A DNA stretch of 37,445 nucleotides from positions 1 to 37,445 of the forward strand of contig SVHZ01000018.1 of the NCBI GenBank assembly GCA_015055525.1, read 5' to 3'. Shown one piece after another: positions 1 through 37,445 of this stretch. Source of the DNA: Clostridiales bacterium. Its GTDB lineage: Bacteria; Bacillota; Clostridia; Christensenellales; Borkfalkiaceae. The notes under the pieces were generated by a model. That model was given only the letters and a program-made list of their open reading frames with translations, ran no database searches and was not told the DNA's origin. Each line of letters begins with the position of its first letter. Position 1 is the first letter of the stretch. Both the position numbers and the translations under genes were made by a program.

Positions 1-304
1 ATATAGGTCTATCGGATATAGAGTATAATGAAACGGGATACTCTTCCGAGTCTTCAGTTATTACCTTACCTCCCTTTTTAGAATATTCTTTGATAAGGTT
101 ATCAAAACGCTTACTGTTAAACGCGGATAAATATTCCCTATCATCAAAACCCTTAATCTCTTCTTTGAAAATTGCGCAAGTTGTGGTTGCAAATTGCTTA
201 AAAGAACAGTTAGGATCTATCTCGTTTATAGCCAAGCGCTTATATTTATAATCTATATTAAACGAACCGTCAAGTATGACGAGAGCGCTTTGATATTCCG
301 TCAT
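1..304 (-). CDS. dprA: DprA/Smf DNA-processing protein, N-terminal part
   Basis: The first 101 codons of a minus-strand gene run off the left edge of the window. Its ATG overlaps the yifB stop as ATGA, which indicates translational coupling, and dprA commonly follows yifB in Firmicutes. The visible part ends in EEYPVSLYSISDRPI, matching the YPxxLxxIxDxP segment that opens the DprA Rossmann domain. DprA loads RecA onto incoming single-stranded DNA during transformation. The roughly 85 residues before that segment are divergent and I do not recognise a helix-hairpin-helix in them. The Rossmann fold itself lies outside the window, so function is inferred from this motif plus the neighbour. Confidence 0.78.
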   Translation of the reverse strand, partial: MTEYQSALVILDGSFNIDYKYKRLAINEIDPNCSFKQFATTTCAIFKEEIKGFDDREYLSAFNSKRFDNLIKEYSKKGGKVITEDSEEYPVSLYSISDRPI

Positions 305-1824
305 AAGTTAAAATTACTCCTATATCCTACCGCTTCGAGTACGTGCGACGGCATAATATTTTCAGAAAGTTCAAGGTCTGCAATAGTTCTTGCAACCTTT
401 ATAATTCTACTTCTCGCTCTTGCTGAAAGGTTAAGAGATATGAACGCAGTCTTAATAATTTCTTCACACTCTTTTGAAAGTTTACAATACTTTTTAATAT
501 GTTTTTCTCCCATTTCAGCGTTGACGTTTATATCATCGCTGATAAACCTTTCGCGTTGAATAAGCCTTGCAACGTTAACGCGCCTTTTAATTTGAGCGCT
601 AGTTTCTTCCTTAACGTCACTTACCAAATCGCTATACTCTACGCTTTCAACCGAAATATGAAGGTCTATTCTATCCATTAACGGACCAGATATTTTAGAA
701 CGATATTTTTGAATTTGAGAAAGCGTACACTTGCACTCGCCCGTTTTACTGCCGTAATTGCCACAAGGACACGGATTCATACTTGCCACCATCATGAAAC
801 TTGCAGGATATTCTACCGACGCCTTAACTCTTGCAACGGTAACAACCCTATCTTCAAGCGGTTGACGCAAACTTTCTAAAACCGAGCGTGGATATTCGGG
901 AATTTCATCAAGATACAAAACCCCGTTATGCGCTAAACTTATAATACCCGGCGTAACGTTTTGACCACCGCCGATAATAGATACGGTGGACGCCGTGTGG
1001 TGCGGAGTCATAAACGGTCTTGTTGTAACGATACCGTCTTCACTTTTCAAAATTCCGGCAACGCTGTGAATTTTAGTAGTTTCAAGCGCCTCGGAAAAAC
1101 TCATATCCGGCATAATCGTTGGAATACACTTTGCAAGCATAGTTTTACCCGCGCCCGGAGGACCTACGAATAAAATATTATGACCGCCCGCAACCGCAAC
1201 TTCTATCGCCCTTTTAGCAAAGGCTTGACCTTTAACTAAACTCATATCAACGCTAGAACTAAATTTATTGTCGTTAGCCACGTACTCAACGTTATCTAAT
1301 TTTGAAAATTTAACTTGACCGCTTAAAAACTGTTTAGCCTCGGTTAAGGAAGATAAAGCGTAAACCTCAACGTCACCTATAAAACTTGCCTCGGTTGCAT
1401 TTTCTTTGGGAATAATAAATTTATTATATCCGTTTTCCTTAGCCGATATAAGCATTGGAAGAATACCTTGCACTCCCCTTAAACTACCGTCAAGCGAAAG
1501 TTCGCCAATCATAACGAAATCGCTTATATCACCCAATATCTCTTGAGAAGATGCTTTGATAATACCAACGGCAATAGGAAGGTCTAAATAAGCGCCTTGC
1601 TTTTTAACGTCTGCCGGGGCAAGATTTACCGTAATTTTTACGGTTGGAAATTTGCTACCGCTATTTTTAATTGCCGAACGAACTCTCTCTTTTGATTCCT
1701 TAACGGCGGTATCGGGAAGCCCGACTATATCAAAAGAAGGCATACCGTTAGAAACGTCAAGTTCAACGTCAACTGGAAAACCTTGCAATCCACTCAAAGC
1801 GTAACTTTTAATTTTAGCGAGCAT
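301..1824 (-). CDS. yifB: YifB/ComM-family Mg-chelatase-like AAA+ ATPase
   Basis: The 507-aa product has the full ComM/YifB layout. An N-terminal ChlI-like S5/Lon-fold domain opens with MLAKIKSYALSGLQGFPVDV. The AAA+ core has Walker A GPPGAGKT near residue 220 and Walker B/sensor LYLDEIPEY near 305. A C-terminal Mg-chelatase lid ends in RSRIIKVARTIADLE. In transforming bacteria ComM is a branch-migrating hexameric helicase that widens heteroduplex; adjacency to dprA fits that role. The start is supported by a GGAGG Shine-Dalgarno five bases upstream of ATG. Length is normal for the family and no lesion is visible. Confidence 0.93.
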   Translation of the reverse strand: MLAKIKSYALSGLQGFPVDVELDVSNGMPSFDIVGLPDTAVKESKERVRSAIKNSGSKFPTVKITVNLAPADVKKQGAYLDLPIAVGIIKASSQEILGDISDFVMIGELSLDGSLRGVQGILPMLISAKENGYNKFIIPKENATEASFIGDVEVYALSSLTEAKQFLSGQVKFSKLDNVEYVANDNKFSSSVDMSLVKGQAFAKRAIEVAVAGGHNILFVGPPGAGKTMLAKCIPTIMPDMSFSEALETTKIHSVAGILKSEDGIVTTRPFMTPHHTASTVSIIGGGQNVTPGIISLAHNGVLYLDEIPEYPRSVLESLRQPLEDRVVTVARVKASVEYPASFMMVASMNPCPCGNYGSKTGECKCTLSQIQKYRSKISGPLMDRIDLHISVESVEYSDLVSDVKEETSAQIKRRVNVARLIQRERFISDDINVNAEMGEKHIKKYCKLSKECEEIIKTAFISLNLSARARSRIIKVARTIADLELSENIMPSHVLEAVGYRSNFNL

Positions 1825-1859
1825 AACCCCCTCCCATAAAAAATAGCAGTTTGGTATTT

Positions 1860-1888
1860 ATTGTATACTAAACCTTTCAATTTGTAAA
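1860..1888 (-). promoter_or_regulatory. Predicted sigma-A promoter of yifB-dprA
   Basis: On the minus strand there is a -35 TTTACA (1883-1888), a 17-nt spacer and a -10 TACAAT (1860-1865). The predicted start lies about 30 nt ahead of the yifB ATG, leaving room for the GGAGG Shine-Dalgarno. It is divergent from the ung promoter. Confidence 0.6.
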
Positions 1889-1984
1889 CTGTTTTTTGAA
1901 AATTTTGCTATCTATATATTATATATAAGGATAAGCGCAAAAAGGAACTATCTCACTAAATATATTTATATAATATATTTATAA

Positions 1985-2013
1985 TTGCATTTTATTAATT
2001 TTAATGTTAAAAT
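1985..2013 (+). promoter_or_regulatory. Predicted extended -10 promoter of ung (leaderless)
   Basis: The -35-like TTGCAT (1985-1990), a 17-nt spacer and -10 TAAAAT (2008-2013) carry the extended TGn element at 2005-2007. The ATG begins six bases after the -10, about where transcription should start. No Shine-Dalgarno precedes it. A 23-bp AT-only inverted repeat (1958-1980, arms AAATATATT/AATATATTT) sits just upstream of the -35 and could be an UP element or operator. Confidence 0.55.
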
Positions 2014-2019
2014 AATTTT

Positions 2020-2688
2020 ATGAAAACTTTTTTTAACGAGTGGGACAATCTTCTTGCTCCCCTATTTGCAAACGAAAAATACATAAATATAAGAAACTTT
2101 CTTAAAAAAGAATATAGCGAACAAACTATATATCCCGATATGCACGATATATTTAATTGTTTTGCCCTTACCGATTATTCAAGCGTTAAAGCAGTTATTT
2201 TAGGTCAAGACCCGTATCACGGTTACGGTCAAGCGCACGGGCTTTGTTTTTCGGTTAAAAAAGGCGTAAAATTACCGCCGTCGCTCAACAATATATTCAC
2301 AGAGTTAAAAAGCGATATAGGGGCAAACGTAGGCGCTGACGGTGATCTTACCAAGTGGGCTGAGCGTGGCGTTTTATTACTCAACACCGTTTTAACGGTA
2401 AGAGAGGGAAACCCTAACTCGCACAAGGATTGCGGTTGGCAATGGTTTACCGACGAAGTCATTAAACTGCTTAACGAACGCGAAAAACCTATAGTCTTTA
2501 TTTTATGGGGCGCAAACGCTCGTTCTAAAAAGAAGTTTATCGACACGAGCCGTCATTTTATCGTTGAAAGCGCGCACCCGTCTCCCCTATCTTCATGGCA
2601 AGGTTTTTTCGGCTCAAAACCATTTTCTAAAACCAACGAACTTCTCATAAGCGCAGGCATTAATCCCATAGATTGGAATTTAATTTAA
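2020..2688 (+). CDS. ung: Uracil-DNA glycosylase, family 1
   Basis: The 222-aa enzyme excises uracil from DNA to start base-excision repair. Family-1 motifs are intact: the water-activating motif GQDPYHG near residue 65, followed by QAHGLCFSV; the uracil-contacting LLNTVLTVR; and HPSPLS near residue 185, which supplies the catalytic His and the minor-groove loop. The start fits the family, whose members begin close to the NxWDxLL segment seen at residue 6. There is no ribosome-binding site, and the predicted transcript begins at or within a base or two of the ATG. It is a single-gene unit convergent with the AAC(3) gene through a shared terminator. Confidence 0.97.
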   Translation: MKTFFNEWDNLLAPLFANEKYINIRNFLKKEYSEQTIYPDMHDIFNCFALTDYSSVKAVILGQDPYHGYGQAHGLCFSVKKGVKLPPSLNNIFTELKSDIGANVGADGDLTKWAERGVLLLNTVLTVREGNPNSHKDCGWQWFTDEVIKLLNEREKPIVFILWGANARSKKKFIDTSRHFIVESAHPSPLSSWQGFFGSKPFSKTNELLISAGINPIDWNLI

Positions 2689-2694
2689 GAACAT

Positions 2695-2724
2695 TAAAAA
2701 AGCAACCGAAACGGTTGCTTTTTT
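2695..2724. terminator. Bidirectional intrinsic terminator between ung and the AAC(3)-like gene
   Basis: The hairpin AGCAACCG-AAA-CGGTTGCT is flanked by an A-run on the left and a T-run on the right. It can therefore terminate ung on plus and the 15-kb leftward block on minus. Confidence 0.9.
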
Positions 2725-2725
2725 A

Positions 2726-3526
2726 TTATTTAATTAACTTTTTATAGGTGTCAACCCATACTGCGCCTAAATCGTTAAGCCAGTTGAAAGGATTTTCAAA
2801 AAGTTCTTTTTGCATAATGGGAACGTATTCTTCAGTTTTATACATAGTAAGAGTTGCCTCACCACACTTTCCGTAATGAACATATCCCTTCTCCGTTAAA
2901 AACTCTTGAACTTTGATTGCCGAGTGGCCAAACCAAACGGGACCGCCACTATTAAAACGTTGAATTTCAGCAAGAGCCTTTTCCCTAACGTCTTCAGGTA
3001 ACGCGTCTAATATATCGTTAGCGTTCTTTTGTTCAGTATAATGCTTAAACGTATTGTAAAGCATACTTACACCTATAAACACTACTTTTGCTTTGAGTTC
3101 ATACATTCTTTCCCACGGAGAACTATGACCAAACGCATAATCACCAAAAGAACCGTATCTCGGCTTTCCTTGAGAGTGAGCCTCGGTTAAATACTTTGCG
3201 TGCTTACCAATAGCCGCTACCGAGTGCGTTTCTTGATTACTGCGTAAAGTTCCTTCCATCTTTCTAAAAGTTTCAGTTATTAAGCCTACGTCGGAAGGAG
3301 TGGTGTTTACGTCCCAATCTTTATAGGCGTCTTGAAAGTTTCTCTGGCGGAGCGTTGGAAAAACCAAAGTTCCGTCTTTAACAACTTCCATTAACGCATC
3401 GATTACCGTTTGAGCGCCACCGTCAACCGTGCCTAAACTCTTAAGTGAAGAGTGAACGAGTAAAGTATCAGTAGTTTCTATTCCTAATTCCTTAAAAGAT
3501 TTGATTATATCTTGCTTTGTAACCAT
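2726..3526 (-). CDS. AAC(3)/YokD-family N-acetyltransferase
   Basis: The 266-aa product matches the Antibiotic_NAT (AAC(3)) fold. Seen are HSSLKSLG near residue 25, GGAQTVIDAL, DGTLVFPT, TLRSNQETHSVAA (the conserved RSxxxxHS region) and GHSSPWERMYELKAKVVFIGV. The family transfers acetyl from acetyl-CoA to an amine, classically the 3-amino group of aminoglycosides. Many genomic members, such as B. subtilis YokD, have no proven antibiotic substrate. Its start overlaps the stop of the EamA gene, so it is the last gene of a PLP enzyme-permease-acetyltransferase set. I infer a role in modifying a small amine handled by those neighbours rather than claiming resistance. Confidence 0.85.
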   Translation of the reverse strand: MVTKQDIIKSFKELGIETTDTLLVHSSLKSLGTVDGGAQTVIDALMEVVKDGTLVFPTLRQRNFQDAYKDWDVNTTPSDVGLITETFRKMEGTLRSNQETHSVAAIGKHAKYLTEAHSQGKPRYGSFGDYAFGHSSPWERMYELKAKVVFIGVSMLYNTFKHYTEQKNANDILDALPEDVREKALAEIQRFNSGGPVWFGHSAIKVQEFLTEKGYVHYGKCGEATLTMYKTEEYVPIMQKELFENPFNWLNDLGAVWVDTYKKLIK

Positions 3527-4578
3527 TATAAAACCCCCATTTCAACAAACATTTCTGAAAAACCAAGCCCTACTATACCTACTATCGTTGCAATAATTGC
3601 TATATAGTGAAGGAAAGAAAGTTTTTCTTTAAGGAAAATTCTACTCCACACTACCGAAAGTACGCAGTAAGCAGATATCATAGGAATACCGGCAATAAAC
3701 GTTGACGCCATTACCGCCATATAGAAAATTTGACCTACCGTTTCGCACGCACCACCAAGCACTAAATACTTGCTGAACGGAACGTTCTTTGTAACGGCGT
3801 TGCCGTTTTCGTCTTGTTCAGTTATCTTCATTGAGAACATATTGTCTTTTTTAACGAGTTTAACCCAAGCAAATGCGAAGATTGCAAAACAAACGGATAC
3901 GAGTTCAAACGCCGTGTTTGCAGCGTAATCACTTTCAAAAATTGCAAATTCATAGAGAATTTCATCGCCAACGGTTGCAATAGCATCTAAGAACAAGTAG
4001 ATAATGGGAATTAAAATTGCAATAAAACTCTTAGTGTATTTGAACTTATCGCCTTGAGTTCTTATCATTTTAACTTCATCGCTTTCACGATATTCAACAA
4101 CGCCAAGCCAAATTATACCAAACGTTATAAGAGCAACTGCTATAATATCAACGAAATTTAACGAAGTGGGTTCAGAGAATACGCCAAACAAGCCGAGAAG
4201 AACTATAAGCACGAGCGCAAGTGAACCTGATGCGTTACATATCGGGCTTGAAATTGAAAGTTCTATGTATCTAAGACCAACGTAACCAATTACCATAGCA
4301 AGTAAATAAACGAACGCTACGGGTAAATATTTAAGAAAGTCCATAGCAACGAAGTCAGTATAAATTAAACTCTTAACAAAATCTGGAGCGTCAACTAAAA
4401 CGTCACCAAATAAAAGGGTGCATACGATTGAAATAAGAGCGTGTGCGCCCATAATTGCACCTACCCAAAAGATTACTCTCCAATGACTAAATTTATCTTT
4501 TTGTTCAGTACCCATTTTTGAAAATAAATCAGATCCGCTCCACGAAACGAGAGCGATTAAAGCATATAAAAATTCCAT
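3526..4578 (-). CDS. EamA/DMT-superfamily ten-TM transporter
   Basis: The 350-aa integral membrane protein shows about ten hydrophobic segments in two EamA-like halves. The C-terminal one contains ISAYCVLSVVWSRIFLKEKLS, the usual position of the conserved glutamate. A charged loop of about 50 residues (VEYRESDEVKM onward) joins the halves, and a second charged insert lies near residues 250-265. Family members export or import small metabolites such as amino acids. A good AAGGAG Shine-Dalgarno precedes the ATG. It is 18 bases after the PLP-enzyme gene and overlaps the acetyltransferase start, so the three are very likely co-transcribed. The substrate is unknown. Confidence 0.82.
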   Translation of the reverse strand: MEFLYALIALVSWSGSDLFSKMGTEQKDKFSHWRVIFWVGAIMGAHALISIVCTLLFGDVLVDAPDFVKSLIYTDFVAMDFLKYLPVAFVYLLAMVIGYVGLRYIELSISSPICNASGSLALVLIVLLGLFGVFSEPTSLNFVDIIAVALITFGIIWLGVVEYRESDEVKMIRTQGDKFKYTKSFIAILIPIIYLFLDAIATVGDEILYEFAIFESDYAANTAFELVSVCFAIFAFAWVKLVKKDNMFSMKITEQDENGNAVTKNVPFSKYLVLGGACETVGQIFYMAVMASTFIAGIPMISAYCVLSVVWSRIFLKEKLSFLHYIAIIATIVGIVGLGFSEMFVEMGVL

Positions 4579-4596
4579 AATTTTCTCCTTAATAAA

Positions 4597-5871
4597 CTAC
4601 AATTTAACGATATTATCGTTAATAAGTTCTTGAAGTGACCTTAAAATACCGATTTTTGCGTGTTCGTAAGTTAAACCGCCTTGGAAATATACGGCGTAAG
4701 GTTCTCTAATAGGACCATCTGCCGAAAGTTCAATAGACGAGCCTTGAACGAACGCTCCCGCCGCCATTATTACCTTGCTGTCATATCCCGGCATGTCCGA
4801 CGGAATAGGCGTTACGTAACTATCAACGGGTGCAGAATATTGAATTCCTCTACAAAAAGCGCACATTGCCTCTTCACTTCTAAGTTTAATTGCTTGAATT
4901 ATGTCGTGCCTGTCTTCAGTTGAGTTGGGAACGACTTCAAACCCTAATTTTTCATAAACGTTTGCGGCAAAAATACTGCCCTTCAACGCGTTTGCGCTAA
5001 CAGTTGGCGCTAAGAATAAGCCTTGATATATTCTTGGCAACACGCCGAGAGTTGCGCCTACTTCGTGGCCAAGACCTGGAGCAGTTAAACGATAACCGCA
5101 TCTGTCGATAAGGTCTTTTCTACCTACTATATAACCACCGATAGGCGCTAAACCGCCACCTGGGTTTTTGATAAGCGAACCAACCGTCATATCCGCCCCA
5201 ACTTCGCTAGGCTCGATAATTTCGGTAAATTCACCGTAGCAGTTATCTACCATAACTATAACGTCGGACTTAATATTTTTAACGAACGATATAAGTTCGC
5301 CGATTTGCTTAACTGAGAAGGTCGGTCTTGTTTGATAGCCTTTTGAACGTTGAATTGCTATAAGTTTTGTTTTTTCATTGATTGCTTTTTCAATGTTAGG
5401 ATAATCAAACCCACCGTCCAATAAATCGACTTGACGATAAGTTACGCCGTATTCTTTAAGCGAACAAGGGCTCTGTCTTATTCCGATAACTTCTTCAAGC
5501 GTATCGTAAGGCTTGCCTGCAGGCGCTAAAAGTTCATCGCCGGGAAGTAAATTCGCAGCGAGAGCGATAGTCAAAGCGTGCGTTCCACAAGTGATTTGAG
5601 GGCGAACGAGCGCAGATTCCGTACCGAAAACGTCAGCGTAAACTCTTTCTAACTTATCTCTACCTATATCGTCGTAACCGTAACCAGTAGACGATTGCAA
5701 ACACGCTACGTCTATTCTATTTTTTTGAAATGCGTATAAAACCTTTGCTTGATTGTATTCCGCTATTTGAGAAATGCTTTCAAATCTCTCTTTGAGAGAT
5801 TTTTCGATTTTATTACCATAGTCAACGATTGCCTCGCTTATTCCAAGATTTCTGTACATGTTGTAGTCCAT
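4597..5871 (-). CDS. Methionine gamma-lyase/YnbB-like (Met_gamma_lyase, 'Alr') PLP enzyme
   Basis: The 424-aa fold-type-I PLP protein resembles the YnbB/'aluminium resistance' group (PF06838). Evidence includes the N-terminal LQSSTGYGYDDIGRDKLE, the cofactor pocket segment QITCGTHALTIAL, MVDNCYGEFTE (Asp to the PLP nitrogen) and GSLIKNPGGGLAP, whose Lys is the expected Schiff-base residue. Homologues are annotated as methionine gamma-lyase-like, but the true substrate is not established. It starts 7 bases after thiN with a weak GGGTGA-type ribosome site, so it is probably read from the upstream core operon. In other Firmicutes I know it beside hfq/miaA or glnR, not beside an AAC(3) gene. Confidence 0.85.
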   Translation of the reverse strand: MDYNMYRNLGISEAIVDYGNKIEKSLKERFESISQIAEYNQAKVLYAFQKNRIDVACLQSSTGYGYDDIGRDKLERVYADVFGTESALVRPQITCGTHALTIALAANLLPGDELLAPAGKPYDTLEEVIGIRQSPCSLKEYGVTYRQVDLLDGGFDYPNIEKAINEKTKLIAIQRSKGYQTRPTFSVKQIGELISFVKNIKSDVIVMVDNCYGEFTEIIEPSEVGADMTVGSLIKNPGGGLAPIGGYIVGRKDLIDRCGYRLTAPGLGHEVGATLGVLPRIYQGLFLAPTVSANALKGSIFAANVYEKLGFEVVPNSTEDRHDIIQAIKLRSEEAMCAFCRGIQYSAPVDSYVTPIPSDMPGYDSKVIMAAGAFVQGSSIELSADGPIREPYAVYFQGGLTYEHAKIGILRSLQELINDNIVKL

Positions 5872-5878
5872 AATAATT

Positions 5879-6478
5879 TCACCCGTTAACTATAACGAGA
5901 GCCTCCCCTTTGTCAATTTTAATACTGAATTTATCACTAACTAAGACGTTTGATAAGGTAAGAGTTGCTCCTATCCCCGTTTCCAATCTATCAAGCGGAT
6001 ATTTTAACCCTCTTGAACTATTGAAAACAATTTTTTCAGTTGTTGGAACAATTGATATAAAGCAATTAACTTTACCCGCAAATTCCGTATTTTTATCTTC
6101 ACTAACGTAATAAATCGTTTGACTGTTATCTATAATTTTTGCGCTAATGCCGTTGTTTTTGCAAAATTTTAATAAGTTTATATTGAAGAGCTGATGATCG
6201 AGCCTACCGCCTAAACAAAAATAATAATCTATCTCGGTAGCGCCGAGCGAAATTGCTTTTTTAGTTGCAAGTTCTGTATCGGAACAATCTTTTTCACAAG
6301 GGAAAACTTCCGCGTCTTGCGGAATAAAACCAAGGCTATCGAAATCACCGACGATATAGTCTGGATTTATGCCAAGATTTTTTGCGTATAAATACCCTTT
6401 GTCTGCGCAAATGAGTTTATCGTAAGGTAAAATTTTTACCGCCGTAAACTCCCCGCCTGAAAAAATTGCTATTTTCAT
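5879..6478 (-). CDS. thiN: Thiamine pyrophosphokinase
   Basis: The 199-aa enzyme transfers pyrophosphate from ATP to thiamine. Motifs are in order: CADKGYLYAKNLGINPDYIVGDFDSLG (residues about 24-50, Asp-rich metal site), DCSDTELATKKAI and LGGRLDHQLFN. A C-terminal beta-domain ends SIKIDKGEALVIVNG. The ATG overlaps the end of rlmN. In typical Firmicutes thiN is separated from rlmN by stp, pknB, rsgA and rpe; here they abut directly. Confidence 0.93.
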   Translation of the reverse strand: MKIAIFSGGEFTAVKILPYDKLICADKGYLYAKNLGINPDYIVGDFDSLGFIPQDAEVFPCEKDCSDTELATKKAISLGATEIDYYFCLGGRLDHQLFNINLLKFCKNNGISAKIIDNSQTIYYVSEDKNTEFAGKVNCFISIVPTTEKIVFNSSRGLKYPLDRLETGIGATLTLSNVLVSDKFSIKIDKGEALVIVNG

Positions 6479-7518
6479 AAATCGTTACTTCCAAGATAAG
6501 TTCTTCTAAGTTGACCGCAAGCGCCTTCTATATCCGCACCGAACAACCTTCTAACCGTTGCAGAAAGCCCCGCCTTTTCAAGTTTACCTGCAAAACGATA
6601 GGCTGACTTATCGTCGGTTGCCTTTAATCCGTTTTCCTTAACCTCGTTAAGTCTTATAATATTTATATGGCAAGGACGGTGTTTTAACAGTTTTATAAGT
6701 TCTTCTGCGCACTCATCAGTGTCGTTAACCCCTTTGACTAAGGAATATTCGAAAATAAAACGCCTACCCGTTTTTTCAAAATAATTATCGCAAGCAGATA
6801 ATATCTCGCTTATCTTGTACGCTTTAGAAATAGGCATAAGTTCCGCCCTTTTATCGTCAAAAGGATTGTGGAGCGAAACGGTTAAATTAAGCGGTAAACC
6901 TTCGGTTGCAAATTTAATCATTTCGGGAACTAAACCGCACGTTGACAAACTTATATTTCTCATACTAAAATTAAGCCCGTCTTTGTGTGATAAAAGCCTT
7001 AAAAATTCAACTACGTTATCATAATTGTCAAAAGGCTCGCCACTACCCATTAATACTATATTTGTAACCGAACGCTTATCGAGCGTTCCACCCGTGTATC
7101 TATTTACTGCGGCAACCGTTGCAAGCATCTCGCCAGCGGTAAGGTTACGAACTAATCCGCCTATACCAGACGCACAAAACTTGCAACCCATTCTACAACC
7201 AACTTGAGTTGATAAGCATTGAGTATTGCCGTAGTTATTTTTCATAAAAACACCTTCTATAACGTTGCCGTCATAAAGGGCAAAAAGATATTTTTCAGTT
7301 CCGTCTTTAGAAACTAATTTTTTAATAATTCTAACCGGTTCATCTACGTATTCCGACATTAACTTTTCTCTAAAATTTGCGGATAATTCAGTAATTTCAG
7401 AGATTTTTCTACCACTTTGAAGAGCGCGGAAAATTTGCCCCGCTCTAAAAGACTTCTCATTATAAGAAGTCATTAATTCTTTTAAGTTTTCAAGTGATAA
7501 ATCCTGTAATATCTTCAT
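6475..7518 (-). CDS. rlmN: Dual-specificity RNA methyltransferase RlmN
   Basis: The 347-aa radical-SAM enzyme methylates C2 of A2503 in 23S rRNA and A37 of some tRNAs. The CxxxCxxC cluster motif is C108-RMG-C112-KF-C115. The resolving cysteine lies in ACGQLRR near the C-terminus, and an N-terminal HhH-like accessory domain contains SFRAGQIF. The start overlaps the rsmB stop, with GAGGAAA as ribosome site. All catalytic residues are present and length is normal. Confidence 0.96.
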   Translation of the reverse strand: MKILQDLSLENLKELMTSYNEKSFRAGQIFRALQSGRKISEITELSANFREKLMSEYVDEPVRIIKKLVSKDGTEKYLFALYDGNVIEGVFMKNNYGNTQCLSTQVGCRMGCKFCASGIGGLVRNLTAGEMLATVAAVNRYTGGTLDKRSVTNIVLMGSGEPFDNYDNVVEFLRLLSHKDGLNFSMRNISLSTCGLVPEMIKFATEGLPLNLTVSLHNPFDDKRAELMPISKAYKISEILSACDNYFEKTGRRFIFEYSLVKGVNDTDECAEELIKLLKHRPCHINIIRLNEVKENGLKATDDKSAYRFAGKLEKAGLSATVRRLFGADIEGACGQLRRTYLGSNDL

Positions 7519-8765
7519 TATTTCCTCTTAATTTTAGAAAGGTAAAATCCTGCCCCAAGTGATAGATATGGTAAAAATTGCAAACCAAACTTCGTTTTTA
7601 AGTGTGGTAAATTCGAATTGCAATCAACGACTTCAAAACCGCTATTATTTGCTATAAACTTCTCGATAACGCCATCGTTTTCTTCTCTCATTACAGAGCA
7701 AGTTGAATAAACCAACTCCCCTCCTTTTTTTAAGTATCTTGCTGAATTTTCAAGAATTTTAAGTTGAGTTTTTACGATTTCGCTAATCGCGTTATCCGTT
7801 CTATTAAGTTTAATATCTGGGTTATCTTTCATAACGCCGGTGCCTGAACAAGGAACGTCACAAAGTACCCCGTCGAAAGAATTTTCAAACTCTAAATTAA
7901 ATATCGTGCTATCCTTAACCATAGCAGTTATATTTTGCTTATTCATACGGTTTGCATACGATTTTATAAGTTCTACCCTATGCTCGTGAATATCGCACGC
8001 CGTTACGCTTTTATACTTATCACTTAAAAACACCGCTTTTCCGCCGGGAGCAGAACAAGTGTCAAGCAAAGAGTTGCCACCACTAAACACCGAGCATATT
8101 GCAACAGAGCCTATCGATTGAAAGGTATATAAACCGCTATAAAAATCATCGTTTAACGGAAAATGCTTAACTTCAAACGAATTATCAAACGGAGTTTTTG
8201 CAAATTCAACGTTGTTTTCGGCTAAATATTTAGCGCCGTCTATCCCCGTATTAAAACGAATATAGGTTTTATCTTCATCGTAACTTAAAAAATCAAGCGC
8301 AACTTCAAGCCCGTAACTATCAATCAATCTTTTTATTATAAAATCGGGGCAAGAATATCTTATCGATAAAGACAAAACGTCATTACCGCTTGGAAGTTCA
8401 ATTTGAGTTCTCGTAAAATTCCTAAGAACTGCATTTATAAACCCGGAAACACCGCCCTTTCCCATCTTTTTTGCAAGGCTAACTAAATTGTCAGTTACAA
8501 CGTGAGGTGGGGTTTTAAGATAGTTTATTGAATAAAGACCTATTTTTAACAGCGTCTTTATCGCAAGTTTAGGCGATTTTGAACATAGTTTTGACAAAAA
8601 ATATTCAAGCGTAATATCTTTATCTAAAACGCCGTAACAAATTTTGGTAACTCTTGCCTTGTTTAGCGGTTCGACTTGCGTTGATGAAAGCGCCTGCTTT
8701 ATATAAGTTTTATCACTATAAACTTTAGATAAAACGTTGTAACAATCATAATAAGTAACGAGCAT
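7518..8765 (-). CDS. rsmB: 16S rRNA (cytosine-967-C5) methyltransferase RsmB
   Basis: The 415-aa protein has an N-terminal NusB-like RNA-binding domain (about residues 1-125) and a C-terminal SAM-dependent methylase. The SAM motif is LLDTCSAPGGKAVFLSDK. The two catalytic cysteine motifs are CDVPCSGTGVMKDNP and YSTCSVMREEND. It methylates C967 of 16S rRNA. It overlaps fmt at its start and rlmN at its end, the standard def-fmt-rsmB-rlmN order of Firmicutes. Confidence 0.95.
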   Translation of the reverse strand: MLVTYYDCYNVLSKVYSDKTYIKQALSSTQVEPLNKARVTKICYGVLDKDITLEYFLSKLCSKSPKLAIKTLLKIGLYSINYLKTPPHVVTDNLVSLAKKMGKGGVSGFINAVLRNFTRTQIELPSGNDVLSLSIRYSCPDFIIKRLIDSYGLEVALDFLSYDEDKTYIRFNTGIDGAKYLAENNVEFAKTPFDNSFEVKHFPLNDDFYSGLYTFQSIGSVAICSVFSGGNSLLDTCSAPGGKAVFLSDKYKSVTACDIHEHRVELIKSYANRMNKQNITAMVKDSTIFNLEFENSFDGVLCDVPCSGTGVMKDNPDIKLNRTDNAISEIVKTQLKILENSARYLKKGGELVYSTCSVMREENDGVIEKFIANNSGFEVVDCNSNLPHLKTKFGLQFLPYLSLGAGFYLSKIKRK

Positions 8766-9679
8766 TAAAATTTATACCCCGCGTTAATTTTATGACCGAG
8801 CAAGAAGTCCTTGCTATTCATACGCTTACTGCCTTCAAGTTGAACTTCGGTAAAACAAATTACCCCGCTACCCGTGTAAACGTTTATACCGCCGTCAAGA
8901 TCTTTAACCGAACCAATCTCACCGCTACCTTCTTTTACCATTGCAGAATAAACTTTTAAGGTTTTCCCTTCAAAGAAGGTAAATGCTATCGGCCACGGAT
9001 TAAGACCACGAATTAAATTGTTTATTTGAGTTGCGGTTTTATTAAAATCAATCAAACCGTCGTTTTTAGAAAGCATTTTAACGTGAGTTGCCAAACTTTC
9101 GTCTTGCTTAATCGGGGTTAATTCCCCACGCTCAATCTTGTCAAGCGCGTCGACTATAGTTTTAGCGCCTAAATCAGAAAGCCTATCAAACAATTCTCCC
9201 GCAGTTTCATTATCTTTAATATCTAACTTTGTTTGCATTAAAATATCGCCCGTATCAACGCCAACGTCAGTTTGCATAACGGTAACGCCAGTTTCTTTAT
9301 CGCCGTTGATAATCGAATACTGTATGGGCGCAGAACCGCGGTATTTTGGAAGTAACGACGCATGCACGTTAATAACGCCGTACTTTGCTATTTCTAATAT
9401 TTCTTTTGATAGTATTTGACCGAAGGCGCAAGTTACCATAATATCGGGATTTAACGCCTTTAAGTCTTCAACTCCTTCATACCTTATTTTTTCATAAGAA
9501 TAAACTGGTAAGCCCAAGTTTTGCGCACACGCCTTAACCGCGCAAGGCGTTATTATTGCCTTGCGACCTACCGGTCTATCAGGTTGCGTTACAACCGCTA
9601 TTACTTGATGTTTTGACGCGTTTATCGCTTCAAGTGGTTTTACCGAAAAATCGGGAGTTCCTAAAAATACTACTTTCAT
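8765..9679 (-). CDS. fmt: Methionyl-tRNA formyltransferase
   Basis: The 304-aa enzyme formylates the initiator Met-tRNA using 10-formyl-THF. The N-terminal Rossmann domain opens MKVVFLGTPDFSVKPLEAI. The catalytic Asn-His-Asp set is in GVINVHASLLPKYRGSAPIQ and TDVGVDTGDIL. The C-terminal OB-like tRNA-binding domain contains IRGLNPWPIAFTFFEGKTLK. It overlaps both def and rsmB, forming a tightly coupled initiator-formylation/deformylation module. Confidence 0.96.
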   Translation of the reverse strand: MKVVFLGTPDFSVKPLEAINASKHQVIAVVTQPDRPVGRKAIITPCAVKACAQNLGLPVYSYEKIRYEGVEDLKALNPDIMVTCAFGQILSKEILEIAKYGVINVHASLLPKYRGSAPIQYSIINGDKETGVTVMQTDVGVDTGDILMQTKLDIKDNETAGELFDRLSDLGAKTIVDALDKIERGELTPIKQDESLATHVKMLSKNDGLIDFNKTATQINNLIRGLNPWPIAFTFFEGKTLKVYSAMVKEGSGEIGSVKDLDGGINVYTGSGVICFTEVQLEGSKRMNSKDFLLGHKINAGYKF

Positions 9680-10149
9680 TATCTATCGCTTGCCTTTACG
9701 TTTTTTGCCTTGTCAATATACAAAGTTCCGTCAAGATGGTCGTATTCGTGGCAAATTGCCCTTGCAATAAAGCCTTCGGCTTTAATTTCAAACCAATCTC
9801 CGTTTCTATCTTGATATCTCACGGTTACTTTATTAGGTCTAGTTACGTCACCTTGCATACCGGGAACGGATAAACAACCCTCAACCCCCGTTTGAGTTCC
9901 GCTTTGCGAAATAATTTCAGGATTGATAAACTCAATGACGCCGTCTCTTACGCTATCCCCGTCAATCACTATAAAAATTCTTTTGAGTACGCCCACTTGA
10001 ACGGCGGCAAGACCTGCCCCGTCTGCTTTTACGAGCGTATCGTACATATCGTCTAAAAGTTGATGCGTTCTTTCGCCAAAATCGGTAACTTCAAACGATC
10101 TTTTTCTTAAAACTTCGTCGCCTTGTTTTACTATTTGTCTAATTGCCAT
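9679..10149 (-). CDS. def: Peptide deformylase
   Basis: The 156-aa metalloenzyme removes the formyl group from nascent proteins. All three deformylase motifs are present: GAGLAAVQVG (motif 1), EGCLSVPG (motif 2, metal Cys) and CHEYDHLDG (motif 3, HExxH). The short C-terminus (KAKNVKASDR) resembles the compact type. A clear AGGAG ribosome site precedes ATG, 7 bases after priA. Confidence 0.96.
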   Translation of the reverse strand: MAIRQIVKQGDEVLRKRSFEVTDFGERTHQLLDDMYDTLVKADGAGLAAVQVGVLKRIFIVIDGDSVRDGVIEFINPEIISQSGTQTGVEGCLSVPGMQGDVTRPNKVTVRYQDRNGDWFEIKAEGFIARAICHEYDHLDGTLYIDKAKNVKASDR

Positions 10150-10156
10150 AATTCTC

Positions 10157-12352
10157 CTAATTCATCGTTGACGGATTAACTTCTACGTAACATAGCACTT
10201 TTTTTGAAGTTAAGCCGTTTGCTATGCTATAAAACTCGTCTTCAATGCGAGCGTAATCGTCTTTTATCCTACAAAGTATTTGATATCTAAATTTATTTTT
10301 AATTCGTTTTACCGGGCTCTTCATTCTATCAAAGTAAATAAATGACGAGTGATAATTTTCCTGAACTTGTTTAGCCTTTTCAAAGGCTTGCTTTAAGGTT
10401 GAAATTGCAAGGCTCTCGTCTTCGCTTTCAACCATAATTCTTACAACGTGCGAAAACGGTGGGAAATACGATGCTTTTCTAACCGCAACTTCACGATTAT
10501 AAAAACTTTCGTAATCGTAATTTACGCTTGCAGTTAACGTTGGGTTTTTAGGCGAATAAGTTTGAAGCACAACTTTTCCTTGCGCTCCCGCTCTACCACT
10601 ACGCCCCGCAACCTGCGTTACAAGTTGAAAAGTCCTTTCCCCAGAACGATAATCTGAAAAATATAAACTCATATCCGCATCGAGTATTCCAACTAAGGTT
10701 ACAGACGGAAAATCGTGCCCTTTTGCAACCATCTGCGTTCCAACTAAAATATCAGCCTTTTTCTCCCCAAATTCTTTAAGAATTTTGAAGTGACCTTCTT
10801 TATTTTGCGTTGTATCGTTATCCATACGGAGTATTTTTGCGTTTGGAAAGAGTTCGTTTAATTCGGTAACGACTTTTTGAGTGCCCGTACCACTATAATT
10901 TATACTAACCGACCCACACTCGGGGCAAGCCGTTAACATGTGATATTGACTACCGCAGTAATGACATTTCAACACGTCGTCCGCCTTGTGATAATTAAGC
11001 GATACGTCACAATTTAAGCACTTTGCAACGTAACCGCACTCACGGCATATTACCTTTTGCGAATAACCGCGCCTATTTAGAAATATTATCGCTTGGTTTC
11101 CACTTTCAAGGGTCTTTTGAAGTTCGGCTTTAAGCGCTAATGAAAATGGCGAGATATTTCCTCTTTTAACTTCTTCACGCATATCGGCAATCACTATTTC
11201 GGGAAGGGGTTTACCGTTTACGCGTTCGTTCATAACCGCCAAATTATATTCGCCGTTCTTTGCTTTAAGATAACTTTCAACCTTGGGAGTTGCGCTACCT
11301 AAAACGAGTTTAGCACCAGAAAGTTTTGCTCTCATCAAAGCAATCTCTTCAGTAACGTATCTAGGCGAAGTTTCACTCTCGTAACTTTGATCGTGCTCTT
11401 CATCGATTATTATTATCCCCAAGTTTTCAAGTGGAGCAAATATCGCGCTACGAGCACCGATTGCAATAGTTGCCTCGTTGCTACGAAGCCTCCACCACTC
11501 GTCAAACTTCTCCCCTGCCGACAATCCGCTATGAAGTATCGCGCATTTATCGCCAAAACGTGAGCGAAGCCTTGAAAAAGTTTGAGGCGTAAGCGAGATT
11601 TCAGGAACAAGCATTATAGCCGTTTTTCCGCTTAAAATAGTTTTTTCAATAAGTTGAAGGTAAACTTCGGTTTTTCCGCTACCCGTAACACCTTTTATAA
11701 GCGTGGGCTTATCACTTAAAATAACCGATTCTACCGCGGATTTTTGCTCGTTAGTTAAAAGAACTCTTCCGCCTTGGTTATCTAAATTTTTATAAGGCGT
11801 TCTTAAAATTTGCTCTTCGGTTACTACTAAATACCCCTTGTTTTTAAGCGCCGTTACAGACGAAGCGGAAAAGGTTTCGTTCAAAATAGAGGCTTTCGTC
11901 TTGCCGTTTTTTTGCAAATATTTAATAACTGCAACCTGCTTGTCCGCTCCCTTTCTTATGCTTGAAAGCATACTTTCAACAGCGATATCTTCCGCAAGCG
12001 AAACGTAATTTGCAGTTTTTTTTCTAACTTTACCCGTGCGCATTTCAGAAGGCAAAAACAATCTTAAAACACTAGCCATTGAAGAGTGATATTTTTTGTG
12101 GATATACTCGGCTAACGCTAAATTTTCTTCCGTCAATGCGGGAACTTCGTCAATTACTCTTATTATCGATTTAAGTTTATCATCGGGAAATTCGGAAATT
12201 TCGCTCGTTTCAATAACGAAACCTTCCGTTTTGAACCTACCAAACGGAACGATAACACGGCTACCCCGAACTGCGCCTGAGTAGCCTATTTTGTAATCAA
12301 AAATTTTATCAAGTTCCGACGTGGCTATATCCACTATGACTTTTGCTATCAT
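10157..12352 (-). CDS. priA: Primosomal helicase PriA
   Basis: The 731-aa replication-restart helicase has an N-terminal 3'-DNA-binding domain (MIAKVIVDIATSELDKIFDYKIG) and a winged helix. The superfamily-2 core has Walker A GVTGSGKTEVY near residue 220 and DEEH in IIIIDEEHDQSYE. A zinc region (about 430-480) has CRECGYVAKCLNC, CHYCG and CPECG cysteine pairs. It is complete by family length. The initiator is set by alignment to the conserved N-terminus; no Shine-Dalgarno lies upstream and the rpoZ terminator ends about 33 bases before the ATG, so it needs its own promoter or tolerates read-through. Confidence 0.96.
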   Translation of the reverse strand: MIAKVIVDIATSELDKIFDYKIGYSGAVRGSRVIVPFGRFKTEGFVIETSEISEFPDDKLKSIIRVIDEVPALTEENLALAEYIHKKYHSSMASVLRLFLPSEMRTGKVRKKTANYVSLAEDIAVESMLSSIRKGADKQVAVIKYLQKNGKTKASILNETFSASSVTALKNKGYLVVTEEQILRTPYKNLDNQGGRVLLTNEQKSAVESVILSDKPTLIKGVTGSGKTEVYLQLIEKTILSGKTAIMLVPEISLTPQTFSRLRSRFGDKCAILHSGLSAGEKFDEWWRLRSNEATIAIGARSAIFAPLENLGIIIIDEEHDQSYESETSPRYVTEEIALMRAKLSGAKLVLGSATPKVESYLKAKNGEYNLAVMNERVNGKPLPEIVIADMREEVKRGNISPFSLALKAELQKTLESGNQAIIFLNRRGYSQKVICRECGYVAKCLNCDVSLNYHKADDVLKCHYCGSQYHMLTACPECGSVSINYSGTGTQKVVTELNELFPNAKILRMDNDTTQNKEGHFKILKEFGEKKADILVGTQMVAKGHDFPSVTLVGILDADMSLYFSDYRSGERTFQLVTQVAGRSGRAGAQGKVVLQTYSPKNPTLTASVNYDYESFYNREVAVRKASYFPPFSHVVRIMVESEDESLAISTLKQAFEKAKQVQENYHSSFIYFDRMKSPVKRIKNKFRYQILCRIKDDYARIEDEFYSIANGLTSKKVLCYVEVNPSTMN

Positions 12353-12384
12353 ATATAAATCACGATAAATTTTATTTTATAAAT

Positions 12385-12415
12385 AAAAAACGGCACGCCT
12401 AAAAAAGACTTGCCG
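12385..12415 (-). terminator. Intrinsic terminator after rpoZ
   Basis: The minus-strand hairpin CGGCA...TGCCG (12391-12415) has extra pairs inside and is followed by TTTTTTATTT. It separates yicC-rpoZ from priA. Confidence 0.75.
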
Positions 12416-12438
12416 AAGAAAGTTGACTGCGTTAAAAA

Positions 12439-12657
12439 TTAACCGATAACGGTTGTAATTTTTCCGTTTAATATTTCGTTTGCTGCGGCAGTAAGCGGTT
12501 TTTTATCTTCCAAAATTGCCGTGCTATTTTGACTTCTCGTAATATCGATAAGTTGCCTTGCTCTTTTTGCTGCAACTACACAAAGCACGTATTTTGAGCC
12601 TTTGTATTTATCGCCTATATTATCGGTTAAAACGTCGATAGGTGGTTCGTTAATCAT
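12439..12657 (-). CDS. rpoZ: RNA polymerase omega subunit
   Basis: The 72-aa omega subunit supports beta-prime folding and assembly of RNA polymerase. It carries VLCVVAAKRARQLIDITRS, the family signature around the conserved AKRARQ helix, and a C-terminal KKPLTAAANEILNGKI. An upstream in-frame Met would give 89 aa, but AAAGGAG at about 12667-12673 is correctly spaced from the ATG at 12657 and the conserved protein begins there. The gene follows yicC by only 13 bases. The guanylate kinase gene usually found between them is missing. Confidence 0.92.
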   Translation of the reverse strand: MINEPPIDVLTDNIGDKYKGSKYVLCVVAAKRARQLIDITRSQNSTAILEDKKPLTAAANEILNGKITTVIG

Positions 12658-12670
12658 TATGTATTCTCCT

Positions 12671-13549
12671 TTACTCAATATTTTGTATTTGCTCGCGGAT
12701 TTTCTCAATCTCGCACTTTAATTTCAATGCGTTGTCCGTAACTTCTATATCGTTCGCTTTAGAACAAATAGTGTTTGACTCTCTGTTAAACTCTTGAACT
12801 AAGAAATCAAGTTTCTTACCCACTTCGCCCGTTTGCTCGCAAATCGAACGCAACTGCGATATGTGAGAATATAATCTTGTTATCTCTTCATCAATATTAG
12901 ACTTATCTGCAAAAAGTTGAACTTCCATCAAAAGCCTTGACTCGTCAACTTCGCTACCTTCAAGCACGGTTTGAACTTTTTTAAGTATCTTATCGTGATA
13001 TTCCTTGCTAACAAGCGGTGCGCGTTCCTTAATCACTCCAACCGTTTCTTCAATGGTTTTAACCCTACTTAAAACGTCTGCCTTTAACTTTTCGCCTTCA
13101 AATAAACGCATAGCGTTTAAGTTTTCACACGCCTTGTTGATAGTTTCAACTAAAATAGGTGAAATCTCATCAACGTTAAAACTCTCTTGCGATAATCTTA
13201 AAACGTCAGGCGTTTTCATAAGAGATGAAACGGTAAAGTCGTTTTTAAGAGATGGGAATTGCTTTTTAATTTGCTTTGCAACGGCAACGTAAGCAGTTGC
13301 AAGTTCGCTATCAAGTTCAACTGCGCCTTCTCTATCACCTTGCTTATAGTAATTAACGAAAAGGTCAACCTTACCCCTTGATAAGTGGTTTTGAACGGTT
13401 GAACGCATAACGTCTTGCAAGCAAGTAAACGAGCGAGGACACTTGTAAGATAAATCTAAAAACCTATTATTTACACTTTTTATTTCAACGGTGAGCGTTA
13501 TTCCGTTTGAAGAATATTCCGCCTTGCCGTAACCTGTCATACTTTTCAT
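12671..13549 (-). CDS. yicC: YicC-family endoribonuclease
   Basis: The 292-aa product begins MKSMTGYGKAEYSSNGITLTVEIKSVNNRFLDLSYK, the hallmark YicC N-terminal domain. It ends with the DUF1732 C-terminal domain (GKKLDFLVQEFNRESNTICSKAND). YicC proteins are recently recognised hexameric RNases that act on small RNAs and stress transcripts. The start has a GGGTG-like ribosome site. It heads a two-gene unit with rpoZ, with its own promoter directly after the ligA stop. Confidence 0.93.
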   Translation of the reverse strand: MKSMTGYGKAEYSSNGITLTVEIKSVNNRFLDLSYKCPRSFTCLQDVMRSTVQNHLSRGKVDLFVNYYKQGDREGAVELDSELATAYVAVAKQIKKQFPSLKNDFTVSSLMKTPDVLRLSQESFNVDEISPILVETINKACENLNAMRLFEGEKLKADVLSRVKTIEETVGVIKERAPLVSKEYHDKILKKVQTVLEGSEVDESRLLMEVQLFADKSNIDEEITRLYSHISQLRSICEQTGEVGKKLDFLVQEFNRESNTICSKANDIEVTDNALKLKCEIEKIREQIQNIE

Positions 13550-13574
13550 AATATTGCACCCAAATTATGTTAAT

Positions 13575-13609
13575 AATATGATTTTATCATATTTTTTCCT
13601 AATTGTAAA
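13575..13609 (-). promoter_or_regulatory. Predicted yicC-rpoZ promoter with palindrome over the -10
   Basis: On minus there is -35 TTTACA (13604-13609), a 17-nt spacer and extended -10 TGATAAAAT (-10 at 13581-13586). The -10 sits inside a 19-bp inverted repeat at 13575-13593, arms AATATGAT/ATCATATT with a 3-base centre. This could be an operator. The adjoining T-run is on the plus strand, where nothing needs terminating. Confidence 0.6.
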
Positions 13610-17814
<4,205 letters not shown>

Positions 17815-17820
17815 AAAGTT

Positions 17821-17849
17821 ATTATACCATAAAGATACTATCTTTTCAA
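17821..17849 (-). promoter_or_regulatory. Strong extended -10 promoter of pcrA, leaderless arrangement
   Basis: On minus there is -35 TTGAAA (17844-17849), a 17-nt spacer and extended -10 TGGTATAAT (hexamer 17821-17826). Six bases (AACTTT) then lead to ATG at 17814. Transcription is expected about seven bases past the -10, at or next to the initiator A. No Shine-Dalgarno is present. Confidence 0.8.
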
Positions 17850-17876
17850 GTGAATATAAAACAAATATGCGCGCGC

Positions 17877-17925
17877 AAAAAAAGAAATACACTTTCCAAA
17901 CTAAGCACTTTTAGAAAGTGTATTT
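17877..17925 (-). terminator. Intrinsic terminator after the AraC-type regulator
   Basis: A 12-bp stem AAATACACTTTC/GAAAGTGTATTT (17885-17896 with 17914-17925) encloses a 17-base loop and is followed on minus by CTTTTTTT. It insulates pcrA from the upstream accessory genes. Confidence 0.82.
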
Positions 17926-17936
17926 TATAGGCGTTT

Positions 17937-18716
17937 TTATATTTTTACGTCTGTGTTTTTTTGAAAATCTCTTGGGGTTTGATTACTAAGCGCTTTGAAT
18001 ATCCTATTAAAATTTCTTACACTACCAAACCCACACTCGCTTGCTATTGAAGAAATTGATTTTGAGCTATCTCTTAATAACATACAAGCGTAGTCATACC
18101 TAAAATAGTTGATAATCTTTTTAAAATTTAAATTAAAACATTTATTGAATAACGTTGAAAAATAATGGTATTCATAATTTAGGTTTTTAGCAACCATAGC
18201 CATAGTTAAATCAGAATTTAAGTTGGCAGAAATAAAACTTACAACTTCTTTAATAAACTTACCATCTTGATCTACACTCATTACTGTTGCGTTACATAAA
18301 AGTTCCGAGCAAACAATATTAAACCCTGCAATCATCAAGTATTTATCTATGTGATTTTCATGAAAGAGAATATCTTTTAACGTTTCTTCTGATTTTTGTG
18401 AACACTTGAACTTTGAAAAACTCTCGTTTCTATGTTCACTTGAAAAAGCCGGTATAAAATCTTCACTAAAAACACCTACCCATATTGAAGACTTGGCATC
18501 TATATCAAAAGAGTGCGGGCAATATGGCGGCACTAAAATTAAATCTGATTGATAAAGCGTTATAGTGTTGGTGTTTACCCTAACCTCCGCAAATCCTTGT
18601 ATAACGTAAATTAATTCATAATTTCCGTGAAAATGTGATTCGCATTTTTTATTTTTATAAATATAGGCATTATTATTAAAGTTGCCGTGCGAGTTGTTTG
18701 GCTGATGGAACAACAT
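17937..18716 (-). CDS. AraC-family transcriptional regulator
   Basis: The 259-aa product has an N-terminal cupin-like sensor domain (HFHGNYELIYVIQGFAEVRVNTNT, then LVPPYCPHSF). Its C-terminal double helix-turn-helix of about 100 residues includes LTMAMVAKNLNYEYHYFSTLFNK and ISSIASECGFGSVRNFNRIFK, ending TPRDFQKN. Such regulators usually activate catabolic genes in response to a small ligand. It is divergent from the glycyl radical enzyme operon, the natural target. The ATG has a GGGAG ribosome site. The gene is more AT-rich by eye than the core genes to its left, consistent with an accessory locus. Confidence 0.9.
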   Translation of the reverse strand: MLFHQPNNSHGNFNNNAYIYKNKKCESHFHGNYELIYVIQGFAEVRVNTNTITLYQSDLILVPPYCPHSFDIDAKSSIWVGVFSEDFIPAFSSEHRNESFSKFKCSQKSEETLKDILFHENHIDKYLMIAGFNIVCSELLCNATVMSVDQDGKFIKEVVSFISANLNSDLTMAMVAKNLNYEYHYFSTLFNKCFNLNFKKIINYFRYDYACMLLRDSSKSISSIASECGFGSVRNFNRIFKALSNQTPRDFQKNTDVKI

Positions 18717-18747
18717 AAATCTCCCGAAATCTTAACTTTTGTCTAAT

Positions 18748-18776
18748 ATTGTATAATATATTTCTTTTTTTGTCAA
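18748..18776 (-). promoter_or_regulatory. Strong sigma-A promoter of the araC-type gene
   Basis: On minus there is a consensus -35 TTGACA (18771-18776), a 17-nt spacer and -10 TACAAT (18748-18753), with a leader of about 30 nt. It lies back to back with the activase promoter, so the regulator may act on both. Confidence 0.75.
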
Positions 18777-18782
18777 GTGGGA

Positions 18783-18793
18783 TATGATATCAT
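18783..18793 (+). promoter_or_regulatory. Weak -10 with overlapping palindrome ahead of the activase
   Basis: -10 TATGAT (18783-18788) has no acceptable -35 at 16-18 nt, as expected for an activator-dependent promoter. The perfect palindrome ATGATATCAT (18784-18793) overlaps the -10. Only 11 bases separate the -10 from ATG at 18800 and no Shine-Dalgarno is visible. Confidence 0.45.
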
Positions 18794-18799
18794 TAAAGT

Positions 18800-19540
18800 A
18801 TGAAAGGCGTAGTTTTTTCAATTGAAGAGTTTTCAGTTTTTGACGGACCCGGCATACGTTCTACGGTATTTTTAAAAGGATGCCCATTGGCGTGCGAGTG
18901 GTGTCATAATCCTGAAGGGCAAGGTTTCGGCATTGAAACTTTTAATGCAAAGGTAATAGGTAAAGAATATTCAATAGATGAACTTTGTTCAAAACTGCTA
19001 AAAAATGCAGACATTTTTAGTTTTAGCGGTGGCGGAGTTACTTTTTCAGGTGGCGAACCGCTCATGCAAAGTGAATTTTTAATTGGGTGTTTAAAAAATC
19101 TAAACGGCAAGGTAAATAGAGCTATCCAAACATCTGGCTATGCAAGCGAAAGAATTTTTTCATCTGTTTTAGAGCATTGTGATTACATTCTTTACGATTT
19201 AAAAATTATTGATTGTGACTTACATAAAAAATATACAGGAAAATCTAACGAAACAATTTTAAAAAACTATCTTACCCTTGTTAATAGTGGCGTTAATTTT
19301 ACAACAAGAGTACCACTCATTCCAACAGTTACAGACACGAAGGAAAATCTAACTAAAATTGCAAACTTGCTTGCTTTTAACAATGTTAAAAAAGTTGAGC
19401 TATTACCTTATAACAAAATGGCGGGCGGTAAATATAAATTGGTTGGAAAAACTTATTTACCAAGTTTTGATGGTAATATTGAACCAAATCCCAGAACTGA
19501 AGCATTTGAAAATTTAGGTATAAGCGTTAAAATTATGTGA
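18800..19540 (+). CDS. Glycyl-radical enzyme activating protein (PflA-like radical SAM)
   Basis: The 246-aa radical-SAM activase abstracts a hydrogen from the target glycine of its partner enzyme. It carries DGPGIRSTVFLKGC, then the cluster motif C28-PLA-C32-EW-C35-HNPEG, the SAM motif TFSGGEPLMQ and a TRVPLIPTVTD barrel segment. It lacks the 8Fe ferredoxin insert that most activases of non-PFL glycyl radical enzymes have after CHNPE, so it is PflA-sized with one visible cluster. It ends 7 bases before the enzyme gene. Gene order (activase first) is the reverse of pflB-pflA. Confidence 0.92.
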   Translation: MKGVVFSIEEFSVFDGPGIRSTVFLKGCPLACEWCHNPEGQGFGIETFNAKVIGKEYSIDELCSKLLKNADIFSFSGGGVTFSGGEPLMQSEFLIGCLKNLNGKVNRAIQTSGYASERIFSSVLEHCDYILYDLKIIDCDLHKKYTGKSNETILKNYLTLVNSGVNFTTRVPLIPTVTDTKENLTKIANLLAFNNVKKVELLPYNKMAGGKYKLVGKTYLPSFDGNIEPNPRTEAFENLGISVKIM

Positions 19541-19547
19541 GGATTAT

Positions 19548-21497
19548 ATGATTGAAAAAGTAAAACTATTATTAGACGATTTAAACTCTAAAAAATATCA
19601 AACTCTAAGAAAACCTTGCGCCGTTATACCTGAAACTTTTGAAGAGAGAATAGAAAAAGACGTGCCCCTACTTTTTGAAAACGATGATTTTGGATTCAAT
19701 CGTGGTATCGCAGTAAAACTAAGGGGTGGTGTTGGCAACGTTACTCCTAACTACTATTCGGTTTTAAGTAAAGGTTTTGATTTGATTATTAAAAATATTG
19801 AAACTGCTATGAAAAACGAAAGCGATAACAAAAAAATTGAGTATGGCAAAACTACTATTTGCAAATTAGCACTTTGCATAAAAAAGTGCGATGAATACTG
19901 CGAATATGCAAAAAATACGGGCAACATTAAACTGTATAACGCATTGAAAAATATTCCAAGAAAACCTGCTAAAAATTTATATGAAGCGTTGGTTTTTATT
20001 AAACTTTGCGTGTATTTTCTTCGTTGGCATAGCTTTGACCATTTAGGTTTTGGTAGGTTTGATAAAATGTTATATCCTTTTTATCTACAAGAAAAAAACA
20101 GCGGCGTTAGCGATGAAGATATACTTTCTTTGATTGAAGAGTTCTTTATCTCTATTAACCGTGACGTTGATTTATACGCAGGCGTTCAAATGGGAGATAA
20201 CGGACAATCAATAGTTTTTGGTGGCGTTGATGAATATGGAAACAACGATTTTAATGAACTAAGTAACATTTGTTTAGACGCTTCTTATGAACTATCAATT
20301 ATTGAACCTAAAATAAATTTAAGAGTAAATAAAAACACACCATTAGAAATTTATGAAAAAGCAACTCTTTTAACAAAGCAAGGCCTGGGATTCCCTCAAT
20401 ATTGTAACGACGACGTTATAATAAACGGGCTTACTAAACTTGGTTATGATAAAAAAGACGCAGTAAATTATAGCGTTGCGGCTTGCTGGGAGTTTCTTAT
20501 CCCTGGGCTAAGCGCAGAAATATTAAATACGGGAAAGTTTAATTTTCCGTTAGTTGTAAACAATGCCGTGCATAAATATTTGCTAATTGAAGATTCTTTT
20601 GATGATTTTTTACAAAGGGTTAAAAATGAAATTATTTGCGAGTGCGATAGGATAAGAAAGGAAAAAGAAGGATTAAGAATAAACGACTGCCACCTACTTT
20701 CAGTATTTATTGACGGTTGTGCCGAAAATTTAAAGGATATGTGGTGCGGTGGCGCAAAGTATAAAAATTTTGGTTGCCACGGTATAGGAATTGCCAATGC
20801 AACCGACGCGCTTGCTGCAATTAAGCATAGAGTCTATGAAGAAAAATCTATTTCAAAACAGCGCTTAATTGATGCACTTAACGCTAATTTTAATGGCTAC
20901 GAACACGAAAGAAACCTTTTGCTTTCATCGCCAAAGATGGGAAATAACGACGATTATGCCGATAGTTTATCCTTAGAGATAATGCAAACGTTTTCCGATA
21001 ATATGAACAATAAACCAACGCCGTGGGGTGGTGTTTGGCGAGCTGGCACCGGGTCTGCGCACGAGTATTATTATAGCGCGATACACTGCCCTGCAACGAG
21101 CGATGGCAGAAAGGCTTACGATTACTTTTCATCTAGTTTTTCACCATCACTTGGAGTTAAAACGGAAGGAATATTATCAGTAATAAAATCGTTTACTAAA
21201 TACGATTTATCAAACATAATAAACGGCGGACCATTGACTATTGAAGTTCACAATTCAACTTTGCGTAATGAGGAAGGAATTAAAAAAATGGCTGCATTAG
21301 TAAAATATTTCATAGATAACGGCGGACATCAACTTCAATTAAATTCCGTTAATAAAGAAACGTTAAAAGATGCGCAAATTCACCCTGAAAAATACCCCAA
21401 CTTAATTGTTAGGGTTTGGGGCTGGAGCGGATATTTTATTGAACTTGACAAATTGTATCAAGACCACGTTATAAGTAGGCTTGAATATACTTTATAG
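19548..21497 (+). CDS. Compact glycyl radical enzyme of unknown substrate
   Basis: The 649-aa product belongs to the pyruvate-formate-lyase-like family. The glycyl radical loop is RVWGWSGYF with Gly625, 24 residues from the C-terminus (consensus RVxGYsxyF). The thiyl cysteine is Cys313 in AACWEFLIPG. This gives a Cys-x-Glu dyad as in diol dehydratases, CutC, hydroxyproline dehydratase and isethionate lyase, rather than the Cys-Cys of PFL. The Cys-Gly distance (312) is close to that of known enzymes, so the shortness relative to about 780-850 aa is in the N-terminal half. The mRNA has a GAGGAT-type ribosome site. An anaerobic C-C, C-N, C-O or C-S lyase/dehydratase role is inferred; the substrate is not identifiable. 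Confidence 0.9.
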   Translation: MIEKVKLLLDDLNSKKYQTLRKPCAVIPETFEERIEKDVPLLFENDDFGFNRGIAVKLRGGVGNVTPNYYSVLSKGFDLIIKNIETAMKNESDNKKIEYGKTTICKLALCIKKCDEYCEYAKNTGNIKLYNALKNIPRKPAKNLYEALVFIKLCVYFLRWHSFDHLGFGRFDKMLYPFYLQEKNSGVSDEDILSLIEEFFISINRDVDLYAGVQMGDNGQSIVFGGVDEYGNNDFNELSNICLDASYELSIIEPKINLRVNKNTPLEIYEKATLLTKQGLGFPQYCNDDVIINGLTKLGYDKKDAVNYSVAACWEFLIPGLSAEILNTGKFNFPLVVNNAVHKYLLIEDSFDDFLQRVKNEIICECDRIRKEKEGLRINDCHLLSVFIDGCAENLKDMWCGGAKYKNFGCHGIGIANATDALAAIKHRVYEEKSISKQRLIDALNANFNGYEHERNLLLSSPKMGNNDDYADSLSLEIMQTFSDNMNNKPTPWGGVWRAGTGSAHEYYYSAIHCPATSDGRKAYDYFSSSFSPSLGVKTEGILSVIKSFTKYDLSNIINGGPLTIEVHNSTLRNEEGIKKMAALVKYFIDNGGHQLQLNSVNKETLKDAQIHPEKYPNLIVRVWGWSGYFIELDKLYQDHVISRLEYTL

Positions 21498-21513
21498 ACA
21501 TAAAAAAGCAATT

Positions 21514-21543
21514 AAAAAAGCGTTAGATCAACTAACGCTTTTA
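21514..21543. terminator. Bidirectional terminator overlapping the MFS stop codon
   Basis: The hairpin AAAGCGTTAG-ATCAA-CTAACGCTTT has an A-run on the left and T-rich DNA on the right. It ends the glycyl radical enzyme operon on plus. The MFS stop (TGA, 21528-21530) lies in the loop, so the last MFS codons form one arm. Confidence 0.85.
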
Positions 21544-22775
21544 TTAATTTTTGAACGAAGAATTAAGTATATAAACCAAATTAAAGTTACCATTACGCAA
21601 ACGCCTAATATTACGTAAAAGACAACGTTCCAACCATTAGCCTCTGCAATACTTCCTAAAACGTAAGAACTAAGCGCGCTACCTAAATAACAAAAGCCGT
21701 TCGTTATACCTGCAATCTTACCAGAGTTTATACGAGTTTTCATAAATAATGGGAAAACGCTCGTTACAACGCTATTGCACGAAGATATTGCAACGAATAT
21801 TATAACGAAACACATTACCGTTATAGCAACTATTCTATATTCAAGAGCAAATAACACCGCAACAACTAAAACACCTGACAATATAAACATTATTGCAACT
21901 TGAGTTACGAAATCTGGAATTTTTTTATGTAACATAACGGCGATAAAATTAGCAAACACCGCAACGCAAGGAAGAGCAAGCGTTAAAACTATAGATAGCG
22001 AATCTGAAACTCCGTATTCGTTTTTGAAAATTACTGGCGCCCAAGTGTTAAGCCCGTCTTTAATTAAATTGACAAATATTGCTATTATAAAGAAACAAAA
22101 TACCGATAAATATATTCCTTTAATCTCGGTTTTAGTCGCCGTGAGCATTTCTTTTTGAGTTTCAACTTCTGCATCTTTTGGAATTTTTGAAGTAATTTTA
22201 GGAATAAACACGAACCACAAAATAGCAATCAACGGCATCGCTATTCCTGAAAAATAAAAGATTGCCCTGAAAATTCCAAGTTTAACAAAAATTGCAGATA
22301 AACCGTAAACAACGAAAGTTCCAAACGGAACGGTAGTACCTATTACAATACTTGATTTAGCCATATATTCTTTCGTTAAAGTTTCCGCTAAAATTCTAAT
22401 AATTGCAGTCCACAAAAAAGAAAGTGCTATACCGTTTAGCGACCAAAGCACGGCAACTAAAACGAAATCATTTGTAAAACCAACCACCAAGTTGATAATA
22501 CCCGATAAAAATAAGCCTAAAAATATCACAAGCCTTAAGTTATAGCGTTTAACCAAAAAACCGTTTATTATTTGAAAGGTACCGTAAAATATAAAAAGTA
22601 AAGTTCCGATTAAGCCAGACTGACTGTGGGATAGATCTAACGCCTCTTCAATTTGATTGATATTGGCTGTAACACTTAATTTACCAAAATATGAAGAACT
22701 ATACGCAAGCCAACAAAAAAATATTAGTAGATACGAATATTTTTTAACCGTATTGCAAGTTTTTGCTTCAGACAT
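21528..22775 (-). CDS. MFS transporter
   Basis: The 415-aa permease has about twelve hydrophobic segments and a polar central loop (FIPKITSKIPKDAEVETQKEM) between the two six-helix halves. The N-terminal YSSSYFGKLSVTANINQIEEAL and the loop-2-like NGFLVKRYNLR resemble the organophosphate/hexuronate-type MFS groups, but this is not enough to name a substrate. It converges on the glycyl radical enzyme operon and shares its terminator. It may import that enzyme's substrate, though separate strands and promoters make this only a guess. AAGGAG is the ribosome site, lying within a hairpin. Confidence 0.85.
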   Translation of the reverse strand: MSEAKTCNTVKKYSYLLIFFCWLAYSSSYFGKLSVTANINQIEEALDLSHSQSGLIGTLLFIFYGTFQIINGFLVKRYNLRLVIFLGLFLSGIINLVVGFTNDFVLVAVLWSLNGIALSFLWTAIIRILAETLTKEYMAKSSIVIGTTVPFGTFVVYGLSAIFVKLGIFRAIFYFSGIAMPLIAILWFVFIPKITSKIPKDAEVETQKEMLTATKTEIKGIYLSVFCFFIIAIFVNLIKDGLNTWAPVIFKNEYGVSDSLSIVLTLALPCVAVFANFIAVMLHKKIPDFVTQVAIMFILSGVLVVAVLFALEYRIVAITVMCFVIIFVAISSCNSVVTSVFPLFMKTRINSGKIAGITNGFCYLGSALSSYVLGSIAEANGWNVVFYVILGVCVMVTLIWFIYLILRSKINKSVS

Positions 22776-22779
22776 AAAA

Positions 22780-22830
22780 AATTCTCCTTAAAACAAGGAG
22801 AATTATAGCACTTTTAATTTTTAATGTAAA
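22780..22830 (-). promoter_or_regulatory. Overlapping promoter, terminator hairpin and Shine-Dalgarno ahead of the MFS gene
   Basis: On minus, -35 TTTACA (22825-22830, inside the sfp 3' end), a 17-nt spacer and extended -10 TGCTATAAT (hexamer 22802-22807) predict a start near 22795. The same DNA forms a 10-bp hairpin AATTCTCCTT-GTTTT-AAGGAGAATT (22780-22804) followed by Ts, which would end sfp transcripts. Its 3' arm is the MFS Shine-Dalgarno. Confidence 0.7.
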
Positions 22831-23425
22831 GATTTTTGACGTTGTTTTGAAAATAAATGGTATTTATTTTCTCTGAACAAACCGAGAGTAAAAACTCAGT
22901 TTTATCAACTGATAAATTATAACTTTTTACCGAATAATCAGCAAGTTCGATTTTTGATGGGTTAAAAGTTTTTGAGTCTAACTTTTTATATACGCTTTCC
23001 TTACCCGTCCACGCAGTTAATAAGAAGTTATTTTTTTCGATTTTATCTAACTTTTTATAAGTTTCAAGTTCAGTTTCGGTCAATATCTTTTTATCAAGAT
23101 TATCGGCTACTATCTTAACCTTTTCTATATCTACTCCAACTTGTGAATTTGAAATGGCAACGCAAACAAAATCATCGCTATGAGATATTGAAAAATAAAC
23201 GCCACTTGCCACCCACTTGCCGTTATCCAACTTTTCAAATTCTAAATCTTTAATTTGTAAATTCAAAGAAGATTTTAACGCGTTTTCTAAAAGTTTCCAC
23301 GAGGCATATTTTTGAGTTTTAACCTTTTCACTTTTGCAAGATAAAATTTCCAAAAGCCTACCTTTTGGATAAACGTCTAAACCGACCGTGTAATTTGAAA
23401 TTTTATCAATGTAAACGTGTAGCAT
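22814..23425 (-). CDS. 4'-phosphopantetheinyl transferase, Sfp type
   Basis: From MLHVYIDKI the product is 203 aa; an in-frame Met ten codons upstream is less likely because AAAGGAT is well placed before 23425. It attaches phosphopantetheine from CoA to carrier proteins. Signature motifs are VGVDIEKV (metal-binding Asp/Glu) and FLLTAWTGKESVYKKL (the WxxKES motif), with WVASGVYFSISHSDDFVCVAIS between. No carrier protein, NRPS or PKS is in the window, so its target is elsewhere; it could serve fatty-acid ACP if no AcpS exists. No obvious promoter lies between it and the tRNA genes upstream. Confidence 0.9.
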   Translation of the reverse strand: MLHVYIDKISNYTVGLDVYPKGRLLEILSCKSEKVKTQKYASWKLLENALKSSLNLQIKDLEFEKLDNGKWVASGVYFSISHSDDFVCVAISNSQVGVDIEKVKIVADNLDKKILTETELETYKKLDKIEKNNFLLTAWTGKESVYKKLDSKTFNPSKIELADYSVKSYNLSVDKTEFLLSVCSEKINTIYFQNNVKNLYIKN

Positions 23426-23440
23426 ACAATCCTTTTTAAC

Positions 23441-23488
23441 GAAAAAACTCCGCAACTAGCGGTGTTTTTAAGTGGAGCGGGAAACGGG
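23441..23488. repeat. Direct-repeat copy A: duplicated tRNA-Gly 3' end plus terminator
   Basis: This near-copy of 23583-23628 includes an 18-base identical stretch (23471-23488) that is the last 16 bases of tRNA-Gly including CCA plus two flanking bases. It is followed by a decayed version of the terminator hairpin. It is not a functional tRNA. Confidence 0.8.
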
Positions 23489-23582
23489 GGATTCCCCTAC
23501 TAGGGGAAATGTCCGCAAGGACAAAAGGGTTGCGCCCTGCTAAGGGCCGAACCGTAGGTGAGAGTTCCGTTCCTCGCGAAAT
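23489..23582. repeat. Structured GC-richer element between the two tRNA-Gly 3' copies
   Basis: About 94 bases hold three hairpins in a row: TTCCCCTA-C-TAGGGGAA (23492-23508), TGTCC-GCAA-GGACA with a GNRA loop (23510-23523), and GGTT..GCCCT-GCTA-AGGGC..AACC (23528-23553). It is visibly GC-richer than its surroundings. No credible ORF is present. It resembles the REP/palindromic interspersed repeats of gut Firmicutes; that identification is from memory and untested. Confidence 0.6.
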
Positions 23583-23609
23583 GAAAAACTCCGCAATTAG
23601 CGGAGTTTT
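23580..23609 (-). terminator. Intrinsic terminator after tRNA-Gly
   Basis: A perfect 10-bp stem AAAACTCCGC/GCGGAGTTTT (23585-23594 with 23600-23609) is followed on minus by a T-run. It starts four bases after the encoded CCA. Confidence 0.8.
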
Positions 23610-23628
23610 GAGTGGAGCGGGAAACGGG
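23583..23628. repeat. Direct-repeat copy B: genuine tRNA-Gly 3' end plus terminator
   Basis: This is the intact partner of the repeat at 23441-23488. It contains the real tRNA-Gly 3' end and the perfect hairpin immediately downstream of it. Confidence 0.8.
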
Positions 23629-23688
23629 ACTCGAACCCGCGACAACTGCCTTGGCAAGGCAGTGCTCTACCAACTGAGCTACTCCCGC
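23613..23688 (-). tRNA. tRNA-Gly (GCC)
   Basis: A 76-nt cloverleaf on minus begins GCGGGAGTAGCTCAGTTGG. The anticodon stem-loop is CTGCC-TTGCCAA-GGCAG (anticodon GCC) and the T-arm contains GGTTCGAGTC. The acceptor 3' strand is TTCCCGC with a discriminator T and encoded CCA. The only weak acceptor pair is G7-U66. Confidence 0.96.
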
Positions 23689-23761
23689 ATTTTCGAAAAC
23701 AAACCGGCCTGCTCAAGCCAACTCATCCCCGAAATGCCTTTTATTCTCTTTCTGAGAAAAG

Positions 23762-23837
23762 TGGTGGGAGTTACAGGGCTCGAACCTGTGACCCTCTGCT
23801 TGTAAGGCAGATGCTCTCCCAGCTGAGCTAAACTCCC
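23762..23837 (-). tRNA. tRNA-Val (UAC)
   Basis: A 76-nt cloverleaf on minus begins GGGAGTTTAGCTCAGCTGG. The anticodon stem-loop is TCTGC-CTTACAA-GCAGA (anticodon TAC) and the T-arm contains GGTTCGAGCC. The acceptor 3' end is AACTCCC-A-CCA with encoded CCA. It is first in a two-tRNA transcript with tRNA-Gly 73 bases downstream. Confidence 0.96.
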
Positions 23838-23871
23838 ACTTGCCTTGCGCCTTTTCTCAAAACGCTCTATT

Positions 23872-23900
23872 AATATAACACTATTTTTTCTTTTTAGCAA
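23872..23900 (-). promoter_or_regulatory. Predicted promoter of the tRNA-Val/tRNA-Gly unit
   Basis: On minus there is -35 TTGCTA (23895-23900), a 17-nt spacer and extended -10 TGTTATATT (hexamer 23872-23877), about 35 bases before the tRNA-Val 5' end. This and the next promoter fill the 179 bases between the tRNA and the TIR gene; I see nothing else there. Confidence 0.6.
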
Positions 23901-23957
23901 CTGTTTTTAACGCTTTTTTAAACTTTTTTTGGAAAATTTAATATTTGCGATAAAATC

Positions 23958-23986
23958 TTGAAATTAAACAATCATTGTGATATAAT
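23958..23986 (+). promoter_or_regulatory. Strong extended -10 promoter of the TIR-CutA operon
   Basis: -35 TTGAAA (23958-23963), a 17-nt spacer and extended -10 TGATATAAT (hexamer 23981-23986). The predicted start gives a leader of about 24 nt with AGGAAA as ribosome site. There is no obvious operator, so expression may be constitutive. Confidence 0.78.
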
Positions 23987-24016
23987 AATTCTAAATATAT
24001 TAGGAAATCTCAATAA

Positions 24017-25591
24017 ATGCCAATTTTTGAAAATTTTATTAGTTATAGACGAAAAGAAACTCTGCTTGAAGTAAAAAATATTTATGACGCTCTAAAAAAT
24101 CGCGGATTTTCAACTTTTTGTGACGTATACACGTTAGACAACGGAAACTTTGATGACAATTTAGTTAAATTTGTTAAAAATTGCACTAATTACATTTTAG
24201 TTATTAACAACAACTCTTTAGATAGGTGCTCTGAAGAAGGAGATTGGCTGTTACGCGAGATTAAACTAGCTCTAAGTAACAATAAAAACATTGTAATAGT
24301 TTTTGTTGGCAACGTTGACTTTAATAACCTACCAGATGAAATAAATGAATTACGCTATAAAAACGGCTTAAAATTTGATACGATTTATTTTGATTCGTTT
24401 GTAGACGAATTGGTTAAACGATTTTTAGTTAAAAGTGAAGACTGGGAAAAATCGTCAGAGAATGATTTTTTAATTGAAGGCACTAAACTTATTAAATATC
24501 AAGGAAATGCACGCCAAGTTATTATTCCATTAGAAATAGAAACCATAGGTTGCTCCGCTTTCAAGGATAACACTTCAATAAAAGAGATTATTTTTAACAA
24601 TAAGTTAAAAATAATTGAAGAATCAGCATTTGAACGCTGTCTTTCGTTATCACACATTGAATTACCTAAAGACGTTAAAATACTTGAAACTCGAGCATTT
24701 GCTCGTTGTTATAGCTTATTAAACGTTACACTAAACGACAACTTAACAACCATTGAAGACGAGTGCTTTGCATTTTGTTCTAACTTAAAACATTTTACTC
24801 TTTCTCAAGGTGTAACTATTTGTAAAGAATCGGCATTTAACCATTGTTCTCTACTTACACAATTTGTAGTCGAAGATGGAAACAAGAGTTTTTCAACCAT
24901 TGAAGGAATATTATATAACTACGATCAAAGCGCGTTGTTAAGATGCCCCACTAATTACACAAAAAATTGCATAATAATTCCTTCAACCATTAACACGATA
25001 GGAAATTACTCTTTTTATAAATGCAGTGAAATCAAAGACGTAATTTTACCCGAATCTACAACAAAAATAGGCGAATACGCATTTGCCGACTGCCGAAACA
25101 TAAGCTATTTATGTTTACCTAGCGAAATAAATGAAATATCAGAAACGTCATTTTTAGGTTGGGAATCAAGCCAAATTATAAATTTTGAAAAAATTAAAAA
25201 TGATGACGTTAAGTCAATTATAGAAAAGTTTACAAATCACACTTCTACAACTGATAACTTAGGCGTAAATTCAGAATATATTCTAGTAAAAACAACTTTC
25301 GAATCCGAACACGAAGCCATAGATATGGCAAAGGGATTATTAGGGAAACACTTAATAACGTCTGGGCAAATTTCAAAATTAAGATCAATATATACATGGG
25401 AAAATAAATTTTGTGACGAAAACGAGTATGAACTTTCTTGTATAACAAGGGGTGAAATGTATTCCGATATAGAAAAATTTATCCACTCTCACCATTCGTA
25501 CGATTTATGCGAACTTATGGTTATCCCTATCGCTCACGTTCCTCAAAATTTTGGAGATTGGGTAACCGATTATATTAAGGAGAAAAAATAA
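24017..25591 (+). CDS. TIR - BspA-type LRR - CutA-like fusion protein
   Basis: The 524-aa cytosolic protein has no signal peptide or TM segment. Residues 1 to about 130 form a TIR domain: FISYRRKE (box 1), IYDALKNRGFSTFCDVYTL (box 2 region) and SEEGDWLLREIKLAL. There Glu81 matches the catalytic NADase Glu in the DWxxxEIxxAL element of SARM1-like TIRs. Residues about 165-395 hold around eight LRR_5/BspA repeats (pattern AFxxCxxLxxIxLP), including the common YNYDQSALLRCP insert. Residues about 419-520 are CutA-like (SIYTWENKFCDENEYEL; HSHHSYDLCELMVIPI). It heads a four-gene operon and its stop overlaps the next ATG. An NAD-cleaving immune or signalling effector is inferred. Confidence 0.85.
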   Translation: MPIFENFISYRRKETLLEVKNIYDALKNRGFSTFCDVYTLDNGNFDDNLVKFVKNCTNYILVINNNSLDRCSEEGDWLLREIKLALSNNKNIVIVFVGNVDFNNLPDEINELRYKNGLKFDTIYFDSFVDELVKRFLVKSEDWEKSSENDFLIEGTKLIKYQGNARQVIIPLEIETIGCSAFKDNTSIKEIIFNNKLKIIEESAFERCLSLSHIELPKDVKILETRAFARCYSLLNVTLNDNLTTIEDECFAFCSNLKHFTLSQGVTICKESAFNHCSLLTQFVVEDGNKSFSTIEGILYNYDQSALLRCPTNYTKNCIIIPSTINTIGNYSFYKCSEIKDVILPESTTKIGEYAFADCRNISYLCLPSEINEISETSFLGWESSQIINFEKIKNDDVKSIIEKFTNHTSTTDNLGVNSEYILVKTTFESEHEAIDMAKGLLGKHLITSGQISKLRSIYTWENKFCDENEYELSCITRGEMYSDIEKFIHSHHSYDLCELMVIPIAHVPQNFGDWVTDYIKEKK

Positions 25592-25869
25592 TGATAGGAA
25601 TAGTTGGAAATCTATTGATCAAATATTCAATCGAAAATAAAACTTATTGTGATACGGTCAATATGATATATCAAAAAGAATTTAGCCTCACAGGATGCCC
25701 TGCAATTAAATTTACAATTGATGAAATAACTTATATTGAAGATACAATTTACGGCGTTGAGATTTCATTTGAAGATGAAGATTGGTACGTAAGCGGAAAC
25801 GAACCTACTACTTTTCAAATTGAAAAATATAATATTTCGGGAACAATTGAATTATCATTTTTAAATTAG
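25591..25869 (+). CDS. Small protein of unknown function in the TIR-CutA operon
   Basis: I do not recognise this 92-aa protein. It is acidic and looks beta-rich, with alternating hydrophobic stretches such as CPAIKFTIDEITYIEDTIYGVEISF and ISGTIELSFL. It has no signal peptide and no TM segment. Its ATG shares a base with the TIR gene stop (TAATG), indicating translational coupling and probably fixed stoichiometry. CutA follows 9 bases after its stop. It could be a binding partner or inhibitor of the TIR fusion; nothing in the sequence proves this. Confidence 0.75.
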   Translation: MIGIVGNLLIKYSIENKTYCDTVNMIYQKEFSLTGCPAIKFTIDEITYIEDTIYGVEISFEDEDWYVSGNEPTTFQIEKYNISGTIELSFLN

Positions 25870-25878
25870 GAGTTAATT

Positions 25879-26193
25879 ATGGATAATAATTATTGTGTTA
25901 TAATAACAACAACAAATGAAAACAACGCTAAAATTTTAGCCGACAATTTAGTAGTAAACAAACTTGCAGCATGCGTTCAAATGATTAAGATGAATAGCGT
26001 TTACGAGTGGGAAGGCAAAATATGCCACGATGACGAAGTGCTTATGCTTATTAAAACTCGCTCTAAATTGTTTGATGATTGCTGTAAATCAATTAAATCA
26101 TTACACGATTACGACGTTCCTGAAATAATTAAACTAAATATTGACGACGGCAATGAGGAGTATTTAAAATGGATTTCAACCCAAACAAAATAA
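25879..26193 (+). CDS. cutA: CutA1-family protein
   Basis: The 104-aa product is a full-length CutA. It shows CVIITTTNENNAKILADNLV, KLAACVQMIKMNSVYEWEGKI (family KLAACVxxxxxxSxYxWEGKI), EVLMLIKTR and HDYDVPEIIKLNI. CutA proteins form very stable ferredoxin-like trimers, historically linked to divalent-cation tolerance, but their function is unsettled. The preceding AGGAG is a good ribosome site. It shares its fold with the C-terminal domain of the TIR protein two genes upstream, so mixed trimers are conceivable. Confidence 0.93.
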   Translation: MDNNYCVIITTTNENNAKILADNLVVNKLAACVQMIKMNSVYEWEGKICHDDEVLMLIKTRSKLFDDCCKSIKSLHDYDVPEIIKLNIDDGNEEYLKWISTQTK

Positions 26194-26507
26194 CAGAATA
26201 TAAAATTGAAGTTTTTGTTCCCGTAGAATCAAAAGACGTAGTCTTAAATGCAATTAAAAGCTTAAACGTTGGAGTAATTGGAAACTACTACAACTGTATT
26301 TCATGCACAAACGTAATTTCTTCTTGGGATTCCAACCAATACGCTAATCCATTTTTAGGCGAAAAAGGACAAAGTTTTCAAACTGATGAAATAAAAATAG
26401 AAACTAGATGCTCAAAAGAAAAAATACATCACTTAATTGAAAAAATAAAATCAGTCCACCCTTATGAGTCAGTCTGCATAAACGTTATACCAATTTTATC
26501 AATCTAA
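26169..26507 (+). CDS. YqfO/NIF3-insert-like (PII/CutA-fold) protein
   Basis: The 112-aa product begins within the last 25 bases of cutA and has its own GAGGAG site. It matches the stand-alone YqfO-type domain otherwise inserted in NIF3/DUF34 proteins: IEVFVPVESKDVVLNAI, GVIGNYYNCISCTNV (family GxxGNYxxCS), NPFLGEKG (family PFxGxxG) and a C-terminal IKSVHPYESVCINVIPI (HPYExP-like). That domain has a CutA/PII-like fold. The operon therefore encodes three proteins of this structural class. The ligand is unknown. Confidence 0.83.
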   Translation: MDFNPNKITEYKIEVFVPVESKDVVLNAIKSLNVGVIGNYYNCISCTNVISSWDSNQYANPFLGEKGQSFQTDEIKIETRCSKEKIHHLIEKIKSVHPYESVCINVIPILSI

Positions 26508-26520
26508 TTCATATAATAAT

Positions 26521-26549
26521 AAAAAATGCACGGTTTCCGTGCATTTTTT
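26521..26549. terminator. Bidirectional terminator between the TIR-CutA operon and recG
   Basis: A 13-bp stem AAAAAATGCACGG/CCGTGCATTTTTT surrounds a TTT loop, giving T-runs on both strands. The recG stop codon begins in the final Ts. Confidence 0.92.
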
Positions 26550-28558
26550 TAGTTTAATGTAACGTTTTTAAGTTCATCGTAAAATTCAAGCGCGTACTTT
26601 CTAAGCGAGGGAACGTTATTAGCATCTTTGAAAGCCTCGTCAGATAACGCCTTTGCCATAAACACGGTTTTACTTGAATATCTTAAACCTTTAAGATGAG
26701 TAAGTATTCTACCCGATTGACGTTCGCCAAGAAGATCTCCGCCACCGCGCATATCAAAGTCAAGTTCACTTATCTTAAACCCGTCTGAACACGATTTTAT
26801 AGCGTTAAGACGTTCTATCGCCTTTTCACTTTCCTTGGTTATAAACAAGAAACAATAACTCTTTTTATCAGACCTTCCAACTCTACCCCTTAACTGATGA
26901 AGTTGTGAAAGACCAAACCTTTCAGCGCTCATTATTACCATAACCGTAGCATCAGGCACGTCAACCCCCACCTCGATTACAGTTGTTGAAACTAAAACGT
27001 CATACTTTTTGTTCTTAAAATCGTTCATAATAGATAGTTTTTCACTATCTTTCATCTTGCCGTGAAGAAGCCCTACGTTTACGCCTGAAAGAGTTGCGGT
27101 AAGTTCTTCGTAAAGTTCTTTAACTGAAAGAGTTGTGCTTTCATCGTCGCCATCAATTTTAGGACATACAAAATACGTTTGAAAACCTTTTTTAGCCTGC
27201 TCTTTTACAAAGCCTAACATATCTTCATACTTCTTAGTGTGAACAATATTAGTTTGAATCTCCGCTCTTTCCTTAGGCTTATCAAGTATTGTTGAAATAT
27301 CAAGGTCGCCATAGAAAATAAGAGAGATAGTTCTAGGGATAGGCGTTGCACTCATAACCAAAACGTCTGTGAGTTCACCCTTTTCTTCAAGGGCGCTACG
27401 CTGGGCTACGCCAAAGCGTTGCTGTTCGTCACACACGCACAATGCTAAATTTGAAAACTCGACGTTATCTTGAATAACGGCGTGAGTTCCAACAAGTAAA
27501 TCTATCTCGCCACTTTTTAAGCGTTCTTTAATCTTTTTCTTTTCGCTTGCAGTTAAACTGCCTGATAAATAACCTATTTCAAACTCGCTTAAATATTTTT
27601 TAGCAATCTCGTAATTTTGCTTTGCAAGAACTTCAGTTGGAGCAAGTAAACTTGCTTGATAACCAGATTTTAGCGCTATATATAAGGCGCATAAAGATAC
27701 GGCGGTTTTACCGCTACCAACGTCGCCTTGAAGTAACCTATTCATAGTAAAAGGGGAAGTTAAATCTTTATAAACTTCGTTGACGGCAGACTTTTGCCCA
27801 TCTGTAAACTCAAAGGGAAAGCGTTTTATAAATGACAGTAAATCTTCCGAATTTACCGAATATTTTCTCGGTTTTGCTTGTTTTTTATCTCCCTTAATTA
27901 TTCTAAAAGCCGATATCAACTTAAAATATTCTTCAAGCGCAATTCTATTTGATGCGTTAGAAAGAGAGTTCAAACTCGTTGGAGAGTGAACTTCTAAATA
28001 AGCGTTATAAAGTGAAGTTAAGGCGTACTTTTGATGAAGATAGTAAGGAATTGATGAAGTTGGGGAAACTGATTTTACAGCGCTTTGACAAATCGTCTTC
28101 ATAGCGCTTTGAGTAAGACTACCTTTAATTGTGTAAACGGGCATAAAACCTTTGAGCCTAGACCTATTGCCAACAGGCTCAAATATCGGATTAGTCATTG
28201 AAACCATACCGTATTTTACGTTTACTCTACCGTAAAAAAAGTATTCTTCCCCACTTTTAAGTTTACCTGCAACGTATGGTTGATTAAACCAAATTACACT
28301 AAAAGTGTCCGCTCCTTGCGAACAGTATGCCTTAACGTACTTTACCCTTCCGCCAACCGATTGACGCGGTTCTATATCAACTCTTGCAACAGTCAAAACC
28401 ACGTCGTTATTATAAGCCTCGGAAAGCGGCGTAACGACGGTTAAATCTAGATAGTTTCTAGGAAAGTATTTAATTAAATCTTCCGCGGTGTTGATAGAGA
28501 GTTTTTTAAGGTCTTTTATCCTACCGTCGGAAACGTACTTAACCTCTTTTAAGTTCAT
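26549..28558 (-). CDS. recG: ATP-dependent DNA helicase RecG
   Basis: The 669-aa branch-migration helicase remodels stalled forks. An N-terminal wedge/OB domain contains LSINTAEDLIKYFPRNYLDL and VARVDIEPRQSVGG. Helicase core: LLQGDVGSGKTAVS (Walker A, about residue 280), CDEQQRFGVAQR (motif II is DEQQ where DEQH is commoner), MSATPIPRT (III) and QLRGRVGRS (VI). The C-terminal TRG-like FDMRGGGDLLGERQSG is present. It follows fakA, as in most Firmicutes. A hairpin lies 7 bases before the ATG and no Shine-Dalgarno is visible. Confidence 0.96.
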   Translation of the reverse strand: MNLKEVKYVSDGRIKDLKKLSINTAEDLIKYFPRNYLDLTVVTPLSEAYNNDVVLTVARVDIEPRQSVGGRVKYVKAYCSQGADTFSVIWFNQPYVAGKLKSGEEYFFYGRVNVKYGMVSMTNPIFEPVGNRSRLKGFMPVYTIKGSLTQSAMKTICQSAVKSVSPTSSIPYYLHQKYALTSLYNAYLEVHSPTSLNSLSNASNRIALEEYFKLISAFRIIKGDKKQAKPRKYSVNSEDLLSFIKRFPFEFTDGQKSAVNEVYKDLTSPFTMNRLLQGDVGSGKTAVSLCALYIALKSGYQASLLAPTEVLAKQNYEIAKKYLSEFEIGYLSGSLTASEKKKIKERLKSGEIDLLVGTHAVIQDNVEFSNLALCVCDEQQRFGVAQRSALEEKGELTDVLVMSATPIPRTISLIFYGDLDISTILDKPKERAEIQTNIVHTKKYEDMLGFVKEQAKKGFQTYFVCPKIDGDDESTTLSVKELYEELTATLSGVNVGLLHGKMKDSEKLSIMNDFKNKKYDVLVSTTVIEVGVDVPDATVMVIMSAERFGLSQLHQLRGRVGRSDKKSYCFLFITKESEKAIERLNAIKSCSDGFKISELDFDMRGGGDLLGERQSGRILTHLKGLRYSSKTVFMAKALSDEAFKDANNVPSLRKYALEFYDELKNVTLN

Positions 28559-28565
28559 ATAAATA

Positions 28566-28594
28566 AAGGGAACGAACTAAACCGTCGCTCCCTT
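28566..28594 (-). terminator. Hairpin between fakA and recG, terminator or translational control
   Basis: Minus arms AAGGGAGCGA and TCGTTCCCTT pair over 10 bp, including one G-U that would be an A-C mismatch on plus; this suggests the minus-strand RNA matters. TATTTAT follows, a poor T-run, then the recG ATG. Confidence 0.45.
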
Positions 28595-28614
28595 CCCCTT
28601 TATGTATTATTAAA

Positions 28615-30237
28615 TTATTCAAGCGATACAACGAAATAATAAACCGCTTGACCGCCAAAGAAAAGTTCAACGTCTAAAGACGGGAATCTATCTTGAACGG
28701 ATGCACATATTGTTTCGGCATCTTCTTCGCTAACGTCTGCACCATAGTAAAGATTGATTACAGAGTGAGAATCGGTTGCGAGTTTTTCAACGAGTTTAAT
28801 AACGCAATCACAAATATCGTCAGACTTTGCAAGTATCTTTTTATCATTAAGCGCTATAATATCGCCAGATTTTAAGTTGAAACCGTCAGTTTTGCTCGTT
28901 CTAACCGCATAAGTTACTTGACCTGCAACAACGTTTTCAATAGCGTGAAGCATATTAACCTTGTTAACCGACGGAGATTCTTCCGGATTGAAGGCAAGCG
29001 CCGCAAGTATACCTTGAGGAACGTTCTTGGTTGGAATAACGTGAACAATTCTACCTTCAACGAGTTGCTTTGACTGTTCGGCTGCAAGCGTAATATTTTT
29101 ATTGTTCGGGAATACGAACACGTTGCTTGCGTTAATTCTTTGAATAGCGTCTGCAATATCAGATGCAGATGGATTCATTGTTTGACCACCTTCAACAACA
29201 CCGTCAACACCAACGTCTTTGAAAATTTGCTCGAAACCTTTACCTGAACATACTGAAAGCATACCCATTTCTTTCTTTTCCGCTTCGTACTTTTTCATAA
29301 GTTCACGGTTTTGTTCAAGCATGTTTTCAATCTTAACTTTATCAACTTCGCCAAGTTCAAGCGCGTGAGATATAGCGTTACCCGGTCTATTAGTGTGAAC
29401 GTGAACCTTAACGAAATCAAGATCGCCAACAACGATTACGCTATCGCCAATACTCATTAAATACTCGCGAAGCCTATCGATTGCGGCAAGCGTAGTCTTT
29501 TTCTTTATATTAATAATGAAAAATTCAGTACAATAGCCAAACTCGATAGCGCCTAAACTCATAATGTCTGCATGGTCGGCTTCTACGGGTGTTTCTTGAA
29601 CTGTTTCTTCAACGATAGACTCAATTTCCTCGCCTAAAAGGGCTTTGTTCATACCCTTAAAGATTGTGAGTAATCCCATACCGCCAGAGTCAACTACGCC
29701 CGCTTTTTTAAGAACGGGAAGTTGTTCAGGAGTGTAAGCAAGCGCCACTTCGCCCGCATCGATAACATCTTTGAATAAGTCTTCAAATTCTTTTGCTTTA
29801 GATGCACTCGCGCCTTCGCTCATAGCCCTGCAAACGGTAAGCATCGTGCCTTCCTTGGGCTTAGATACTGCGCTATACGCAACGTCAGTAGCCGTTTTAA
29901 GAGCCTTGACAAATACCTTAACGTCAACCTCTTGAGCCTTGCTAAGAACAAGACAAATACCCCTAAATACCTGAGAAGTAATAACGCCCGAATTACCTCT
30001 TGCTCCACGCAACGCACCCTTGGTTACGATATCGCACACTTCGGAAATCTTAACGTTTTTATTGTTGAGCTTTAGATCCTTAACAGCAGATTTTACCGTT
30101 AAAGACATATTCGTACCCGTATCGCCATCCGGAACGGGGAATACGTTAAGAGCGTCAATTTTCTCCCTATTCAAATCTAATAATTTAGATGCGTTTGCCA
30201 TCATCTTTGAAAGCATAACGCCATTAATCGTTTTCAT
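28615..30237 (-). CDS. fakA: DAK2-domain fatty-acid kinase FakA/YloV
   Basis: The 540-aa product has an N-terminal DAK2/DhaL ATP-binding domain with ALNVFPVPDGDTGTNMSLT, ALRGARGNSGVITSQVFRG and VVDSGGMGLLTIFKG (metal/ATP-binding Asp and Gly loops). Linker and C-terminal domains follow (EFGYCTEFFII, VHTNRPGNAISHALELG, ending AVYYFVVSLE). FakA phosphorylates fatty acids bound to FakB so that exogenous fatty acids enter phospholipids. No FakB (DegV) is in the window. It follows asp23 by 16 bases. Confidence 0.92.
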   Translation of the reverse strand: MKTINGVMLSKMMANASKLLDLNREKIDALNVFPVPDGDTGTNMSLTVKSAVKDLKLNNKNVKISEVCDIVTKGALRGARGNSGVITSQVFRGICLVLSKAQEVDVKVFVKALKTATDVAYSAVSKPKEGTMLTVCRAMSEGASASKAKEFEDLFKDVIDAGEVALAYTPEQLPVLKKAGVVDSGGMGLLTIFKGMNKALLGEEIESIVEETVQETPVEADHADIMSLGAIEFGYCTEFFIINIKKKTTLAAIDRLREYLMSIGDSVIVVGDLDFVKVHVHTNRPGNAISHALELGEVDKVKIENMLEQNRELMKKYEAEKKEMGMLSVCSGKGFEQIFKDVGVDGVVEGGQTMNPSASDIADAIQRINASNVFVFPNNKNITLAAEQSKQLVEGRIVHVIPTKNVPQGILAALAFNPEESPSVNKVNMLHAIENVVAGQVTYAVRTSKTDGFNLKSGDIIALNDKKILAKSDDICDCVIKLVEKLATDSHSVINLYYGADVSEEDAETICASVQDRFPSLDVELFFGGQAVYYFVVSLE

Positions 30238-30253
30238 TAAAAACCTCTTATAA

Positions 30254-30604
30254 TTAAAGTTTAACTCCCGCGATATTAACGTTCACGGTATCAACAATCA
30301 TACCCGTAAACTTTTCGACGTTATACTTAATAGTTTCCTTCAAACTGTCTGCCACTGCTTGGATTGATACGCCGAATTTAATAATCACGAAAACTTCAAT
30401 AAAGATACGATCGCTAACAGTTGAAACCTTAACGCCTTTTGCCCCTCTACCTTTATTGAACAATACAAAAAGAGAGTCCGCAAAATGTGGCGATACAAGT
30501 TCAACTATACCATAACAGTCCATCGATGCGTGCGCTGCGACTTTTGCAATAGCGCTATCCGATATGGAAATATTACCGCAAGAATTATGTGTTTTAACCG
30601 CCAT
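30254..30604 (-). CDS. Asp23/Gls24-family envelope stress protein (YloU-like)
   Basis: The 116-aa product belongs to the Asp23/DUF322 family: GNISISDSAIAKVAAHASMDCYGIVEL at the N-terminus, then VSDRIFIEVFVIIKFGVSIQAVADSLKETI. Members form membrane-associated layers or link to cell-envelope stress and, as YloU, nearly always precede fakA. The start is set by an unusually strong AAGGAGGG ribosome site. It is divergent from rpmB, the classical arrangement in Firmicutes. Confidence 0.93.
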   Translation of the reverse strand: MAVKTHNSCGNISISDSAIAKVAAHASMDCYGIVELVSPHFADSLFVLFNKGRGAKGVKVSTVSDRIFIEVFVIIKFGVSIQAVADSLKETIKYNVEKFTGMIVDTVNVNIAGVKL

Positions 30605-30635
30605 GACTCCCTCCTTAATTTTTATATATATACTT

Positions 30636-30664
30636 ATTTTACAATATTACTCTAAATTTTGCAA
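30636..30664 (-). promoter_or_regulatory. Predicted promoter of asp23-fakA(-recG)
   Basis: On minus there is -35 TTGCAA (30659-30664), a 17-nt spacer and -10 TAAAAT (30636-30641), with a leader of about 25 nt containing AAGGAGGG. Confidence 0.6.
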
Positions 30665-30733
30665 CAAAAATATAAAGTTTTCCTAATTTTTTGATAAATA
30701 AAAAAAATAATTGATTTATTACGCTCAAAATTG

Positions 30734-30762
30734 TTGCATTTTTTAGCGAATAATGATAAAGT
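30734..30762 (+). promoter_or_regulatory. Predicted promoter of rpmB
   Basis: -35 TTGCAT (30734-30739), a 17-nt spacer and extended -10 TGATAAAGT (hexamer 30757-30762). A leader of about 42 nt carries the strong GGAGGTG ribosome site. I see no ribosomal-protein autoregulatory structure. Confidence 0.55.
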
Positions 30763-30810
30763 ATATATGCAAAAAACAATATCAGCATTTTTTTCGGAGG
30801 TGCATTTATT

Positions 30811-30999
30811 ATGTCAAAAGTATGTAGTGTTTGCGGAAAAGGCAAATTATCTGGCAACAAGGTAAGCCACAGCAACCGTAAAACTCCCCGTTTGTATAAT
30901 GCTAACGTTCAAAAAGTTAGAGTTATTAACGACGGTGTTGTTAGTTCTGAATACGTTTGCGCACGTTGTCTTAAGAGCAATAAAGTTGAAAGAGTCTAA
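30811..30999 (+). CDS. rpmB: 50S ribosomal protein L28
   Basis: The 62-aa bL28 is of the zinc-binding (C+) type, with Cys5, Cys8 (CSVCGK) and Cys50, Cys53 (CARC) forming a ribbon. The conserved GNKVSHSNRKTPRLYNANVQ is present. Retention of all four cysteines means it needs zinc and that a C-minus paralogue could be used under zinc limitation elsewhere in the genome. GGAGGTG is the ribosome site. It is a single-gene unit with its own terminator. Confidence 0.97.
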   Translation: MSKVCSVCGKGKLSGNKVSHSNRKTPRLYNANVQKVRVINDGVVSSEYVCARCLKSNKVERV

Positions 31000-31006
31000 A
31001 ACATTT

Positions 31007-31038
31007 AAGACCGACTGAGTTTTCATGCGGTCTTTTTG
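31007..31038 (+). terminator. Intrinsic terminator after rpmB
   Basis: The stem AAGACCG/CGGTCTT (31007-31013 with 31028-31034) encloses a 14-base loop and is followed by Ts. hpt starts 24 bases later and may depend on read-through. Confidence 0.75.
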
Positions 31039-31061
31039 TTTACTCTTTGATAAGGTGAAAT

Positions 31062-31598
31062 ATGAACGAATTTGATAAAATTTTAATTTCTCAAGAAGAT
31101 ATTGCTAAAAGAGTTAAGGAATTATCTCAACAAATTAGTAGAGATTACAAAGATCTTAACCCTCTTTTCGTATGTATATTAAAAGGTAGCGTAATCTTTA
31201 CCGCAGACCTTCTCCGCAATATAGATACCCCTGCTCAAATTGATTTTATGTCCGTTTCAAGTTACGGTTCAGGCACGGAATCATCAGGCGTATTAAATAT
31301 TAAAAAGGACCTTTCAGTTGATATTGAAGGTAAGCACGTTATCGTTGTTGAAGACATTATTGATTCTGGCAACACGCTTTTTAACCTTAAAAACCTTCTC
31401 TTATCAAGAAATCCCGCATCGCTTAAAATATGCACGCTCCTTGATAAACCTGAAAGACGTGTTCAAGATATTAACGCTGACTATACAGGATTTTCAATCC
31501 CCGATGAATTCGTAGTTGGTTACGGGCTTGACTATAATGAAAATTATAGAACACTTCCAGACGTTAGAGTTTTATCTAGATGCGTATACGAAAAATAA
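31062..31598 (+). CDS. hpt: Hypoxanthine phosphoribosyltransferase
   Basis: The 178-aa type-I phosphoribosyltransferase converts hypoxanthine or guanine with PRPP to IMP or GMP. PRPP-binding motif HVIVVEDIIDSGNTL (about residues 90-105), the flexible-loop SVSSYGSGTESSG, LKGSVIFTADL near residue 40 and the C-terminal base-contacting EFVVGYGLDYNENYRTLP are all present. The ribosome site is AAGGTG. The frequent partners tilS and ftsH are absent. Its only possible promoter region is the short gap after the rpmB terminator, where I find no clear boxes. Confidence 0.95.
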   Translation: MNEFDKILISQEDIAKRVKELSQQISRDYKDLNPLFVCILKGSVIFTADLLRNIDTPAQIDFMSVSSYGSGTESSGVLNIKKDLSVDIEGKHVIVVEDIIDSGNTLFNLKNLLLSRNPASLKICTLLDKPERRVQDINADYTGFSIPDEFVVGYGLDYNENYRTLPDVRVLSRCVYEK

Positions 31599-31610
31599 TT
31601 AATAAAAATT

Positions 31611-31639
31611 AAGGCGTGGTTTTACACCACGCCTTTTTA
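31611..31639. terminator. Bidirectional terminator between hpt and the M20 peptidase gene
   Basis: The stem AAGGCGTGGT/ACCACGCCTT (31611-31620 with 31626-31635) has a 5-base loop, T-run on the right and A-rich DNA on the left. Confidence 0.9.
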
Positions 31640-31649
31640 TTTGCATTAT

Positions 31650-32810
31650 TTAGATATTGCTTATTACAAGCGCTAGTCTTTTTGCAGATTCTGAAAGAGA
31701 TATAAGATCCGCCTCTTCATATATAGAGTGCGCACGTTCTCCTTTTACACCCAAAGAATCTACGCAAGGGATACCGTAACTGCTAACGTCAGCCGCGTCA
31801 GAACCACCCCTACGCTTACCCGCTGAAAGTTCCGCCATACCGTTATCTCTAAATATAGCGTTCATTTTATTGAGCAGGTCTACGTTTTTATCACACAACT
31901 CCATTGAAGTGCGAAAACTTAATTGTTTTAAGGTGGTAACGCAACCTTTAACGAATTGCTTATCGGCAATTTCTTTTAATTTTTCTTTAATCCATTCCAT
32001 TTGAGTTTTGTTTGAAAATCTAACGTCAACTTCAAACTTACACTCTCTTGCAACGGTATTTACAACGCTACCGCCTTTTATAACGCCAACGTTACAAGTT
32101 ACGCCTTCATCATCTTTGAATTTTTCAAGTTCAATTATCTTATACGCCGCCTCTTTTATGGCGTTTGCGCCTTCCTTTGCGCAGTACGAGGCGTGAGTTT
32201 CTATACCGAGAACTGAAAATTCGTATTTCAATATACCCTTTCTTTCAATACACGCTTTCCCCTCAAAAAAACCTTCGTGCCCTTCTAAATTAAGAAATGC
32301 AACGCAATTTTTTGACTTTTCGCACATAAATTTAACGGTTTCTTTATTGCTCGTTCTACTACTGTTTTCTTCATCGGTTTGCAACAAGAGTATAACGGGT
32401 CTCTTATCAAACCCACACTCTTTTAACGCGTGCATTGCTAAAATACCCGCAACTACACCGCCTTTGCAATCCATTACACCCGGCCCGTAAATTTTATCGT
32501 TTTGAATTTTTACCGCGGGCGAGCCAAAACTACCAACAGGATGAACGGTATCAATGTGCCCGGAAATAGCAACGGGCTTACCGCTTGCATTTTCGTTCAT
32601 AGTTATACAAACGGCGTTTCCGGAAACCTCTTGCTCTAAAACTTCTACCTTCCAACCAAATTTTTTAGCAAGATTAATAAAGTATAACCCTACCTCGTCA
32701 ACGCCTTGTTTATAACTCGTTGGGCTTTCAATATTACAAATATCTTCCCAAACCGATACGTATTCACTATGTAATTCATCTATTTTTTTAATTAAACTTG
32801 ATAAAGACAT
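31650..32810 (-). CDS. M20-family metallopeptidase (carboxypeptidase G2/ArgE-like)
   Basis: The 386-aa zinc hydrolase has metal-site motifs ISGHIDTVHPVG (His and following Asp), GPGVMDCKGGVVAG (bridging Asp) and TDEENSSRTS (general-base Glu-Glu). A dimerisation lid begins near GILKYEFSVLGIETHAS, and GGSDAADVSSYGIP with RAHSIYEEAD near the end completes the catalytic domain. The family cleaves N-acyl or peptide bonds of amino acids; this member resembles the CPG2 branch but the substrate is not set. No signal peptide is seen. Its ribosome region is a run of eight to nine Gs followed by AAGAT. Confidence 0.9.
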   Translation of the reverse strand: MSLSSLIKKIDELHSEYVSVWEDICNIESPTSYKQGVDEVGLYFINLAKKFGWKVEVLEQEVSGNAVCITMNENASGKPVAISGHIDTVHPVGSFGSPAVKIQNDKIYGPGVMDCKGGVVAGILAMHALKECGFDKRPVILLLQTDEENSSRTSNKETVKFMCEKSKNCVAFLNLEGHEGFFEGKACIERKGILKYEFSVLGIETHASYCAKEGANAIKEAAYKIIELEKFKDDEGVTCNVGVIKGGSVVNTVARECKFEVDVRFSNKTQMEWIKEKLKEIADKQFVKGCVTTLKQLSFRTSMELCDKNVDLLNKMNAIFRDNGMAELSAGKRRGGSDAADVSSYGIPCVDSLGVKGERAHSIYEEADLISLSESAKRLALVISNI

Positions 32811-32831
32811 ATCTTCCCCCCCAACCGATAA

Positions 32832-35354
32832 TTAACTTAAATCTCTACTTTCATGACAAGTAAAGTACAAAATTTGCATATCTTTAGAAAGTCCTTCAAT
32901 CAAGGTTTTAACTTTTTGTAAATGGTTATTATCTAAATGCACGAAAGGATCGTCAAGCACGATAAACGGAAGAACGTTTTTATACATATTTTTAATAAGC
33001 GCAAGCCTAAAACACAACGCGCATACACTCTTTTGACCAGAACTTAAATGCTTATCACTTCTAGGCTTTCCGTTACGCTCAAAGTTAATTTCAAAATCTT
33101 TTGTCATTATAACTTTTTCGCCTAAAACTTTTTCTAAAAGGCTAGCGTAAGTTATAAACTCGTCTTTCACGGGTTTTACGTACTTGTCTTTAAGGTTTTG
33201 CTCGGCAAGGCTTAAAAACTCTTCGGTAGCCACTAATAGGTTATATTTCTTTTTATAAGTAGCAAGCCTTTCTTCTGCGCTACGCTTATCAATCTCATAA
33301 CCGTCAAGCCTTTCAACTTCACTCTCGTCTGCATCGATTGAGCGTTTTAACATGGCAACTTCATCTTGTAACTTTATAAGAGCGTCGTTCAAATAAGTTA
33401 AGTCAACGCTCTCACCTTGAGGTTTTTCCGTGAGATTTTTTTGCTTTTTATAATCACTTGCGCTACTTTCATACCTAGTTAAGTTTTCTCTCTCGCTATT
33501 GAGCGCGTTTATATCTGCTTTTATTTCGTCAAGATTTGAAACGCCGTATTTTTGATAAAAGGCGTTTATTATTAAATTATTGTTAGAAATCGCTTGGTTT
33601 ATAGCGCCTTGATTTTTAGTTGCGCTATCTAACCTTGATTTAATATTTAGATATTTTGAAACGTTTTCTTTTAATATTGAAAAACGTTCAAAAAAGTTGC
33701 CTTGCACCACGTTATAATAACTGAAGAAAGCAAGTAATTTAGAAGTAATAATTTCTATTTCACTTTTAATAACTTTAAGGTTTTCACGTTCTAAATTCTT
33801 CTTTTCTAAAACAGTTAAATAAGTTTGATAATCGTTTCTAAACTCAACGAAATCATAGATAACGCCACCACCCGTTAAATAACCGTAAAAAGCAAGGGTA
33901 TTTTTAATTTTATCTTCTAAAGAAGATAGTTCTACTTTAAGTTTAACTTTTTCTGCATTTTCAGTCTGGACTGGCGCAGATTTTTTGTTGAGATATATAA
34001 ACCCTATCGCTAAAAGACTTAAAACTGAAACGCCTAACAAGCACGCGCCTATGATAACGTTTATAAATAGTAACGCAATTCCCGCTACCCCAACTAAACC
34101 TAATAATACTGCTATAACTTTATAGGCGGTGGGAGTTTTCTTTGTTTCTATCTTAGATAAAAAGTCCCCCATCGTTTGATATTCTTGGGTTTTACGCTTA
34201 AACTCTTCAACTAACGCGTCGTTTTCCATTATCTTTTCTTTAGTTAACGGCGCGCGAGAAAAATTATCTATAATAGACTTTTCTTTGGGCGTATAAGAAC
34301 TTTCTTCAATTGATTTTCTTTCTGCATCGAGTTTAGATAATGCGTTTATATCGCTAAGAACTTCCGAGAACTGCTCGCTTGATGGAACGCCTTTTGAAAA
34401 AATAGTCGATTTTTCATTATAAAAGGCAAGTTCTTCGTTGGTTACGCTATTTATTTGCGATGCGTTAAGTTCTCTATTTTTTATAAGAAGTTCGCTTATC
34501 TTTTCAGTTTCTTCAAGCGTTGGGATTCCGTTTTTATATTTTAAGTTTATCTCTTCAATTTTAAGGGCGCTTGCGTTTACAAAAGAAAGCAATCTTTCGT
34601 AATGCTCGTAACTAGCAAGTTGCTCGTTAAGTTTTTGACTTTCTACTATCTTTTGAGATAACTCTTTTACCTTTTGCTCTTTACAAGTAAGTTCTTGATT
34701 TTTTTGTTCAAGTGATAAAGATATTGACTTTACGTTGGCTATTTTAGAAGTCAACTCTAAAATCAGTTCTTGCTCTTTTGAAATCTCGCTTTTACCCTGC
34801 TTACTCTTTTTGTAATGCTTTTGAGTGGCAACGAGAATATCCATAGCGTCGTCAATAGAAACGTCGTCTATATTCCCCTCTAAAAACTCGCTGAGTTTAG
34901 AGTTTATGCTAGACGTTGACTTTATCTCAATTTCATCACTTGAAACGGTAATAACTCGCTCAAACGACTGCTTATCAAGACCAAAAATAGTTTTGCCAAC
35001 TTCTAAACCCAACTCGTTTGTTTCAACACCGTTATGATAAACTTTTAAGGTATCGCCCGTTTCGCTTTTATCGGCGAAAAATCTCTCTATCTTGTATTCC
35101 TTGCCGTTGTGATTAAAAGTTAAATTTCCACCGAATTGACCGCCTGAAAACGGGCAGTAATGAAGCCTATCAGAAAACCCGATAGAATTTATCTTATAAC
35201 TGTCAAGCCCGTAAAACATAGCCTTTATAAAGGCAACGAGCGTGCTTTTACCAAAACCGTTTTCTTGCAAAATTACGGTTAGGTTTTCATTGAAGAAGTA
35301 CTCTTTATTCGATATGCAACCGAAATTTTCTATGTAACAAGAAATTAATTTCAT
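32832..35354 (-). CDS. SbcC/YhaN-like SMC-type ATPase with membrane hairpin
   Basis: The 840-aa product has an N-terminal ABC-ATPase half with MKLISCYIENFGCI and Walker A ENGFGKST (residues 31-38). A long coiled coil follows, rich in Leu, Glu and Lys. Two adjacent hydrophobic segments (about 409-450) interrupt it. More coil leads to a C-terminal half with signature SSGQKS near 770 and Walker B LPFIVLDDPFVHLD. The intramembrane hairpin is as in YhaN-type proteins, not classical SbcC. With the upstream nuclease gene it should form a Mre11-Rad50-like complex, here possibly membrane-tethered. Its start overlaps the nuclease stop. Confidence 0.88.
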   Translation of the reverse strand: MKLISCYIENFGCISNKEYFFNENLTVILQENGFGKSTLVAFIKAMFYGLDSYKINSIGFSDRLHYCPFSGGQFGGNLTFNHNGKEYKIERFFADKSETGDTLKVYHNGVETNELGLEVGKTIFGLDKQSFERVITVSSDEIEIKSTSSINSKLSEFLEGNIDDVSIDDAMDILVATQKHYKKSKQGKSEISKEQELILELTSKIANVKSISLSLEQKNQELTCKEQKVKELSQKIVESQKLNEQLASYEHYERLLSFVNASALKIEEINLKYKNGIPTLEETEKISELLIKNRELNASQINSVTNEELAFYNEKSTIFSKGVPSSEQFSEVLSDINALSKLDAERKSIEESSYTPKEKSIIDNFSRAPLTKEKIMENDALVEEFKRKTQEYQTMGDFLSKIETKKTPTAYKVIAVLLGLVGVAGIALLFINVIIGACLLGVSVLSLLAIGFIYLNKKSAPVQTENAEKVKLKVELSSLEDKIKNTLAFYGYLTGGGVIYDFVEFRNDYQTYLTVLEKKNLERENLKVIKSEIEIITSKLLAFFSYYNVVQGNFFERFSILKENVSKYLNIKSRLDSATKNQGAINQAISNNNLIINAFYQKYGVSNLDEIKADINALNSERENLTRYESSASDYKKQKNLTEKPQGESVDLTYLNDALIKLQDEVAMLKRSIDADESEVERLDGYEIDKRSAEERLATYKKKYNLLVATEEFLSLAEQNLKDKYVKPVKDEFITYASLLEKVLGEKVIMTKDFEINFERNGKPRSDKHLSSGQKSVCALCFRLALIKNMYKNVLPFIVLDDPFVHLDNNHLQKVKTLIEGLSKDMQILYFTCHESRDLS

Positions 35355-36406
35355 TATTCCACCTCTTTCCCGCTAAGAGCCTTCAAGCCGTAGGCAATAA
35401 TTTGCGCCTTGTCTTCATCGGTATAGTCTTTACTTTGATAAACGAGCCTAACAAACTCGCCTTTTAACGAAAGGTCGTTTTCATATTTAGAAACGTCAAT
35501 CTTCTTCGTAGTGTTATCCTTAACGTCAGCATATTTAACTTCGTTTGATAAAAAACTCTTAACGTCGTTTGCGAAATCTTCAACCTGCGCGTCAACTTCG
35601 CCGTAAAGTTCAACTCTATATAAGTCGTTAATCGAGAACCTGCCTACTTCGCACGCCTTTTGATACATTGAGTAAGCGTCGTTAAGACCGCTAACGTCAA
35701 CGGAAACAAGGCTAATTTTTCTTTCAGAAAAAGGAATAAACTCGTGAGTTATTTTATCTGAAATAGTGAGCAGTATAAAACCTTTATCTCCCGTTTCGTC
35801 ATAACCTCTACCCTCTAAACAACCGCTGTAAGCATAAACACCGCGATTATCTATTGCGCCCGTAGAATAACTGTGATAATGCCCAAGCGCAAGATAGTCA
35901 ACGTTTTTATCTTTGAGTTTTATTAAGTTGATTTTATCAACTCCAACGCTATCTGAAACTTCGCCGTGAAGCATAACTACGTTTAACTTATTTTCTAAAA
36001 GAGAAAGCGTTGAGTAAATTGAAGTTGCGTTATCACTCGTCATTTCAACGCCCGTTAAGATAACTTCGCCTAAATCGTAACTCGTCCACTCGTTTGAAAA
36101 GGTTTTTAAGTTGGAATATTTTTCACTATCACTAGACTCGTCGTGATTACCGCGAAGATAATAAAAATCAATAGACGGATTGTTTTTTACTATACTAAAA
36201 AAGAAGTCCTTATCCTTTTGAAAAGGTCTGTCAGACTCGAATAAATCTCCGCTTATTATAATTGCTTGAACTTCGTTATTTCTTGCAAAGTCAACCATGC
36301 GCTTAAAAGAGTTCCTTAATTCTTCCTTGCGAGCGTCAGATATATCTTTTGGAAAAGTATTAATTTTAGAGCCTAAATGTATATCGGCGGTGTGAATAAT
36401 CTTCAA
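35354..36406 (-). CDS. SbcD/YhaO-like metallophosphoesterase nuclease
   Basis: I choose a TTG start at 36406 (350 aa), not the in-frame ATG 19 codons upstream. AAGGAG lies 7 bases before TTG, the family N-terminus LKIIHTADIHLGS starts there, and the upstream codons fall on the promoter. Mre11-type motifs: HTADIHLG, ISGDLFESDRP, LRGNHDES, LHGEVSD and ALGHYHSYS, all metal ligands. A C-terminal capping domain follows. With the SbcC/YhaN-like ATPase it likely processes DNA ends or hairpins. The ATPase gene overlaps its stop. Confidence 0.9.
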   Translation of the reverse strand: MKIIHTADIHLGSKINTFPKDISDARKEELRNSFKRMVDFARNNEVQAIIISGDLFESDRPFQKDKDFFFSIVKNNPSIDFYYLRGNHDESSDSEKYSNLKTFSNEWTSYDLGEVILTGVEMTSDNATSIYSTLSLLENKLNVVMLHGEVSDSVGVDKINLIKLKDKNVDYLALGHYHSYSTGAIDNRGVYAYSGCLEGRGYDETGDKGFILLTISDKITHEFIPFSERKISLVSVDVSGLNDAYSMYQKACEVGRFSINDLYRVELYGEVDAQVEDFANDVKSFLSNEVKYADVKDNTTKKIDVSKYENDLSLKGEFVRLVYQSKDYTDEDKAQIIAYGLKALSGKEVE

Positions 36407-36424
36407 AATCTTTCTCCTTAAAAC

Positions 36425-36463
36425 TTGTGTTATAACTATAACACAACAAAAGTGTTTTTTCAA
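36425..36463 (-). promoter_or_regulatory. sbcD-like promoter with a 22-bp palindromic operator over the -10
   Basis: On minus there is -35 TTGAAA (36458-36463), a 17-nt spacer and extended -10 TGTTATAGT (hexamer 36435-36440). An inverted repeat at 36425-36446 has 10-bp perfect arms TTGTGTTATA/TATAACACAA around two bases and covers the -10 and predicted start. This is strong evidence of a repressor site. It does not match the B. subtilis LexA box. Confidence 0.75.
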
Positions 36464-36490
36464 GGGCTTTAATAAAATTTGCTACAATCG

Positions 36491-36519
36491 TTGCAATTTA
36501 TTTTTGCGTGTGATAATAT
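36491..36519 (+). promoter_or_regulatory. Predicted promoter of the SGNH lipoprotein gene
   Basis: -35 TTGCAA (36491-36496), a 17-nt spacer and extended -10 TGATAATAT (hexamer 36514-36519). A leader of about 24 nt holds AGGAGATG as ribosome site. Confidence 0.65.
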
Positions 36520-36549
36520 ATTATAAGCAAACTAACAGGAGATGCTTAT

Positions 36550-37278
36550 ATGAAAAATTTTGTTAAAAAAGCGTTAATTATGGCGCTTAGCGCTTTCACT
36601 ATTTGCAACGCATTAACTTTAACCGCTTGTGAAAAAACTACCGACCTTTCAACTTTATCAATAAGTTGCATAGGCGATAGCCTTACTTTGGGGCAAGGCA
36701 TTGAAAATGACTATCCAAGCATTTTAGCAAGCGATTATAATATGAAAAACGTTAGAAACTACGGTATAGGTTGGTCAACCTGCTCTATCATTGACAACTG
36801 TTCTTGCCACAAGGGTAGAAAAGACGCGCACAACGCTTTGTGCTTGCGCTATCCACAAATACCCACTAACGCTAACGTTATAGCAGTTATGTGCGGTGTT
36901 AACGATTCCGGTTTATCAGTTCCATTAGGAACTATTGATGATGATACGGGTTACACTTTCTACGGAGCGCTTAATATTTTGTGCCAAGGCTTGAAAAACG
37001 AATATCAAAAGAGTTACGTTTTCTTTATGACGAGTTTTCACTACGATAGCGCCGAACAATTAAACGACTTGGGCGTAATGCGTAAAGATTACTACGAAAA
37101 GGCTATTAAAGAAATTTGCCAAAAATACGGATTTGACGTTTTAGATACTTATAATCAACTTGACTTTGACACCCAAAGAGATACCGTTGACAACGTTCAC
37201 CCAAACCAAAACTTTGTTTCAAACGTATGGATTCCTGCAATAGTTGATTTCTTATCACACAACTACAAGGCTCAATAA
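36550..37278 (+). CDS. SGNH/GDSL-hydrolase lipoprotein
   Basis: The 242-aa product has a lipoprotein signal peptide: positively charged N-terminus, hydrophobic core and lipobox LTAC with Cys27. The SGNH hydrolase follows: block I ISCIGDSLTLGQG (nucleophile Ser), block III MCGVNDSG (Asn) and block V DNVHPNQ (Asp-x-x-His). It is expected on the outer face of the membrane, removing an acyl group from a carbohydrate or lipid; the substrate is unknown. The CSIIDNCSCHKG segment is cysteine-rich, which is unusual for an exported protein. It is the last complete gene in the window. Confidence 0.88.
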   Translation: MKNFVKKALIMALSAFTICNALTLTACEKTTDLSTLSISCIGDSLTLGQGIENDYPSILASDYNMKNVRNYGIGWSTCSIIDNCSCHKGRKDAHNALCLRYPQIPTNANVIAVMCGVNDSGLSVPLGTIDDDTGYTFYGALNILCQGLKNEYQKSYVFFMTSFHYDSAEQLNDLGVMRKDYYEKAIKEICQKYGFDVLDTYNQLDFDTQRDTVDNVHPNQNFVSNVWIPAIVDFLSHNYKAQ

Positions 37279-37333
37279 ATTAAAAAGGAGAGAACTTAGG
37301 TGCGTCACTCATAGGGATTTTTTAGACATTATA

Positions 37334-37361
37334 AAAGGATAGCAAAATTTTGCTATCCTTT
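37334..37361 (+). terminator. Terminator-like perfect palindrome after the SGNH gene
   Basis: A 28-base perfect inverted repeat (AAAGGATAGCAAAA and its complement) is followed by TACTTTTTGC. The loopless centre leaves a 4-base AATT turn in RNA. The T-run is imperfect, so termination is likely but not certain. The remaining 84 bases to the window end show no gene. Confidence 0.65.
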
Positions 37362-37445
37362 ACTTTTTGCTTTGCAAAACACACGACTTTCTTTTGAAAG
37401 TATAGTGTGCTACACTTTTGAAAATTTTTCCACAAAGAATATCAA

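Follow-up and report, generated by a model that had tools for sequence, protein, structure and literature searches.

The question raised by this locus of a gut bacterium is what a CutA domain, an ancient fold that binds small molecules and is still little understood, does at the end of a TIR protein whose gene is followed by a second, separate CutA gene. The locus lies in a stretch of 37,445 nucleotides (hereafter the window) from a Clostridiales bacterium, for which an original prediction, made from sequence alone, had claimed a CutA-like domain at the C-terminus of a TIR-LRR protein. The claim held, being borne out by Pfam, by the predicted fold and by six loci. The gene and its parts are as follows:

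24017–25591, + strand: TIR-LRR-CutA protein, 524 aa, ATG start (open reading frame; Pfam TIR_2, LRR_5 and CutA1; five other full-length relatives)
24032–24430, + strand: SARM1-like TIR domain, residues about 6–138 (SARM1 TIR, E 6.4e-17 over residues 6–136)
24257–24259, + strand: putative catalytic Glu81 of the TIR (E81 in 6/6)
24464–25186, + strand: BspA-type leucine-rich repeats, residues about 150–390 (LRR_5, E 3e-42; fold match to LRR structures 4gt6 and 4cp6)
25277–25588, + strand: fused CutA domain, residues about 421–524 (Pfam CutA1, E 6e-21; predicted CutA topology; TMt 0.93 to 1o5j)

Within the window protein, the matches to TIR_2 (residues 7–101, E 8e-9, 36.4 bits against a cut-off of 28), LRR_5 and CutA1 each exceed their Pfam cut-offs. 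The CutA1 (PF03091) match covers residues 423–518 (nt 25283–25570), scores 74.5 bits (cut-off 22.4) and spans profile positions 2–98 of 99, making it full-length. A profile of five fused domains matched CutA crystal structures, the best being 1uku (E 4.3e-16). Residues 421–521 were predicted by AlphaFold2 (five natural sequences) to fold as beta-alpha-beta-beta-alpha-beta plus a C-terminal helix, and Foldseek placed 1o5j on this predicted model with an rmsd of 1.2 Å over 102 columns (TMt 0.93), the CutA structures in the rows shown giving TMt values of about 0.83–0.93. The fused protein was modelled as a single chain; the model is poor in the TIR (pLDDT blocks 29–66) and good in the LRR and across most of the CutA domain. 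Thus, neither of the outcomes that would have refuted the original prediction, a profile search without a CutA hit or a topology other than ferredoxin-like, was obtained. Its alignment of motifs with the free CutA held in outline (SIYTWENK, DENEYEL and HHSYDLCEL in the fused domain vs SVYEWEGK, HDDEVLM and HDYDVPEI in the free protein), and its statement that no TIR-CutA fusion had been described agrees with the open PubMed Central literature that we searched, in which we found none; subscription journals and outside preprints were not covered. Its suggestion of a trimerisation module or ligand sensor stays an inference, as there are no assembly or ligand-binding data. With an E-value of 6e-21 and six separate genomes or records, chance or artefact is ruled out as the origin of the fusion.

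The fusion gene is the first of four genes in series on the + strand, encoding the TIR-LRR-CutA protein, a 92-aa protein, a 104-aa CutA and a 112-aa protein, such that CutA-superfamily modules are present in three of the four products. The original prediction was silent on this four-gene operon and on its third CutA-superfamily protein (the 112-aa product, E 7.8e-5). The remaining elements are:

23958–23986, + strand: sigma-70-type promoter TTGAAA-17-TATAAT, the -10 preceded by TG (11/12 consensus positions)
25591–25869, + strand: all-beta protein, 92 aa (unmatched in Pfam, PADLOC and NCBIfam; in 4/6 cassettes)
25879–26193, + strand: free CutA, 104 aa (Pfam CutA1, E 2.8e-35; 3' of the fusion gene in 6/6 cassettes)
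26169–26507, + strand: YqfO/COG3323-like CutA-superfamily protein, 112 aa, stand-alone and carrying an HPYE motif (CutA1, E 7.8e-5; counterpart in L020, a relative described below)
26521–26549, no strand assigned: terminator-like stem of 13 pairs with T-runs on both strands, common to the operon and recG (from the sequence)

The promoter is the best of 17 promoter-like sites in 23400–26700 (shuffle mean 12.8) and ends 30 bases before the first ATG. The ATG of the 92-aa gene overlaps the stop of the fusion gene by one base, and the 112-aa gene overlaps the free CutA gene by 25 bases. For the 112-aa protein, the YqfO/COG3323 assignment relies on the CutA1 profile, the cut-off of which (22.4 bits) it barely exceeds at 22.8 bits, and on the HPYE motif present in its sequence and described for the COG3323 group (PMC8469502); no COG3323 profile was run. 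The 92-aa protein had no PDB sequence match below E 0.4. Its model (pLDDT 85) is all-beta, with 7s9y as the best fold match (E 0.011, Z 7.4, rmsd 3.5 Å over 88 residues). FHA and C2 domains reached a Z of about 3–6, and no family is given.

The same TIR-LRR-CutA fusion was identified in five other genomes or records, with proteins 44–55 % identical to that of the window: genome G214 of the same family (CALWCE010000004.1; loci L004–L006 and L021), the MAG contigs JAFTIV010000201.1 (L020) and JAFQRV010000022.1 (L022), the IMG/VR record IMGVR_UViG_3300035502_000938 (L023) and genome G926 (L024). A separate CutA gene lies 3' of the fusion in all six cassettes, window included, the 92-aa gene is found in four of the six, and gene 4 (the 112-aa protein) was seen only in the window and L020. 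In L020 the 92-aa gene and the free CutA form a single reading frame of 200 aa, and because the two are one protein there, the 92-aa product is probably an accessory subunit working with the free CutA, although this is inferred. Neither the 92-aa gene nor gene 4 is essential, since the former is absent from two of the six loci and the latter was not seen in four. At L022 the 92-aa gene and the free CutA gene, both with open frames, are separated by a gene for an IS110-type transposase. Mean identity over the 15 pairs was 59.5 % for the TIR, 55.3 % for the CutA and 45.6 % for the LRR, the least conserved of the three; we infer that such faster divergence is what one would predict for an LRR in contact with a partner that itself changes.

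Searches for additional members revealed no further copy in genome contigs queried with the CutA domain alone; likewise, for viral contigs two queries found no further copy and two more returned only the known IMG/VR record. Plasmid and phage tblastn searches gave mostly LRR matches, none covering 80 % of the query, and two plasmid records gave a TIR-only match. LRR matches also came top in a fold search against viral proteins. Across a phylum sample of 398 genomes there was no fusion besides that of the window, with the proviso that some open frames were left out (a 304-aa CutA open frame in G1163 and other open frames of 200–250 aa).

Among solved structures, SARM1 is the closest TIR by sequence (E 6.4e-17). 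Glu81, conserved in all six fusions, aligns with the Glu of the SARM1 DWVHKE segment, which we take to be the catalytic E642. As such, we regard the domain as an NADase-type, SARM1-like TIR; cleavage of NAD+ is inferred, as no activity data exist. The conserved TIR starts at residue 4 in all six proteins, leaving no room for a signal peptide. At E below 1e-10, TIRs were found in 10 of 248 genomes of the order, the window's own included, and in five other TIR regions of the order the TIR was joined to LRR/DUF285, a methyltransferase or GNAT, without a CutA. The window's own genome carries a second TIR protein, fused to a GNAT acetyltransferase domain (G000:C3:58876-59241; L098 3384–4772, − strand), and a similar TIR-GNAT protein is present in G395 (L097). 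Two genomes of the order encode a TIR with a methyltransferase-like domain (L095 3043–4368, + strand; L096 3655–4998, − strand), the domains of L095 being assigned by Pfam and those of L096 from the translation only. A further gene (L094 5225–7270, + strand) specifies a TIR with DUF285/LRR repeats and a possible membrane segment between them, without CutA, and is flanked by ORFs resembling channel-type proteins.

The fused and free CutA of the window are only 28 % identical, and their sequences differ in a diagnostic segment. The HxYxxPE signature is absent from all six fused domains, which have (H/N)HS(Y/F)xxC(E/Q) instead; the free partners keep HxYxxPE. That this signature marks an ordinary CutA is based on the lone CutAs read in the present analysis. 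As the signature Pro is gone from the fused domains, and the Glu from four of the six, the fused pocket may possibly not bind the ligand of an ordinary CutA. Neither protein reached the NCBIfam CutA equivalog NF041095 (cut-off 120 bits), the fused domain scoring 56.9 and the free CutA 105.9.

A tree of 41 CutA domains placed the six fused domains in one clade (100/99), which groups with four lone CutAs of the same order; two of these four adjoin dnaK/dnaJ-type and def/fmt-type genes, as read from translations. The free partners fall elsewhere and are not sister to the fused clade. Topology tests rejected free and fused domains as one clade (p-AU 3e-5) and the free partners as a single clade (p-AU 0.005). 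The pairs window+L020 and L023+L024 are common to the fused and free trees. As the tests reject both groupings, this is possibly a long-standing two-subunit system in which the free subunit has been renewed at least once, or from which the lone CutAs descend. These results call for caution given the short domain (104 columns). Separately, a recent in-place duplication of the free neighbour was rejected as the source of the fused domain (p-AU 1e-6 for a fused+free clade of window and L020).

CutA (PF03091) is rare in the families concerned, with 2 positive genomes among 251 in the window's family, 1 among 115 in the G926 family and 1 among 15 in the family to which the L022 genome belongs. Taken together, a CutA of any kind is present in 4 of the 381 genomes of these three families, and all four have the fused and free pair. 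It was detected in 14/396, 40/391 and 35/398 genomes of the order, class and phylum samples, respectively, counts that take in partial YqfO-type matches and come from samples that share genomes, the window's among them. As a control, a broad TIR profile detected no TIR near 29 lone CutA genes (0/29, 209 kb), the 29 being drawn from 48 genomes of these samples in which a full-length CutA stands alone. The control is incomplete, some of the 29 contigs being short, and the profile, built from TIRs found here, is by construction positive in all 10 TIR-holding loci.

The surroundings of several copies bear signs of mobility. The G214 cassette (L006) has two large serine recombinases nearby, as well as a Mob_Pre relaxase and a fragment of a methyltransferase. 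In G926 (L024) 54 bases separate a large serine recombinase from the start of the cassette, and a MobA/MobL relaxase is located upstream. The L023 copy is an IMG/VR record with two resolvase-family genes. For the window, the cassette is located between a tRNA-Gly/tRNA-Val pair and recG, an orthologue of which is found in seven of eight other genomes of the genus. One of these (G054) has the order and orientation of the window without the cassette, tRNA-Val lying about 80 bases beyond recG; G041 and G083 lack the cassette as well, their tRNA pair being inverted and located about 120 and 235 bases after recG, respectively. The tRNAs are inverted in G074 too, where a different 287-aa gene occupies the cassette site, and beside recG the contig ends in G008 and G065 and other genes follow in G026. 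G+C content is 29–32 % for the cassette vs 35–39 % for recG. We found no convincing attachment-site repeats at the cassette ends and recognized no recombinase among the neighbours of the window copy, and the L020 copy is surrounded by chromosomal housekeeping genes. Judged by its context of recombinases, relaxases, resolvases and cassette-free sites in relatives, the cassette is probably mobile.

Several observations were made alongside. Compared with its orientation in the window and G054, the tRNA-Gly/tRNA-Val block beside recG (window 23606–23929; recG side from 26544 onward) is flipped in three genomes (G041, G083 and G074), and the 3' side of recG is a variable site. A 98-aa ORF of the 'NGTRTRD...LYQLSYSR' type opposite two tRNA genes (window 23509–23805) is very probably spurious. 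Downstream of the L024 cassette are two macro domains (12850–13158 and 16490–17002, + strand; one matches only part of the profile) and another TIR protein, of zinc-ribbon type, encoded between them (15295–16464); macro domains bind ADP-ribose, a TIR product. Directly 3' of the L023 cassette are two further TIR proteins (8137–9864 and 9901–10893, + strand), which with the cassette may possibly form a defence cluster.

The architecture, its recurrence, a free partner in every copy found, the signs of mobility and the retention of the putative catalytic Glu are shown. How the parts work is a matter of inference, and our favoured reading, a mobile NADase-type defence operon in which the TIR is gated by mixed CutA oligomers, is in our judgement as likely to be right as wrong; its trimers, mixing, gating, NAD+ cleavage and phage trigger are all inferred. 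In this view the 524-aa protein would combine a cytosolic NADase-type TIR effector, an LRR arm acting as sensor or scaffold, and a C-terminal CutA. Fused and separately encoded CutA would form PII-like trimers, and mixed trimers would hold the TIRs apart or in check, with the 92-aa all-beta protein as an accessory subunit alongside the free CutA. A small-molecule change in the inter-subunit CutA pockets, a phage product bound by the LRR, or both, would alter the assembly, whereupon the TIRs would meet, NAD+ would be consumed and growth would stop or the cell die. We suggest that the CutA tail sets the TIR assembly state, with the free CutA joining that assembly as its second subunit, because the SARM1 NADase is restrained by another domain until a nucleotide change releases it and lets the TIRs meet (PMC8494770), and because CutA forms trimers and has been proposed to carry or signal small molecules (PMC8469502, PMC7694984). 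The free CutA in 6/6 cassettes adds weight to the mixed-oligomer reading, which remains an inference without assembly or ligand data. The defence reading rests on the mobile, sporadic, TIR-bearing context, protection against phage being inferred. A bolder version would have the cassette be a new bacterial defence switch, a TIR NADase gated by mixed trimers of fused and free CutA, and with it the first clear role for CutA and a bacterial counterpart of fungal HET/PII-like cell-death pairs; taken as one joint claim, this is less likely than not.

Other explanations deserve consideration. It remains possible that the cassette is toxin-antitoxin-like. The free CutA, alone or jointly with the 92-aa protein, would then serve mainly to neutralise, by capping the CutA tail of a TIR that is dangerous at all times, and loss or sequestration of the free CutA, rather than ligand sensing, would free the toxin. 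Tight linkage of the free CutA in 6/6 copies, a single operon with overlapping genes and the mobile context all favour this. Against it, the CutA fold is very stable, unlike typical labile antitoxins, and a large, faster-diverging LRR arm is unneeded in a plain toxin-antitoxin pair. Equally conceivable is that the fused CutA is a homotrimerisation tag only and never mixes with the free CutA, which would work separately, as a ligand carrier or as a second sensor. The placement of fused and free domains in different CutA lineages, with 28 % identity in the window, is consistent with such a division; strict pairing in rare genomes otherwise without CutA, however, exceeds what a tag needs.

The remaining two alternatives are weaker. 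An extracellular TIR-BspA protein acting on the immune signalling of an animal host would fit the best LRR structural match, 4gt6, which is annotated as a cell-surface protein. This is very unlikely, however, as the TIR of all six proteins starts too early (residue 4) for a signal peptide to precede it, the gene is co-transcribed with those for small CutA-type proteins, and two copies adjoin mobilisation genes. Weaker still is a metal-tolerance operon, for which the annotation of CutA as a divalent-cation tolerance protein is the argument. Later work found no link of CutA to this function (PMC7694984), which was not confirmed in cyanobacteria (PMC7694984, PMC8469502); moreover, none of the four genes encodes a transporter or regulator of metals, and the TIR would be left unexplained.

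The fusion is thus real, recurrent and undescribed as far as we have searched, and the mechanism, a TIR gated by mixed CutA oligomers, is plausible and unproven. As CutA is here genetically tied to a death-type effector, growth or an NAD+ read-out could report what CutA senses, and if the proposal is true a PII-like regulatory module is added to TIR immunity. PADLOC matched only the TIR, weakly, and gave no match for the CutA genes, and the cassette was rejected as a known defence system on that basis. The TIR gives weak ThsB and Thoeris type III matches, a feature in common with Thoeris (ThsB TIR/ThsA); identity with it was rejected, as there is no ThsA-type NAD+-binding effector domain among the other three operon proteins and the type III match, at 23.9 bits, is far under the cut-off of 220. 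Ordinary CutA1 has the fold and family common to the fused domain and the free protein, but is a lone small protein, and the fused domain lies far under the NCBIfam equivalog cut-off. SARM1 provides the closest solved TIR, with its DWxxxE segment, and a precedent for an NADase gated by nucleotides on another domain and by TIR–TIR contacts (PMC8494770), but has no second CutA-type subunit. It has ARM and SAM domains, where the cassette protein has LRR and CutA. The nearest functional parallel is het-B of Podospora anserina, in which cell death results when a HET protein, HET being TIR-related, interacts with the PII-like product of a neighbouring gene, 89 such HET/PII-like neighbours having been reported in fungi (PMC10890737). 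What the two have in common is a TIR-related death-domain protein whose gene adjoins one for a small PII-like protein of the trimeric kind; het-B is, however, fungal, its BH protein joins HET to a lectin fold rather than TIR to LRR, and its PII-like protein, BP, is not fused. The resemblance is therefore by analogy, in style, and relatedness is not shown; nevertheless, if our reading is true, the cassette would support the het-B idea of a recurring partnership between PII-like proteins and TIR-related killers.
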